Assembly (NCBI GenBank): GCA_030054735.1
Contig: JASGVX010000063.1
Span: 1-48,854, forward strand
Direction of reading: 5' to 3'
Length of the DNA stretch: 48,854 nucleotides
From: Methanobacteriota archaeon
Lineage (GTDB): Archaea; Halobacteriota; Methanosarcinia; Methanosarcinales; Methanosarcinaceae
Positions within the stretch are counted from its first letter, which is position 1; each line of letters opens with the position of its first letter. This document shows, piece by piece, positions 1-48,854 of this stretch. A program made the position numbers and the translations under genes. Under the pieces are notes generated by a model. The model ran no database searches and had not been told where the DNA came from. It saw only the letters and a program-made list of their open reading frames with translations.

Positions 1-299
1 AAAGTGGGGACTACATGGAAAATGTCCTTCCCTGGAATCAAATACTTGCTTTTCAAAATTTTAAAAAATTTAGAGGATATCTTGGGAATCTTTTTGAATT
101 AAACCCTTCGATTGATTCATATTTCAAAAACCTTCAAGTTTCAATGGGATATATGCCTCAACTTGAAGGGAGGGAATGGGCTAAAACATTTGTATCGATA
201 AGCAATATTGCTACATTACTTACGGCACTTACGGCTTTTAAAGTTGGAAGACATGACCTGATAAGAGCACCTGGAGCTTTTAGAAAGTTGAATATCTGA
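1..299 (+). CDS. C-terminal part of an unidentified protein, cut by the window edge
   Basis: The reading frame is already open at the first base and runs to a stop at 297-299, so the ATG at 15 is probably internal and the real start lies outside the window. The visible 94 residues include a hydrophobic Ile/Thr/Ala/Leu-rich stretch (about residues 61-75) followed by a basic tail. I do not recognise the family. A degraded transposase C-terminus is possible, since such fragments are common in this window, but nothing diagnostic is visible. The next gene lies on the opposite strand, so this one ends convergently. Confidence 0.35.
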   Translation, partial: SGDYMENVLPWNQILAFQNFKKFRGYLGNLFELNPSIDSYFKNLQVSMGYMPQLEGREWAKTFVSISNIATLLTALTAFKVGRHDLIRAPGAFRKLNI

Positions 300-404
300 G
301 TGAGTAAAAGTAATTTTTTTAAAAAAAAGAGAGTTTAATGCGTTTAATTTAATTTTAAAGCATTAATAGTCAAATTGGCAAAGGCTCAATTACGAAAAAT
401 CCAC

Positions 405-677
405 TTAGAGCCCGTTATCATCCGCAAACTTGATAAGGGCTTCCCCAAGCATCCGGACATGAGCCGGGTTAAGATTGAAGCGGGACTTCTTCATACCCCC
501 TCGTTCTTTTGCCAACTCTACGTATTCTTTTTCATAACGTTCGCTGTGCGCAACAGAGATGGTCATGTACCAACCACCACCCATCTTAATTTCCAGATAA
601 CCGTCTCCACTGCTGACTCCTTCATTCTCCTCTACTGGCCCTTCAATGCTTTTCTCAGTAACCTTTCTTGTTGCCAT
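405..677 (-). CDS. Small conserved hypothetical protein (90 aa)
   Basis: The 90-residue protein has an acidic Glu/Gly-rich N-terminus, then a compact region with a Gly-Gly-Gly-Trp-Tyr-Met segment (about residues 33-38), and a C-terminal stretch resembling an amphipathic helix (Met-Leu-Gly-Glu-Ala-Leu). No cysteines, signal peptide or membrane segment are seen. A purine-rich GAGGTTAGAG precedes the ATG and an archaeal TATA-like TTTATATTC lies about 50 bp upstream (near 725-735), which supports expression as a single gene. It resembles small uncharacterised proteins of methanogens. Its function is unknown and I do not assign one. Confidence 0.6.
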   Translation of the reverse strand: MATRKVTEKSIEGPVEENEGVSSGDGYLEIKMGGGWYMTISVAHSERYEKEYVELAKERGGMKKSRFNLNPAHVRMLGEALIKFADDNGL

Positions 678-843
678 GCTCTAACCTCATGAATTCTGTA
701 TTTGTGCTAAAATCCGATAATTCGAATATAAATCTGTTAAACTTGCTTATGCCTCTAGTGGTATAATAAGAGACTCAATACTTTATATACCAGAGGCATA
801 AGGGAGAGCATAAAGCCTCCTGTTCGCTCATGAATCATCATTC

Positions 844-1566
844 TTAGCCTTTTAACCCTCGGGTCATCACTTCCAGAGGGACCGATCCTGCGTGTATTGC
901 AGTTGCTGCCAGGGCGCCCTTTATACCAAGACTGTCAAGAGCAAAGAGGTCCTCCATACCCCGGACTCCTCCTGCAAGCAAAACGTTGTGTACTGAGCTC
1001 TCAGACAGTTTATGCAGAAAATCGTGGTCAAACCCGGAAGCTGTACCGACCCTGTCAAGATCGAGGAAAATCAGGTCTTTTAGGGGAAGCCCGTTAAGAA
1101 GTTTTACGATTTCAAATGGGTCTTCAGGGATCTCTGGGTCCTGTTTTAGAATTTTTCCATGTTTCACATCAATACTGATACTTATGCGCCCCGGATTTCT
1201 TGTGGCTGATTCCTTGATTACTGCAAGCGTGCCGGTCTCCGTGCCTATAACTGCAGTCCCTGCAATAGAAAGGGCTTTGTCTACGTCTTTTAGAGAGGAT
1301 GCTCCAAAATCAAGCATTGTATCCACCTTTAAACTTAGCTCCCGGATAAGCTCCACATTAATGTCGAGAGGACCTTTGCCCTGCAGGGCATTAAGGTCGG
1401 CAATGTAAACTTCTCCAGGGTGTAAAAATTCAACTATTTCCAGAGGATTTGAGGTCTTGCATACGGAGCTTGAATCCGAAACAGGGCGGTAATTTTCCCT
1501 TATCCCGCCTTTTGCAAGAACCACGCTACGATTGAATATATCCATTACAAAGACCAGTCGGAACAT
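844..1566 (-). CDS. HisA-like (beta/alpha)8 isomerase-family protein
   Basis: The 240-residue protein is about the length of HisA (ProFAR isomerase). It keeps an aspartate at the end of the first strand (Asp9 in FVMDIFN) and one in the middle of the barrel (Asp133 in ISIDVKHG), at the places of HisA's two catalytic acids. A C-terminal Gly-Gly-rich phosphate-binding loop is also present (LLAGGVRGMEDL). The phosphate-binding and substrate regions otherwise differ from true HisA, so it is best called a HisA-related protein; such paralogues occur in methanogens. It is divergent from mfnB across a 338-bp region filled with a 14-bp tandem repeat, which may mean shared regulation. No strong ribosome-binding site is seen before the chosen ATG; Met8 is an alternative start. 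The substrate is unknown. Confidence 0.75.
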   Translation of the reverse strand: MFRLVFVMDIFNRSVVLAKGGIRENYRPVSDSSSVCKTSNPLEIVEFLHPGEVYIADLNALQGKGPLDINVELIRELSLKVDTMLDFGASSLKDVDKALSIAGTAVIGTETGTLAVIKESATRNPGRISISIDVKHGKILKQDPEIPEDPFEIVKLLNGLPLKDLIFLDLDRVGTASGFDHDFLHKLSESSVHNVLLAGGVRGMEDLFALDSLGIKGALAATAIHAGSVPLEVMTRGLKG

Positions 1567-1630
1567 ACTTATTTGATAGTTGCATCATCCTATAAAAAAA
1601 TATAAAATAAACATTATTGTATAATAATGA

Positions 1631-1862
1631 AGAGTATATTTTAAGAGTATATTATAAAAGTATAATTACAAGAGTATAATTATAAGAGTATAATTATAAG
1701 AGTATAATCATAAGAGTATAATTATAAGAGTATAATCATAAGAGTATAATTATAAGAGTATAATTATAAGAGTATAATTATAAGAGTATAATTATAAGAG
1801 TATAATTACAAGAGTATAATTACAAGAGTATAATTATACAAATATATTATAAAAGTATAATT
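1631..1862. repeat. 14-bp tandem repeat array between divergent genes
   Basis: The sequence AGAGTATAAT recurs exactly every 14 bp at twelve consecutive positions from 1671 to 1825. Degenerate units flank the array (about 1631, 1644, 1658 and 1853). The unit is AGAGTATAATTATA with single T-to-C changes in some copies. The array fills most of the gap between the HisA-like gene and mfnB, so it lies in the promoter region of both. Each unit carries a TATA-like core. Copy number may vary between strains; an effect on expression is only inferred. Confidence 0.9.
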
Positions 1863-1904
1863 ATAAATATATATTATAATACTTCGTTTGACTAGAGGCT
1901 TTCT

Positions 1905-2609
1905 ATGAAACTGCTTGTGAGTCCAATAAATAGAGAGGAGGCGATCATCGCTTCTGAAGGTGGCGCAGACATTGTGGATGTCAAAAACCCTAAGGAAGGT
2001 TCCCTTGGAGCCAACTTCCCCTGGGTAATCAGAGAGGTTAAAGCGGTTGTGAACGGCAGGCAGCCGATAAGCGCAACAATTGGAGATTTAAATTATAAAC
2101 CCGGAACTGCCGCCCTTGCAGCCCTTGGAGCAGCAGTTGCAGGAGCAGATTATATAAAAGTAGGTCTTTTCGATATCCAGACCGAAACACAGGCCTTTGA
2201 GATGCTTACAAAGATTACAAGGGCCGTAAAAGACTATGACCCGTCAAAAAAGGTTGTTGCCTCAGGTTATTCGGACTATAAACGCATTAATTCGATTTCT
2301 CCTTTTTTACTTCCCGCAGTTGCCGCAGAAGCAGGGGTAGATGTAGTCATGGTAGATACAGGCATCAAGGATGGAAAATCTACTTTTGAATTCATGAATG
2401 AAAAGGAGCTAAAAGAATTTACCGATCTTGCTCACAAACATGGACTTGAGAATGCAATTGCCGGTTCCCTGAAATTCGAGGACCTCCCTGTACTGGAAAA
2501 GATAGGCCCAGATATAATTGGCGTCCGGGGTATGGTCTGTGGTGGAGACCGAAAAGCTGCGATCAGGCAGGAGCTTGTAGAAAAACTCGTAGCTGAGTGC
2601 CAGACCTGA
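1905..2609 (+). CDS. mfnB: (5-formylfuran-3-yl)methyl phosphate synthase MfnB
   Basis: The enzyme condenses two molecules of glyceraldehyde 3-phosphate to 4-(hydroxymethyl)-2-furancarboxaldehyde phosphate, the first committed step of methanofuran synthesis in methanogens. The 234-residue protein aligns over its full length with the DUF556/MfnB family. The catalytic residues sit at the same numbers as in the Methanocaldococcus enzyme MJ1099: Lys27 (VDVKNPKEG, Schiff base), Lys85 (YIKVGLF), Asp151 and Lys155 (VDTGIK). The start codon is preceded by a GAGG motif about 8 bases upstream. The gene is divergent from a HisA-like barrel protein; the 14-bp repeat array lies upstream. The enzyme is cytoplasmic. 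The family assignment is firm. Confidence 0.96.
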   Translation: MKLLVSPINREEAIIASEGGADIVDVKNPKEGSLGANFPWVIREVKAVVNGRQPISATIGDLNYKPGTAALAALGAAVAGADYIKVGLFDIQTETQAFEMLTKITRAVKDYDPSKKVVASGYSDYKRINSISPFLLPAVAAEAGVDVVMVDTGIKDGKSTFEFMNEKELKEFTDLAHKHGLENAIAGSLKFEDLPVLEKIGPDIIGVRGMVCGGDRKAAIRQELVEKLVAECQT

Positions 2610-2716
2610 AAAACTGCGAACCAGTAGATAATACAAAATATAGCTAATCTGTTCTGGTCTGCCTTTCAGGCATCTCAGCCAAAAAATAATTATACTTTAC
2701 ATACTTTTCTAATTTA

Positions 2717-3256
2717 ATGTTTATTTTTGGGCATATAGGTATAACTCTGGGGATTTTCTATTTACTGAGCCGTATATTTCCGGAAAAGGATATTCCGTTA
2801 GACTTAAAATTGATTGCTTTTGGAGCACTCCTTCCAGACATTATTGACAAACCCCTTGGCAGGATAATACTTGCTGAAACCATAGGAAGCGGGAGGATTT
2901 TTGCTCATACCCTTATCTTCGCAATCCTGCTGGGACTGGCTGCATATTACATCTTCCACAAAAAAGGCTGGAAGGCTCCCCTTATTGTTGCAGGCGCTTC
3001 ATTCTGTCACGTTATTGAGGACCAGATGTGGAACTCACCAGAAACCTTTCTCTGGCCTCTTTTCGGATGGGAATTCCCAAGAGACACGCTTTCCGGTGGT
3101 TTCATCAAGTACTTCATGCAGATTCTGAACAATTCGTTCAATCCGGCCCATACAGGCGTATTTATTTCGGAAATAATCGGATTAGGGATAATTCTCCTGT
3201 TTGCTTGCAGCCGTATCAGGTCAAAAATGAAGGAAAATCACAGAACCGCCTCCTGA
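2717..3256 (+). CDS. Membrane-bound metal-dependent hydrolase-like protein (YdjM/DUF457 type)
   Basis: The protein has 179 residues with several hydrophobic segments: the N-terminus (about 7-18), the middle (about 62-78) and the C-terminus (about 150-165). Conserved polar residues lie between them: an early His (FGHIGIT), Leu-Leu-Pro-Asp (residues about 38-41), His-Thr near 64, and His-Val-Ile-Glu-Asp near 98-102. This pattern of His and Asp at membrane edges is typical of the YdjM/DUF457 family of inner-membrane proteins annotated as metal-dependent hydrolases; their substrates are mostly unknown. No convincing ribosome-binding site is visible before the ATG. It lies 107 bp after mfnB on the same strand, but there is no sign it belongs to the same pathway. 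Confidence 0.65.
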   Translation: MFIFGHIGITLGIFYLLSRIFPEKDIPLDLKLIAFGALLPDIIDKPLGRIILAETIGSGRIFAHTLIFAILLGLAAYYIFHKKGWKAPLIVAGASFCHVIEDQMWNSPETFLWPLFGWEFPRDTLSGGFIKYFMQILNNSFNPAHTGVFISEIIGLGIILLFACSRIRSKMKENHRTAS

Positions 3257-3554
3257 TCAAAAATACTTCCCCCGGCCCCGAAATCCTTGTTTCACAATTC
3301 ATAGACAAATTAGTGCTCCAGCCAGTTTGACTGACTGGCCAAAAGAATAAAATAAAGTTAAAAAATATTCAAAAAGAATTAAAATTCTCCTTATGAATCT
3401 TAATACAGGGCTCCGGATAATTTTTATCTACCTGGTTATTTTCTTCTTTTCCTCATTTTTAGGGATTCACTGTGAACTAATAAATTAGTCCTTTTAAGCT
3501 CAGATCACATTAAAACTAATAAATTAATCCTCTCGAGCTCAGCTTACTGTTTAA

Positions 3555-3922
3555 CCATAAATTAGTCCTCCTTAGCGAGCAAAGCGAGTGAAAAGAACAT
3601 CGTGCTCCCGAGACAGAACTCAGGTAATATAGATTTAGAAACTTCACCATAAATTAGTCCTCTTGAGCGAGCGAAGCGAGTGAAAAGAACATCGTGCTCC
3701 AGAGACAGAAATCGGGTAATATAGATTTAAAAACTTCACCAAAAATTAGTCCTCCTGAGCGAGCGAAGCGAGTGAAAAGAACATCGTGCTCCAGAAACAG
3801 AAATCGGGTAATATAGATTTAGAAACTCCACCAAAAATTAGTCCTCTTGAGCGAGCGGAGTGAGCGAAAAGGACATCGTGCTCCCGAAGCGAAACTCGGG
3901 TAGCGAAACTCGGGCGGTGCAA
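3555..3922. repeat. Four tandem copies of a 92-bp repeat in a long gene-free stretch
   Basis: Units begin at 3555, 3647, 3739 and 3831, a spacing of exactly 92 bp. Each starts with CCAWAAATTAGTCCTC, continues through a GCGAGCGAAGCGAGTG block and an ACATCGTGCTCC block, and ends with AATATAGATTTA. The last unit diverges at its end, where a short 'CGAAACTCGGG' motif is itself doubled. Shorter 'AATTAGTCC' and 'AATTAATCC' copies precede the array at about 3480-3535. The rest of 3257-3987 holds no gene I can support. The array lies upstream of nob1 but it is unknown whether it is transcribed. Confidence 0.88.
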
Positions 3923-3987
3923 CTCTACGTACTCGGCAGACACGGCGGAGAGAGAATTATTATACCAAAAGAGAGAAGAGAAAGAAA

Positions 3988-4494
3988 ATGACCTCTTATA
4001 TAGCAGACTCAGCAGTCTTTATAATGGGAAATTGCAGCGTGGACAGTTCGCTGCTTATTACCGTCCCTTCGGTTGTGGACGAGTTAAAAAGCAGGGATTC
4101 CATTCTCCGTTTTGACCTTGCAAAAGAGGGAGGACTCAGGGTGGAATGGCCGGAACCAGAAATGTTAAAAGAGGTTCGGAAAAAAGCTGAACAGACCCGG
4201 GACTCAGAGGAACTTTCAAAAACAGACCTGGAAGTTCTTGCAAAAGCCCTTGAGCACAGGGAAACGGCTGTCCTGCTCACGGACGATTATGCAGTCCAGA
4301 ATGTCGCCGTGCAGCTCGGGATTCAGGTCAAACCGATTGCCCAGAAAAAAATAAAGGATATTCTAGTCTGGCAAAAACAATGTATTGGCTGTAAAAAAAC
4401 CTTTGAAAATGGGGATGAATGCCCTATTTGCGGTTCACCCCTGAAAAAAAAGAGAAAAAAAAGAATTGTAGACAAAAGTTATCAGGAAAGATGA
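3988..4494 (+). CDS. nob1: rRNA maturation endonuclease Nob1 (PIN domain plus zinc ribbon)
   Basis: Nob1 cuts the precursor of small-subunit rRNA at its 3' end during ribosome maturation. The 168-residue protein has an N-terminal PIN nuclease domain with the expected acidic active-site residues: Asp7 (IADSAVF), Glu32 (VVDELKS), Asp80 (SKTDLEVLA) and Asp99/Asp100 (LLTDDYA). After a linker comes a zinc ribbon with two Cys-X2-Cys knuckles (Cys132/135 and Cys145/148). It ends in a Lys/Arg-rich tail likely to contact RNA. Length and domain order match archaeal Nob1. The 92-bp repeat array precedes it. Confidence 0.93.
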   Translation: MTSYIADSAVFIMGNCSVDSSLLITVPSVVDELKSRDSILRFDLAKEGGLRVEWPEPEMLKEVRKKAEQTRDSEELSKTDLEVLAKALEHRETAVLLTDDYAVQNVAVQLGIQVKPIAQKKIKDILVWQKQCIGCKKTFENGDECPICGSPLKKKRKKRIVDKSYQER

Positions 4495-4659
4495 AGAAAA
4501 GGATATAACGCTTGACAATCTAATAATGTCTTCAACTGAGAAAAGATGCACATTAATTAATATTTTTCAGGCAGTAATTTCCAGGCAGTATTCATTAGAA
4601 GATCTGCATAATCGGCCGGAAAATACTGCCAGATAAAAAATTCAGGTGGGAATGGAGGT

Positions 4660-5274
4660 ATGAGGAATATAGAAGATCTCATTCAGAAAGCTGCTGAACT
4701 GCAGAATAACGGGCTTGGAATCGGCCAGATAGCCGATGAGCTTAATGTATCGAGAGAAACAGTTACATGGCTTTTAACCCGTTCGAAAAAAGAAGTCACA
4801 GCCCCCGCTCCAAAAGACATATCTGTAAACTGGAGCAGTATAGGAAAGAGCGCTACAAGGCTTCATTACATTTCGCTTGCACTCTGCGACATGGTACTTG
4901 AAACGCTGGAAAAGACAAACACCGAGGTGGACGTGGTAGTTGGCGTTGCAGCTAGCGGTATTCCCCTGGCGAGCATGATGGCAAATGAGCTTGGAGCAGA
5001 CTTTGCCCTTTACCATTCCCGTAAAGGACATGACGTAGTCCAGCCCGGCCAGAAAGGTACCATCAGCAGGAACTTCGGAAGCGTTGCAGGCAAAAACTGT
5101 GTAATCGTTGACGATGTAATTACCACAGGTTCAACCACTATAGAAGTAATTGAGCAGCTTCGCGAAATGGACGCAAAGCCCAGAGTAGTGGTGGTTCTTG
5201 TGGACAAAATAGGCGCAGATGCAATCGCCAATGTTCCTATCCAGTCCCTGGTAAAAATAGTTCGTGTGGACTGA
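4660..5274 (+). CDS. Orotate phosphoribosyltransferase-like transcriptional regulator (GfcR/PyrE-like)
   Basis: The protein has 204 residues with two parts. Residues about 18-41 form a helix-turn-helix ([19 protein letters not shown]). Residues about 60-204 form a type I phosphoribosyltransferase fold with the PRPP-binding motif [13 protein letters not shown] at about 148-160 and a [11 protein letters not shown] loop near 94-104. Proteins with this HTH-PRTase fusion are annotated as PyrE-like; in haloarchaea the homologue GfcR is a sugar-catabolism regulator, so a ligand-sensing DNA-binding role is more likely than orotate conversion. GGTGGGAATGGAGGT precedes the ATG. It appears monocistronic. 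Its target genes in this organism cannot be read from the sequence. Confidence 0.82.
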
Positions 5275-5487
5275 AAATAGCTAAAGATAGAAGAGAAGTA
5301 AATATCTTTTTACATGGAACGCCTTTCAAAATGAAGGGTTTTCCAACTTACTTTTTGTTACACTTACTATGCTTCTTAATTTCTTTTTTCGTTTTTTCTA
5401 CCTGCTTCAGGTATTTTTAAATATCAGATCTCGTGAAAAATAAAGTCTCAATCCATAATCTTTACACTGATCAGGGTTCTTTGTCTC

Positions 5488-5648
5488 CTTAAAGAATAGT
5501 TGAAATATGACTTCAAGTTTTCACTTTGCTAATGGCTCTATAATTGCACTTCCCAATATCATTAATGATAATATGGGGTATAAGTGTTTGAAATTAAATT
5601 TTCATCATCTCTAAGCATTTTCATAATCATTGATTATTTTCCTTGAAT
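5488..5648. repeat. Dispersed ~160-bp repeat, copy 1
   Basis: This stretch matches 46275-46432 in inverted orientation. The two copies share near-identical blocks, including GAAATAT..ACTTCAAGTTTTCAC, GGCTCTATAATTGCACTTC, ATATGGGGTATAAGTGTTTG and AAATTAAATTTTCA. No coding capacity and no clear terminal inverted repeats are seen. An internal ATCATTAATGAT palindrome is present in this copy only. The copy lies in the 480-bp gap upstream of mre11, which otherwise holds no gene. Confidence 0.8.
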
Positions 5649-5756
5649 GTTCTGCCCTCACATTAATTTTCATATTCAACTGATCTCCATCCCGGTGGAA
5701 ACAACTTAAATACTAATATACAAATCCCTATAATGTAAAAACTAGAGACTGATATC

Positions 5757-7577
5757 ATGGACCGGGAAATAAGGATACTCCACACATCAGACACGCACCT
5801 TGGATACCGGCAGTACCACAGCGAGGTAAGGAGGCAAGACTTTTTTAAGGCTTTTGAAACTGTCATAAAAGATGCGGTTGACATGCAGGTTGATGCTGTA
5901 GTGCATGCGGGAGACCTTTTTGATTCAAGAAACCCGACCCTTGAAGACCTCCTTGAGACTATAAACATACTGTCCCGGTTGAAGATTGCAAAAATACCAT
6001 TTTTTGGAATTGTCGGGAACCACGAGAGCAAGCAGAATACCCAGTGGCTTGACCTCTTTGAAGAAATGGGGCTTGCGATAAGGCTCGGGAAAAAACCGCA
6101 GATGATAGGGGATCTGGCAATCTATGGAATTGACAGCGTCCCCAAGTCGAAAATTCCTCTTTACGATTACTCAGGTTTTGAAGTTCCGGAATCACTGCCG
6201 GAAAATTGCAGGAAACTGCTTGTAATGCACCAGATAGTACCGCCTTTCCCCTATCCGGATTGGGACTGTGCAGAGGTGCTTGAAAACCTGCCTTTTAAGG
6301 TTGATGCAATTCTCCTCGGAGACTACCACGAGTATGAAAAAATAAAAGTAGGAGAGACCTGGGCCACATACTCGGGCAGTACCGAACGCAACAGTGCATC
6401 AGAAAAAGATCCCCGTTCTTACAACATTATCACTCTTTCCGGAGATGGGCTGGAAATCAGCAGAAGGACAATCCCTACCCGCAACTTCCTGTTTCTTAAG
6501 GCAAAACTTGTCGGAGGAGAAAATCCATATGAGCAGATTTTTTCTGCCGTTTCCGAATATCTCGAAGAGATTCCGGAATCTGTGGTATTTCTTGAAATCT
6601 CGGGAGATTCAGGCTCGGTTCTCTCTTTCAGTGAAATCGAAGAATACCTGATGAGTAAAGGGGCAGTCATTTCAAGGGTCAAAGACGAGAGGGCAAAAGA
6701 GGGTCTCCCAAAGGAAGTTGTTAAAGTAGCATTTTCTGACCCTGAAAAGGCTGTTGCTGAAGAGGTCCGCAGGATAAGCTTAAACGAAGGCGGGCTGATA
6801 ATCGATGAGGTTATCCGGAACCCGGATCTGCCAAGGTCAAGGGTGGATGAAGAAACAGAGAACAGGCTTCTGGGGTTGATTGAAGCAATAGATTTCAAAG
6901 ACCCGGATTTCATGATTAAAATCCCTGTCAGCTCTGTTATATCTCCTGGCACTGCCAGTTCTGCCACAGTTGAAGAGCCTGAAAAAATCATGTCGGCAGG
7001 TGCGGCTGAACAGTTTGAAACTCCCGAACCTGCTGGGGAGACGGGGTTTGCGGCGGCAGTTGCCGGAAAATCTGATACCCTGATAGCCCCTGTGAGAATT
7101 CAAAGGTCTGAATCTCTTAATGAGCCTCTTGATAAGATTTTTGAAGCCTCTGACTCTATTCTTGAATCCCCTGGTCCGATTCCTCTCGAATCCCCTGGTC
7201 CAATTTCTGAAATTTCCGGAACTCCTGAAGAAGTCCAGCCCGGAAATAGTGGAGAAATCCAGCCTGAAGAAGATGGAGAAAGAGCTGCACCGGGTAAAGA
7301 TGCCGGAAATAAAACAGAAGCGCTAGCTGGGAAGATTTTTGGGTTTGGGGTAGAAGCCAGTCCAGAAACAGGGTCTGGTGGCAAAAACGAAAATCTTCCA
7401 GATGAAAAACTTCCGGATGAAAAAACTGCGGATGAAAAAACTGCGGATGAAAAACTCACTGACGAGAAATCTGCTCTGGCTCCGGATAAAGCCTCAAAAC
7501 CGGTAAAGCAGAGTCAGAAAAAAAGAAAAGAAAAACCTGCCGTTCCCAGACAGTATAACCTTGGTGATTACCTGTGA
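5757..7577 (+). CDS. mre11: DNA double-strand break repair nuclease Mre11
   Basis: Mre11 is the manganese-dependent nuclease of the Mre11-Rad50 complex that processes DNA double-strand ends. The first ~350 residues carry the calcineurin-like phosphoesterase motifs: Asp12/His14 (SDTHLGY), Asp53 (HAGDLFD), Asn88/His89 (GNHE), a His in MHQIVPP, and Asp/His in LLGDYHEYE. The protein has 606 residues, much longer than compact archaeal Mre11 (roughly 330-420). The extra ~200 C-terminal residues are low-complexity, Pro/Glu/Ser-rich and contain repeated Asp-Glu-Lys units near residues 545-570. The stop overlaps the rad50 start by four bases (GTGA), so the two are translationally coupled. The start is an ATG with a weak upstream GAGACTG. 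Confidence 0.95.
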   Translation: MDREIRILHTSDTHLGYRQYHSEVRRQDFFKAFETVIKDAVDMQVDAVVHAGDLFDSRNPTLEDLLETINILSRLKIAKIPFFGIVGNHESKQNTQWLDLFEEMGLAIRLGKKPQMIGDLAIYGIDSVPKSKIPLYDYSGFEVPESLPENCRKLLVMHQIVPPFPYPDWDCAEVLENLPFKVDAILLGDYHEYEKIKVGETWATYSGSTERNSASEKDPRSYNIITLSGDGLEISRRTIPTRNFLFLKAKLVGGENPYEQIFSAVSEYLEEIPESVVFLEISGDSGSVLSFSEIEEYLMSKGAVISRVKDERAKEGLPKEVVKVAFSDPEKAVAEEVRRISLNEGGLIIDEVIRNPDLPRSRVDEETENRLLGLIEAIDFKDPDFMIKIPVSSVISPGTASSATVEEPEKIMSAGAAEQFETPEPAGETGFAAAVAGKSDTLIAPVRIQRSESLNEPLDKIFEASDSILESPGPIPLESPGPISEISGTPEEVQPGNSGEIQPEEDGERAAPGKDAGNKTEALAGKIFGFGVEASPETGSGGKNENLPDEKLPDEKTADEKTADEKLTDEKSALAPDKASKPVKQSQKKRKEKPAVPRQYNLGDYL

Positions 7578-10500
7578 AGCTGAAAAACCTCTACATAGAA
7601 AATATCCGGAGCTATAAAAAGCTGGACTTCACTTTTGAAGACGGAGTGACTGTAATTTCCGGGGTAAACGGCAGCGGAAAATCAAGCCTGCTCGAAGCCT
7701 GCTTTATGGGGCTTTTCGGGAGTAAGATCCTTTCAAAGGACTTTGTGCTTGCTGATATGATTTTCAAAGGAGCTGAGAGTGCAAAGATCAAGCTCGGCTT
7801 TGAACACATGGGGCATGAGTATCTCCTTGAACAGGCTTTCAGGTACTCTTCTAAAAGTGAAAGTGCTTCAAGCTCAAGGTGCGTACTCTTTGTTGATGGG
7901 GAAAACGTAGTTGACCAGGCGACCCGCAGCTATGAAGAGGTCTGTGCCCTCCTGAATATGGACGAAGAAGCATACAGGAACTGCGCGTATATCCGGCAGG
8001 GGGAAATCGACGTCCTTATCAATGCAAAGCCAAAAGACAGGCAGCGCATGATTGATGACCTTCTGCAGCTCGGAAAACTTGAGGAGTACCGCGAAAGGGC
8101 AGCTTATGCGAAAACGGCTGTCAGAAGGCTTGAAAGGGATACAAAAAACAGCTTCTCAGCTGTGAAAGCCGAAATCGAGGGAATTGAAAGCACCGGGCCT
8201 GTTGCAGCCGTTAATAGGCTCAGGAAAAAGGTTAAAGATGCTGACTCTTCCCTGGTTAGCCTTAATGATAAGAAAGAATTTGCGGCTGCACGCAAAGGAG
8301 AACTCGATATCAGGATTGCCGAGTACAGGGAACGCCTGCAAGAAATTGAAGCTTTGAAACAGGCTATCCATAAGTCTCAGGAGGATAAGGCCAGCTGCTT
8401 TAAAGAAAAGGAAACTTTTTCAGAAGAAGTCCAGGTTCAAAGGCGTGTTTTGCTTGAACTCGGGGACGAAAATGCCGGCTTGAGGGAAGAATGCGGTTTT
8501 GGGGACATTGAAATTGAGCCTCTCCTTTTGCGCCAGGAAAAAGAGGAATCTTTTTCAAGGGAAAAAGTGAATGCCGCATCAAAAGAACTTGCCCTGCTGC
8601 TGAAAGAAGAAGAAACCGGCGTAGAGGCATTCCATGAGCTTGAAAAAGAAAAGGCTGAAAATGAGCGTACTCTTGTTGAATGCAGAAGCAGTATAGGGGC
8701 TGCAAATAAGGAAATTGAAGGTTTCAGGGCAAATATAAAGCAGCTCGATGAGGAAAATAAAAGGGTGAGAGAAAAAGCAGGTTTTGGGGCTGCTGATGAA
8801 ATCATTTCAGTCATAAAGGGACTTGAAGAAAGGGAAAGCCTTCTCAGAGACCGGAAAAATGAGGTCTCGACAAAACTTGGCCTGGCCCTCAAGGAAAAGG
8901 AAACGGGAGATGCTGGTCTCTGTGAGCTCGATACGGAAATCCAAAACTGCAGAGCCGCAGTCATGAAAGGAAGTACTGAGATTAAGGTGCTTGAACAGGA
9001 AGTCAGGGAAAACTCAAAAACAGTGCTGGATATTCAGGAGCAGAAATCCGGGGTTTTTGCGGAGTTGAAGGAGCTCGGCTTTGATGAGGACCAGCTCGAA
9101 AACCTGGAGGATTTCAACGATCTTTTACTGGAAAACAAAAACCGGCTGCACGGAAAAGAAAAGGAGCTTGAAGCTACTTTAAGGGAAATAGAAAACAGCC
9201 TCCGTAAAAACCGGGAGCTTCTTGCCAAAGGGAAGTGCCCTACCTGCGGGCAGGAGTTGAAAGGATCAGAAATCGCATGCACTGCAGAGGAATGCGAACA
9301 GAAAAAAGAAAACCTTTCATCTGAACTTGAGGACATAAAGACGCAAAACCTTGAACTTGAGAAAAAGCTAAACCTGCTCAAGGACGCAAAAAAACTGGAG
9401 AAGCAGGCATCTGATTATGATCTAAAAATCGAAAAGCTCGTTGATAAAGCAAAAGCTTCCGGAAAACTAATAGAGACTCACAGAGCCAGGATAGAGGAAG
9501 ATTCCCTGAAGCTTGAAAACCTCAATAAGCGGAAACAGGAACTTGAAGCTTCAGGAGCCCAGTTACTTTCAGACATTAAAGCCATGCGGGACCAGGAAGA
9601 TGAGGCAAAAAAAGCTCACAGTGAAAGTGAAAAGGCTCTCAGGGAGGCAAAAGTTTTTGAAAGAAAACTTGCCGAAAACGCCTCTGAAATAGAATCCCTG
9701 AACGGTAAAATCCGGACATCTATTGCGCTTATAGAAAATTACGGGCAGAGGCTTGAAGAGCTTAATGAGAAACTGAAGGCATTTTCAGAAAAGGAAACCC
9801 TGTCAAAAGAAAAACTCGAAGCTCTCGAACTTTCCCTTGAAGCTGTACGGAAAAAAGAAGAGGAGTCAAAAAAAGCCCATGCCGAAAGCGAAAGGCTTCT
9901 TGCGCAGGCAAAAAAGCTCCAGGCTAACCTGCTCCGCATGGAAATTCTCAGACATAAAATCTCCGAGCTTGAGACCGGCATCAAAAACCTTGGAGAAAAA
10001 ATAGCTTTCTTTGACCGCGAGATTCTTGAACGCAGCGACAGGATAAGGCAGATGCAAGAGAAACTGGAAGGAAATAAGCTTGCAGAACTCCATCAGAAGC
10101 GCATCCAGTTTGAAGAAGCACAGGCAAATATTACAGAGAAAATCCGGGAAATAACTGCCGAAAAGGATACTTTTCTCAAAGAGATCGGTATGATAGAAAA
10201 CAACTTAAAGCGTTTAAGCGACCTTAAAGAAGAACTTGGGATTCTTGAAAACAAAAGGCTATACCTTGAAGCCGTATATAATAACGCCGATGAGCTTGAA
10301 AATACTTATACGCGCGTCCGGGCTGATATGCGAGCAAGGAACATAGGAGCTCTTTCAGTCCTCTTAAATGAGATGTTTGGCTTCATGTACGCAAATAACG
10401 CTTATTCTCATATCGAACTTGACCCCGAATACAACCTGACGGTCTACAGAAAAGATGGGACTCCTCTTGAGCCCAAACTCCTTAGTGGAGGCGAGCGTGC

Positions 10501-10786
10501 AATCTTCAATCTTGTCCTGCGCTGTGCCATCTACAGGCTTCTTGCCCTCGGCTTTGGTGGAGATAAGCCAGAAGGGCTTCCTCCAATGATTTTGGACGAA
10601 CCCACAGTTTTCCTTGACCGCGGGCATGTCAGGCAGCTTTTAAAACTCATAGACATGATGCGCAGTATAGGAGTAGGGCAAATAATAGTGGTCTCTCACG
10701 ACGAGTCCCTGATTGATTCGGCAGACCATGTCTTCCGGGTAGAAAAAGACCCCCTTACTAATATGTCCTCAATTACACGGATTTAA
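7574..10786 (+). CDS. rad50: DNA double-strand break repair ATPase Rad50
   Basis: Rad50 is the SMC-like ATPase partner of Mre11. The GTG start lies inside the mre11 stop. The 1070 residues show an N-terminal Walker A (GVNGSGKSS, residues 30-38), two long charged coiled-coil arms, and a zinc hook Cys-Pro-Thr-Cys (Cys555/Cys558) near the midpoint. The C-terminal half ends with the ABC signature (LLSGGERAIFNL) and Walker B (PPMILDEPTVFLD), then a D-loop/His switch (VVSHDE). All motifs needed for ATP-driven dimerisation are present. Length and order are normal for the family. Confidence 0.97.
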   Translation: MKLKNLYIENIRSYKKLDFTFEDGVTVISGVNGSGKSSLLEACFMGLFGSKILSKDFVLADMIFKGAESAKIKLGFEHMGHEYLLEQAFRYSSKSESASSSRCVLFVDGENVVDQATRSYEEVCALLNMDEEAYRNCAYIRQGEIDVLINAKPKDRQRMIDDLLQLGKLEEYRERAAYAKTAVRRLERDTKNSFSAVKAEIEGIESTGPVAAVNRLRKKVKDADSSLVSLNDKKEFAAARKGELDIRIAEYRERLQEIEALKQAIHKSQEDKASCFKEKETFSEEVQVQRRVLLELGDENAGLREECGFGDIEIEPLLLRQEKEESFSREKVNAASKELALLLKEEETGVEAFHELEKEKAENERTLVECRSSIGAANKEIEGFRANIKQLDEENKRVREKAGFGAADEIISVIKGLEERESLLRDRKNEVSTKLGLALKEKETGDAGLCELDTEIQNCRAAVMKGSTEIKVLEQEVRENSKTVLDIQEQKSGVFAELKELGFDEDQLENLEDFNDLLLENKNRLHGKEKELEATLREIENSLRKNRELLAKGKCPTCGQELKGSEIACTAEECEQKKENLSSELEDIKTQNLELEKKLNLLKDAKKLEKQASDYDLKIEKLVDKAKASGKLIETHRARIEEDSLKLENLNKRKQELEASGAQLLSDIKAMRDQEDEAKKAHSESEKALREAKVFERKLAENASEIESLNGKIRTSIALIENYGQRLEELNEKLKAFSEKETLSKEKLEALELSLEAVRKKEEESKKAHAESERLLAQAKKLQANLLRMEILRHKISELETGIKNLGEKIAFFDREILERSDRIRQMQEKLEGNKLAELHQKRIQFEEAQANITEKIREITAEKDTFLKEIGMIENNLKRLSDLKEELGILENKRLYLEAVYNNADELENTYTRVRADMRARNIGALSVLLNEMFGFMYANNAYSHIELDPEYNLTVYRKDGTPLEPKLLSGGERAIFNLVLRCAIYRLLALGFGGDKPEGLPPMILDEPTVFLDRGHVRQLLKLIDMMRSIGVGQIIVVSHDESLIDSADHVFRVEKDPLTNMSSITRI

Positions 10787-10854
10787 TAAAACTCTAGAAA
10801 GTCCTTCCTGTATAAGAAACTAAAGGGAGTGAAAAGAAGGATGCATTTAATTTC

Positions 10855-11691
10855 TTATATTGTTTTTTCTTCTTTTTTCTTTTTTTTTGCCAGTGAATCC
10901 CAGTACACAACATAGTTGAACAGTTCATCAGTCTGCTCTTTATATTCTCCAAAAAATCTGTGGTCTTTTATCAGATAACCTTCGTCCTCGGAATTTAGGT
11001 CTTCCAGGTAGCCGTACCAGTAAACTACCATACCTTCCCCGAAAATATCGGCATATTCCCGGAACTGTTTCTTTACGTAATGCTTATGTTCAAAATCGTC
11101 CCCGAAGAGGGCTTTGCTTTCAATCCATCTTACCATATGGTCCTCTATCGGAATCGGGTCTGAAAGGACAAAGTCCGGTGTTTTGCCGTCTCCCTGAGAC
11201 CTTAATTCGGCTTCAGTTCGGTAAGTAATTCTCCTGTCGTCAAGCCATTTGCGGATGATCTCTTCTCCCATTTCTCCTTTTTTGCACTGCATCTCATGAG
11301 CGCGGGGAGAGAAGAAATAGTCTGCTTCGAGAGCTTTTCTGACCTCTTTCCTCAAACGGGGGTTTTCAATGCAGTCAAGGTGCTTAAAGAGCCAGTTTAT
11401 GTTTTTTCGGGACAGGTCACAGTTTTTAAGTATCAGGGAAGCCATGAGGGCCGGAGGAAAATGCGTATATTCTGCAAGTTCAAGAATAGACCGCCCATTC
11501 TTCCACCGCAAAAAAAGTTCCTTTTCTCTGGAATAGACTTTCCTGTGCTTGAACCTTGTCATTTTCACTACTTTCTGATTAAGAATAGTAGCAAGCATAC
11601 CTGCAGGCCTGGTGTGCTCCTCTGAGAGGCGAAAAACGTCTCCAAAATTATGAAGCGAACTATAGATTTTCTGGTATGTCTGACGGTCCAT
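10855..11691 (-). CDS. TPD-domain nuclease, archaeal homologue of CDIN1/C15orf41
   Basis: The 278-residue protein has a mainly helical N-terminal half (about 1-130, with Lys/Arg-rich DNA-binding-like helices) and a C-terminal restriction-endonuclease-like domain. The Thr-Pro-Asp signature (TPDFVLSDPIPI, residues 171-182) and WIESKALFGD (189-198) give the PD-(D/E)XK triad Asp173, Glu191, Lys193. This family (PF14811-type 'TPD') includes human CDIN1, mutated in congenital dyserythropoietic anaemia, and archaeal proteins of unknown substrate. It converges on rad50, with the two stops about 70 bp apart, which hints at but does not prove a DNA-repair role. The C-terminus is Lys-rich. Confidence 0.8.
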   Translation of the reverse strand: MDRQTYQKIYSSLHNFGDVFRLSEEHTRPAGMLATILNQKVVKMTRFKHRKVYSREKELFLRWKNGRSILELAEYTHFPPALMASLILKNCDLSRKNINWLFKHLDCIENPRLRKEVRKALEADYFFSPRAHEMQCKKGEMGEEIIRKWLDDRRITYRTEAELRSQGDGKTPDFVLSDPIPIEDHMVRWIESKALFGDDFEHKHYVKKQFREYADIFGEGMVVYWYGYLEDLNSEDEGYLIKDHRFFGEYKEQTDELFNYVVYWDSLAKKKKKEEKTI

Positions 11692-12067
11692 TTTTTATCA
11701 TTAAATCCTGTTTTTGTTTAGCATAGAAAACAAAATTGAATACCATAAATGAAAAGCGAACTTTCCAATATACAGGGAGCTTACTATCAGGAATGATGAA
11801 AATATAAGTTCTAAATATCAGTTTGGGAATTGATCTATAGTTCCATTTCCCCAAATAATAATTCTTGTTAACAAACCCCTTGGTATTATATTTGAATCAT
11901 TCCTTAATATATACTTTTATCTATTTTCTTGCCATCAAAATGTCTGACCTTCGCATTCAAAGCATGATTTAAGAAGCAAAACCTCAGAAGGCAAAACGCC
12001 CGGAAGCAAGCCATAAATTCTGGTCACATAAAGGAGTCCATGGAGGTTTGCACGAACCTTAGAAAGC

Positions 12068-12089
12068 GAGAAATACTTTCTCCTTTTTT
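12068..12089 (+). terminator. Possible hairpin-plus-T-tract terminator
   Basis: GAGAAA and TTTCTC form a six-base-pair stem with a three-base loop, followed two bases later by six T residues on the plus strand. A TATA-like TTAATATATA lies upstream at 11903-11912. Together they could delimit a short plus-strand transcript of about 150 nt (roughly 11937-12089). No protein is encoded. The rest of 11692-12197 is AT-rich with no gene I can support. Confidence 0.3.
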
Positions 12090-12197
12090 GGGTCCTGTAC
12101 TTTTTCCCGAAACTTAAGCATTCCGCTCAATTCCGTGTTAATTCGGATAATTCTGAATATATACAACAGTAATTCTGAATAAAATATATAATATTGT

Positions 12198-12929
12198 TTA
12201 ACTCCAGAACTCCTCTTCGTAATTATCAGGAAGGTCTATGCTCATCGCTTCATCAAGTTTTTTGCGTTTATCTCTCTTTTCAATCGCTTTCTCAGCTTTC
12301 TCTTCCCTGCCGAAAAGATAAATATCTTTCTTTTCTTCTTCACAGGATGAAAAGATTGTTGCATGTTTATCTCTGGAAATTACTCTTTCCTGAACCTTTG
12401 GTTTTTCCTGAACCTTTGCTTGCGGATTTGCATATATGGTCGAGTTTTCTTCAAGCGGCTCTTTTTTCAGCCTGGCTTCCAGTCTCAGGGAAGCTTTTTC
12501 AGACTCGTCGGCAACATGTCTTTTTTGAAGCCTCTCTTCAGGGCTTTTTTCAGGTTTTTCACCTCTGGATTCTTCACGGCCTCCAAAGAATAAATTTTGT
12601 GAGTCTGTTTCCGCAGCGTGAGAAGCCCTTTCTTCTCTTCTCTCTACAGGCCTTTTTTGGGGTCTTTCTACAAGCCTGGTTGGTGTCCAGTCCCCTTTTT
12701 CAGAAACGTTTTTCCATCTGGGCTTGGGCTTCTGCCCTAACTTGCGGAAGGTATCTTCAGCATAAGTGTCTTTATTACGGCCAGCCTTGTTAGACCTGAC
12801 TTTACTTGTTGTATTGTAACCTATGAGACAGGTAGGCTCCCTTGATCTCCATTCCAGACAGAAGAGGTGGCAATCCCGCCCTTTGCATGTCTGGGTTTCA
12901 TCAAGTGGACAAAGTTCTGGAAGGGTCAT
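12198..12929 (-). CDS. Hypothetical protein with N-terminal Cys cluster and charged low-complexity tail
   Basis: The first ~35 residues hold five cysteines (7, 15, 20, 24, 34) around a CPLDETQTCKGRDCHLFC segment, a spacing suitable for a zinc or iron-sulfur site. Residues about 60-243 are rich in Lys, Arg, Glu and Ser with no hydrophobic core and are probably disordered. No signal peptide or membrane segment is present. I do not recognise the family beyond its Cys-rich head. Three copies of a 21-22 bp direct repeat lie 46-110 bp upstream of the start. It is separated from prs by about 390 bp and is probably transcribed alone. Confidence 0.6.
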   Translation of the reverse strand: MTLPELCPLDETQTCKGRDCHLFCLEWRSREPTCLIGYNTTSKVRSNKAGRNKDTYAEDTFRKLGQKPKPRWKNVSEKGDWTPTRLVERPQKRPVERREERASHAAETDSQNLFFGGREESRGEKPEKSPEERLQKRHVADESEKASLRLEARLKKEPLEENSTIYANPQAKVQEKPKVQERVISRDKHATIFSSCEEEKKDIYLFGREEKAEKAIEKRDKRKKLDEAMSIDLPDNYEEEFWS

Positions 12930-12974
12930 GATAATAAGATATACAGAACAGAAAAAATAGTTAACGGTGAATAA

Positions 12975-13039
12975 GTGGAGTAAAATGATCAGAACCGTGG
13001 AAAAAATGATCAGAACCGTGGAGTAAAATGATCAGAACC
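12975..13039. repeat. Three direct 21-22 bp repeats upstream of the Cys-rich gene
   Basis: Units at 12975-12996, 12997-13017 and 13018-13039 share GTGGA..AAAATGATCAGAACC, each with a TGATCA palindrome. They lie just upstream of the minus-strand gene starting at 12929, at a distance where archaeal regulators bind. The remainder of 13040-13315 holds no recognisable gene. Confidence 0.75.
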
Positions 13040-13315
13040 CTGAAAATGTGCGAGTTTTCTTGAGCCCTTCAAGACCTTGTTGTCTCCTGCTACATGGTTG
13101 ATATTTTTTCATTAGATCTCCGGGCACAGTTATAGGGTTCGTTTATCTACTGTATGCCGGAATTTTCAAGTCTTGCGGCGGCGGGTGAAAAGAAACTAAG
13201 ATACCCCCCTTTGCAGTCATTTCTGAATAATAGCAGCCAATCAGCAAGTAAGCACCGTAAAAAATTTAATAATTTGATTTCTTAAATGGATTCTAATAGG
13301 CTTTTAACTCTGAGT

Positions 13316-14167
13316 TTAGCTCTCTGAAAGGGCTTCTGCAATAAGAGGGGCAACACTCAGTTTGCTTTCTGCTTTCTCGAGAGTGTCAGTTCCGATTATG
13401 TCTTTTACTCCAGTATTGAACAGCCTTAAAGCCGCATTTCTTGTAAGGACAGGGTGCACACAGGCGATGTGGACATCAATTGCCCCCTGGGCTTTAAGCA
13501 TCCTGATTGATTCAGCCATAGTCCCTCCGGTTGCAATCATATCGTCCACAAGAACAACATGCCTGCCGCTTACATCAAGGTTCTTTGTCTTGATTACAAC
13601 TGTATCTCCGCTGAGCCTTGTTTTCTGGAGATGGTCATGGTCAAATCCGTGTCCTGAAGCCACGTTCTTTACAAGCCCCTGAGCCCCTTCGTCTGGAGCG
13701 ACCAGCATGGGGTCCTCAAGGCCAAAACCTGCAATATATGTTCCCAGAAGATTAGCTGCATCAAGATTTCTGGCAGGGCAGGGGAAGTGGTCAAGTACAC
13801 TCTTTTCATGAATATTTATAGTAAAAATCCAGTCAGCGTTAATGCAGCGGGCAATAGCGCGGGCAGTTATGGGCTCTCCTGGTTTGAACTTCTTGTCCTG
13901 CCTGGAATAACCCATGTAAGGGATCACAACATTGATTTCAGTTGCCCCTTCACAGGCATCGATAAGCTGGAGCAGGGAGACAAAATCAGAGTCTGTGGGG
14001 GTGCTCTGGATAAGGGTTACTTTTTCGTTTTCGGTTTCCTCTGCTATTCTAAGATAGAGTTCCCCATCAGGGAAGCGGTTAAACTCGCAGAGCACGGGCT
14101 CAGTCCCTAATGCTCTGGCTGTGCGGCTGGCAAGTAACTGTGATGCTGGTCCACCTATTATCTTCAA
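13316..14167 (-). CDS. prs: Ribose-phosphate pyrophosphokinase (PRPP synthase)
   Basis: The enzyme makes PRPP from ribose 5-phosphate and ATP for nucleotide, histidine and cofactor synthesis. I place the start at the TTG at 14165-14167, giving 283 residues beginning with KIIGGPASQLLA after the initiator. GAGGT lies seven bases upstream, and archaeal Prs proteins start at this point. The longer in-frame upstream extension is Lys-rich and unlike the family. Motifs: FPDGELYLRI near the N-terminus, a conserved SRQDKKFKPGEPIT loop, the Asp-Asp PRPP motif VVLVDDMIATGGTM, and HPVLTRNA. It is followed upstream by moaC on the same strand (97-bp gap). Confidence 0.94.
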   Translation of the reverse strand: MKIIGGPASQLLASRTARALGTEPVLCEFNRFPDGELYLRIAEETENEKVTLIQSTPTDSDFVSLLQLIDACEGATEINVVIPYMGYSRQDKKFKPGEPITARAIARCINADWIFTINIHEKSVLDHFPCPARNLDAANLLGTYIAGFGLEDPMLVAPDEGAQGLVKNVASGHGFDHDHLQKTRLSGDTVVIKTKNLDVSGRHVVLVDDMIATGGTMAESIRMLKAQGAIDVHIACVHPVLTRNAALRLFNTGVKDIIGTDTLEKAESKLSVAPLIAEALSES

Positions 14168-14264
14168 GATACATACCTCAGTGTGCCGTCTTGATATATC
14201 CCATCCATTAAAAAGCTTATTTTTAATGCACCCTGATTTATATGGTTTTTGTCTTTTCAAATTT

Positions 14265-14741
14265 TTACTCTTTTTTGCCCTTGGACTTTTCAAGCACCCT
14301 GATATTTCTTATCAGTGTATGCGGGTAATTTCCGGTTTCATCCTTTTCCGCAGATTTCACCATGTCCCAGACAGTAAGCAGCGCAAGCGAGACACCTGTT
14401 AGAGCCTCCATTTCAAGTCCTGTCTTCCCGACAGTCCTGACCTCAACTATAACGGAAACTTCTTCTTCCCCTATCTCAAAGTCTACATCTATCCCTGTTA
14501 TCGGAATCTGGTGGCACATTGGAATTGTCTCGGGAGTCTTTTTTACTGCAAGCACGGCTGCAACCCTTGCAGTTGCAAACACATTTCCTTTCTCAACGGT
14601 CCCTCTCCTTATTTTCTCTATGGTCCCTGCAGAAAGTACTATTTCCCCTGCAGCCCTTGCCAGCCTGGGAAGAATTTTTTTTTCGCTAATATCAACCATC
14701 CGTGCCCTGTCTGCTTCTATATGAGTAAACGACTTTTCCAT
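14265..14741 (-). CDS. moaC: Cyclic pyranopterin monophosphate synthase MoaC
   Basis: MoaC converts the MoaA product to cyclic pyranopterin monophosphate in molybdenum/tungsten cofactor synthesis. This is needed here for formylmethanofuran dehydrogenase. The 158 residues match the family length. Diagnostic segments are Met-Cys-His-Gln-Ile-Pro (IPMCHQIPITG, about residues 74-84), GKTGLEMEALTGVSLALLTVWDM and the following Lys-Ser-Ala-Glu-Lys. The C-terminus is basic. It lies upstream of prs on the same strand, and downstream of a degraded small gene and the NAD(P)HX repair gene. No other moa gene is in the window. Confidence 0.95.
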   Translation of the reverse strand: MEKSFTHIEADRARMVDISEKKILPRLARAAGEIVLSAGTIEKIRRGTVEKGNVFATARVAAVLAVKKTPETIPMCHQIPITGIDVDFEIGEEEVSVIVEVRTVGKTGLEMEALTGVSLALLTVWDMVKSAEKDETGNYPHTLIRNIRVLEKSKGKKE

Positions 14742-14821
14742 AAAATCACCGCGTTTTTCTTAGCAGTCCGGAACTATATATTATATCAATTTTTTGCTCA
14801 GTCTGTCCTGATTTGTTTTCT

Positions 14822-15130
14822 TTACGAGTAATCCTCAACCGCATGAACCAGTTTTTCTGCAATCTCTTCAGCTTTCAAGGTTGAGTTTTATAACTTCTTC
14901 ATCTTCCCCGTGAAAAAGCGTGACCCGAATCCCTGTCATTTCGGTCTCAAGATCTATTTTTCTCTCAAAATTACGTACCAGATTCTCTTGCCCCCTTTCA
15001 CGGTGAGTGATTGTTATTTGAATACGTACGGTATGCCTGATTATTGTTTGAGAGTATTTGGGGATTATCTGAAGATTGTTTCTGCAAGCTTATACTTTTT
15101 GAACAGGCTTTTCTGGTGTAACCCTTTCAT
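14822..15130 (-). pseudogene. Frameshifted small gene coupled to the NAD(P)HX repair gene
   Basis: An ATG at 15128-15130 overlaps the stop of the preceding gene as ATGA, a typical sign of translational coupling. The frame runs about 21 codons (to LAETIFR) and stops. Good coding sequence then continues in another frame (QIIPKYS... to ...VTLFHGEDEEVIKLNLES). After a second shift it returns to the first frame (KAEEIAEKLVHAVEDYS) and stops at 14822-14824. Total length is 103 codons. Two compensating frameshifts suggest a recently broken gene or sequence errors. The family is unknown. The rest of the moaC-nnr gap holds nothing else. Confidence 0.5.
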
Positions 15131-16635
15131 CCTATCCCGGCCTCTTTGATTATTTCAGGAATCTTTTCAAGCACATCAGTTGCAAGCAGTGCGTTTCCTG
15201 CTTTTTCGAACGCCAGGTCTCCGGCTGCTCCATTTATAAAGGCTGCACAGGCTGCGGCAAGAAACGGCGGGTTTCTTGAAAAAAGAGACCCTGTTATGCC
15301 TGCCAGAACATCTCCAGTGCCTCCTACTGTCATGCCGGGATTCCCTGTCCTGTTCAAAAGAGTCTGTTTTCCGTTAGAAATAATATCCGTCTTTCCCTTC
15401 AGAAGTGTCACTACACCCATCTCCCCGGAAAACTCTATGACGGCTTTTTTGCGGGCTTCAGTGTCATCAGGGGTATTCAGGCCTCTCAGGAGCGAAAATT
15501 CTCCTGCATGTGGGGTCACTAAAATTTCACAATTCCCTGCAAGTGTCTTAAAGAGAGTGCCTGAAAAGGCTGAAAGGGCGTCGGCATCAAGAACCACTTT
15601 TCTGCAAAAGGGAAGGATTTTTTGGACAGTTTTAAGTGTCTCTGCCGCTCTTCCAAGTCCCATTCCCATCACAACAACATCATGAGAATTGATAAGATCA
15701 GGGAGAACAGAGAGGTCTTCAGGGCAGAGTATGCTTGAAGAAAGTTTCCGGACAATAATGTCAGGGGAATAAGATGCTACTATCCTGGCTACAGAGTCAG
15801 GCACGGCCACCGTTACCAGGTCTGCCCCTGCCTTCAGGGCTCCAAGAGCTGCAAGTGCAGGAGCTCCGGAGTAAGGCCCTCCACCTATAATGAGTATCCT
15901 CCCGGCTTTTCCTTTATGTGCTTCAGGTCTCCTCTTTTGGAGCATCTGGAGGTCACCTGGACCCACATAATTTTCAGCGTCTGCAGAGACACCTATTTCT
16001 GCAAGCTTTACCGTACCTGTATGCTCTTTTGCCCGTTCTGTCATAAGCCCGGTTTTCATGCGGTGAAAGGTTACGGTAAAGTCTGCGTATACGGCTTTTT
16101 CAAAATCACCTCCATCAGGGTCAAGCCCGGACGGGATATCTATGGCAATTACAGTTTTTCCGGCTTTACCTTCTCTGTTTATAAGGTCAATTGAAGTTGA
16201 TTCGGGATTTTTTATTCCCCCCTTAACCCCTGTGCCAAATACAGCGTCCACAAGCAGGTCCGCTTCTGAAAACCATTCAGAAGCTCTAAGCTGGCTTGAA
16301 TCTCTTATTTCAAGTGTTTGCACCCTGCTGTACTTTAAGAGGGAGAAATTATGAAGAGCTTCTTCTGTTCCTATATCCCGGGCTTTCCCAAGCAGGATAA
16401 CCCTTACACTGTATCCGGGAATACCTGCAAGGTGCCTGGCAGCAACAAAAGCATCGCCTCCGTTATTGCCCCTTCCTGCTACAAACAGTACCTTTCCGCT
16501 ACCAAGCCTTTCTTTTACACTCTGTGCAATAGCTGCACCTGCATTTTCCATTAACTGGAGCGGAAGAAGTCCCAGATATGCACAGTTTGTATCGATAGCT
16601 TTCATCCGTGAAGAGCTGATGTATTTCATGTTCAT
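15127..16635 (-). CDS. nnr: Bifunctional NAD(P)H-hydrate epimerase / ADP-dependent dehydratase
   Basis: This two-domain enzyme repairs hydrated NADH and NADPH: the N-terminal half epimerises NAD(P)HX and the C-terminal half dehydrates it. Residues about 1-215 are the YjeF_N-type epimerase (GRGNNGGDAFVAARHL, DAVFGTGVKGG, IPSGLDPDGG). Residues about 235-502 are the ribokinase-like dehydratase (LIIGGGPYSGAPALAALGALKAGADLVTV region, VLDADALSAFSG, LVTPHAGEF, GTGDVLAGITG). At 502 residues it has the standard length for the fused form. The start is ATG with a second ATG two codons on. Its stop overlaps the ATG of the degraded small gene. A 400-bp AT-rich stretch and a MITE copy lie upstream. Confidence 0.94.
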   Translation of the reverse strand: MNMKYISSSRMKAIDTNCAYLGLLPLQLMENAGAAIAQSVKERLGSGKVLFVAGRGNNGGDAFVAARHLAGIPGYSVRVILLGKARDIGTEEALHNFSLLKYSRVQTLEIRDSSQLRASEWFSEADLLVDAVFGTGVKGGIKNPESTSIDLINREGKAGKTVIAIDIPSGLDPDGGDFEKAVYADFTVTFHRMKTGLMTERAKEHTGTVKLAEIGVSADAENYVGPGDLQMLQKRRPEAHKGKAGRILIIGGGPYSGAPALAALGALKAGADLVTVAVPDSVARIVASYSPDIIVRKLSSSILCPEDLSVLPDLINSHDVVVMGMGLGRAAETLKTVQKILPFCRKVVLDADALSAFSGTLFKTLAGNCEILVTPHAGEFSLLRGLNTPDDTEARKKAVIEFSGEMGVVTLLKGKTDIISNGKQTLLNRTGNPGMTVGGTGDVLAGITGSLFSRNPPFLAAACAAFINGAAGDLAFEKAGNALLATDVLEKIPEIIKEAGIG

Positions 16636-17038
16636 TACCTGCAGGTCTTTTTTCTATCAATTGTAGAATCTGATTCTAAGTTTGACCCGGTTAAGCGAAA
16701 GCTGAAACGTCTCTTCGGGCGCTCCTGGTATTTCTCCAGATATTTTCCTGTTTCATCGGCATTTAGCCTGAGTTTACTTGAGCTTTTATCTACTTGCAGC
16801 GTTACTCTTAATTAATTTATATCAATAGTTCCGAATCTCCTTATTTGAAACTCGTTTTTTTACAAATAAGATATAATTAAAAAAGCATTGAAGACCAAAG
16901 AATCGTTTGTTATGATACCAATAAACGACTCCATGTCTTGAGTAAACACAAGCAGTTTACTGGCTGTGTCTTCTGAATTGTTTAGTATCGTTATATAAAA
17001 ACTTTACCTGCTGAAGCAAATTATTGCTATCAAGCCTG

Positions 17039-17307
17039 CATTCGGAAGGTCGACTTTAAAAATTAGAACATTTTTCTTGATCTCGTTTTATGGTATCCCC
17101 TGGGTAGAAATGAGATTGAAAGTTGCTTAATATCTGGCTCAACTATCACCACATATATAAATACTGGATCATTTTTTCATAAAAGTTTAGTATGAGACAT
17201 TATTAAGTGATCATATGTAAACCTAAAACTTACATACAAATACTATGTATTATTTAAAATCGGCATCAACAAAAACTATAAAAAATTAAATATCGACCTG
17301 TCGAAAG
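17039..17307. mobile_element. MITE-like element B, copy 1 (269 bp)
   Basis: This segment matches 41205-41473 along its whole length and has exactly the same length of 269 bp. Its ends are imperfect inverted repeats (ATTCGGAAGGTCGACTTT and the complement of AAATATCGACCTGTCGAAAG), less well preserved than in the other copy. It contains no open reading frame. A conserved internal CACATATATAAATACTG looks like a strong archaeal TATA box. It lies downstream of pdaD in the 816-bp gap before nnr; the rest of that gap (16636-17451) holds no supported gene. Confidence 0.8.
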
Positions 17308-17451
17308 AAGGTTAGATAAATCCCCGAAACTTTTGCCGAGGAGTCGTGGATTCAATAGCATATTGCATTATTTACGAAGTAGTAAATAAATTAGAAAATA
17401 AAAAAATGCCACTAAAAAGCGGGAGTATGAGGATAAGGGGGGTTTAGCCCC

Positions 17452-18003
17452 TTAATATGTGCTAGTAACAAATACCATGGCAGCTACTACCGTAGTCCAT
17501 CTTCCATCCTTGTCACCATTTGCGGTCTGACAACTGTGGAAGCTGTCAAAAATATGCCCGCTTGCCTTATACACCTGTTCTCTCTCATGCCAGGCCATCT
17601 CAGCATCGAACTCAATACCTAGAGTTGTTGCCAGCATTGTTGCAGCCAGGTCTTCAGCATACTCTCCGGCAATTATTTCTTCTTCTCCAAAAGAGTGATG
17701 CTCTGAAATGTAACCGTAATTTTCCTCATTCACAGGTACGGCAGTCCCTATAGCAGATGCCATCAAACGGTGTGGCTCTTTAGTATCATTCCTTGCAAGA
17801 ACGCAATGGACAATTGCACCAGGCTTCAGTTCTTCGAGACCTTCATCTCTAGGTACAAGTTTACAATTTGGAGGCAGAATACTTGATACGCTCACAAGGT
17901 TATATTTCTCAATTTTTGCATCCCTCAATGCAAGTTCAAAGGATGCTAATCTGTCCTTATGGACCCCGGTACCTTTTGTTAAAAATGCTTTTCTAGGGAT
18001 CAT
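17452..18003 (-). CDS. pdaD: Pyruvoyl-dependent arginine decarboxylase
   Basis: PdaD decarboxylates arginine to agmatine for polyamines and for agmatidine in archaeal tRNA-Ile. I chose the ATG at 18001-18003 (MIPRKAFLTKG) because GGAG lies directly upstream and family members start here; the frame is open 24 codons further without a good start. The protein is made as a proenzyme. The Ser-Ser at VSVSSILPPNC (residues about 33-43) is the self-cleavage site that gives the pyruvoyl group. The conserved C-terminal Glu-containing HEREQVYKASG and the GTAVP segment are present. At 183 residues it has normal length. It is probably monocistronic. Confidence 0.93.
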   Translation of the reverse strand: MIPRKAFLTKGTGVHKDRLASFELALRDAKIEKYNLVSVSSILPPNCKLVPRDEGLEELKPGAIVHCVLARNDTKEPHRLMASAIGTAVPVNEENYGYISEHHSFGEEEIIAGEYAEDLAATMLATTLGIEFDAEMAWHEREQVYKASGHIFDSFHSCQTANGDKDGRWTTVVAAMVFVTSTY

Positions 18004-18251
18004 GTTAACTCCTTCAGGCTTTTTATTTAAAGTGTCTGCTGTGCGATTTCCATTGTCTGGCCAACCAGTACACATACTAATAAGTTATAAGTGATTTAAA
18101 ACTTTTTAACGTCAAGTGAACGGTTCAAGTTAAGCAGTTAAGCTTAAACCAATATTTCATGTTCCAATTGTACAGGATAGTTATGAACTTTACCCTTTTT
18201 ACTGCCAATTTTCAGCTATGGAAATCTTTCAGCAGGCCGGCATTCCCAGGG

Positions 18252-20249
18252 TCAGGCCTTTCCCTCAAATCCTTCTAAATTTGCAGGAAGAGTTTTATGC
18301 CCTGATACTGCTTTCTCGTAAACATCCGATTTTGGGACACCTTCGAAAATAAACCTGGTCTCAAGGGGAATGCCACCTGTATGGACCATTATATCTTTCT
18401 TTTCTACACTGATAATGACCTGCTCAGGAGAAAGCCCGGACTCAGCCATATAATCAAGGATAAGTTTTCTTCCGAATTCATCAGCAAACTCGAGAGCCTC
18501 ACTTCTTATAATGAAATGCCTTCTTCCGGCAGGAGTATAGACAAAAATCCCTTTTGTCTTCAGGTCGTATCTCGACTCACTGTAAATTGTGCGGACTGTG
18601 ATTTCTACGCGTTTTGTCCCTTTTCCCACGAGGGTACCCACGGCATTTCCTACGTCTGAATATTCCGGAACAACTATTTCGGCATCTATCAGTTTTTTTA
18701 GCTCATTTGCATAAGCTCTGACAGGTCCTCCAAGAAGTACAACAGGTATATCTACCTTAAAGCGTGAAAAAAAACTGCCTTCAAGCATTTTCTCAATTTC
18801 TTTCCTGTCAACCCCTTCCATCAGGAAGGAAAGAAGGTCTCTTGCCATATTCCTGGCAAAAAGCTCCTTCACAGCAAGACAGAACTCCTGTCTACCAGTC
18901 CCGAGGAAATTTGCAAGCAGTGTAGCCCCTATGAGTGAGGCTTCAGAATTCCATTCTGTGTATTCTCCGAGCACATGCAGGGCGTCAGTCGGGGTAAAAC
19001 CAATAGCCTGCACAAGCCGCTTCTGTATCAGGGAATCCATTACTCTTTTTGCAGGCAGGATATTCCTGTCCCAGTAGACGTCTTTGAGAGAAAGAGGTTC
19101 GTCTTTTATATGGGATAGGAGCTCTTCTTCTTCCCTGCTAAGGTCAACAGCCTTCTGCTTTGTCCTGATAAAGAATTTCGTTGCCTGGATATGCTCGTTC
19201 AGTTTAAGCCTGTCAGGGATCCAGCGTTTTTTCAGGGTGCTCATAAATGAGGGATAGAGGACAGCAGCCATGCAGAGAGGAATGACCCTGCGCGGTCCTA
19301 TGTTTGTAAGGGTGCCCTGGACCCAGATGTGGCTATCGCCTCCCATTGCCGAAGTCTCCATCCTGAGGGCTCTGACCTTGGTCTGCCAGCCTCCCACAAC
19401 TGCTCCGTTTTCACTGAGGTAAGGAAGCCCTTTATGGATCAGGGACACGTCAGTGCTTGTCCCTCCAACATCGATGACCGCACAGGTCTCGTTTCCAGAT
19501 AGATAAGAAGCCCCAAGCAGGCTTGCAGCAGGCCCTGAAAAGACCGATTCTATGGGTTTTTTCATAGCTTCCTGCACGCTTACCACTGAACCGTCACAGC
19601 GGAGCATTGCAATTCTGGGCTCAAGTCCCCTCCTTTTTATCTCAAAGACGACAGTTTTTAGAAAACTCTCTGCTACCGGCAGTAACTGGGCGTTAAGGTA
19701 TGCTGTAACTCCTCTTTCATAAGCCCCCAGTGACTGGGCAAGTTCGTGCCCGCAGACTACAGGAAGACCTGTAAGTTCCTGGATAAGGGCTTTTACCTGC
19801 AGTTCATGTTCAGTGTTACGGACACTGAAATATGAAGAAACTGCAAAAGCCGAGACTTTGTCTTTCAGCTCCAGTACAAAGCTTTCAACTGCAGAAATGT
19901 CAAGGGCTGCGACCTCATTTCCATGGCTGTCGTGTCCTCCCTGCACTATAATCCAATTTTCAATCTCTGAGTCCGCAGGGATATCATAGTTGCCTATAAG
20001 AATTAATCCCACGGGATATCCTGTTTTTTCGAGGATGGTGTTGGTTGCAAGAGTTGTGGAAACTGATACCAGGGTCACAAGCTTCAGCTTTTCCTGGTCG
20101 AGACCGTCAACTGACTTAGTTATTCCTTCCAGAGGGTCAGGGTATGTTGTGAGTGCCTTGTTTGAACTGATAACCTTTCCATCCGAATTCCGGATTAATA
20201 TAGAATCAGTATAAGTCCCGCCGGCATCTATGCCAAGACTGTATGTCAT
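18252..20249 (-). CDS. Hydantoinase/oxoprolinase A-family protein, paralogue 1
   Basis: The 665-residue protein belongs to the HyuA (N-methylhydantoinase A/5-oxoprolinase) family, ATP-dependent enzymes that open cyclic amides. It has the N-terminal phosphate loop GIDAGGTYTDS (residues 6-16), LVSVSTTLATNTILE, and the second nucleotide-binding motif CAVIDVGGTSTDVSL near residues 256-270. No HyuB partner is encoded nearby, so the reaction is uncertain. It is closely similar to the next gene upstream (20463-22385), and even the 90 bp before both starts are nearly identical, so the pair arose by tandem duplication. An AGGAAG sequence nine bases before the ATG is the likely ribosome-binding site. 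Confidence 0.85.
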   Translation of the reverse strand: MTYSLGIDAGGTYTDSILIRNSDGKVISSNKALTTYPDPLEGITKSVDGLDQEKLKLVTLVSVSTTLATNTILEKTGYPVGLILIGNYDIPADSEIENWIIVQGGHDSHGNEVAALDISAVESFVLELKDKVSAFAVSSYFSVRNTEHELQVKALIQELTGLPVVCGHELAQSLGAYERGVTAYLNAQLLPVAESFLKTVVFEIKRRGLEPRIAMLRCDGSVVSVQEAMKKPIESVFSGPAASLLGASYLSGNETCAVIDVGGTSTDVSLIHKGLPYLSENGAVVGGWQTKVRALRMETSAMGGDSHIWVQGTLTNIGPRRVIPLCMAAVLYPSFMSTLKKRWIPDRLKLNEHIQATKFFIRTKQKAVDLSREEEELLSHIKDEPLSLKDVYWDRNILPAKRVMDSLIQKRLVQAIGFTPTDALHVLGEYTEWNSEASLIGATLLANFLGTGRQEFCLAVKELFARNMARDLLSFLMEGVDRKEIEKMLEGSFFSRFKVDIPVVLLGGPVRAYANELKKLIDAEIVVPEYSDVGNAVGTLVGKGTKRVEITVRTIYSESRYDLKTKGIFVYTPAGRRHFIIRSEALEFADEFGRKLILDYMAESGLSPEQVIISVEKKDIMVHTGGIPLETRFIFEGVPKSDVYEKAVSGHKTLPANLEGFEGKA

Positions 20250-20462
20250 TTTTTTAACTTCCTGTTTTTTATTTTGATATTTTCGGAAAACTCATAAATT
20301 GCTATTTTAGAGGTTTGGTTATTATATATTTCACTTGATAATTATATGCGTTTATATATACATTCATATATATTACATATATAAACATCACATTTGTTAG
20401 CCATTATGCAATATTTGCAATATTGAGGTAAAAAATATAAACGTTCCCGTGCTGCCTGGAAC
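20250..20462. repeat. Duplicated promoter/spacer of the hydantoinase genes (matches 22386-22555)
   Basis: The 90 bp before the first hyuA start (20250-20340) and before the second (22386-22476) differ at only a few positions. Similarity resumes at ATTTGTTAGCCATTATG and continues through the 3' end of the neighbouring gene copy. The first spacer has an extra stretch of about 40 bp containing several TATATA motifs (about 20345-20385). Both carry a TTATTATATAT-like TATA element and probably the same regulation. Confidence 0.82.
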
Positions 20463-22385
20463 TCAGACTTTCGGCATTCCTATCCCGACAAAAACCAGTT
20501 TTGTTTCTACGGGTATTATGCCTGCCTCACTCAGAGAGATGTCTTTTTTGCTCATCTCTATCTGGACTTGTCCTTTGTCAAGCCCTGCTCCGGCCATGTA
20601 TTCCATAACAAGTTTTCTTCCGAGGGATTCTGCATATTCCATGGCTTCCATGTAGTTCCCGAAAGTCTCCCTACCCTTCGGTGAAAAGAGAAGGACAAGC
20701 CTTTTCCTGTCTTTTGAATAGGTATTTTTTATCAGGATTTCAATCCTTTTTATGCCTTTTCCGACAACAGCTCCCACAGCATTTCCTACTTCCGAGTATT
20801 TTGGGACCAGAATCTCAGCGTCGAGGATCTGCTTTAATTCCTCTTTGTAGGCTACAACAGGCCCTCCTATAAGCACGACAGGGATCTTCATCCTGAACTG
20901 TGCAAACCTATCCGAAAGGATTATTTTTTCTATTTCCTGCGAGGGGACATCTTTTAAGACAAAGGACATCAGGTTCAGTGCCATATTCTTTGCAACGTCC
21001 TTTTTTATGCGCCTGCAGAGTTCAAGGTGGTCCGTCTGTGTGTAGCGTTCGAGAAGTTTCGCCCCGGCGACTGAGGCTTCCAGGTTCCAGCCCCTGTAGT
21101 CCCCAAGCACGTGAAGGGCATCGGTTGGAGTAAAGCCAATTGCCTGGATAAGGCGTTTTCTTATGAGGGGGTCAAGAAGTCCAGGGGAGAGAGTTTTCTC
21201 TGTTTCCCAGAAGATATCATTAAGGGAAGTCGGAGTGTCTCCTATCCTGTCAAAGAGTTTCTGCTCGTAACTCCCAAGGCTTGAAGCCTTTACCCCAGTC
21301 CTGACAAAAAACTTTGTAGGCTGCACATTCTCTTCAAGGTGCATGATACCTGGGACCCTCCCTTTTTTCAGGACTTCAAGAAAGCCGGGATATTTGACAG
21401 CTGCAATGCAGAGAGGGATGACCCGGCGGGGACCTATGTTGATTTTCATGTTTTTAACCCATACATGGCTGTCCCCTCCCATTGCTGAAGTCTCCATGCG
21501 GATAGCTTTGACCTTGGTCTGCCAGCCCCCAACCACAGCCCCTTCCGGGCAGAGTTCAGGAAGCCCGTTTTCGAGCATGGAGACATCCGTACTTGTCCCT
21601 CCAAGATCTATAACTGCACAGGTCTCAAGCCCTGATAGGTAGGACGCCCCTACGAGGCTTGCAGCAGGCCCTGAAAATATTGATTCAATGGGTTTTTCCA
21701 GAGCTTCGTTGATGCCTACTACGGAACCGTCACATTTGAGCATAAGCAGCCTGGCATCCATTCCCCTGCGCTTTATCTCTTCTTTGATTGAGAGGATAAA
21801 CTGGCTTGCAATAGGGATAAGCTGGGCGTTAAGGTAGGCTGTAACTCCTCTTTCGTATGCACCAAGGTCAAGGGAAAGCTCGTGCCCACAGACAACAGGA
21901 AGCCCGGTAAGTTCCTGAATATGGGCCTTGATTGCGAGCTCATGTGCAGGGTTCCGGATGCTGAAGTATGAAGAAACTGCAAAGGCTGAAACCCTGTCTT
22001 TTACTTTCCTTACAAAAGCCTCAACTGCTCCCATATCAAGGGGAGCCAGTTCAGCTCCGTGATGGTCGTGCCCTCCTTTTACTACGGTATAAAATTCAGC
22101 CTGCATTTTTTCAGGGATTTCATAATCTCCTACAAGGATCAAACCCACAGGATAGCCTTTTTTTTCAAGGATTGTGTTTGTTGCAAGAGTTGTCGAGACT
22201 GATACCATTTTTACGTCTTTTAGATATTGCTCATCCAGCCCATCAATGGAGTTTTTAATCCCTGTAAGAAGGTCAGGGTATGTTGTAAGAGCTTTGTTTG
22301 AGTCCATCACTCTGCCGTCGGAATCCCGGATAATGATCGAATCGGTGTATGTCCCACCGGCATCTATGCCAAGACTGTAAACCAT
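20463..22385 (-). CDS. Hydantoinase/oxoprolinase A-family protein, paralogue 2
   Basis: The 640-residue protein is closely similar to the downstream paralogue over its full length. It has the same HyuA motifs: GIDAGGTYTDS at residues 6-16, VSTTLATNTILEK, GHELSLDLGAYERGVTAYLNAQL, and CAVIDLGGTSTDVSML around 256-271. It is 25 residues shorter; the C-terminus ends KLVFVGIGMPKV. The gene and its upstream region form one unit of a tandem duplication of about 2.1-2.2 kb. A third copy survives only as codons for the C-terminal end at about 22556-22614. Substrate unknown; a role in amide or methylamine-related metabolism would be speculation. Confidence 0.85.
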   Translation of the reverse strand: MVYSLGIDAGGTYTDSIIIRDSDGRVMDSNKALTTYPDLLTGIKNSIDGLDEQYLKDVKMVSVSTTLATNTILEKKGYPVGLILVGDYEIPEKMQAEFYTVVKGGHDHHGAELAPLDMGAVEAFVRKVKDRVSAFAVSSYFSIRNPAHELAIKAHIQELTGLPVVCGHELSLDLGAYERGVTAYLNAQLIPIASQFILSIKEEIKRRGMDARLLMLKCDGSVVGINEALEKPIESIFSGPAASLVGASYLSGLETCAVIDLGGTSTDVSMLENGLPELCPEGAVVGGWQTKVKAIRMETSAMGGDSHVWVKNMKINIGPRRVIPLCIAAVKYPGFLEVLKKGRVPGIMHLEENVQPTKFFVRTGVKASSLGSYEQKLFDRIGDTPTSLNDIFWETEKTLSPGLLDPLIRKRLIQAIGFTPTDALHVLGDYRGWNLEASVAGAKLLERYTQTDHLELCRRIKKDVAKNMALNLMSFVLKDVPSQEIEKIILSDRFAQFRMKIPVVLIGGPVVAYKEELKQILDAEILVPKYSEVGNAVGAVVGKGIKRIEILIKNTYSKDRKRLVLLFSPKGRETFGNYMEAMEYAESLGRKLVMEYMAGAGLDKGQVQIEMSKKDISLSEAGIIPVETKLVFVGIGMPKV

Positions 22386-22555
22386 TTTTTTAACTTCCTG
22401 TTTTTTATTTTGATATTTTCGGAAAACTCATAATTTGCGATTTTAGAGATTTGATTATTATATATTTTACTTAATTTATGTACTATTTGTTAGCCATTAT
22501 GTAATATTTGCAATATTGAGGGAAAAAATATAAACGTTCCTGTGCTGCCTGGAAC

Positions 22556-22614
22556 TCAGACTTTAGGCATTTCTATCCCGACAAAAACAAGTTTTTTTCC
22601 ACGGGTTTTGTGCC
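22556..22614 (-). pseudogene. 3' remnant of a third hydantoinase A copy
   Basis: Reading the minus strand, codons for KLVFVGIEMPKV followed by TGA match the last residues of paralogue 2 (KLVFVGIGMPKV) with one change. The sequence downstream of it matches the spacer beyond paralogue 2. Upstream the homology stops abruptly at about 22614, where unrelated sequence leads to the truncated BREX gene. It is the stump left by a deletion. Positions 22615-22714 show nothing recognisable. Confidence 0.75.
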
Positions 22615-22714
22615 ATTGTCAACGTTATTTTGGATCCTTGAGCTTTTCTCAATGGAAATTGGGGAATTTTAATCCGGCTAAAATGAGGAATTATTCAGCG
22701 GCATTGACAAAGTG

Positions 22715-22776
22715 AGATTGTTTTTAAAGACCTCATTATCTAATTGTAGAAATGGTTTGAGTTTTGAGACAGACTG
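22715..22776. mobile_element. MITE element A, truncated copy fused to pglZ
   Basis: One terminus is preserved: reading the minus strand from 22776, CAGTCTGTCTCAAAACTC followed by AAACCATTTCTACAATT, as in the full copies at 27055 and 36355 with one base change in the terminus. Inside it, TTAGATAATGAG and CTTTAAAAACA still match with a small deletion. The other end is missing. It supplies the last codons and the stop of the truncated pglZ frame. Confidence 0.75.
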
Positions 22777-23153
22777 TCAAACTCACTTTTGATGTCTGAA
22801 ATACGGCTGATTTCAAATATGGAAGAATAGAGCTGGATATCAAAAAGCCAGTTAGATTCGTGTGATCTTTCTTTGTCTGGACAATAGATTAAATAATTTG
22901 ATTCTTTATCTTCAATTTCAAGGAGTTTTTTGGTTTCAAAGTAATTGTTGTCAAGGATATAGAATTTGATGTTGTTTTCTTTCAGTATCTGTATTATTTC
23001 TTCAAGCTCTTCCCCGGGAGCATTCTTCTCCTGATCCCAGGCAGTTTTATCCCTGTCGTACCAGAAAACTATTTTTCTTTCCTCATAGTCTTTGAGTTCT
23101 GAAGGGGAAAATTTTTTGAGTATACTATTACTGGTTTTTTCTACGTTAACCAT
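22740..23153 (-). pseudogene. pglZ: Truncated BREX phosphatase PglZ (N-terminus only)
   Basis: PglZ is the alkaline-phosphatase-superfamily core protein of BREX phage defence and is normally about 800 residues or more. Here about 125 residues remain: the N-terminal KKFSPSELKDYEERKIVFWYDRD segment, LEEIIQILKENNIKFYILDNN and SNYLIYCPDKER, which match the start of type A PglZ. At 22777 the frame runs into one end of MITE element A and stops 13 codons later. The phosphatase domain is absent from the window. It lies downstream of pglX in the order expected for BREX type 1, though separated from it by an ATPase gene and a pseudogene. Confidence 0.8.
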
Positions 23154-23347
23154 GTAAATCCATATCCTGATCTTATTCTGGAAATATTCTTGAAAGGTTA
23201 ATTGAGAGCTAGAGATTTAGATACTTTATCCCTGAAATACTCTTTGCTTTTTAAAAGATTTTACTAACTTTGTGGGTTGGTAGGTCATAGCGCATGTTAA
23301 AATTTTCCGCCCTGTCCTTTCCTATAGATTGTCTGCATTGGATCAGG

Positions 23348-23387
23348 ACTTGATAGAGCTCAATTGTACTTGATAGAGCTCAATTAT
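23348..23387. repeat. Two 20-bp tandem repeats at the end of the ATPase gene
   Basis: ACTTGATAGAGCTCAATT occurs twice with a 20-bp period. The second copy includes the stop codon of the ATPase gene. Each contains a GAGCTC palindrome. The surrounding 23154-23379 has no gene. Confidence 0.7.
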
Positions 23388-24783
23388 CTTTTTTGATATC
23401 AGGGAATAAGCTCTCAAGTTCCCACACTAAGAATCCGGCATCTTCCAGACTTTTTCTGCCTTTGACCTTTCGGGCTACTATCCCTGCTTTGGCTTCTTGA
23501 CCGGATATTCCTTTTACTAATTTTGTCTTATTGAGTGTTAACTCCAGGATCTCTCTGGCCTCGCTCTCACTCAGTTCTTTATTCTTGACCTCAATTGCCA
23601 GGGCTTTTCTCCCCAGGTGATCTATTCCAAGGATATCAATCTCGTCCCCCTTTCGGTTCCACCAGCTCCCAAGCTCTGGATAATCGCTAATAATCTTTTC
23701 AACCAGCAGTTCGCGAACAATATCTTCGAATATCCTGCCTGTGTAACTCTTCCATTCCTTCCTGACATTTTCCAGCATGAGAGTATAATTGCCTGCCATA
23801 TACTGGCTGTACACAGGATATATGAAGCGGCCATAAAACCTGAAAAAATTATCTTTTAAGAAATACCGCCCTCTCTTGCTTTTTTCAGGGCTGTCCGTGA
23901 CAGGTATCCGGTGTTCTACTACTCCCAGCAACTCTGTGAGGTCGTAAAAATAAGGCGACAATGAGCTAGAAGAGACATGTGTCAGATCCGAGATCTCGCT
24001 CATCGAGCATCTCCCCTGTGATATAGCTGAGATTATCTCATAATATGTAGAGTGCTCCTTCCCAAATTCTTCAATCAGAACGTCCCTTACTTCATTTTTA
24101 AGCGGTGCAAACTCACTGAATATCAGTTTTTCAAGGGCATCATCAAATCCAGTGCACTGATACTTTTCAAACAGGCGATAGTAATATACTGTCCCTCCGA
24201 AAAGGAAGTATAGATTCAGTTTTTCTTCCGGATCTTTTATACCCATGCAATCGAGCATCTCAAATGTCTCAAGGACCGTAAAGGGCTTTATAGTCAGAAT
24301 ATTGTCAGCACGTTTGAATAGCGGAGCCTCTTCCTCAATGAAGATTTTTCTTATCATCCCAATAGAAGACCCGGACACGATAAGAAAGATTCTGCAATTG
24401 TCCGGCTTCATGTCCCAGTACCGCTGCAGCTGAGTGATGAAAGATGGATAGACTTTCTGGAACCTCTGGAATTCATCAATTGCTATTACCAGGTCCCTGT
24501 CAATAGAGGTAATGAATTTGAGGAAATTCTCAGGTTCATCGACTTTTATGTAATCCGGCAGGTCCAGTTTCTCCTTTAAAAGCCGATCGAATTCGCCCAT
24601 CAGAATGTCGATGCTCTTGTTGCTGTCAACGAAAAGGTAGAGCGCTTTCCTGTTCTTTGTGAACTGCTTGATTAGCTCGGTTTTTCCTACCCTTCTTTTG
24701 CCGGTTATGACAAGAAAAGATGGTTTTCCCTGATAGAGCAGTTCCATAAGTTCAAGCTCTTTCTGCCGGTTGTAGAATCGCAT
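23380..24783 (-). CDS. AAA ATPase with C-terminal DUF234 nuclease-like domain
   Basis: The start is the ATG at 24781-24783 (MRFYNRQKELELMELL), where the archaeal ATPase family begins; the open frame upstream is AT-rich and unlike the family. The 467 residues show Walker A GKRRVGKT (28-35), Walker B VIAIDEFQRF, a sensor-like LIVSGSSIGMI, a winged-helix stretch near residues 250-300, and a DUF234 domain near the end (GRIFEDIVRELL, NRKGDEIDILG, IEVKNKE) with PD-(D/E)XK-like acidic residues and Lys. Such STAND-like archaeal ATPases are mobile and of unknown role. It interrupts the pglX-pglZ interval. Three AATGATTA/TAATCATT motifs lie at its 5' end, possibly an operator. Confidence 0.85.
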   Translation of the reverse strand: MRFYNRQKELELMELLYQGKPSFLVITGKRRVGKTELIKQFTKNRKALYLFVDSNKSIDILMGEFDRLLKEKLDLPDYIKVDEPENFLKFITSIDRDLVIAIDEFQRFQKVYPSFITQLQRYWDMKPDNCRIFLIVSGSSIGMIRKIFIEEEAPLFKRADNILTIKPFTVLETFEMLDCMGIKDPEEKLNLYFLFGGTVYYYRLFEKYQCTGFDDALEKLIFSEFAPLKNEVRDVLIEEFGKEHSTYYEIISAISQGRCSMSEISDLTHVSSSSLSPYFYDLTELLGVVEHRIPVTDSPEKSKRGRYFLKDNFFRFYGRFIYPVYSQYMAGNYTLMLENVRKEWKSYTGRIFEDIVRELLVEKIISDYPELGSWWNRKGDEIDILGIDHLGRKALAIEVKNKELSESEAREILELTLNKTKLVKGISGQEAKAGIVARKVKGRKSLEDAGFLVWELESLFPDIKKDN

Positions 24784-24820
24784 AATGATTATTTTTGTAA
24801 TCATTATATTTATAATCATT
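24784..24820. promoter_or_regulatory. Inverted/direct AATGATTA motifs at the ATPase start
   Basis: AATGATTA (24784-24791) and TAATCATT (24798-24805) form an inverted repeat immediately before the start codon. A further TAATCATT copy lies at 24813-24820. An AT-rich TATA-like ATAAATATAA sits between the second and third. The arrangement suits a repressor site covering the promoter and leader. No regulator gene is adjacent, so autoregulation is only a possibility. Confidence 0.45.
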
Positions 24821-25031
24821 CCTTTGGGAATTTTCGCTTTATTTAAAGCATGGAGATATTTATGCAGATGTGTGCAATCTGACTGTATTTGCAATTCCTT
24901 ATTTTTCTATTATTTAGTGCGGCTTATGCGGTTTTAGTGCGATTTATGCGGCATTGGCGTGTTTGTGGCGTCTTTATAGAATTTTGATGCCGCCTTTGTT
25001 TCTGGTGCAGTTGGCTTGATTATGGCAGTTT

Positions 25032-25069
25032 TGTCCCCTATATGTCCCCTTTATGTCCCCTTTGTCCCC
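25032..25069. repeat. Four TGTCCCC iterons after the AlbA_2 remnant
   Basis: TGTCCCC occurs at 25032, 25043, 25054 and 25063, directly after the stop of the degraded AlbA_2 gene. Two further short repeats (TTAGTGCGRYTTATGCGG at 24914-24931 and 24934-24951) lie between it and the ATPase start. Their role is unknown. Confidence 0.6.
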
Positions 25070-25070
25070 T

Positions 25071-25477
25071 TTAGGAAGTCTCTTCTTTTTCACCTGTGGT
25101 TCCTGATAGAACATATTCTGTTCCTTTTCCTGTAGTGCCGATTTGTTCAAATATCTTTAAAGAAACTAATTCTGCCAGGTTCCGAGAAGACGTTCTCTTA
25201 ATTGTGTTGGAAATTTCCTGATATTCCTTGTATGTAATCTTTCCCTTTTCTTTTGCGTAGAATACAGCTTTAATCTGCCATTCATTAAGACCGATAGTTC
25301 TAAGATATTCTTCATTTAAAATCCATTTTTTGAAGATTACACGAAAACCCTGATACTCTTCAAAAACCGGCTCGCATTAGCAAAAGCTACGGCTGATTCT
25401 ACGGTTCTCTCATCGAATTTTTCTTTGAATTCGAGCGTTTCGGATTCGCCGGATTTGATAAGGGTTTGGAGGTTCAT
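25071..25477 (-). pseudogene. AlbA_2-domain (Schlafen-like) ATP-binding protein, internally deleted
   Basis: The ATG overlaps the pglX stop as ATGA. The first ~34 codons match the start of AlbA_2 proteins (SGESETLEFKEKFDERTVESAVAFAN), where the protein should continue for several hundred residues. Instead the sequence jumps, in another frame, to the C-terminal part: EPVFEEYQGFRVIFKK, then a winged-helix-like region (ITYKEYQEISNTIKRTSSRNL) and the stop at 25071-25073. So a large internal segment has been deleted and the frame broken. Such genes accompany some BREX loci. Confidence 0.7.
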
Positions 25478-26982
25478 ATCTTCCCCACCAACCCCTCAAA
25501 CTTCTTATAATTCACCACAACCCCATCATCCAGATCAATCTCAATCATCTGATCCGCCTTATGCTGAAGCAGTTCATCATACTTAACGAGTTCATTGATC
25601 TTTTTATTGAGTATAGCAAGTTCTGATTCGGCTTTTCCACTATTCTTAGAATTTTCAGTAATTTCTTTTTCAAGAAGCGACCTGTGAGAGTCAAGCTTCG
25701 ATTCAAAGTCCAGTAAGTAATCTATCCTCATCTTCGCTAAGGTAGTTTTATCATACCTGTGCATGTAAACGAGCGCATTGAACACTTTTCCTTTTTCCGA
25801 AGAAGTAAAGAGCCAGTAAATCGGCCTCTTCTTATACATCTTTACGTGATCTTTGTAGAAATCCCTCAGGAAATAATTCCGGATAACCTTTTCAGGAGCT
25901 TCATTTTTCTTCGAAAGCGCCCCTGCAATAAAGTCCAGGTTTTCCGAAAGTGTTTCCGCCCCGAAAGTGAGCTTCAAAAACTCCTTGAATCTGCCTACAA
26001 TGTCGTCCGTATAATATTCGTCATCGAGGATCGGAATAATATTATCTTCGTCCGGCAGGAAAGAAGCTCCTGGAACTTTTTCTTTAAAATCAGCAAGTTT
26101 TTCTCCCTGATTTGCGAGTATCGGCCCTTCTTTTTCAAAAGAATACCTTCCAAACATGCAGCCGACAGCATAGGAAATTAATTCTTTTACGGTATCGGTA
26201 AGCAGTAAAGCTTCCAGTTCTTCCTCAGTTTTTTTGTCGCCATAGCGGTAATATGGGTTGCAGGTCAGCGTGATTTCAGAAAGCGGTACATCCGGCGTCA
26301 GTTCATCCTGCAAACCGTAGGCTTCGATGAAAATGCGGTTATTCTCTTCCTCCAGCCGCTGCATTTCAAGAGTCATTTCTTTCCAGTGAGAGCGGAGTTT
26401 GATGTAGGTTTCATGGAGAGTTGGATGGAGATATTCTGACTTTAATAGTGGGAGAGTGGTGAAATCCCAGGAGGTTTCGTAGGAATCCCAGTCTGATTTT
26501 GATATATTAAGTAAACTATTAGCAATTAATTGTACTGTAGGTTGAGTTTCAATTCTGAATGCTGGGAGTGCTCTTAAATTACCAACTTTAAAGTGCAAAG
26601 TTGGATTTAGGACTGACGTCAATCTACTTACTATTTTGGAATTTAAATAAGATATTATACACTCTACAGATACCTCTAAAGTCGGAAAACCAGCTGGGTT
26701 AACACTATCAAATTTATGATATTTAGGTTTTAGCCTAGCTGAAAAAATACCTGATGTAATGTCAGACCAAGTAAAACCATCTTTTGAAAAAGTTTTTTCC
26801 CCTTGTATCCCAGAATTTTGCTGCTCTTTTATTTTCTTACCATCATCTTTCCATAAAATAAGATACTCGAGGTTTCCATACCATTTTCGAAATTCTCCAC
26901 CTTTATGATATATATACCAAAAAGAGTTGTCTTTAGACTGGATATTTGTTTTATCTAATGATACCTCTTGCCATAATCTCAA
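25474..26982 (-). pseudogene. pglX: C-terminal half of BREX methyltransferase PglX
   Basis: This is the continuation of the pglX gene beyond the MITE. Coding sequence starts right at the MITE edge ([15 protein letters not shown], at 27050) and runs through [14 protein letters not shown], a segment typical of the target-recognition part of PglX. The first start codon is at 26982, giving 502 residues. The C-terminus has a coiled-coil ([17 protein letters not shown]) and ends FEGLVGKI. It contains the substrate-recognition and C-terminal regions but no catalytic motif. If translated separately it could not methylate DNA alone. The stop overlaps the start of the AlbA_2 remnant. Confidence 0.88.
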
Positions 26983-27054
26983 AAATCTCTCATTGTCAGA
27001 GGATTTTATTCCCTCCGATACAAATATTTGATCGCCTATAAAATATTTCCCTGT

Positions 27055-27215
27055 CAGGCTGTCTCAAAACTCAAACCATTTCTACAATTGGATAGTGAGA
27101 ACCGTTAACTTTAAAAACATGACCACTTAAAACAGAGAAATTTAGATGTGAATTAACCTTATAGTAGAAAAAATTGACACAATTGTAGAATTAACTTTAG
27201 TTTTGAGACAGCCTG
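27055..27215. mobile_element. MITE element A, full copy inside pglX (161 bp)
   Basis: The element starts CAGGCTGTCTCAAAACT and ends with its inverted complement AGTTTTGAGACAGCCTG. Subterminal TTCTACAATTG and CAATTGTAGAA continue the inverted repeat. It is flanked by a 4-bp duplication CTGT (27051-27054 and 27216-27219). Removing the element and one CTGT joins LYT to GKYF in frame. It has no gene of its own, so it needs a transposase in trans. A second copy of the same length lies at 36355-36515. Confidence 0.92.
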
Positions 27216-29136
27216 CTGTATATAATTTTGCAATTAATTCACTCACCCAATACGCAATCGGACTCCCAGGAATCTTCTTGAAGTCGGCGGCGGAGGCGCG
27301 ATAGAACCAGCAACAATTTGAATTTTTGATGGCTTCCAGTGTTTTAGGGGATTGGTTTTCTGCTCCTCGGAAATCAGAGAGCCTAACATAGCCACCTTTA
27401 AAGTTTGAGTAATGAGCATTTTCTAAAGAAAATGTGCATACAGGAATACAGGCAGGCTCAAATGCATTATATTCAAGCTGTGCTAAACTTGTAATAGTGC
27501 AATTTTCGAGGATGTAAGAACGTAAATCTTCATAAGAAGAAATAAACATCCAAACATAAGGAGTGACAAAGACGAGCTGACCTTTTGGCAAAGTTAGCTC
27601 AATATTACGAACCATAAAGGCAGAGAACAGATCAGATTTCACATCAGCATAATTATCTTTAAGGAATGTCTTCAGCCTATTATTCATGCCTTTGCCGCCC
27701 ATATAAGGAAGATTGGCTATGACCACGTGGTATTTCGGGCTGAGGTAGTCAGCTTGTTTCAGAGCCTGCAGGACTTTCTGATGAGTTGAAAGATGGGAGA
27801 GGTTTTCAGAAAGGTTCTTCGATTCCAGCAGGTGTAAAAGATCAGATACATCCTTTGCAGCCGGACGAATAAGAGACCCAAAATTATCGGCTTCTGCGAA
27901 CTGGGACAGAGTAGCTATGTGAGCATTGGTAAAAAGCTCACTTCCAACTGCATCTATATAAGCATTGAGTTCTCCCTGCTCAAAAGTAACGTTTTCCAGC
28001 ATGCAAATATTGGGATAAACCTCTTTATTGAAAAAGCGGCGGTCTTTCCCCCTCGCCTTCATAGTCAGCGCAAAACCTGCAAGTTCCCCTGCACGCCTAT
28101 CAATCTCGATCCCGAAAAGGTTATGGGCCAGGATCATTTCCGGAATTTCGGAAGGAGTGTAGCCTTCTTCTTCGTAAATCGCATACAAGAGGTCAAAAGC
28201 ATAAACAAGCATGTGCCCCGAACCGCAGGCAGGGTCGCATATTTTGATCTCTTCCGGTGAATTAATTTTAAGAAAATCACTTTCCTGCTGTTCAGGTTTT
28301 ATATAATACTCCATCCTGTCAACAAGGCTGGATTCCGGGCGGTTGAGCATCCACAGGCGGCCCAGGGAGTTTTCAACAAGATAACGGACAATCCAGTGAG
28401 GAGTGAAAAGCTGGGTAACAGCAGGGATGTTTTCCTTGCTGATCTTAATATTCTTCTTCAGGTCAGCAAAGACTTTGTCCTTCTTTGGTGCAATATAGTA
28501 CTGGTAGATCCAGCCTATGATTTCAACTTCCTGCCAGTCTTCTTCCGGAATAATTGAGTTCAGGTCGTGCAGAACCGAGCCTGTATGGAGAAGCTTATCA
28601 GGGAAAAGGAGTTCAGTATAGTCTTCGATTTTCTCAAAGAGGAAAGGCATTATTTTGTTCAAATAATTGCAGAGCTTGAGGATCAGGTATTTGTAGAGCT
28701 CTTCGTCTTTATTTTCTGCTTTAAGGTCAAGAACTAAATCTCGGTTAAGGTTCAGGGAATCAAGTTTCAGGGCATTTGTAAGGAGGTCGGGTTCGGGTTT
28801 ATTCGGGTCGCTTGAAGTGAAAACTCTAATATGGTCTGGGAGGCAGCCGTTCATCTCCATGAACTTGAGGGCAAGAAGGCGGTTGAACCAGGTATAGGTT
28901 ACTTCTTCCATGACCTGTTCGTAGCCTTTTCCCTTAATCTGCTTCACAAGCTGAGATCTCTGGTTTTTGATTCTTGAATTAAAGACTCTGCCGTTAATAA
29001 CAACTGAATCGGCATGTTCCTCCACGGCATGGATTTCTTCAGGAAAAATTCCATAATAGGCTGCCTGGCTCCTTACTTCTGCACTTAACTTCTCCCTAAC
29101 CTTGTTTGAGAATTCGATAATTTTTGCTTTGTCCAT
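27142..29136 (-). pseudogene. pglX: N-terminal half of BREX adenine methyltransferase PglX, interrupted by a MITE
   Basis: PglX methylates adenine in BREX recognition sites to mark self DNA. I place the start at the ATG at 29134-29136 (MDKAKIIEFSNKVREKLSAEV), matching the family; an in-frame start 36 codons upstream is less likely. Motif I is CDPACGSGHMLVYAF; motif IV reads Asn-Leu-Pro-Tyr (VIANLPYMGGKG) instead of Asn-Pro-Pro-Tyr. Native coding ends at 27216; the frame then enters the MITE and stops at 27142. Without the MITE the gene 25474-29136 would encode about 1165 residues, normal for PglX. Confidence 0.9.
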
Positions 29137-29369
29137 ATTTCCAGAACCCGATTTCATTTTCCAACTGGCTGAGAAATTTATATGACTTATTATATGTGAT
29201 GGGTTTATAAGTTTTTTTAGTTTTGACCTGTTCAGGCTCTTCATTTTAATTTATCTTCCTGAAATTCGAATCAAAGGTACGGCTTTATTTGGCGGGTTCG
29301 GGTTTTATGCTAAATTTTTTTGAAAGTCGCCTGGCTGGGCGACATCTTTTATTACCTGAATTGTAATCT

Positions 29370-31688
29370 ATGTGCATGTCCAGGCAGCTTGCAGATACAA
29401 TAAATCGGATTCTTGAAACTTCTCTGGTGCAAATCAATACGGGAAAAACCAAAAAGGCATTTGAAAACCTTGCAAAAGCCGAAAAGCTTTCTGAAAAGGT
29501 AAAAAGATCGGACTACCAGTGCTCAATCCTTATGTTGAAAGGGAGAGCTTTTCTTGCCGAGCAGAGGAATGAAGAAGCCCTGCAGGAGTTCCAGAAGCTA
29601 ATGGAATTTTCTGTTCCTCTCTTCCTGGATGCTCCGGAAGAAACAGTCCATCAGTACTATGTCTACAATTCATTTGGTTTTACCATAAAAGCTCTCTCCG
29701 AGATAGGCAGTGTTTCTAAAATGGAGGAGTACTGTGGCAGGAATAAAAAATATTTCGACAAAATTATTGCTGCTTATGAAGAGCTCATTGCCCGGGTCCC
29801 GGACAACCAGGAGTATATACAGAACTACCTGAAAGTCCTGGAAAATATCATGACCTATCGCCTGGACGTAAATAAGCTTGAAGGCGAGCCCGTGCTTTTC
29901 GAAAGAATCGTGCAAAATTACGGGAGATTATTTAAACTGGCCCCCAGAAACCTGGAATTGTTTAAGAAACTGCAGCTGGTGACCGAACAATTTAAAAATA
30001 GTTGTCTATTATCCAGGAACTTCGAAGCCGCAAACAGGGCCTTTGGGCAGATAGAAGAAATCTATTCCGGAATTCTCAAAAAAGAACCGGGACACATGCT
30101 CGTCTCCGCTCATCTTCTTTTCTTATACGAAAACTCCGCAGACCTGTACGCAAAACTTGGGAAAATCGAAAAAGCCGAAGAAAGCTTGCTCAGGGCCCTT
30201 GACTACCTGGCAGAAAAACAGCGGGCAAGTCCGGGAAATACTACTTACTCCCGGCAGCAGGGCGAATTTTACCGGATGCTCGGCAGGGCATTTTATGAAG
30301 AAAGGAACTCTGAAAAAGCAGCTCAATACGCCGGAAAAGCTCTCGAAATTCTCATGGAATTAGCCGGGAAAAATCCGGAGGACCTGCACTATCAGTATGA
30401 AATTTCAGAAGACTTTACCGAACTCGGAGAACTGTTTAAAGATATTGAAGATATAGAGCGTGCAAAAGAATGCAGTCTGCAGGAGATCAAAATCTACGAG
30501 AATATCCACGCAAGAGACCCCGAAGACGAGATGAGCGAAGCAAATATAGCCGCCACCCTCGACCAGCTAGGGCACCTCTATGCAGATAGGGGGAAAACGG
30601 AAACTGCAAAACAGTACTATAAAAAGGGTCTTGAAGCCTATGAAAAACTGTCTGAATCCTATCCCGAAGATATCGACCACGAAGTAAGGATCGCAAATAC
30701 CCTGGGTTACATAGGGGAACTGTATGCGGACTCTGAGCCAGAAACCGCTCTGAAATACTATAAAAAAGCTTTCGGCATCCTTGAAGATGTGGTACAAACA
30801 TTCCCGGACGTTCCAGTTTACAAAGAAGACCTCATCCATACCCTCGGGTACCTTGAATCCCTGGCTTCAGGGCAAGCTCAATACGAAAGCGCAATCCAGT
30901 ACCGTGAGCGCATTACAGAACTGAGCCTCCAGCTTGCCAGCGAAAACCCCGAAAAATTTGATTACAAAAAAGAACTTGCCTTTTCCTTCAAACACTTGGG
31001 GACGCTTTATGAAAAAGCAGAAAAACCGGAACTTGCAAAACAGCAGTATTCAAAATCAGCCAGCGTCTTCAGGCAGGTCTTACAGGATGAAAACGAAAAA
31101 GATCTCATAAAAGACCTTCTAACTCTGGCCCTCCAGAAGCAAGCAACTATACTCATCCATGAAAAAAATTATAGTCTTGCAAAAGAATACCTGTCCCTTC
31201 TCCGTGATTACTATGAAGCCCTCTACGAAAAAGACCCCGAAAAATTTGTAAACTGGAAAGGCATCTGTGAAATTAGGACCCTATACGGGGTTTTACATAA
31301 ATCCATGGGTAATTACGACACAGCTATCCAGATCTACAAATCAGTCTTCTCTATCCTGAATAAGCATCCAGTATCTGATCCAGATAACCCTGATTACCAG
31401 TCAATGTTCGCTGTATTATATACCCAGCTGGGAATTGCGTATCATCTGGCAGACGAGTATGATAAATCAAAAGAAGCTTTTGAAAAAAGTATATCCATAA
31501 ACGCAAAACTGCTTGATGAAGAAGCTGAATATTTCTTATACATGGCAGATATGGCAGTAGCACTTACAAATTATTCAAAGTTACTCACAAACATGGGCAT
31601 GAAAAAAGAAGCAGAAGAATACGCTGCAAAAGCAGACGAGATAAAGGAAAAGGTAATGAAAAAATATAGCTTTGATGAATTACAATAG
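29370..31688 (+). CDS. Tetratricopeptide repeat protein
   Basis: The 772-residue soluble protein is made almost wholly of TPR-like helical repeats; clear units occur around AEESLLRALDYLAEKQRASP, AKQYYKKGLEAYEKLSESYP, ALKYYKKAFGILEDVVQTFP and AIQIYKSVFSILNKHP. No enzymatic domain, signal peptide or membrane segment is visible. It lies between brxC and pglX but on the opposite strand, so it is not part of their transcript and splits the BREX gene order. Its promoter must lie in the 233-bp gap shared with pglX. Large TPR proteins are numerous in Methanosarcina; a defence role is possible only by location. The start may be the ATG at 29370 or two codons later. Confidence 0.82.
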   Translation: MCMSRQLADTINRILETSLVQINTGKTKKAFENLAKAEKLSEKVKRSDYQCSILMLKGRAFLAEQRNEEALQEFQKLMEFSVPLFLDAPEETVHQYYVYNSFGFTIKALSEIGSVSKMEEYCGRNKKYFDKIIAAYEELIARVPDNQEYIQNYLKVLENIMTYRLDVNKLEGEPVLFERIVQNYGRLFKLAPRNLELFKKLQLVTEQFKNSCLLSRNFEAANRAFGQIEEIYSGILKKEPGHMLVSAHLLFLYENSADLYAKLGKIEKAEESLLRALDYLAEKQRASPGNTTYSRQQGEFYRMLGRAFYEERNSEKAAQYAGKALEILMELAGKNPEDLHYQYEISEDFTELGELFKDIEDIERAKECSLQEIKIYENIHARDPEDEMSEANIAATLDQLGHLYADRGKTETAKQYYKKGLEAYEKLSESYPEDIDHEVRIANTLGYIGELYADSEPETALKYYKKAFGILEDVVQTFPDVPVYKEDLIHTLGYLESLASGQAQYESAIQYRERITELSLQLASENPEKFDYKKELAFSFKHLGTLYEKAEKPELAKQQYSKSASVFRQVLQDENEKDLIKDLLTLALQKQATILIHEKNYSLAKEYLSLLRDYYEALYEKDPEKFVNWKGICEIRTLYGVLHKSMGNYDTAIQIYKSVFSILNKHPVSDPDNPDYQSMFAVLYTQLGIAYHLADEYDKSKEAFEKSISINAKLLDEEAEYFLYMADMAVALTNYSKLLTNMGMKKEAEEYAAKADEIKEKVMKKYSFDELQ

Positions 31689-31789
31689 AGAAGGGAGACA
31701 AAAAAGCTCTCTGAGGTTCAGATAACGCAGGTTTCAATAAAAAAGCTTCAATAAAATGAGTTTCAATAAAATTAAAAAGAGGGTGTAAT

Positions 31790-34700
31790 TCACACCCTTA
31801 TGTTCTTTTCCTTGAGGATTTCCATCAATTTATCTCTGAGCTGTGTGATATATTCCTCAACATCTGCTTCGGTTTCCATCATTTTTTCGCATCTAAAAAA
31901 TGCTATATTGCTGATAACTTCAGTATTTCTCTGAGGGATTATTGGAGGATTTGGTGTTGTTTCTACTTCCTTGCCACCATCTGCAGGTTTAATTCCCGGA
32001 GTTTCCGGGTTATCCTTATCCTTATCGTTTTTCTTGTAGGCGTTCTTTTGCTGCTCTTCCCGAATAATCTGCCTCTCCCAGTCTATCTGCCTCTCTCTGA
32101 TAGTCTGCCTCTCCCGGTCTATCTGCCTGTAAGCTTCCACCCTCTGGGAATTTATAATCTGAACCTGGCTCTGGACAAGAGCGCAGTCCTCAGCGTCTTC
32201 TATCGTTCTTTCTATCACATTGAAGAGACTGAACACTGTTTTCTTGAAGTCGTTGGAAAATATTTCGTCTGAAAGTTCCCTTTCAAACTCTTTCGTAACC
32301 AAATCAAGGTTTTCTTTGACCTCTTTTTTCCGGGCAGAAAGGGCCTCCTTAATTGCCGCTTCTATCCTCTTTTCCAGCACGGAAAGATTTTTGATCTCGG
32401 AATAGGGTTCCTTCAGGTTCAAAATTCTGTTTACTTCCTCAATATCTGCGTTTGTTTCTTTACCAAGGAACTGGATGTTTCTGGAGTAATCCCTGTACTT
32501 GTGGGCAAGCCTCCTGAAGATCTCAACCTGGGAGCTGTTAAAGAAGTTCTTCACATCCACTGCATCAGCATGCAGCTCTTTAAATTCGGTCTTTCTGGAG
32601 GCAACGGCTCTAAAAAAAGCTGAAGGGTCAGAGTTTTCTGTCAGCTCTTTCAGGAATTTCCTGTAAGCTTCTATCCGGGCTCTGCCAGGGAAGCTTCCTT
32701 CTTCTTCATATCTGCCTTCGATTACCTGCAGGGCTGAAAGCTCTTCCCCGAATATCTCCATTACTTTTTTATAGAGTTCGCCTTCTTTTTCTGGCAAGCT
32801 CAGTTTTTCAAAAAGGTCATTAAGTATCTTCTTTACGGCTTTGAGGTCCTCTTCTCCAGTCTTCTCCCTGATTTCTATGACAACTTTGTCAGCTTCATCC
32901 CTTCTTGTCAGGTATTTTGCCGTAGCACTCGCATCATTAAACAGGTACTCGGACTGATAGCGGAGTTTAATCTCTTCTCTGAGGTAAAGAATTGCCACAA
33001 GCCCTGAAATCGTCATATCTTTCCAGCCGTAGGGTTTTTTCGTGAAGCGTTCCTTTAAATCGCTTAACAGGACCCTTCCGCTTCTCCCGTACTTCAGCTG
33101 GATGTAGTCAAGCACTTCCTTTAAGGCAAGCCTGTTTATCTCACTGCCTCCGACTCCGAACCTCTCAAGGTCGTCCGAACGCAGGACTCTAAGAACTTCG
33201 CTCTCGTTTTCATAGTCCTTTGTAACATATCCGGCTTTGCTGTAAACATTCTGTATAAGGAGGTCGAGCCCTTCCTTTATGCGCTCTTTCGGGCTGGATT
33301 TATCAGGGGTTACTTCCTTATTGTCAACAAACACCCTTGAATCCGAAACGCCTTTCTGGACCAGATCCAGGGTTTTTGCTCTTGCACTGTTAGCATTCTG
33401 CTGCTTTGTGGAAAGAATATTCTGGATTTCCACGTTGTTCCGGTTTGAGGAGTTCTGCTTGAGGTATTTATCTATTTTCAGATATGACCTGATCTGGTCG
33501 ATTAATTCGTCTTCCGGGAGTATGAAAAGCAGAGTATCCGTTGAATCAATAATGCTTAAATTTTCACCGCTCAGGGACTTCTGGCTTCCTTTTTTACTGC
33601 AATAATGGTCTGAAAGAGGGGTCAGGAACTTGATTGTAAGGTCTGCACCAGAGACGGCTTTTACCCTATCATCAATAGCTTTGTTAAACTTGTATTCCTT
33701 ATAAGAAGCCTGGCAGATCCCCTGTTTCTGATCATAAAGCATCGTATGGATTTCTTCAAGAATCTGATGATCTTCGATTTCTACTCTTTTGATGTCCTTG
33801 TTAATCTCCTGTTCCACATTTGTCAGGAAATAGTACTTATCTTCGGACTTGCTTATCAGGGTCTGGTCTTCGAGCTTTCTCAGGGACTCAACGATTCTTT
33901 CTTTTAGTTTGAGCTTATCTTCATCAACCGAGGAAATGGAGAGCACTATCAGGTTATCGAGGTTCGGCTCAATTTCCGGAATGCCCCTGATCATAAACAG
34001 GATTTCCAGAAGTTCGCAGTCATTATCATTAAGAAAATCATTCTTCCGAGCATGAGAAATTGTTCTTGCGATGATAGGGTCAAGGAAGCCTTCAATAGTC
34101 TCATAGAAGGCATGGAAAGGAATTAACATCCCTACATTATTCTCGCAGTAGTTCTCAGTCGACTCCTTAAAGGCGCTGAGCATCGACCTTTCCCCTTTTG
34201 CCAGGTGCTTGCCCGTAAATCCGGTTTCTCTAATCCTGTCAAAGACCTTCTGCACAAGGTTGAACTGATAGGGGACAAAAGGATATACATTTACGAAGTC
34301 TTTTTCGTTCTTGTAGACCTTTATTTCAGCACGGTTTGAAAACGCAAGCAAATTTCTGAGTATTGTTTGCTTTTCCGCGTAGTATGAAGCAAGAACATCT
34401 CTGTACTCCTCTTTCTTATTCAGGATTCTCTTCTTGATAACTTCATCAACGTTGGCACTGGTAAGTGCCAGCCGGGTGTTAAAACGTCCCTGAATTTTAG
34501 AGAAGTCGTAGCCCTTTACATTTTCTTTTGTAACAGTATCAATGTCAGCCTGCGAAGTAACCACAACCCAGGCTTTTCCCATGAGTTTAGTCCCGAGATC
34601 TTCAACAATGGTCTGAAGATTAAGCATCAGCTCGCTATTTTCTCCGATGTACTGCCCCACTTCATCCACCAGAAAAATTACCTGATGGTCTTTTCCTTTC

Positions 34701-35464
34701 GACATGCAGTACTTATCGAGCTTACTTGCAAATTTCTCAACGCTAAAAGTAAAACTTGCTCCATCGCTTTCAAAAAGCCTTGAAGCAGCTTCCCTGGTCA
34801 TAGAGCCGCAGTTTGCAAGGGCTTCTATAATGTCGTCCTGCTCAAAACTGTATGCGACTCTTCTTTCTACCCAGGGGTCTCCATTTATGCGCTCAAACTC
34901 GGCTTTGAAAGGTTCGTAAAGTCCTTTTTCCTCAAGCTGTTCTTCAAGTTCTGCGATCCAGAAAACATCTCCCAGGTACCCTCTCATATCATTAAAAGCC
35001 CTCATGAAGATGTTTACAATCTGCTCGTCGCCCTTGTTTGCCGTATTTGCTTTGGAATCAATATTAAAGAGAATAACATCTTTAGTGCCTGTAGTAACGG
35101 CTTTCTCGATATTGGCAAAAATAGAAGGGTCTGTTATTTTTTCCCTGAAAAATTCGAGTGCTGTCTTCCCACGGACCTCTCTATTCGCCAGTAAATACGA
35201 CAAAATTTTGAGGAAATGTGATTTTCCTGAACCAAAGAACCCTGAGATCCAGACTCCTATTCTATCTGTGGGTTCTTCAAGTGCTTCAGCATAATTTCTG
35301 AAAAATATATCAAAATGCTTTCGGGATTCCCCTGTTACCACATACTCATCAAGTTCGGTATAGACGCTCCTTTCGTCTTCCTGATCAACCTTTATTACCC
35401 CATTGATATCCCTTCGGATATCTTTTTCGAATAAATCTTCTATTTTTATTTCTGTGGCTGTCAT
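31790..35464 (-). CDS. brxC: BREX ATPase BrxC
   Basis: BrxC is the large AAA+ ATPase core protein of BREX type 1. The protein starts MTATEIKIEDLFEKDIRRDINGVIKVDQ, as in the family (ATG at 35462-35464; a GTG three codons earlier is possible). It has about 1224 residues, the usual length. Walker A is GFFGSGKSH near residue 75-83, and Walker B is HQVIFLVDEVGQYIG. The C-terminal half is rich in coiled coil and ends with a Gln/Arg-repeat stretch (RQTIRERQIDWERQIIREEQQ). The frame is intact with no sign of decay, unlike pglX and pglZ. It follows brxB after about 120 bp. Confidence 0.93.
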   Translation of the reverse strand: MTATEIKIEDLFEKDIRRDINGVIKVDQEDERSVYTELDEYVVTGESRKHFDIFFRNYAEALEEPTDRIGVWISGFFGSGKSHFLKILSYLLANREVRGKTALEFFREKITDPSIFANIEKAVTTGTKDVILFNIDSKANTANKGDEQIVNIFMRAFNDMRGYLGDVFWIAELEEQLEEKGLYEPFKAEFERINGDPWVERRVAYSFEQDDIIEALANCGSMTREAASRLFESDGASFTFSVEKFASKLDKYCMSKGKDHQVIFLVDEVGQYIGENSELMLNLQTIVEDLGTKLMGKAWVVVTSQADIDTVTKENVKGYDFSKIQGRFNTRLALTSANVDEVIKKRILNKKEEYRDVLASYYAEKQTILRNLLAFSNRAEIKVYKNEKDFVNVYPFVPYQFNLVQKVFDRIRETGFTGKHLAKGERSMLSAFKESTENYCENNVGMLIPFHAFYETIEGFLDPIIARTISHARKNDFLNDNDCELLEILFMIRGIPEIEPNLDNLIVLSISSVDEDKLKLKERIVESLRKLEDQTLISKSEDKYYFLTNVEQEINKDIKRVEIEDHQILEEIHTMLYDQKQGICQASYKEYKFNKAIDDRVKAVSGADLTIKFLTPLSDHYCSKKGSQKSLSGENLSIIDSTDTLLFILPEDELIDQIRSYLKIDKYLKQNSSNRNNVEIQNILSTKQQNANSARAKTLDLVQKGVSDSRVFVDNKEVTPDKSSPKERIKEGLDLLIQNVYSKAGYVTKDYENESEVLRVLRSDDLERFGVGGSEINRLALKEVLDYIQLKYGRSGRVLLSDLKERFTKKPYGWKDMTISGLVAILYLREEIKLRYQSEYLFNDASATAKYLTRRDEADKVVIEIREKTGEEDLKAVKKILNDLFEKLSLPEKEGELYKKVMEIFGEELSALQVIEGRYEEEGSFPGRARIEAYRKFLKELTENSDPSAFFRAVASRKTEFKELHADAVDVKNFFNSSQVEIFRRLAHKYRDYSRNIQFLGKETNADIEEVNRILNLKEPYSEIKNLSVLEKRIEAAIKEALSARKKEVKENLDLVTKEFERELSDEIFSNDFKKTVFSLFNVIERTIEDAEDCALVQSQVQIINSQRVEAYRQIDRERQTIRERQIDWERQIIREEQQKNAYKKNDKDKDNPETPGIKPADGGKEVETTPNPPIIPQRNTEVISNIAFFRCEKMMETEADVEEYITQLRDKLMEILKEKNIRV

Positions 35465-35583
35465 GTTTAGCACTCTGAACTATTAGTTTGAATTGGGTTT
35501 CTATATAAGTTAAATTTAATTTTCTGAAAGTTATCTGAAAACTTAAAACTCCCCTATTACAGTAATCCTGAGAATTTCTAAAA

Positions 35584-36156
35584 TTATATTGCTTCTGGCA
35601 TCAAGCGAAAAGCTCTGTAGTAGTTCTTGCTTTTGAATTCACCAAATAAGCTCAGGTCAAGCCCGCTGTACTTTCCAGGATAAAACATCACAAGAGGCTT
35701 TTTTCCCGTCACTGAATGAAGGTTATTAAGGACGGAATGAGCTCTGACAAATGGCCACGCATTTCCCACTCCAGTCAGAAAAATAATGTCGTAGTCTCCC
35801 TGAAGTATTCCAGCTATTTCTTTTTTTGTGACTTCCTGGTTAAGAATTAATCTTATCTTCTCAAGTAAGACATCTGAGCCCTTTTTCTTTTCAAACTGGA
35901 TTATTTTTTCATCGCTAAGCTTCTGACTCAGAATTTTGAGACACAAATCGTACAGGTTAATCTCAATTATTTTTAGAGAATATTTGGTCTTAAAGCCTGT
36001 AACCATCTTTTCAATTGTGTCTCTGACCAGAAGCTCTTTTTCGGGCTCATAATCAAATATCCAGTATGGGATCTCATTTCCCAACCCCTTACATTCTAGA
36101 AAATCCTTTGTTTTTATTTTTTCTTTAAAGAGTTCCAGACGCTCTTCGAGTTTCAT
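35584..36156 (-). CDS. brxB: BREX protein BrxB (DUF1788)
   Basis: BrxB is a small conserved core component of BREX type 1, with unresolved biochemical role. The 190 residues match the DUF1788 family: an N-terminal LEERLELFKEKI helix, PYWIFDYEPEKELLVRDTIEKM, a DIIFLTGVGNAWPFVRAHSVLNNLHS segment and a C-terminal KPLVMFYPGKYSGLDLSLFGEFKSKNYYRAFRL tail. It is complete. The preceding gene in a normal BREX operon, brxA, is absent: 36157-36354 carries no recognisable reading frame and then a MITE and transposase fragments begin. Confidence 0.92.
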   Translation of the reverse strand: MKLEERLELFKEKIKTKDFLECKGLGNEIPYWIFDYEPEKELLVRDTIEKMVTGFKTKYSLKIIEINLYDLCLKILSQKLSDEKIIQFEKKKGSDVLLEKIRLILNQEVTKKEIAGILQGDYDIIFLTGVGNAWPFVRAHSVLNNLHSVTGKKPLVMFYPGKYSGLDLSLFGEFKSKNYYRAFRLMPEAI

Positions 36157-36354
36157 AAGTTTATTAATACTGCACTATCTATAAAGCGGTTATTATTTTC
36201 AGCCAGTAAATGCTATTTTTTTTTAGTTTCCTGCGTATTCGGTCCGAATAATTTAACAGTTGAGTGCTGGGCTTTGTAATGGCAAATGCTCCAACCCTCC
36301 CATTCTCATGCAATTGATGACTGCATACCTTGCAGGGAATAGGCATTCCTCTCG

Positions 36355-36515
36355 CAGGCTGTCCCAAAACTCAAACTATTTCTACAATTGGATAATGAGA
36401 TACGTTAACTTTAAAAACAAACCCACTTGAAACAGAGAAATTTAGATGTGAATTAACCTTATAGTAGAAAAAATTGACACAAATGTAGAATTAACTTTAC
36501 TTTTGAGACAGCCTG
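36355..36515. mobile_element. MITE element A, second full copy (161 bp)
   Basis: It has the same length and about 90% of the same bases as the copy in pglX, starting CAGGCTGTCCCAAAACT and ending TTTTGAGACAGCCTG. Flanks are CTCG and AGAA, so no target duplication is visible; the copy is older or its flanks were rearranged. It abuts the IS1634-like fragment on one side and the upstream end of the BREX locus on the other, where brxA should be. Confidence 0.9.
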
Positions 36516-36516
36516 A

Positions 36517-36624
36517 GAAATTAAGCTTTTCATAAAAGAGTTGGACGGCAAGAATAGGTCCGATAGAAACACATATATTCTTGTTAGGAATTCTAGGGAA
36601 AGCTCTATGTTTTGTGATCTTCAT
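36517..36624 (-). pseudogene. N-terminal fragment of an IS1634-type transposase
   Basis: About 36 codons from an ATG (MKITKHRAFPRIPNKNICVS, then IGPILAVQLFYEKLNFS) resemble the start of IS1634-family transposases of Methanosarcina. The homology ends where MITE element A begins. The rest of the transposase is missing. Confidence 0.5.
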
Positions 36625-36659
36625 TTTATCAAACAACACAAAACAAAGAGCACGTATTT

Positions 36660-36926
36660 TTATTTAACTGTCAAAGTCAGGTTGTTAAGATGGTAGCGTA
36701 GAGATGTTTCGCAAGCAACATTTTCATACTGTTTAGAGACTAAGTGGACAGAATGTTTGTTGACTGCCATATTCAGAACAGTACGAAGGATGTTTTCACA
36801 TGTGAGAGAACCGTTGATCTTGATAGTTACATGATCTTTGAGAGGTTGTAACACAGCATCAATACATTCTTTTGACCTTAATTCGATTTTTGAACCATAT
36901 CTAGATTTAGATGTGAAAAGAGACAT
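36660..36926 (-). pseudogene. N-terminal fragment of another transposase (ISH3-like)
   Basis: An 88-residue frame contains LQPLKDHVTIKINGSL, and YENVACETSLRYHLNNL near the end. This looks like the N-terminal region of ISH3-type archaeal transposases, which lack similarity to the next fragment. The catalytic DDE part is absent. Together with the fragment at 36517 it marks the border between the BREX locus and the RiPP island. Confidence 0.45.
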
Positions 36927-37009
36927 ACGGCGGCATTTTCATAATATATAAAGGTATCGGAAAACATCGTTTAAGGAAAAGTAAAAAATTAGTAAACTAC
37001 TGACTTTAA

Positions 37010-37969
37010 TTATATGTTATTTGATATTAATTGGCTAATTTGATGGATAATACTCTCTTTTGCTCGCTGTTGACGCAAAATAGTCAACAATATAAAGTTT
37101 TCACCTTCTTTAATAAATCCGTTTAGAAAAGGATTATTAATATTTAAAATATTAGATTGAGCTCGATAAAGATAGTCTAGACTTTTTTTTGCTATATTTT
37201 CAGCAATGTCTGTGCAGAGGATTATCCTTTCAAACTCTTCAATATTATTGATTTTTTCATACATATCATGACTTTGAATTATTTCCATCAAAAAGAAACT
37301 AAAATTTTCATTTTTAAGATCGTCTTTCCAATCTTTTATATCATCAATAAGTTGCATGCTAATGTGATAATTTTCAAGAAATAAATTCAGGTCATTGAGA
37401 TAATTTTGATTTAAGTTTTTAGGACATAGACAAGTAAAAACAATATTGTTAATTTTTAGAGGAGAGAATTTATTCCCAAGAGCTTTTATATCTTTTTCCG
37501 AATATACATTCATCGATTTCATATGGTCTTTTTCCCATAAAATGCAATGAATGTAATCCCCGTAGATCTTCAGTACATTTCTATTAAAAGTAGTCCCTAA
37601 TTTTTTCATTAATTCGCCAAGCTGTAATGTTGCCTTTAATAAAAAATAATCAGAGTAAATAATATTTCTGTAAAGGTCATCCTGAGAGAGTTTTTTGTCT
37701 ATAATGTCATCTTGGACAAATATATGATAACTGAACCACAGGTTAAACTTTACTAATTCTTCTACAACCTCTTTTTTCCTTGGAATTTCAAAATTATAAC
37801 TCAACCAAAATGGGTAATATAAGTGAAAATCTAAGGGGACTCGATTTGGTTCAGTTCCTCTACTCCTTAGTAGTAACATAATTTCTTCTTTAAAACGGGG
37901 TTCTATTTCATTCAACTCTGATTGAATTATATCCATAAGACATGGAGCAAATTTTTTCCTTATATCCAT
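37010..37969 (-). CDS. Class I isoprenoid-synthase-fold protein of the RiPP locus (ComQ-like candidate)
   Basis: The 319-residue, mainly helical protein has both aspartate-rich motifs of trans-isoprenyl diphosphate synthases: Asp-Asp-Ile-Ile-Asp at residues 87-91 (FVQDDIIDKK) and Asp-Asp-Ile-Lys-Asp at 209-213 (QLIDDIKDWKDD). These bind Mg2+ and a prenyl diphosphate. The N-terminal and middle regions differ from housekeeping GGPP/FPP synthases, so it is probably specialised. Its ATG lies inside the end of the radical SAM gene (10-bp overlap), so the two are translationally coupled. By analogy with ComQ, which prenylates the ComX peptide, it could attach an isoprenoid to the precursor; it could instead make a free terpenoid. 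The gene is AT-rich relative to housekeeping neighbours. Confidence 0.72.
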   Translation of the reverse strand: MDIRKKFAPCLMDIIQSELNEIEPRFKEEIMLLLRSRGTEPNRVPLDFHLYYPFWLSYNFEIPRKKEVVEELVKFNLWFSYHIFVQDDIIDKKLSQDDLYRNIIYSDYFLLKATLQLGELMKKLGTTFNRNVLKIYGDYIHCILWEKDHMKSMNVYSEKDIKALGNKFSPLKINNIVFTCLCPKNLNQNYLNDLNLFLENYHISMQLIDDIKDWKDDLKNENFSFFLMEIIQSHDMYEKINNIEEFERIILCTDIAENIAKKSLDYLYRAQSNILNINNPFLNGFIKEGENFILLTILRQQRAKESIIHQISQLISNNI

Positions 37970-39312
37970 AATTTATCATTGTCCAGTAATATATCATTTA
38001 ATTCAGTAAGCAGAGGAGATTTTACAATTTCTTTAGATATCCCTTTCTCTTTCATATTCACGTAGAATATAATAGCCAATTTGTATAGGACTTTTACAAA
38101 CCCACAAAAACCTTCGTGTGGTAAACTTACATTATCATTTGTTTCATTGAAAAAATGGCTACACCCACCACCACAGAAGTTTCGAGCAACGCAACTTAAA
38201 CATTTACTTTTGTTTGCTATATGTATGCGATCTAAAAAATGCTTCAGTTTAGACTTATCTAGACAAGTATATACGTTTCCGAAGTTAAATTGATCATTAC
38301 CTATAAATCCATGGCATGGATAAATATTGCCAGATATATCTACTGACAGCATTCTTAAGCCTGCTCCACAAAAATAAGATTTAGATGTTAAAAGAGAAGG
38401 ATTTTCTGTTTCAAAACAATATAATACCATATCTCTTAAAACCCTATTTAATAGTACACCTTTATATTTATCTGATGCTACAGCGTCTTCAAATATTTCA
38501 AGATATACCTGGTATATAGCAATCAGATCTTTTTCGGTTAACAATAAGTTACTATCCTTACTCATCACTGGAGAGAAGTTTACTTGAAGACCTAGATCAT
38601 TCGTATAGTACAAAAGAAATTTTTTCATGTCCATATTTTGATGACTAAAAGTGGTTCTAATTTGTGGCTTTATTCCTGCTTCTTTCATTTTCTTTATATT
38701 TGAAACGATTTTTTCATAAGTAGGTGTGCCATCCAAGAAAGTTCGATGTTTATCGTGAGAACATTGATCTCCATCTAAAGACACTTGAACATTAAATGAA
38801 TTCTCTTTTATGAGTTTAAGGATTTCTTCGGAAATTATAGTACCATTTGTAGCAATTTCAAAATCAGTGTTATACCCATTATACTGACTTCTAATATATT
38901 CGACAATTTCTCTTATTAAAGTAAAATTTAAAAGCGGCTCTCCTCCAAAAAATTTTATTGAAATATGATTGTTGTTTGTTTTTCCGTAAAGTAAATCAAT
39001 AGCTATTTTTGCAGTTTCGAATGACATCATACCAGCATTACCATAAGTTCCACTGTTTGCAAAACAGTATTTACAGTTCATATTACATAATTGAGAAATA
39101 TTAAGTTCTAATGAACATAAGCTTGATAAAAGGTATTCAAGATCAAAAGTTTGGTTATCCTGAGAACTAAAATAAGATGTATTCTCAGTTTTTATATCGG
39201 AAAACGTCCCAAAAAAAGAGATTTTTGTATTTTCTTTCAAGTTAGAATAATTTATTTTGCCAGTCTCCAAATCTACCTGAATGTCATAATTATTAAATTT
39301 AGTTTTCTGCAA
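37960..39312 (-). CDS. Radical SAM/SPASM peptide maturase
   Basis: The 450-residue enzyme has the radical SAM cluster motif Cys76-X3-Cys80-X2-Cys83 (LCNMNCKYCFA), the glycine-rich FFGGEPLLNF (121-130), and a C-terminal SPASM domain for auxiliary iron-sulfur clusters with Cys315, 333, 371, 374, 380, 384 and 403. Residues 1-65 precede the barrel and may bind the leader peptide. Such enzymes form thioether or carbon-carbon crosslinks in peptides. The start is TTG at 39310-39312, with AAGGAAGGG shortly upstream. It lies 476 bp downstream of the precursor gene on the same strand, past a strong hairpin. Confidence 0.9.
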   Translation of the reverse strand: MQKTKFNNYDIQVDLETGKINYSNLKENTKISFFGTFSDIKTENTSYFSSQDNQTFDLEYLLSSLCSLELNISQLCNMNCKYCFANSGTYGNAGMMSFETAKIAIDLLYGKTNNNHISIKFFGGEPLLNFTLIREIVEYIRSQYNGYNTDFEIATNGTIISEEILKLIKENSFNVQVSLDGDQCSHDKHRTFLDGTPTYEKIVSNIKKMKEAGIKPQIRTTFSHQNMDMKKFLLYYTNDLGLQVNFSPVMSKDSNLLLTEKDLIAIYQVYLEIFEDAVASDKYKGVLLNRVLRDMVLYCFETENPSLLTSKSYFCGAGLRMLSVDISGNIYPCHGFIGNDQFNFGNVYTCLDKSKLKHFLDRIHIANKSKCLSCVARNFCGGGCSHFFNETNDNVSLPHEGFCGFVKVLYKLAIIFYVNMKEKGISKEIVKSPLLTELNDILLDNDKLWI

Positions 39313-39590
39313 TAAAATCCCTTCCTTAGTACAGAATGTTGAAATAATCGACTCATGTTATGACAATTTAATTACTGGGCGTTAATACTTAGACAATACT
39401 TCATAAGTAGTCCCTTTTTAAATTCTGAGGACTCGGAACTAAATTTCCTAGACACTAGCTCCATACAATGAGCTTTGCCTTGTTTTTATTATATAATTCT
39501 GTGAATTAAATGTAAAATTTGCTGACTTATATTCTAGATAATCGTTAATCAACTAATAAGCCAAAACCAAGTATATTCTAAAAAATTTGT

Positions 39591-39623
39591 AAAGAATTTC
39601 GATAAGATACTTCGAAATTCTTT
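39591..39623. terminator. 11-bp perfect stem-loop between precursor and maturase
   Basis: AAAGAATTTCG at 39591-39601 and its exact complement CGAAATTCTTT at 39613-39623 surround an 11-base loop. It lies about 165 bp after the precursor stop in a 476-bp gene-free gap (39313-39788). It may act as a partial terminator or RNA-processing site, letting the precursor be made in excess over the enzymes. No T-tract follows on the minus strand, so termination is uncertain. Confidence 0.5.
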
Positions 39624-39788
39624 GCAGAGGAGTACTTCCAATTAATAAACTTCTTTAGAGTGAAGCTTACGAAAGAGATTGACTCAGAAGTTACCCCAAT
39701 TCGGATTCATTATAATTTTTCTTAATATGAAGTTGCAGAAACCGGTGTTTACAATTATTATTGTTTTCTTGTACAAATTAATTCATTT

Positions 39789-40022
39789 TCATCCACATAG
39801 ATGATAACTGCAACCACTATCTTCTGAGTTGCCAACAATAGGCTCTTTTACCATGGCTTCAAGATTTTTTTTATCAATTGAGTTTAATTTTGTTTCCTGC
39901 TCAGAGGTGATGGAAAATCCTTCACTTTTAATCGTACTCACAGGATCTTTCAAGAAACTATCCATTAATTTCTCGTCTTTTATTAATTTACCTACAAATT
40001 CGTCTATTTTTTCTTGATTCAT
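39789..40022 (-). CDS. Candidate RiPP precursor peptide
   Basis: The 77-residue peptide has an acidic, helical leader (EKIDEFVGKLIKDEKLMDSF, then LKDPVSTIKSEGFSITSEQE) resembling NHLP/Nif11-type leaders, where an F..L..DP....S.G.. pattern is typical. A short core follows: GNSEDSGCSYHLCG at the very C-terminus, with two Cys, one Ser, one Tyr and one His. GGAGG lies nine bases before the ATG, a strong ribosome-binding site. A 16-bp palindrome lies 30-45 bp upstream near the likely transcription start. The radical SAM and isoprenoid-synthase-fold genes follow on the same strand. No protease or exporter is adjacent. The core boundary and modifications are inferred. Confidence 0.75.
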   Translation of the reverse strand: MNQEKIDEFVGKLIKDEKLMDSFLKDPVSTIKSEGFSITSEQETKLNSIDKKNLEAMVKEPIVGNSEDSGCSYHLCG

Positions 40023-40051
40023 TACTATTTTCCTCCACTCTTAAACAACGA

Positions 40052-40067
40052 TACGATACGTATCGTA
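40052..40067. promoter_or_regulatory. Perfect 16-bp palindromic operator at the precursor promoter
   Basis: TACGATACGTATCGTA reads the same on both strands. It lies 30-45 bp before the precursor ATG, where the transcription start is expected if the minus-strand TTTATTTAT near 40090-40102 is the TATA box. The divergent gene at 40221 encodes a putative ribbon-helix-helix regulator, which is the obvious candidate to bind it. No second copy was noticed in the window. Confidence 0.65.
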
Positions 40068-40220
40068 ATAATTATTACTCATACACATAGATAAATAAAT
40101 TATCCAGTTAGTATCTGTTTGCGTACACATAAACCATTTGATAAGCGCATAGTCTGTTATATATATGCATCGAAAATTTAATTAGTTAACAGATATAATT
40201 AAGTTATGAGGTGAAATCTT

Positions 40221-40787
40221 TTGACAAAACGTCGCATTTCCACCACTATTTCACAAAAACACTGGGATTTATTAAACAAGCATCTAGAAAAATTCGAAAC
40301 GCAACAAAAAGTTATAGAGCAAGCCCTAGAAAGCCTGGAAAATAGCTCAAAACAAAACTCATCATCAATTTGGGAAACGAGATGCTGGATGTTTGTTAAA
40401 TCGACAAAATCGGTCTGTTTTGTCTTAAAAGATGGTTTAAAAATGCTGATAGAAGCGGCAGATATTGAGCTGGTTAAGGAGTTTGTTACCAGAAATAAAC
40501 CAATAGAACACTCAATAGAATTTTACTTTCAAAAGCCCCTCAAGGAACTTAGTCTAAGAGAGGTTATCGATGGACTGGTCACTGTTGCGATAACGGGAAA
40601 CTGGTTTGATATAGTAGATTGTAAGGATGAAAGCAGCCACCATACACTGATGATAATACATAGCCTGGGTCTCAATAATTCTAAAATAAATGTAATAATG
40701 ATTGAAAATTTGTTTAAAACCTATGGAGTCAAAGCCGAAAGCACAATTTCCGAGAAGACCATTTTTATTAAAATATTTAAAAATTGA
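40221..40787 (+). CDS. Putative ribbon-helix-helix regulator divergent from the RiPP locus
   Basis: The 188-residue protein starts at a TTG with GAGGTGA seven bases upstream. Residues 3-41 (KRRISTTISQKHWDLLNKHL then EKFETQQKVIEQALESL) fit a ribbon-helix-helix fold: a short basic strand, then two helices. The remaining ~145 residues form a separate domain ending HSLGLNNSKINVIMIENLFK and then AESTISEKTIFIKIF, perhaps for ligand or partner binding; I do not recognise it. A TATATATATG box lies near 40157-40166. It probably controls the precursor promoter through the palindrome at 40052-40067. The RHH call rests on pattern, not on a database match. Confidence 0.65.
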   Translation: MTKRRISTTISQKHWDLLNKHLEKFETQQKVIEQALESLENSSKQNSSSIWETRCWMFVKSTKSVCFVLKDGLKMLIEAADIELVKEFVTRNKPIEHSIEFYFQKPLKELSLREVIDGLVTVAITGNWFDIVDCKDESSHHTLMIIHSLGLNNSKINVIMIENLFKTYGVKAESTISEKTIFIKIFKN

Positions 40788-41204
40788 CAGTAATCAAGAC
40801 TTCCGAGTATCGAGTAATCAAAGTTGTGGTGGCACACCCCCTTAAGAAAGCTAGTGGGGTATTCTACTGAAATTAAAAGGTTCTTGAAACCGATTATTAG
40901 GAAATAGTATTAAAAGTAAACAAATCTAATGGAAATAGAATTTTTTCCCGAATTACGATTCGGGCGCCTGCAGTATGTTTCGCTTCGCTAATACAGACTA
41001 AATTGTGGTTTGGAAAATCCTTTACTTTAAAAATATTATAAATCAGTATTTTGTTGTTATTTCTTTCAACTATTTTCTACTTGAATTCACTTGAGTATAA
41101 AGTTAAAAAAATGAAAGTAGCTTTACAAAGGATGTATGTTGCAATCCTGAAATACAGAAGATATCTATGATTCTATCTATGATTCACGGAAGATTTCTAT
41201 CCTT

Positions 41205-41473
41205 CTTTCGGCAGGTCGACATTAAAAATCAGAACATTTTTCTTGATGTCGTTTTATTGTATCTCCTAGATAGAAATGAGATCAAAATTTGGTTAACATC
41301 TGGATCAACTATCACCACATATATAAATACTGGGCCATTTTTTCATAAAAGTTTAGTATGAGATATTATAATTGATCATATGTAAACCTGAAAGTTACGT
41401 ACAAATACTGCGTATTATTCCAAAATCGGCATCAACAAAGATTATGAGAAATTAAATGTCGACCTGCCGAAAG
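41205..41473. mobile_element. MITE-like element B, copy 2 (269 bp) with perfect inverted ends
   Basis: It begins CTTTCGGCAGGTCGACATT and ends with the exact 19-bp inverted complement. It matches 17039-17307 over the full length. A conserved ACCACATATATAAATACTGG lies in the centre and looks like a TATA promoter. No target duplication is obvious (flanks ATCCTT and TAAGTA). It has no credible gene. The rest of the 40788-41555 gap holds no gene; a short CCCCC/GGGG hairpin is near 40836-40858. Confidence 0.88.
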
Positions 41474-41555
41474 TAAGTATATGATTTTTTAGGTCCCTCA
41501 ATAGATTATAAGCCAAGAGCACTTCAGTATTGTAAAAAATATGAAAATGCAGGCA

Positions 41556-43577
41556 TTAAATGCCTGTATTAGTGCTGTTAGATTTAGATATTCTGATCGG
41601 TTTTTTTAAAGCCGACTCTGGAGCAAATATATCCGTTGCCAAGTTTGAGTATATTTTATTTGCTTTTAGAAGATTAGTCTCGAGTTCAACTTTATTGTCA
41701 GGAGTACTTCTGTAGAAGTAATTTGTAGTTTCTTTAGTACTGCTTTCATCACTGCCGAAGTATAATCCGCTCCTGAGGAACTCTTGAGTCCTGAATACTA
41801 CATAGCCTCTATAACTGGACAATTTACTAACATTATCGATTCTGTAATTGTTATAAACTGAGAAATCCATACCCAGGGACTTATCGGGAACAGATGGGAT
41901 ATAAAAGAACCTCGTTGTATGGTAATCTGAATAAATGGCAGAACCTTCAGGAATGTACTTGTAAACATGCTCGAAACCGCTCAGTTCATTATTAGTAAAA
42001 TATCGATGTTCTGAACTCTGCCCAAGCATATCTGAGTCCGCGATGCTAAAGACTGAAGAGACGAAGACAAAAATCGAGAACACCACAGTTACAAAGAGTA
42101 CTGTATTTAATTTTTTAGGCCCGTATTTGTCCATATAGTTCCAGAATACATATATTCCATATCCCATTGCAAAGGCCATAAAAGGACTGACGAAAAGCAT
42201 AAATCGGTCAACCCTGAAAAGAACCCTAAATTGCCATATAGTGTTAAGAGGATTTGGAACATAAAAAATAAGGGTAAAAAGGGCAAACAACCCAAAAACT
42301 GAAGCATAGTTTTTCCTGTAATTCTTGAGTAGAAAGCCTATTCCTACAAGGGTAAAAAATAAGAATACGGATTTATCCAGAAGTCCTATCAGACTGAGAA
42401 TTCCTTCCTCAAGCATATCAGACCCCCCGGCAGTTAAAACTATAGAATCCCAGAAATGGCTTTGTAAACGAGGAGTAAGGCTCCTCTGCATGAACAGGTA
42501 AGCTGTAAAGAACCAGTAAGAAGTAAAGGTAACATTCAAAAGTAAAAAGAATGGCTTGCTTATAGAATTGCCAGCCCTTATGATATACTCTGAGGCGAGC
42601 AGGATGACGATTAATAAAACAAACTGGAGTATGGAAACGTTATGTACCAGGGTCAAAAAAAGCAAAACTACGACAGAAAGAGCTTTTAAAGAGAATTTAT
42701 CTTCTTTAAAATTGACGCTGTAAATCAGATATAACAGCATAATAAACCCTATAAATGCCATTGTGCGTGTGATCACGTAAGTACTGTAATAAATCACAAT
42801 GGAACTTGCAGAGAAGAGTAGACAAGAGAGCAATGATATTTGTCTGTTGCAGGTAATCTGATTAAATAAATAATAAAGGAAAACTACCATTGCAGCATAA
42901 ATTGGCGCTGTAATCAGGAAAAGTGAGGTTTTTACACTGATGTTAAGAATTTCTGAAGCCTCAGCAATGAGTATATGGTAGAGGGGGAAAAACGCATAGT
43001 CACTTAAAGAAGTAGGAATTGTATGTCCTGTTAGCGCGGTGAATTCCGAAAGAAATATATGAGGCAGAATATCAGTGGACCCGAAATAGAAGTCATAATT
43101 TAAGGTAACACTATAAGTAAGGTTTACCATGAGCAAAAAAGTTTCTAGAAGGACAAGGGAGGGCTTTACCTCTTTGGATAAAGTCTGCAGGAAGACAGAA
43201 AGATAAGTCAGCAGAATAAATACGAAGTAATACCAGGGTCTCCCCCCCTGAGATAGCAAAAGCACAACTATCGAGCCAATATAAAATATGCCAAATACGT
43301 ATGTAAGGGACTTTATGTTAATGGATGTAAAGCTGTCTATATCATGCAGACTTACATCTTTTTTGTAAATGTACAATATGAAAAGACAGGAAAGCACTGC
43401 AGGGATTCCTGTGAATAATCCACGAACTATATAGTCTGGTTTTCCAGCCACATACATCCATATGAAAGTGAAAATAACTGCAAAAATAATTGCTAGCGGG
43501 AACAGGAAGGAAACTGCCTTCATAAAAAGGCTATCATCCATATACTTTGGTCCCGCCTTTTCGCTCAATCCTAACAT
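41556..43577 (-). CDS. Polytopic membrane protein, GT-C glycosyltransferase-like
   Basis: The 673-residue protein has roughly 13 hydrophobic membrane segments from residue about 20 to 505, then a ~150-residue polar domain that would be extracytoplasmic. The overall plan, with a DFYFGSTDILPHIFLSEF loop early and a soluble C-terminus, resembles GT-C fold glycosyltransferases that use polyprenyl-phosphate sugars for surface glycans. No catalytic signature can be assigned with certainty. Two family 2 glycosyltransferase genes follow upstream on the same strand, 278 bp away, which supports a role in surface polysaccharide or S-layer glycosylation. Confidence 0.7.
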   Translation of the reverse strand: MLGLSEKAGPKYMDDSLFMKAVSFLFPLAIIFAVIFTFIWMYVAGKPDYIVRGLFTGIPAVLSCLFILYIYKKDVSLHDIDSFTSINIKSLTYVFGIFYIGSIVVLLLSQGGRPWYYFVFILLTYLSVFLQTLSKEVKPSLVLLETFLLMVNLTYSVTLNYDFYFGSTDILPHIFLSEFTALTGHTIPTSLSDYAFFPLYHILIAEASEILNISVKTSLFLITAPIYAAMVVFLYYLFNQITCNRQISLLSCLLFSASSIVIYYSTYVITRTMAFIGFIMLLYLIYSVNFKEDKFSLKALSVVVLLFLTLVHNVSILQFVLLIVILLASEYIIRAGNSISKPFFLLLNVTFTSYWFFTAYLFMQRSLTPRLQSHFWDSIVLTAGGSDMLEEGILSLIGLLDKSVFLFFTLVGIGFLLKNYRKNYASVFGLFALFTLIFYVPNPLNTIWQFRVLFRVDRFMLFVSPFMAFAMGYGIYVFWNYMDKYGPKKLNTVLFVTVVFSIFVFVSSVFSIADSDMLGQSSEHRYFTNNELSGFEHVYKYIPEGSAIYSDYHTTRFFYIPSVPDKSLGMDFSVYNNYRIDNVSKLSSYRGYVVFRTQEFLRSGLYFGSDESSTKETTNYFYRSTPDNKVELETNLLKANKIYSNLATDIFAPESALKKPIRISKSNSTNTGI

Positions 43578-43800
43578 ACTATCCCCATAACCTTAAGCAA
43601 TCATAAATTGAATTTGAAATAAAGAATACTAATTGAATCCGAACAAAGATCCAGGATTAAACCTGATATAAAAGGTTCAGGTTTTTGTTCCAAACCAATA
43701 GGATTTACAATGAGGGCTAATTGGTTAAAAATTTTATGCTTAAATCTAATCCAAGCAAAATTCAATTCATTCAGTCATTTACTATATTTAGGTAAAGAAA

Positions 43801-43842
43801 ACTGTACTTACAGTGATCAATACTGTACTTACAGTGATCAAT
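43801..43842. repeat. Two 21-bp tandem repeats after a glycosyltransferase gene
   Basis: ACTGTACTTACAGTGATCAA plus one T occurs twice in tandem. Each copy contains an inverted repeat ACTGTA-CT-TACAGT. The pair lies 14 bp past the stop of the minus-strand glycosyltransferase, so it may act as a terminator-like structure. The rest of the 278-bp gap 43578-43855 is AT-rich and gene-free. Confidence 0.75.
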
Positions 43843-43855
43843 AAATTTTTGAATA

Positions 43856-44869
43856 TTAACTATCCGAAAGAGACCTGGTTTTTGAAACGAAAAGAGAGTT
43901 TACAAAACTGTACAGAAAACCCAGCCCATAAGTAATGTGCTGAACAGGAATTACAAACATAGCGAAAAGTCCGTACTTTGATTTCATTTTATACGTTACC
44001 TGAATTGAGGTAACAAAGACCAGAATGAAATATAAGATTCCCATTACGAGCAGAACTATTACAGGCGTGGTATATATAGGAGAAACAATAAGCGAAAAGA
44101 CTGCGAAGAGAATGGCAATCGAAGGTAAAAATGCATACCAACGAACAAATTCACCATGCTTTTTGAAAAGTTCAGCCATCCACATGCCATACTTGAACAT
44201 TCTTACGGAAAATGACCTGGGAGTTCCTCTTCTGTGGTGCAGCACTTTTGCCTCCGGAACATACAAAAATTTGTAACCTCTTTTATTAATTCTGTAGTTG
44301 AGGTCTCCATCCTGCCCCACAACAAAGCGCTCGTCAAACTGCCCGGCTTCTTTTATTATATTTTTTTTGTACAGCGCATTGCAGTTCGGAATGGAACTGA
44401 CATAATCTTTCCTTGTGGAATTTTTGGACTGAGCAGAACCTCCAGAACCCAGAAACGTTTCCTGGGCATGCCCTACTACTCTACCAAAAACAGGATCATT
44501 ATCAAAGATTAAATTAGGCCCACCAACACATGCCACATCTTCAGGGGCGTTTTTTATTTCATTGACAAGAGTTTTTAACCACAGGGGATCGACCTTGCAG
44601 TCCCCGTCCGTGAATGCAACGAAGTTCCCCCGAGAGTTCTCCACCCCAAGATTTCTTGCTGCAGCAACATTTTTTCTTTCGTTAAGAATAAGCCTGACAG
44701 GGTACTTTTTCACGAGTTCCCTGGTTTTGTCGGTGGACATTCCATCGACAATAATGATCTCATAAGAATCCTGAGGGTAGTCCAGACACAGTAGCGACTC
44801 AATACATTCCTCAATATATCGCTCTTCGTTGCGAATACCCACTACAACCGAAATAAAAGGATATTCCAT
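43856..44869 (-). CDS. Family 2 glycosyltransferase with C-terminal membrane anchor
   Basis: The 337-residue protein has a GT-A nucleotide-sugar domain (residues about 1-230). It begins SVVVGIRNEERYIEECIESLL, followed by VDGMSTDKT, the metal-binding Asp-Gly-Asp-Cys (AFTDGDCKVD, about residues 89-98), and VGQDGDLNYR near the acceptor site. Two or three hydrophobic segments after residue 245 anchor it in the membrane. The pattern resembles ExoA/AglE-like enzymes that extend lipid-linked glycans. It lies 24 bp after the next gene upstream on the same strand and is probably cotranscribed with it. Confidence 0.9.
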   Translation of the reverse strand: MEYPFISVVVGIRNEERYIEECIESLLCLDYPQDSYEIIIVDGMSTDKTRELVKKYPVRLILNERKNVAAARNLGVENSRGNFVAFTDGDCKVDPLWLKTLVNEIKNAPEDVACVGGPNLIFDNDPVFGRVVGHAQETFLGSGGSAQSKNSTRKDYVSSIPNCNALYKKNIIKEAGQFDERFVVGQDGDLNYRINKRGYKFLYVPEAKVLHHRRGTPRSFSVRMFKYGMWMAELFKKHGEFVRWYAFLPSIAILFAVFSLIVSPIYTTPVIVLLVMGILYFILVFVTSIQVTYKMKSKYGLFAMFVIPVQHITYGLGFLYSFVNSLFVSKTRSLSDS

Positions 44870-44893
44870 AAAGTAACCACTTTTTGTCCGTTA

Positions 44894-45790
44894 TTACCTT
44901 CGAATCTGTTCATTCAAAAATATCATTCTTGAAATGGCATGCAGTATGATTCCTGTAAATATCATAAAAGCCCCTATGATTGTCAACATCAACATAAGGA
45001 CTGTGGGCCCAAAACGCAGGTAACCCCCAAAAAAGTAATCATGAAGGAACTTAAGACCCATAAGGAGGCCTGTAGATGACATTATAAAACCGGGAACTGC
45101 AAAATAGTAAAGGGGACGCCTGTATTCCATATCTTTCAAAAGCTTGAACAGGACACGCGGACCATGTATAAACGGATGCTCACTTGAGCAATCTTCAAGA
45201 TCATATCTGCAGTGGATTTCAACTTCAGTAAATGTAAGGTTATGATCTCTTGCCTGAATCAGAATCTCGGAACCTGCAGACATGTCAGTGCCATTTAAAT
45301 TAATATTTTCAATGGCTTTTTTGCCATAGGCACGAAAACCACTCTGAGAATCAGTGACATTAAGACCGCCTGCTATGTAAGTTGCGACATCAAGAACTTT
45401 CATTCCAAATTTACGGTAAACAGGAACATTTTTGCCGTTACCGTTTACAAAACGTGAACCAATAACAAGGTCAAAACCATGTTTTAAAGGTTCAAGTAGT
45501 TTGGGGATTTCTGAAGGATCGTGCTGACCGTCGGAATCGATTATGACCATAGCGCCTGCACCAAGATTTCGGGCAGTTTCAAAACAGTTTCTAAGGGCTG
45601 CACCATAGCCCTGGTTAGTTTCGTGGCGGACTACATAAGCGCCAAGGGATTCAGCGATATCGACAGTGTTATCAGTACTTCCATCGTCCACAACCACCAC
45701 ACGGTCTACGTATTTTTTGCAGCCCTTGATAACATCGGCAATAGAGTGGGCTTCATTATACGCAGGCATGGCTGCAATAGTAATGGTCAT
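44894..45790 (-). CDS. Family 2 glycosyltransferase, dolichol-phosphate sugar synthase-like
   Basis: The 298-residue protein starts with a GT-A domain: AAMPAYNEAHSIADVI, VVVDDGSTDNT, GYGAALRNC, and the metal-binding Asp-Ser-Asp-Gly-Gln-His (IIDSDGQHDPSEI, about residues 83-95), then GSRF. These are the motifs of dolichol-phosphate mannose/glucose synthases that charge a polyprenyl carrier. Two hydrophobic segments near the C-terminus (about 225-245 and 255-280) give membrane attachment. As first gene of the three-gene minus-strand cluster it may supply the lipid-linked sugar used by the GT-C-like membrane protein at its end. Confidence 0.91.
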   Translation of the reverse strand: MTITIAAMPAYNEAHSIADVIKGCKKYVDRVVVVDDGSTDNTVDIAESLGAYVVRHETNQGYGAALRNCFETARNLGAGAMVIIDSDGQHDPSEIPKLLEPLKHGFDLVIGSRFVNGNGKNVPVYRKFGMKVLDVATYIAGGLNVTDSQSGFRAYGKKAIENINLNGTDMSAGSEILIQARDHNLTFTEVEIHCRYDLEDCSSEHPFIHGPRVLFKLLKDMEYRRPLYYFAVPGFIMSSTGLLMGLKFLHDYFFGGYLRFGPTVLMLMLTIIGAFMIFTGIILHAISRMIFLNEQIRR

Positions 45791-46274
45791 GTATAATCAA
45801 CTACTTTTTTATTAAAGAATTCAAAGGTCTCCATAAACCGCCTCTTCATAGAGAAATAAACGAGAATTTCAAATACTGGAAATACATTTTTCAGAGTCAT
45901 CGCACCACAAGTATTAAAGGGTTTCTGAGGACCACCTGTAATTGCAAATACAGAAACATCAGTGGGGGATTTTCATGCTCCTTTTAGGGAAAGGAAAGAC
46001 GTTCTGCAAGCAAAGCATAGTTCTGAATAAGACATGCATTTGTTTTAATATATGAGCTATATAAGCATTTAGATACAAAAAATAGTGGAGCAGTCTGATC
46101 GATATCAAAAATAATTTAACCTGATAAAAAAAGCCTATTCGCTAGAAAAAGCCTTTTAATAACTCAGAAGCAAAATAAAACCTATAAATATATTAGTCTA
46201 AAAGTTTAGATAAATGGGAGGAGTTAACAGAGTTATCTCTGATGCAACATCACATTGAAAAAATTAATGAATTT

Positions 46275-46432
46275 ATTCAAGGAAATCAGTAAAAAAATTA
46301 CCAAACTTAGGAATGGTGAAAATTTAATTTCAAACACTTATACCCCATATTTATCATTATTGGTATTGTGAAGTGCAATTATAGAGCCGCTACCAAAGTG
46401 AAAACTTGAAGTAATATTTCAACCACTCCTTA
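46275..46432. repeat. Dispersed ~160-bp repeat, copy 2 (inverted relative to copy 1)
   Basis: The reverse complement matches 5488-5648. It lies in the 1.4-kb gene-free region 45791-47223. That region also holds two transposase remnants and a CCTATAAATATA TATA-like sequence near 46181-46192 with no gene of meaningful length after it. Confidence 0.8.
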
Positions 46433-46644
46433 ATCTAAATATTAAAAGAATTTATATAAATACTAATTAATGAATAATATTTAAAGTAGTTGACAAGATA
46501 AATGAGAAGTTTTTTATGCAAAAAGGCTGTTTGAATAAATAAAATTAAAATCTTTATTGAATAAAAACGAATGGATAATAAATATATATTTTCAAGTATT
46601 TCTGTTCCTACTCTACTATTTATAACTATAATTATTGTACAAAA

Positions 46645-46790
46645 ATGGAATCAGAATTGATGTTACGCACAAAGTATTCTGAAGAAATTGAAAATCAAAT
46701 GAAATCATTTTTTGATTCTTTGAATGAGATGGACAGAAGAGATATGCTGCCATTGAATCAAGAAAGTTAGGTCATGGTGGACAAAAATAT
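46645..46790 (+). pseudogene. N-terminal remnant of an ISAzo13-like transposase
   Basis: From an ATG at 46645, TKYSEEIENQMKSFFDSLNE and two more residues read in one frame. After a one-base shift, RYAAIESRKLGHGG follows, the expected continuation of this transposase N-terminus. Homology ends at about 46782. The protein cannot be made intact. Confidence 0.5.
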
Positions 46791-46915
46791 ATATTTACAG
46801 TCAGTATTTCAGCGATTTCTACATTCTTTATATTCTTGTTTGCAAGTAAGAGAATTCGTGTTCTTGTCAGTTTTCGCGCATTTTTCTCTCCCCTTTTAAC
46901 AAGGTCCTGGTGGTA
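46790..46915 (-). pseudogene. N-terminal helix-turn-helix remnant of an IS630-like transposase
   Basis: The minus strand reads QDLVKRGEKNARKLTRTRIL, then LLANKNIKNVEIAEILTV. This is the arrangement of the first DNA-binding domain of IS630-type transposases. It is cut at about 46795, exactly where the opposite-facing remnant ends, and a stop follows at 46772-46774. Confidence 0.5.
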
Positions 46916-47223
46916 TTGCTCCTAATCTTCTTTAAGTTTGATTAGCACTATGAAAAATGATATATCATTTAAAGTATAGGAAATATACCAAATTTAAATT
47001 GGTGAGACACTTTTATCTGTTTTTATAAATATCGCAGTTGGATGGCAAAATTCAAATATTATTTCAACAGCACGTCAACCGAAAGTGAATTAAATCATAG
47101 GCTCATATACCCGAGAAATACTTGTGGAGATAAATAGTTCTTGCTGAGACCAATAGTCAAATATTTGAAAAATATATTTGGCAAAATAATTCTATAGGTA
47201 ATCCCCTGAAAGAGGTATAGAGG

Positions 47224-48207
47224 ATGAAAAAATATCTGTCAATACTATTAGTTTCAGTCCTTATTTTTGGGGCTGTACTCCCGTGCGCTACAGCAGGGGC
47301 AAAGGCAATTTTATCAGGAGACAATTCGACTATTGAAGATGAAACTACTGTTGTTGATGTTTCCAACGATACTAATAAAGATTCTGTTGTAAAAAAAGAT
47401 ACTATTGTTGCAGACAAATCTGTTGTAATTGATAATACAATAATATCAACAGATGACGACATAATTACATCTGTAAACACCGATGATAGTATCATATTGA
47501 ACAATTCTTCTATAAATGATGCTACAGTAATATCAACAGATGTTTATAATAGCCAGACGGTAAGCAATAATATTGTGTCTTCTGACGATGATATTACTAC
47601 ATCTGTAAACGATAGTATCATATTAAAAAATTCTTCTGTAATCCAGTATGTAGAAACAACACAGGTAAATATTGATAATAGCCAGACGGTAACTGTTGAC
47701 GTAAAGAACGACAATTCAGTTGTCAACAATATATATTTCCAATCAACAACAGATACAGGCAAGGCAAAAGTTGTTATTGAAGATCTGAAAGATGATACAT
47801 GCTTGGTTAAGAAACCAACAGGTGATATTTACAAGTCATTTAATATATGGATTGACAATGTAGATGTAAATAATAATATTGAGAATGCAGCTGTTGATTT
47901 TAAAGTTGAAAAGACATGGCTTGAAGTAAATGGTCTTGATAAATCATCCATTGTCCTGAATATGTATGATAATGGTAAATGGGTAGAAGTGCCAATTACA
48001 ATAACAGGACAGGATTCAAAGTACATATATTTCAAAGCTGAAGTATCAGAATATTCTACATTTGCAATTACAAGCAAAACAATAACTGTAAATAACACTA
48101 TTAAATCAACATCTTCGACTAATACTACAGGAGAAACAAATGGTATAACAAAAAGTGAGATAATACGTATACTTGAAATGATTCTCGCATATCTTAAGGG
48201 GAACTAA
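47224..48207 (+). CDS. Secreted protein with PGF-pre-PGF domain
   Basis: The 327-residue protein has a clear signal peptide (KKYLSILLVSVLIFGAVLP, probable cleavage after Ala-Thr-Ala-Gly-Ala near residue 26). Residues about 30-165 are low complexity, rich in Asp, Ser, Thr, Asn and Val, with two imperfect repeats sharing DSIIL.NSS and NSQTV. Residues about 195-285 match the PGF-pre-PGF domain of archaeal surface proteins (WLEVNGLDKSSIVLNMYDNG, VPITITGQDS, FKAEVSEYSTFAI). A Thr/Ser linker and a short helix (IIRILEMILAYLKGN) follow. There is no PGF-CTERM anchor, so it may be shed or held by partners. GAGGT lies eight bases before the ATG. Confidence 0.82.
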   Translation: MKKYLSILLVSVLIFGAVLPCATAGAKAILSGDNSTIEDETTVVDVSNDTNKDSVVKKDTIVADKSVVIDNTIISTDDDIITSVNTDDSIILNNSSINDATVISTDVYNSQTVSNNIVSSDDDITTSVNDSIILKNSSVIQYVETTQVNIDNSQTVTVDVKNDNSVVNNIYFQSTTDTGKAKVVIEDLKDDTCLVKKPTGDIYKSFNIWIDNVDVNNNIENAAVDFKVEKTWLEVNGLDKSSIVLNMYDNGKWVEVPITITGQDSKYIYFKAEVSEYSTFAITSKTITVNNTIKSTSSTNTTGETNGITKSEIIRILEMILAYLKGN

Positions 48208-48369
48208 TTTCCCTTATTTTTTTGGTTGTAAGGTCATGCGTAAATATAGAAAATTAGCATGCTTTTTTTCACTTATAAAGGACTTACACAGTTGAATTGA
48301 AAAACACGTGCGGAAGTGACTTAACTGTAAAAACTCAAATAATGTTGACGAACCCGCATGTGTCTCATT

Positions 48370-48854
<485 letters not shown>

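Follow-up and report, generated by a model that had tools for sequence, protein, structure and literature searches.

The window, i.e. the whole stretch of 48,854 nucleotides that was analysed, contains a BREX locus of type 1 in which several genes are interrupted or incomplete. The features of the locus are as follows.

22732..22776, minus strand: relic of the MITE family found in pglX, directly next to the pglZ fragment and made up of the first 45 bp of one MITE end (93% identity)
22777..23153, minus strand: 5' fragment of pglZ with ~125 of the ~900 codons
23380..24894, minus strand: ATPase_2/DUF234 protein, a PDC-S27-like accessory gene
25074..25483, minus strand: what is left of a Schlafen/AlbA_2 gene next to pglX; the deletion at 25373 is internal and out of frame
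25474..27054, minus strand: 3' part of pglX, target-recognition and C-terminal region, 526 aa
27051..27054, strand not given: target-site duplication CTGT, left copy, 4 bp
27055..27215, plus strand: 161-bp MITE with IS1182-type ends within pglX, recognised by its terminal inverted repeats, fold, copies and target-site duplication
27216..27219, strand not given: target-site duplication CTGT, right copy, 4 bp
27220..29136, minus strand: 5' part of pglX, N-terminal methyltransferase region, 639 aa, with 25 more codons into the MITE before a stop
29370..31688, plus strand: TPR-repeat protein between brxC and pglX, on the opposite strand to them, also present in relative L043 (67% identity)
31790..35473, minus strand: brxC, frame intact, matching its model
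35584..36156, minus strand: brxB, frame intact, matching its model
36355..36515, plus strand: another complete MITE copy (93% identity), which lies ~200 bp upstream of brxB

The two PglX halves, BrxB and BrxC match the models of BREX type 1, which in relatives comprises brxB, brxC, pglX, pglZ of type A and brxL. The PglX halves reach 805 and 610 bits against the BREX-1 PglX model, whose cut-off is 500. In the relatives L031, L098 and L043 the gene order is brxB, brxC, pglX, accessory genes and pglZ; brxL follows pglZ in L031 and L098 and is present where the locus of a relative extends far enough. In contrast to type 1, the locus studied here has an interrupted pglX, a truncated pglZ, no brxL, and no brxA seen beside brxB. 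Directly upstream of brxB, neither the window nor L098, L031, L045 and L049 showed an ORF of the size of brxA.

The insertion in pglX

The first-pass annotation described a 161-bp MITE between two CTGT repeats, and both the element and the repeats were confirmed at the coordinates listed above. The terminal inverted repeats are 36 nt long and 86% complementary, and one strand of the element folds far better than shuffled sequences (z = -4.69). When the element and one CTGT are deleted in silico, the two parts of pglX join into a frame of 3498 bp (25474-29136) with 1166 codons, a count that includes the terminal stop (1165 aa). The joined frame has no inner stop and reads LYT/GKYF at the junction, so the claimed repair of the frame by precise removal of the element with one CTGT was reproduced. 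In an alignment with the intact PglX of L098, L053, L045 and L034 the joined protein is gapless at the junction, and hence exactly the element and one copy of the duplication are foreign.

The element and the duplication together measure 165 bp, or 55 codons, and do not shift the frame of pglX. The protein is thus ended by in-frame stops and not by a frameshift. Four such stops come from the MITE, at codons 665 (TAA), 670 (TAA), 685 (TAG) and 691 (TGA), in agreement with the earlier description of pglX as knocked out. Read-through of these stops with pyrrolysine was considered and rejected, as two of the four are TAA.

The break lies between residues that match ~663 and 676 of the Salmonella PglX (structure 8c45), and the target-recognition domain of this protein is given as residues 662-849 (PMC11341690). 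Judged by this alignment, the MITE appears to have entered at the edge of the target-recognition domain. The 5' part of pglX could make a methyltransferase module with a foreign tail of 25 residues and without target recognition. For the 3' part, the pglX sequence close to the new 5' end offers no ATG or GTG start. The MITE contains an ATG, but stops follow it, and a TTG at 26982, the first start that could be used, would leave out 24 residues.

The MITE family is repetitive and contigs end in copies of it, which might suggest an assembly artefact, either a repeat placed inside pglX or wrong contigs joined at MITE copies. However, the two flanks belong to one gene in one frame, and the duplication they carry is exact and as long as is usual in the family. 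This makes a wrong join unlikely in pglX and leaves it possible only for the join at the pglZ relic, and we find an artefact as the origin of the insertion barely credible.

The MITE family and IS1182

The genome to which the window belongs is a draft of 2.88 Mb in 149 contigs, 99.4% complete. It comes from a methane-producing archaeon, probably a Methanosarcina, since the named PglX loci nearest to this one are from that genus. The genome holds at least 40 scored copies of the family, from 127 first-look candidates, and the terminal 15-mer occurs in it 68 times without a mismatch. Both flanks are available for 34 full-length copies. An exact direct repeat of 4 bp borders 12 of these, where 0.3 would be expected, and direct repeats of 5 bp or more do not occur among them. 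With this copy number and with 4-bp repeats so far above expectation, the MITE in pglX is not a chance pattern, and the identification made in the first-pass annotation stands. Elements related to it were found in most genomes of the genus that were searched.

We compared the pglX copy with a family consensus built on 44 aligned rows (40 distinct sequences). It differs at 2 of 161 sites, one private and the other shared with other copies. It is the least diverged of all copies compared, in a sample that was collected with the pglX copy as the query and is biased to its relatives. Given this low divergence and the one private base, the insertion looks young, a reasonable reading that does not date the event, and the knockout looks recent, as had been claimed. 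In the ~14 kb around BREX there are three MITE traces where ~0.5 would be expected if the genome had ~100 copies; as this stretch was picked with hindsight and the number of copies is not certain, no enrichment at the locus is claimed. Elsewhere in the same genome (L147, 2157-2600) a MITE copy is split by ~283 bp of other sequence, a nested insertion.

A possible parent was found in another genome of the genus, the M. acetivorans-like G013, which carries an intact element of the IS1182 type (1707 bp, 2457742-2459448) flanked by a TTAT duplication. It encodes a transposase of 494 aa of the IS1182 family (NCBIfam NF033551, 460 bits, cut-off 270), has the terminal 15-mer at both ends and has the end sequence CAGGCTGTCTCAAAAC in common with the MITE. 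The MITE and the ends of this element are identical in the terminal 17 bp on one side and 81-87% identical over about 37-43 bp. The 4-bp target duplication is also found in both, whereas the MITE is only 161 bp long, lacks a transposase and resembles the G013 element at the ends only. Because of the shared ends and the 4-bp duplications, the MITE is best read as an IS1182 derivative, and a transposase of the IS1182 family probably moved it.

We did not find a complete parental IS1182 transposase in the assembly that contains the window, only pieces, several of them at contig ends. The pieces at contig ends cover residues 293-397, 369-487, 386-493 and 356-397; residues 1-36 and 1-32 are found elsewhere in the genome, the latter piece interrupted by another insertion. 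It is possible that an intact parent is hidden by the assembly at contig ends. At one place in this genome (L206, 1343-1700) the start of an IS1182 is interrupted by an ISAzo13-like element.

ISAzo13 was also tried as the parent of the MITE, following a lead from L151, where ORFs of the ISAzo13 type lie between two matching ends. This candidate was given up for IS1182: the MITE ends are missing from intact ISAzo13 copies of the genus, and nothing in G013, a genome rich in the MITE, matches ISAzo13.

State of the BREX locus

Apart from pglX, the locus is damaged at several other places. The homology to the intact pglZ of L098, L031 and L043 ends at 22777, exactly where the relic of the MITE family begins. 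When an intact PglZ was used for the search, the truncated fragment was the only match in the genome. A search for the PglZ domain family gave no match in this 99.4%-complete assembly, and the same search finds M. acetivorans, which served as the control. No credible brxL was found in the genome, the BrxL search giving just a stretch of 22% identity with E = 3e-4. The AlbA_2 remnant corresponds to codons 2-38 and 362-461 of its homologue in L098, i.e. ~320 codons were lost out of frame. Of the genes that BREX-1 needs, brxB and brxC are present here, while a complete pglX, a complete pglZ and brxL are all missing.

On the other side of the relic, in the region 22350-22776, the pglZ fragment and the MITE relic are joined to sequence that leads to a pair of hydantoinase genes. 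The closest hydantoinase homologues in G059, G060 and G061 appear, from the contig numbers, to lie on contigs other than those with BREX. The junction between pglZ and the hydantoinase region is either a rearrangement or an assembly join at the repeat. The rest of pglZ may have been removed by an imprecise deletion that began in a MITE. In principle the join at the relic could instead be an assembly error at the repeat, and sequence missing from the 149-contig draft, because it was not assembled or not binned, could hold brxL and the remainder of pglZ.

Deletion of pglZ prevents both defence and methylation in type I BREX (PMC12205998, PMC9122589). From the gene content we conclude that BREX function has probably been lost in this genome, and it is very likely that the knockout of pglX by the MITE is a step in the decay of a type 1 BREX locus and not a reversible switch. 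A non-autonomous MITE of the IS1182 type would have been inserted into the minus-strand pglX by a transposase acting in trans, duplicating 4 bp, and its four in-frame stops would limit the product to the N-terminal methyltransferase module with the tail of 25 residues. In this reading the locus is inactivated elsewhere too, with pglZ ending after ~125 codons at another relic of the MITE, and with the loss of brxL and the internal deletion of the accessory AlbA_2 gene as further lesions. It is this inactivation at other places that makes the insertion a step in the loss of defence. The long open frames of pglX, brxB and brxC look as if the decay were recent or some function remained. Additional inactivating changes, which the first-pass annotation had set as a test that could refute its reading, are found in this very genome at the level of the BREX system but not inside pglX. 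In this interpretation the locus is a defence system caught in the middle of its decay, with one family of mobile elements at two of its broken genes.

An insertion that preserves the frame is tempting as a switch, a reading that this case corrects. According to the first-pass annotation, precise excision of the MITE could turn the gene back on; such excision, driven by a transposase or by slippage, would restore pglX in some cells and toggle BREX. The frame is indeed exactly restored when the element and one CTGT are removed, but any insertion with a clean duplication would behave in this way, which gives no evidence for a switch. Phase variation of pglX is known in the Pgl system of Streptomyces, disruptions of pglX are reported to be frequent in BREX (PMC9122589), and pglX is also broken in two Methanosarcina relatives, by other lesions. 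However, excision would not restore BREX here since pglZ, which is essential, and brxL are lost: pglZ is truncated, neither a PglZ domain nor a credible BrxL was found, and the AlbA_2 gene is broken as well. No empty site was seen among 59 relatives, where a DNA search with 300 bp of the pglX C half gave weak short matches only, and the assembly yielded no complete transposase. Precise excision of IS elements, moreover, was rarely detected in a plasmid system of Sulfolobus, where imprecise degradation was commoner (PMC4390865). We consider that a reversible switch at this site is highly improbable.

The locus resembles the phase-variable systems of Streptomyces Pgl and of Lactobacillus rhamnosus BREX in that pglX is the gene inactivated. 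The L. rhamnosus system contains a full and a partial pglX together with a site-specific integrase (PMC7513527). In contrast, no dedicated switch, i.e. a recombinase or a repeat tract, was seen at the pglX junction, only an ordinary MITE. The locus also resembles the inactivation of defence genes (cas, RM, Dnd) by IS elements and MITEs, where a mobile element also ends the defence product, and MITEs inside cas genes have been reported (PMC10359306). This source does not mention BREX, and the locus described here has further lesions.

The decay reading could be refined, without being replaced, if the knockout of pglX had been selected because PglX without PglZ became toxic after the loss of pglZ. 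For Pgl, the two proteins have been described as toxin and antitoxin, and cells with a type I BREX grew more slowly once PglZ was lost (PMC9122589). The low divergence of the MITE copy in pglX would fit such selection. However, the MITE relic at pglZ is too short to date, so that either event may have come first, and brxB and brxC carry no knockout. Selection against a toxic PglX is a possible refinement that we hold to be rather unlikely.

Broken and split pglX genes in relatives

In L043 (10001-13488) pglX is broken by a 4-nt deletion and the locus is otherwise long-framed. In L031 (6356-13509) pglX has a frameshift from the loss of one base in an A run, and brxC is frameshifted too. Both are draft metagenome assemblies, and the homopolymer lesion of L031 may for this reason be a sequencing error. 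The MITE in pglX, the deletion in L043 and the homopolymer frameshift in L031 could together suggest that pglX of Methanosarcina is repeatedly turned off by small lesions in an on/off cycle of BREX at the level of the population, with the partner genes regained by recombination with intact relatives. We regard such a cycle as very unlikely.

PglX is encoded by two separate ORFs in 22 of 80 relatives (L031-L110), with the break at a common domain boundary; for 7 others the available sequence reaches the N ORF only. The MITE lies ~25-28 residues downstream of this natural break, and one could ask whether the two halves function here as a split PglX, as in relatives with two pglX genes. However, most natural C ORFs begin at an ATG of their own, ahead of the conserved FYRASAADF motif, while the C half in the window has no nearby ATG or GTG, and its TTG start would cost the 24 residues mentioned above. 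A complete pglZ is also absent, and a functional split protein at this locus has very little probability. Decay stays the preferred reading of the insertion.

The relatives with a split PglX include L032 (9965-15088), L054, L055, L063, L084, L088, L097, L106 and L107. In the natural cases the N ORF has about 600-640 aa and the C ORF about 570-650 aa, and the split is located just before the conserved FYRASAADFKKIPGS motif, between the methyltransferase and the target-recognition modules. The gap between the two ORFs is 1-5 kb and contains further genes of defence type, including Schlafen/AlbA_2 genes, SIR2 with HerA, an AAA gene with a reverse transcriptase, or Fic genes. A quick tree of 71 N domains, read before the careful tree search had ended, requires eight changes of the split state, and at least four of these changes are forced by well-supported branches.

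Follow-up and report, generated by a model that had tools for sequence, protein, structure and literature searches.

A three-gene archaeal locus predicted to encode a cross-linked, prenylated peptide

What might an archaeon make from a small peptide gene that is followed by a radical SAM/SPASM maturase gene and a gene for an isoprenoid-synthase-like protein? Three such genes, all on the minus strand, are present at positions 37010-40022 of the window, the 48,854-nt Methanosarcinaceae contig JASGVX010000063.1 (Table 1). Their content and motifs, the family membership of the leader, their homology and the recurrence of the gene set were established. Taken together, the sequences indicate that the product is most likely a short peptide, cross-linked and prenylated, with an isoprenoid (lipid) tail attached. 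The locus is probably a horizontally acquired archaeal RiPP operon that combines an Os1348/NHLP-type precursor, a SPASM maturase and a prenyltransferase of the PalQ kind.

Table 1. Features of the locus, in coordinates of the window
Feature	Position	Strand	Basis
Precursor gene Shine-Dalgarno, GGAGG	40032..40036	-	sequence; nine bases before ATG
RiPP precursor, 77 aa, Os1348 family of NHLP clan	39789..40022	-	leader ~aa 1-58; NF038399
Predicted core, aa 67-77 EDSGCSYHLCG (C71, Y73, H74, C76; no Trp)	39792..39824	-	leader model ends before core
Hairpin, 12-bp stem, then CAAATTTTTT, between precursor and maturase	39591..39623	-	folding z=-2.1
Radical SAM/SPASM peptide maturase, 450 aa, TTG start	37960..39312	-	PF04055 E=1.1e-19
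Radical SAM motif C76-x3-C80-x2-C83	39064..39087	-	sequence
Seven SPASM cysteines (complete), C315 to C403	38104..38370	-	sequence
Trans-IDS-like (isoprenoid-synthase-fold) protein, predicted peptide prenyltransferase, 319 aa	37010..37969	-	profile of relatives, Foldseek
FARM D87-D-I-I-D91	37697..37711	-	D87, D91 invariant in four lineages compared
SARM D209-D-I-K-D213, then W214, D217	37331..37345	-	D209, D213, W214, D217 invariant, four lineages
Perfect palindrome, 16 bp, TACGATACGTATCGTA, divergent intergenic region	40052..40067	.	chance expectation 0.01, allowing up to 2 mismatches
Divergent protein, 188 aa, ribbon-helix-helix-like N-terminus, putative regulator	40221..40787	+	genus-wide family

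An earlier note, made from the sequence alone, had described a 77-residue peptide with a strong ribosome-binding site and a C-terminal GCSYHLCG, and this is confirmed by the GGAGG nine bases before the ATG and the terminal SGCSYHLCG. The precursor narrowly passes the NCBIfam model for Os1348-family NHLP-clan leaders, NF038399 (41.2 bits, cut-off 40, E=1.3e-10), a model with no match in any of 14 control genomes, and it lies beside a RiPP-modifying enzyme, the SPASM maturase encoded after it. A homologous precursor, which aligns with that of the window at 35% over 57 aa (E=3e-10), is encoded in Ca. Methanoxibalbensis ujae, an ANME-1 archaeon. There is no Trp in the 77 residues. Cys is present within the last 25 residues of all seven SPASM-associated archaeal precursors and Trp in none of them; in all three precursors from loci with only the isoprenoid enzyme the core has Trp and no Cys. 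Both archaeal precursors that are accompanied by the isoprenoid enzyme have a core Tyr.

The maturase TTG start is preceded by AAGGAAGGG. The complete radical SAM and SPASM cysteines previously attributed to this protein are all present, as Cx3Cx2C and as seven SPASM residues spaced C315-x12-G-x4-C333, C371-x2-C-x5-C-x3-C384 and C403, and the Pfam SPASM model scores 16.2 bits, under its cut-off. Its best matches, PapB, SCIFF/CteB and QhpD, are thioether-forming families, and PDB 5wgg is a solved relative (E=1.3e-56). As the maturase scores under every equivalog cut-off, a point against the explanation we favour, its family does not fix the type of bond formed. Membership of PapB, its best NCBIfam model (NF047865), was rejected: the 266.9 bits fall below the equivalog cut-off of 340, and the core SGCSYHLCG lacks the downstream Asp/Glu that PapB would need. 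No obvious RRE was found in the maturase. In a maturase tree, the window protein does not group clearly with other archaeal Os1348 maturases, and the tree gives no resolution of a common origin for the window and ANME maturases.

The gene for the isoprenoid-synthase-like protein overlaps the maturase gene by 10 nt and, as the earlier note had also stated, encodes both DDXXD motifs (D87DIID91 and D209DIKD213). Used alone, the protein has no sequence match in Pfam, NCBIfam or the PDB, and even at E values up to 1 the Pfam polyprenyl synthase and terpene synthase families do not match it. A profile built from its relatives in ANME, Paenibacillus and Tolypothrix, searched against a background that included shuffled controls, does find it (E=6.1e-20), with pairwise identities to these relatives of just 16-23%. 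The metal-binding Asp residues are invariant in these lineages (Table 1); the second Asp of the FARM is unconserved in ANME. Three residues before the SARM the window protein has Q206, a Gln as in PalQ (PMC10853753); at this position ANME has Asp and Tolypothrix Val. The AlphaFold models are poor (pLDDT 48 and 43) and too weak for active-site modelling; the Foldseek top 50 for the low-confidence model are almost all isoprenoid synthases, mostly prenyl diphosphate synthases, and the fold matches of the second model are mostly noise. Its homology to PalQ-like and Os1348-linked proteins and the fold neighbours of a low-confidence model place the protein in the isoprenoid synthase superfamily. Because its homologues adjoin NHLP-clan precursors and the Paenibacillus genes are arranged as in PalX/PalQ, its most likely identity is a trans-IDS-like peptide prenyltransferase.

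None of 111 other genomes of the family carries the three genes as a set, and a search of other Methanosarcina genomes, proposed earlier as a check, did not find it in those searched. In Ca. M. ujae, homologues of the precursor, SPASM maturase and isoprenoid enzyme form one apparent operon, so that the peptide gene is conserved beside the maturase; its absence there had been named as grounds for refutation. The ANME isoprenoid gene overlaps a gene of the geranylgeranyl reductase family (TIGR02032, 234.6 bits, cut-off 158.8). In Paenibacillus and Tolypothrix, distant homologues of the window isoprenoid enzyme adjoin NHLP-clan precursors, and the vicinity lacks a radical SAM gene. The Paenibacillus locus resembles PalX/PalQ, with precursors that have Trp adjoining the C-terminus and an enzyme whose FARM residues, D89 and D93, have the same numbers as PMC10853753 gives for PalQ. 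This recurrence in a distant archaeon, and beside NHLP-clan precursors in two bacterial phyla, supports the proposed pairing of a RiPP precursor and SPASM maturase with an isoprenoid-synthase fold. As a single query against GTDB species genomes, the isoprenoid protein gave 25 pattern matches, none of which was confirmed, and a search with the two-archaeon alignment returned only the ANME locus. Two more matches to the enzyme, weak and short, occur in ANME-1 relatives. None was found in viral contigs or phages, nor was the window protein found in plasmids, and no match to the ANME M50/PqqD protein was found in the genome of the window. The island has a GC content of 29-31% versus 40-45% in the left flank. 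It adjoins a MITE-like element and a fragment belonging to a multi-copy family that includes broken copies.

The locus had been described as compact, which holds for the overlapping maturase and isoprenoid genes; the precursor is set apart by a 477-nt gap, and tight coupling is limited to the two enzyme genes because this gap contains a terminator-like hairpin. The hairpin, equalled in folding by 7 of 200 shuffled sequences, is a candidate partial terminator that would yield an excess of precursor mRNA. The perfect palindrome of the divergent intergenic region is a candidate operator. The divergent regulator is present as described but is not specific to the cluster: members of its family lie beside unrelated genes in 15 of 31 congeneric genomes, and it was rejected as a component of the system.

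From these features we infer the chemical steps and their order, the acceptor residue, donor, release and biological role. The Os1348/NHLP-type leader would recruit both modifying enzymes. The SPASM maturase would form a cross-link via C71 and/or C76, the likeliest bond being a thioether with a neighbouring residue in SGCSYHLCG. The isoprenoid enzyme would ionise an allylic diphosphate on its Asp-rich motifs; given the archaeal host, this substrate is probably long, GGPP for example. The prenyl group would go to an electron-rich, non-Trp side chain of the core, namely Tyr73, His74 or a free Cys. There are no protease or transporter genes at the locus, and the small cross-linked lipopeptide would presumably be released by an unlinked protease and exporter. 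More tentatively, and with rather less confidence than we attach to the operon itself, the two archaeal loci may represent a RiPP class in which a trans-IDS-like enzyme prenylates a non-Trp residue (Tyr, His, Cys) of a radical-SAM-cross-linked core with the C20 isoprenoid of archaeal lipids, which in the ANME relative the geranylgeranyl-reductase-family enzyme encoded next to it would saturate to a phytanyl-like tail.

The isoprenoid-synthase-like protein retains both DDxxD motifs as well as an FQxxDD-like Gln, and prenyl diphosphate synthases predominate among its Foldseek neighbours, as would be expected of a prenyl diphosphate synthase or terpene cyclase that acts on its own to make a small terpenoid, with the peptide modified only by the radical SAM enzyme. 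We consider this unlikely, given the lack of any Pfam polyprenyl or terpene synthase match, the absence of the class I NSE/DTE motif of terpene cyclases, the unconserved second Asp of the first motif in ANME, and sequence relatives that adjoin NHLP-clan precursors in Paenibacillus and Tolypothrix where no radical SAM gene is nearby. A Methanosarcina, moreover, already makes GGPP for its own lipids. In PQQ and mycofactocin synthesis, SPASM enzymes act on a Tyr-containing precursor, and methanogens use a prenylated electron carrier, methanophenazine. The core Tyr common to both archaeal precursors and the absence of a transporter could accordingly suit a peptide-derived redox cofactor, not a secreted peptide, to which the isoprenoid gene adds a membrane tail. 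It is, however, Cys and not a Glu/Val-Tyr pair that is conserved, and the nearest maturases are Cys-thioether formers, making such a cofactor quite improbable. Because the locus is found in a single genome of the family, the product is neither methanophenazine nor any core cofactor, and a role in methanophenazine biosynthesis was rejected.

A decaying or non-functional acquired island, whose enzymes no longer yield a product, might be AT-rich, confined to one genome and set, as here, beside a MITE-like element and a fragment of a family with broken copies. We give this little credence, as the three frames are intact with every catalytic motif retained, the precursor and maturase genes have good ribosome-binding sites, and GC at first codon positions is of the coding type. 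Against the cross-linked, prenylated peptide that we prefer stands, in addition to the maturase scores, the retention by the window enzyme of the -3 Gln linked to Trp recognition, yet with a core that has no Trp. The core without a downstream Asp/Glu, the low pairwise identities, the poor structure models, the lack of an obvious RRE and of protease and transporter genes, and the unclear grouping of the maturase weigh on the same side.

If correct, this would be the first archaeal prenylated RiPP known to us, as well as the first case in which a radical SAM maturase is paired with a trans-IDS-like peptide prenyltransferase and in which such a prenyltransferase acts on a Trp-free precursor. It would add a new peptide lipidation enzyme and offer a system for testing whether archaeal lipid precursors (GGPP) are diverted into lipopeptides, possible signalling or antagonistic molecules in methanogens and methane oxidisers.

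A survey of archaeal RiPPs (PMC12144867) predicts radical-SAM-modified members, with lanthipeptides the characterised ones, and makes no mention of a prenyl-modified RiPP. We found no published description of the combination of precursor, radical SAM maturase and isoprenoid enzyme, in Archaea or elsewhere; the earlier note likewise knew of no described archaeal system but missed the nearest described relative, PalX/PalQ of Paenibacillus alvei. In this characterised peptide-tryptophan prenyltransferase system, as in the window, an NHLP-clan precursor adjoins an isoprenoid-synthase-superfamily enzyme with FARM and SARM, and prenylation of PalX by PalQ is enhanced by the NHLP-type leader (PMC10853753). 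Unlike the window locus, PalX/PalQ is bacterial, has no radical SAM gene and has a precursor ending in Trp. The homologous enzyme of P. cellulosilyticus has the same layout, and it is to this proxy for PalQ that the window enzyme is ~17% identical. ComX/ComQ and the ChrPC P domain (PMC13290415) are likewise isoprenoid-synthase-superfamily systems that prenylate ribosomal peptides, with Trp acceptors only and no radical SAM partner described; ComQ lacks the SARM that the window enzyme has, and ChrPC, unlike the window enzyme, is fused to a cyclase. Trp is the residue modified by every trans-IDS-like prenyltransferase characterised so far (PMC13290415). Of the features of such enzymes, the window protein has the FARM Asp residues, the SARM Asp residues known from PalQ and the pre-SARM Gln, and its precursor has no Trp acceptor. 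PapB, SCIFF (CteB, 5wgg) and QhpD have the radical SAM and SPASM architecture of the window maturase, with all cysteines, but a different precursor family, and the window core lacks a PapB-type Cys-x3-Asp. The Os1348 cluster of Pseudomonas sp. Os17 (PMC7726476) shares the NF038399 precursor family but encodes an HEXXH protein, a SagB-type dehydrogenase and an acetyltransferase in place of radical SAM and isoprenoid genes. Each component of the cluster thus has known relatives; the novelty is in the combination with a radical SAM maturase, the archaeal host, and precursors that have Cys but not Trp.

Gene calls and sequence confirm the earlier note's observation of a precursor, a radical SAM/SPASM maturase and an isoprenoid-synthase-like protein: the three genes are real and are arranged in that order on the minus strand, with a 10-nt overlap between the last two. 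The precursor ribosome-binding site is also borne out (GGAGG, nine bases 5′ of the ATG), and the maturase gene has a TTG start codon with AAGGAAGGG upstream. The precursor leader matches the NCBIfam Os1348-family model of the NHLP clan, a narrow pass at 41.2 bits against a cut-off of 40 (E=1.3e-10); this model matched none of 14 control genomes. The maturase retains radical SAM cysteines C76/C80/C83 and all seven SPASM cysteines, as the earlier note had claimed. Its top curated model is PapB (266.9 bits, below the cut-off of 340) and its closest solved structure is 5wgg (E=1.3e-56), the SCIFF maturase CteB. Between the precursor and maturase genes, a 12-bp hairpin precedes a run of T residues (z=-2.1), placed much as in RiPP operons that overproduce the precursor and, by analogy, a candidate for the same role. 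A 16-bp perfect palindrome in the divergent promoter region is a candidate regulatory site. Genes of the divergent regulator's family are located several times near a gene encoding a proteasome-activating-nucleotidase-like AAA ATPase.

Features of the RiPP locus and its surroundings in the window
Feature	Position	Strand	Basis or description
RiPP precursor	39789-40022	-	Os1348-family NHLP-clan leader
Radical SAM/SPASM maturase	37960-39312	-	motif cysteines, curated models
Isoprenoid-synthase-like protein	37010-37969	-	two Asp-rich motifs
Regulator-like protein	40221-40787	+	Methanosarcina family; ribbon-helix-helix-like N-terminus; neighbours vary
BREX pglX, ORF	25474-26982		
BREX pglX, ORF	27142-29244		
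88-aa ORF	36660-36926		fragment of repeated gene family
MITE-like element	41205-41473		269 bp; 18-bp perfect terminal inverted repeats CTTTCGGCAGGTCGACAT / ATGTCGACCTGCCGAAAG

A phylum-wide search for the precursor family identified a homologous locus in Candidatus Methanoxibalbensis ujae (G252; order Ca. Methanophagales, ANME-1). On one strand, this ANME locus (L012) encodes first a ParA-like ATPase and an M50-type protease that contains a PqqD-like domain, then a SPASM maturase and an Os1348 precursor (75.5 bits). Next come a geranylgeranyl-reductase-family flavoenzyme (TIGR02032, 234.6 bits versus a cut-off of 158.8) and, overlapping its gene, a homologue of the window isoprenoid enzyme, matched by phmmer at E=6.3e-16 with 22% identity. 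That the gene of a predicted geranylgeranyl reductase overlaps that of the isoprenoid enzyme is independent evidence for putative prenyl-chain handling by the ANME cluster. The ATPase and protease genes, upstream of the RiPP genes (L012 10495-12649), resemble a pair also present in another genome, G521; the nearest model to the protease is the daptide intramembrane protease.

Archaeal loci with an Os1348 precursor and a SPASM maturase but no isoprenoid gene are present in the same genus (L060), in the class (L061, L062) and in G342 (L013), and the prenylation module therefore appears to have been added onto a broader type of radical SAM RiPP found in archaea. L060 (8227-13765, in G020), with a precursor core FSGRCGSAID, a SPASM maturase and two more radical-SAM-like genes, is a different archaeal RiPP type. 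L061 and L062 (G521 and G525) are larger clusters that encode several B12-type-like radical SAM proteins, a ParA-like ATPase, an M50/PqqD-like protein and a SPASM maturase; the G521 precursor ends SKSGCISPCM. In a maturase tree, the ANME maturase clusters with those of other archaeal Os1348 loci, whereas the placement of the window maturase relative to these is not clear-cut, so the window and ANME clusters may have been put together independently.

Both DDXXD motifs noted in the isoprenoid-synthase-like protein are present (D87DIID91 and D209DIKD213); alone, this protein gave no sequence match in Pfam, NCBIfam or the PDB. Searching plasmids by tblastn with the ANME protein identified a protein of Paenibacillus cellulosilyticus whose gene precedes those of two NHLP precursors; both precursors pass the TIGR03793 cut-off and have a Trp next to the C-terminus. 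The same search identified a Tolypothrix plasmid protein, with an annotated Os1348-family protein encoded after it. Against a background of shuffled and unrelated sequences, leave-one-out profiles detect all four proteins at ~E=6e-20 or better, with the window protein at 6.1e-20, and the outer Asp of each motif, W214 and D217 are among the invariant residues. With a low-confidence AlphaFold model of the window protein (pLDDT 48), the top 50 Foldseek matches are almost only isoprenoid synthases (best 5zlf, E=4.7e-3); the ANME model was too poor to contribute.

At the thresholds set, the isoprenoid-synthase-like protein and maturase had no relatives in other family genomes (one match in 60 relatives); a family-wide search at E<=1e-50 gave one match in 112 family genomes, and the four-sequence isoprenoid profile one in 238 class genomes. 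The GC content is 29-31% in the locus and 40-45% in the left flank, and the neighbours are a BREX system, a repeated-gene-family fragment and a MITE-like repeat. Contamination of the contig is unlikely, as 15 of 31 genomes in the genus carry members of the family to which its regulator-like protein belongs; most probably, the island was gained horizontally. The family of the 88-aa ORF at the island edge is matched 11 times in the genome, and several of these matches contain stops; the ORF is probably an insertion-sequence relic. The two pglX ORFs, separated by a short gap, cover consecutive halves of the PglX model (1-658 and 677-1170); the gene may be broken, phase-variable or split by a sequencing error.

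Among ten NHLP-clan precursors, a small set in which several are close paralogues and one (L015) has its SPASM maturase elsewhere in the genome, Cys is present within the last 25 residues of all seven SPASM-linked precursors and of none of the three from isoprenoid-enzyme-only loci; the Trp pattern is the opposite. This fits a division of labour, with Cys for the radical SAM enzyme, Trp for a lone PalQ-like enzyme and a different acceptor where the two enzymes co-occur. PalQ, an isoprenoid-synthase-superfamily enzyme of Paenibacillus alvei, prenylates the C-terminal Trp of the NHLP precursor PalX (PMC10853753). The PalX/PalQ layout is that of the P. cellulosilyticus locus, used as proxy with PalQ compared by description, and the first motif of the P. 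cellulosilyticus protein has D89/D93, the positions reported for PalQ. In contrast to PalX, both archaeal precursors encoded with the two enzymes lack Trp, and both have Tyr near Cys. The Gln at -3 to the second Asp-rich motif, linked to Trp recognition, is kept in the window enzyme (Q206) but is not decisive, as this residue is Asp in ANME and Val in Tolypothrix.

The ANME locus and PalQ-like relatives support and extend the interpretation in the earlier note, and the product is most likely a cross-linked, prenylated peptide. In the literature searched, with incomplete coverage, we found no description of a prenylated or isoprenoid-modified archaeal RiPP, nor of a radical SAM enzyme paired with a trans-IDS-like prenyltransferase; an archaeal survey predicts radical SAM RiPPs with no mention of prenylation (PMC12144867). 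According to a 2026 review, all characterised trans-IDS-like prenyltransferases act on Trp (PMC13290415). We classify the window system as an NHLP-clan RiPP with a putative trans-IDS-like prenyltransferase, a kind already known, of which this is a new variant.

Follow-up and report, generated by a model that had tools for sequence, protein, structure and literature searches.

We conclude that the 319-aa protein described here, encoded in the window (a 48,854-nucleotide stretch of a Methanosarcina contig), is probably a peptide prenyltransferase with a trans-isoprenyl-diphosphate-synthase (trans-IDS) fold, its distant relatives being PalQ and the prenyltransferase portion of ChrPC-like fusion proteins. 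The proposed catalytic role is based on homology, the predicted fold, the motif pattern, gene pairing and the absence of isopentenyl diphosphate (IPP)-site motifs. The enzyme is best filed as a variant rather than as PalQ proper, since its presumed substrate does not offer the C-terminal Trp that is the acceptor of PalQ as characterised.

An earlier sequence-only reading of this DNA had described the gene product as carrying the motifs DDIID at residues 87–91 and DDIKD at residues 209–213; both its coordinates and its motif positions are right, and the open reading frame (ORF) is on the minus strand. It had also proposed translational coupling to a peptide maturase gene, and the 10-base overlap with the radical SAM gene confirms this. 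The features of the gene set are collected in Table 1.

Table 1. Features of the peptide gene set and its flank (positions are those of the window)
Feature	Position	Strand	Remarks
ISH3-family transposase fragment (mobility trace) adjoining the cluster	36660..36926	-	E 3.5e-5 over the first 41 model positions
Candidate trans-IDS-like peptide prenyltransferase, 319 aa	37010..37969	-	ATG start; D87/D91 and D209/D213 metal motifs; Q206 before second motif
Overlap of radical SAM gene end and prenyltransferase gene start, 10 bases, ATGGATATAA	37960..37969	-	
Radical SAM/SPASM peptide maturase, 450 aa	37960..39312	-	TTG start; best NCBIfam model is PapB-type ranthipeptide maturase (below cut-off)
Os1348/NHLP-clan precursor peptide, 77 aa	39789..40022	-	NCBIfam match; core tail SGCSYHLCG
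GGAGG ribosome-binding site	40032..40036	-	Nine bases 5′ of precursor ATG; read from sequence

All three genes lie on the same strand and have intact frames, and the precursor and radical SAM genes are preceded by good ribosome-binding sites. The precursor scores 41.2 bits against the NCBIfam model NF038399 (Os1348/NHLP clan), above the cut-off of 40. The radical SAM protein scores 266.9 bits against NF047865 (PapB ranthipeptide maturase), whose cut-off is 340, and is thus related to that group without being a member of it. Neither a transporter nor a dedicated protease was found near the gene set. A 30-aa ORF with a TTG start (39684–39776, minus strand), which lies just downstream of the precursor, ends in ...MNPNWGNF; no other small ORF in the interval up to the radical SAM gene has Trp so close to its end. 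It has neither a leader nor a clear ribosome-binding site and is probably a chance occurrence.

The window enzyme has no match in Pfam or NCBIfam, nor among PDB sequences searched with phmmer, and pattern searches with the window protein alone retrieved nothing from genome contigs or viral contigs. The family became visible only through a homologue in Ca. Methanoxibalbensis ujae (23% identity, E 1.9e-14), the one homologue in 295 surveyed genomes of the phylum. With this homologue as the query, plasmid records yielded an enzyme of Paenibacillus cellulosilyticus, followed by five tandem NHLP-type precursors, and an enzyme of Tolypothrix, followed by an annotated Os1348 peptide. Rhizobium matches from the same search were short, and one that was opened falls in an unrelated ORF. 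Finally, a scan with a four-sequence profile returned 80 loci, mostly from Paenibacillus and Cohnella, the remainder coming from Chloroflexota, Bacteroidota, Cyanobacteriota, Acidobacteriota, Eremiobacterota, Thermodesulfobacteriota, Berkelbacteria and Aenigmatarchaeota. A profile built from 66 Paenibacillus/Cohnella-group enzymes alone matches the window protein with 52.3 bits (5.7e-14) at about 15–20% identity, and the best single match in pairwise comparison is a Bacteroidetes protein (27% over 287 residues, 4e-26). Among weak archaeal matches to the family profile, L099 proved to be a canonical geranylgeranyl diphosphate (GGPP) synthase once opened; L101 and L102, weaker matches, fall in the family of L099. 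L100 (1124–2440, minus strand) encodes a different, diverged protein of 438 aa, which carries the motif DDLTDF and may be a further example of a diverged class I isoprenoid-synthase-like protein.

Among characterised enzymes, the nearest is PalQ of Paenibacillus alvei, which has the trans-IDS fold and attaches a prenyl group to the C-terminal Trp of PalX, an NHLP precursor with the core DNVRRFFW (PMC10853753). PalQ carries D89/D93, D200/D204 and Q197, the last of which (Q206 in the window enzyme) was proposed to read the indole NH; only Trp was accepted among the residues tested, and PalQ clusters are equally small, with three genes (PMC10853753). A review groups ComQ, ChrPC and PalQ as trans-IDS-like prenyltransferases and gives Trp as the acceptor of every characterised one (PMC13290415); such enzymes are reported from bacteria. 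The precursor tails of P. cellulosilyticus (ENVRKFVWI and ENVRKYNWL) indicate, as far as sequence goes, that the Paenibacillus loci found are of the PalQ/PalX kind. The window enzyme belongs to the same homologous group by a profile that consists of Paenibacillus/Cohnella-group enzymes and does not include P. alvei PalQ itself. It shares with PalQ the trans-IDS fold, both Asp motifs and a Gln three residues before the second one, with matching spacing, and it likewise stands in a very small gene cluster with an NHLP-clan precursor, although this precursor is one gene further off than usual. It differs from the PalQ/PalX system in its archaeal host, in a precursor devoid of Trp and in the presence of a radical SAM enzyme in the set. 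It also differs from the PalQ group four residues before the first Asp motif: position 83 is Ile in the window enzyme and Val in both of the other archaeal members, whereas 38 of 50 bacterial members have Phe or Tyr there.

Two other known systems resemble the window locus less. The window protein is in the same prenyltransferase-domain family as the ChrPC-type fusion enzymes (PMC13290415), to which the fusion loci found here are likened by described architecture alone, but neither the protein nor the gene set contains a cyclase domain, and the leader type is different. In four fusion proteins (L073, L085, L087 and L094), the family domain is joined to a squalene-hopene-cyclase-like domain, and several fusion loci also contain radical SAM genes and Cys-rich precursors. 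At L065 (1386–6605) and L086 (7145–13129), two adjoining large genes, each with a PalQ-like domain, have as neighbours a radical SAM gene and several Cys-rich precursors whose leader reads EELExRLE; outside the PalQ-like domain, these large proteins show no Pfam domain (searched in L065). With ComQ/ComX of Bacillus the window pair shares an isoprenyl-synthase-fold enzyme, the first Asp motif and a peptide partner. However, ComQ reportedly lacks the second Asp motif (PMC10853753), which is present in the window enzyme, and ComX is modified at an internal Trp and has no NHLP leader, whereas the window partner is a Trp-free peptide of the NHLP clan. With an intact second motif and a partner without Trp, the window enzyme does not fit the ComQ family (IPR033965), judged here by its description, and a ComQ orthologue is not supported. 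The original proposal of a ComQ-like peptide prenyltransferase thus stands in its second half, for which comparative genomics gives strong support, while PalQ takes the place of ComQ.

The pairing of enzyme and precursor is more than chance, since the window precursor passes the NCBIfam cut-off and the same pairing recurs in dozens of unrelated genomes. After one duplicate had been removed, the analysis covered 82 loci that encode a family member; precursor-like ORFs were identified with HMMs that match no reversed decoys. A leader-type (NHLP/Os1348) precursor is present in 67 of these loci. Of the 65 bacterial ones among these, 62 have it downstream of the enzyme gene, at a distance of no more than 200 bp and on the same strand. 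The window arrangement, where the radical SAM gene and a further 476 bases separate the precursor from the prenyltransferase gene, departs from this pattern and counts against our reading. Trp occurs within the last four residues of 81 out of 88 precursors, compared to 5.3% of the other small ORFs of the same loci. Three further precursors have Trp within 10–17 residues of the end; two more exceptions look like artefacts of ORF calling, that of L082 being apparently mis-framed and that of L026 truncated by a contig end. The only precursors of the 88 with no Trp at all are those of the window and of Ca. Methanoxibalbensis, and both have Cys and Tyr near the C-terminus. Two Cys-rich precursors of L065 (fusion group), which are outside this count, also lack Trp; their leader is of another type and the contig is short.

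The window precursor, which is 35% identical to that of Methanoxibalbensis over 57 residues, ends in ...VGNSEDSGCSYHLCG. The core had been described as lacking Trp, which holds for the whole 77-aa peptide; candidate nucleophiles are Cys71, Tyr73, His74 and Cys76. That Cys, Tyr or His would be the acceptor, as had been suggested, follows from the lack of Trp provided that this peptide is the substrate of the enzyme; the suggestion is made more pointed by the C-terminal Trp of the bacterial precursors, which neither archaeal peptide has. A CxYxLC likeness between the window core (GCSYHLCG) and a Syntrophobacteria precursor (HCLYYLCT) is too short to weigh.

The absence of Trp from both archaeal precursors is itself an argument against peptide prenylation here, given the exclusive use of Trp by PalQ among tested residues. 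The enzyme might instead prenylate another acceptor, be it a free amino acid, a small molecule or a Trp peptide encoded elsewhere: the window precursor lacks the residue used by the bacterial family, yet Q206, the counterpart of the proposed indole reader, is retained, and the related enzyme Ord1 farnesylates free tryptophan. We consider this unlikely. A similarity search of the host with the precursor found no second leader-type peptide, so that the sole one detected is within the gene set; Methanoxibalbensis repeats the pairing with another Trp-free peptide; and its enzyme has Asp in place of Q206, i.e., the indole-reading network is not kept. A Gln before the second Asp motif is also usual in canonical synthases and therefore does not discriminate, which weakens it as a point in favour of peptide prenylation.

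In the family alignment, the window enzyme keeps D87, D91, K167, K172, Q206, D209, D213, W214 and D217; across the scanned loci, conservation of the second motif is in part a product of the scan pattern, which lowers its weight for our reading, while that of the other positions is not. Its AlphaFold2 model (pLDDT 91.5) has the all-alpha trans-prenyl-synthase fold, superimposing on 4lob with Z 23.8 and 2.5 Å over 274 residues. No small bacterial terpene cyclase is among the structure-comparison matches listed for the model, which proves nothing. Since the protein does not match PF00348 at E < 1, the label "isoprenoid synthase" given to the gene by the sequence-only reading is based on the motifs, family profile and predicted fold. 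Neither the window protein nor any of 36 family members tested has the IPP-site motifs GKRxRP, RRG (behind the first Asp motif) and GK (behind the second); the GGPP synthase of the host has all three.

In the phylogenetic tree, the family is split from GGPP synthases at 100/100, so the window protein does not fall with the housekeeping enzymes, the phylogenetic outcome that had been named as fatal to the peptide hypothesis. Its branch is long (2.3 changes per site) and its placement within the family weak, which tells against our reading; a weak grouping (80/76) unites it with Methanoxibalbensis, a Bacteroidetes member, an Aenigmatarchaeota/Berkelbacteria pair and the fusion group. Three Chloroflexota loci (L067, L074 and L092) and the Tolypothrix plasmid (L013) form a separate clade, in which VLLDH replaces QxxDD at the second motif and the Os1348-type precursors retain Trp (tails ...SFSFW and ...GLTFW).

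The fold and both Asp-rich motifs are also those of class I terpene cyclases and of prenyl diphosphate synthases, the canonical trans-prenyl diphosphate synthases included, so that the protein might be such a cyclase, or a diverged synthase, and produce a free isoprenoid, perhaps the donor for another enzyme. We regard this as distinctly improbable: the protein differs from canonical synthases in lacking the IPP-site motifs and a PF00348 match and in its separate branch, there is no second prenyltransferase in the cluster, and its relatives lie beside precursor peptides, one enzyme of the type (PalQ) being a proven peptide prenyltransferase. A housekeeping GGPP synthase is ruled out by the same absences, by the tree and by the two canonical prenyl synthases (PF00348 matches) that the host encodes elsewhere in its genome, one of which closely resembles protein 3ipi of Methanosarcina mazei (562 bits over 285 aa).

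The RiPP cluster of Ca. Methanoxibalbensis (L008, 6676–17649) shares with the window the trio of an Os1348 precursor (75.5 bits), a radical SAM/SPASM enzyme, 33% identical to that of the window, and a PalQ-like homologue. It also contains a PqqD/metalloprotease gene related to daptide enzymes, a YcaO gene and a geranylgeranyl-reductase-family flavoprotein, which might saturate the attached prenyl chain. A third archaeal member (L060, 5145–8984) comes from an Aenigmatarchaeota metagenome-assembled genome; it lies about 2 kb downstream of prenyl diphosphate synthase pieces, and no precursor was found up to the contig end. A genome of the same genus as the host (L010, 7237–13765) has an NHLP-like precursor (match G020:C146:20214-20372, L006) and a radical SAM/SPASM gene without a prenyltransferase; close by are a nicotianamine-synthase-like gene and two more genes for radical SAM enzymes, one of which has a B12-binding domain.

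The three window genes have a GC content of 28–32%, against about 39–46% in the left flank and 34–38% in the right. The enzyme gene is missing from 99 other relatives examined, 30 of them of the same genus; the PRPP synthetase on the same contig is 80–93% identical across the genus and, together with the likeness of the host prenyl synthase to 3ipi, assigns the contig to a Methanosarcina. Low GC, absence from relatives and the adjoining ISH3-like remnant make a horizontally transferred island the natural reading. BREX-type genes (BrxC, 31790–35473, and BrxB, 35584–36156, minus strand) and an Eco57I-like methylase gene (27142–29244, minus strand) follow immediately on the downstream side of the peptide gene set, which places the island inside a defence locus. 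That the set is decayed or inactive after transfer, as the transposase remnant, the restricted occurrence, the long branch and the lack of a nearby transporter or dedicated protease could suggest, is very improbable in view of its three intact frames, the good ribosome-binding sites of the precursor and radical SAM genes, the full complement of catalytic residues and the equally small three-gene clusters of PalQ.

For a peptide prenyltransferase, we propose the following pathway. The NHLP-clan leader of the 77-aa precursor would dock the maturation enzymes, and the radical SAM/SPASM enzyme would modify the core SGCSYHLCG, a thioether that involves Cys71 and/or Cys76 being the most likely product. 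Using D87/D91 and D209/D213 together with Mg2+, the prenyltransferase would bind an allylic diphosphate and then transfer the prenyl group to Tyr73, a remaining Cys or His74, both this order of steps and the acceptor being provisional, after which a host protease would free the lipidated, cross-linked peptide. The donor is probably C15–C20, because archaea are rich in GGPP and a smaller residue (Ile) occupies position 83. By analogy with the way chain length is controlled in farnesyl diphosphate synthases, the smaller residue suggests room for a longer donor.

An open literature search, incomplete in its coverage, returned no report of prenylated archaeal RiPPs. We put at about even the chance that the window encodes both the first archaeal peptide prenyltransferase and the first one of trans-IDS fold with a non-Trp acceptor (Tyr, Cys or His), and that this enzyme works alongside a radical SAM enzyme so that methanogens and methane-oxidising archaea produce a cross-linked, lipidated peptide. 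Given the same trio and Trp-free cores at two archaeal loci, this enzyme class would reach into a second domain of life, and the acceptor rules of trans-IDS-like peptide prenyltransferases would become directly testable. Fusion-type relatives with radical SAM genes in several bacterial phyla point to a larger set of peptides that undergo both radical SAM modification and prenylation. If made by methanogens or ANME archaea, lipidated peptides would be a new kind of molecule to seek in anaerobic communities.
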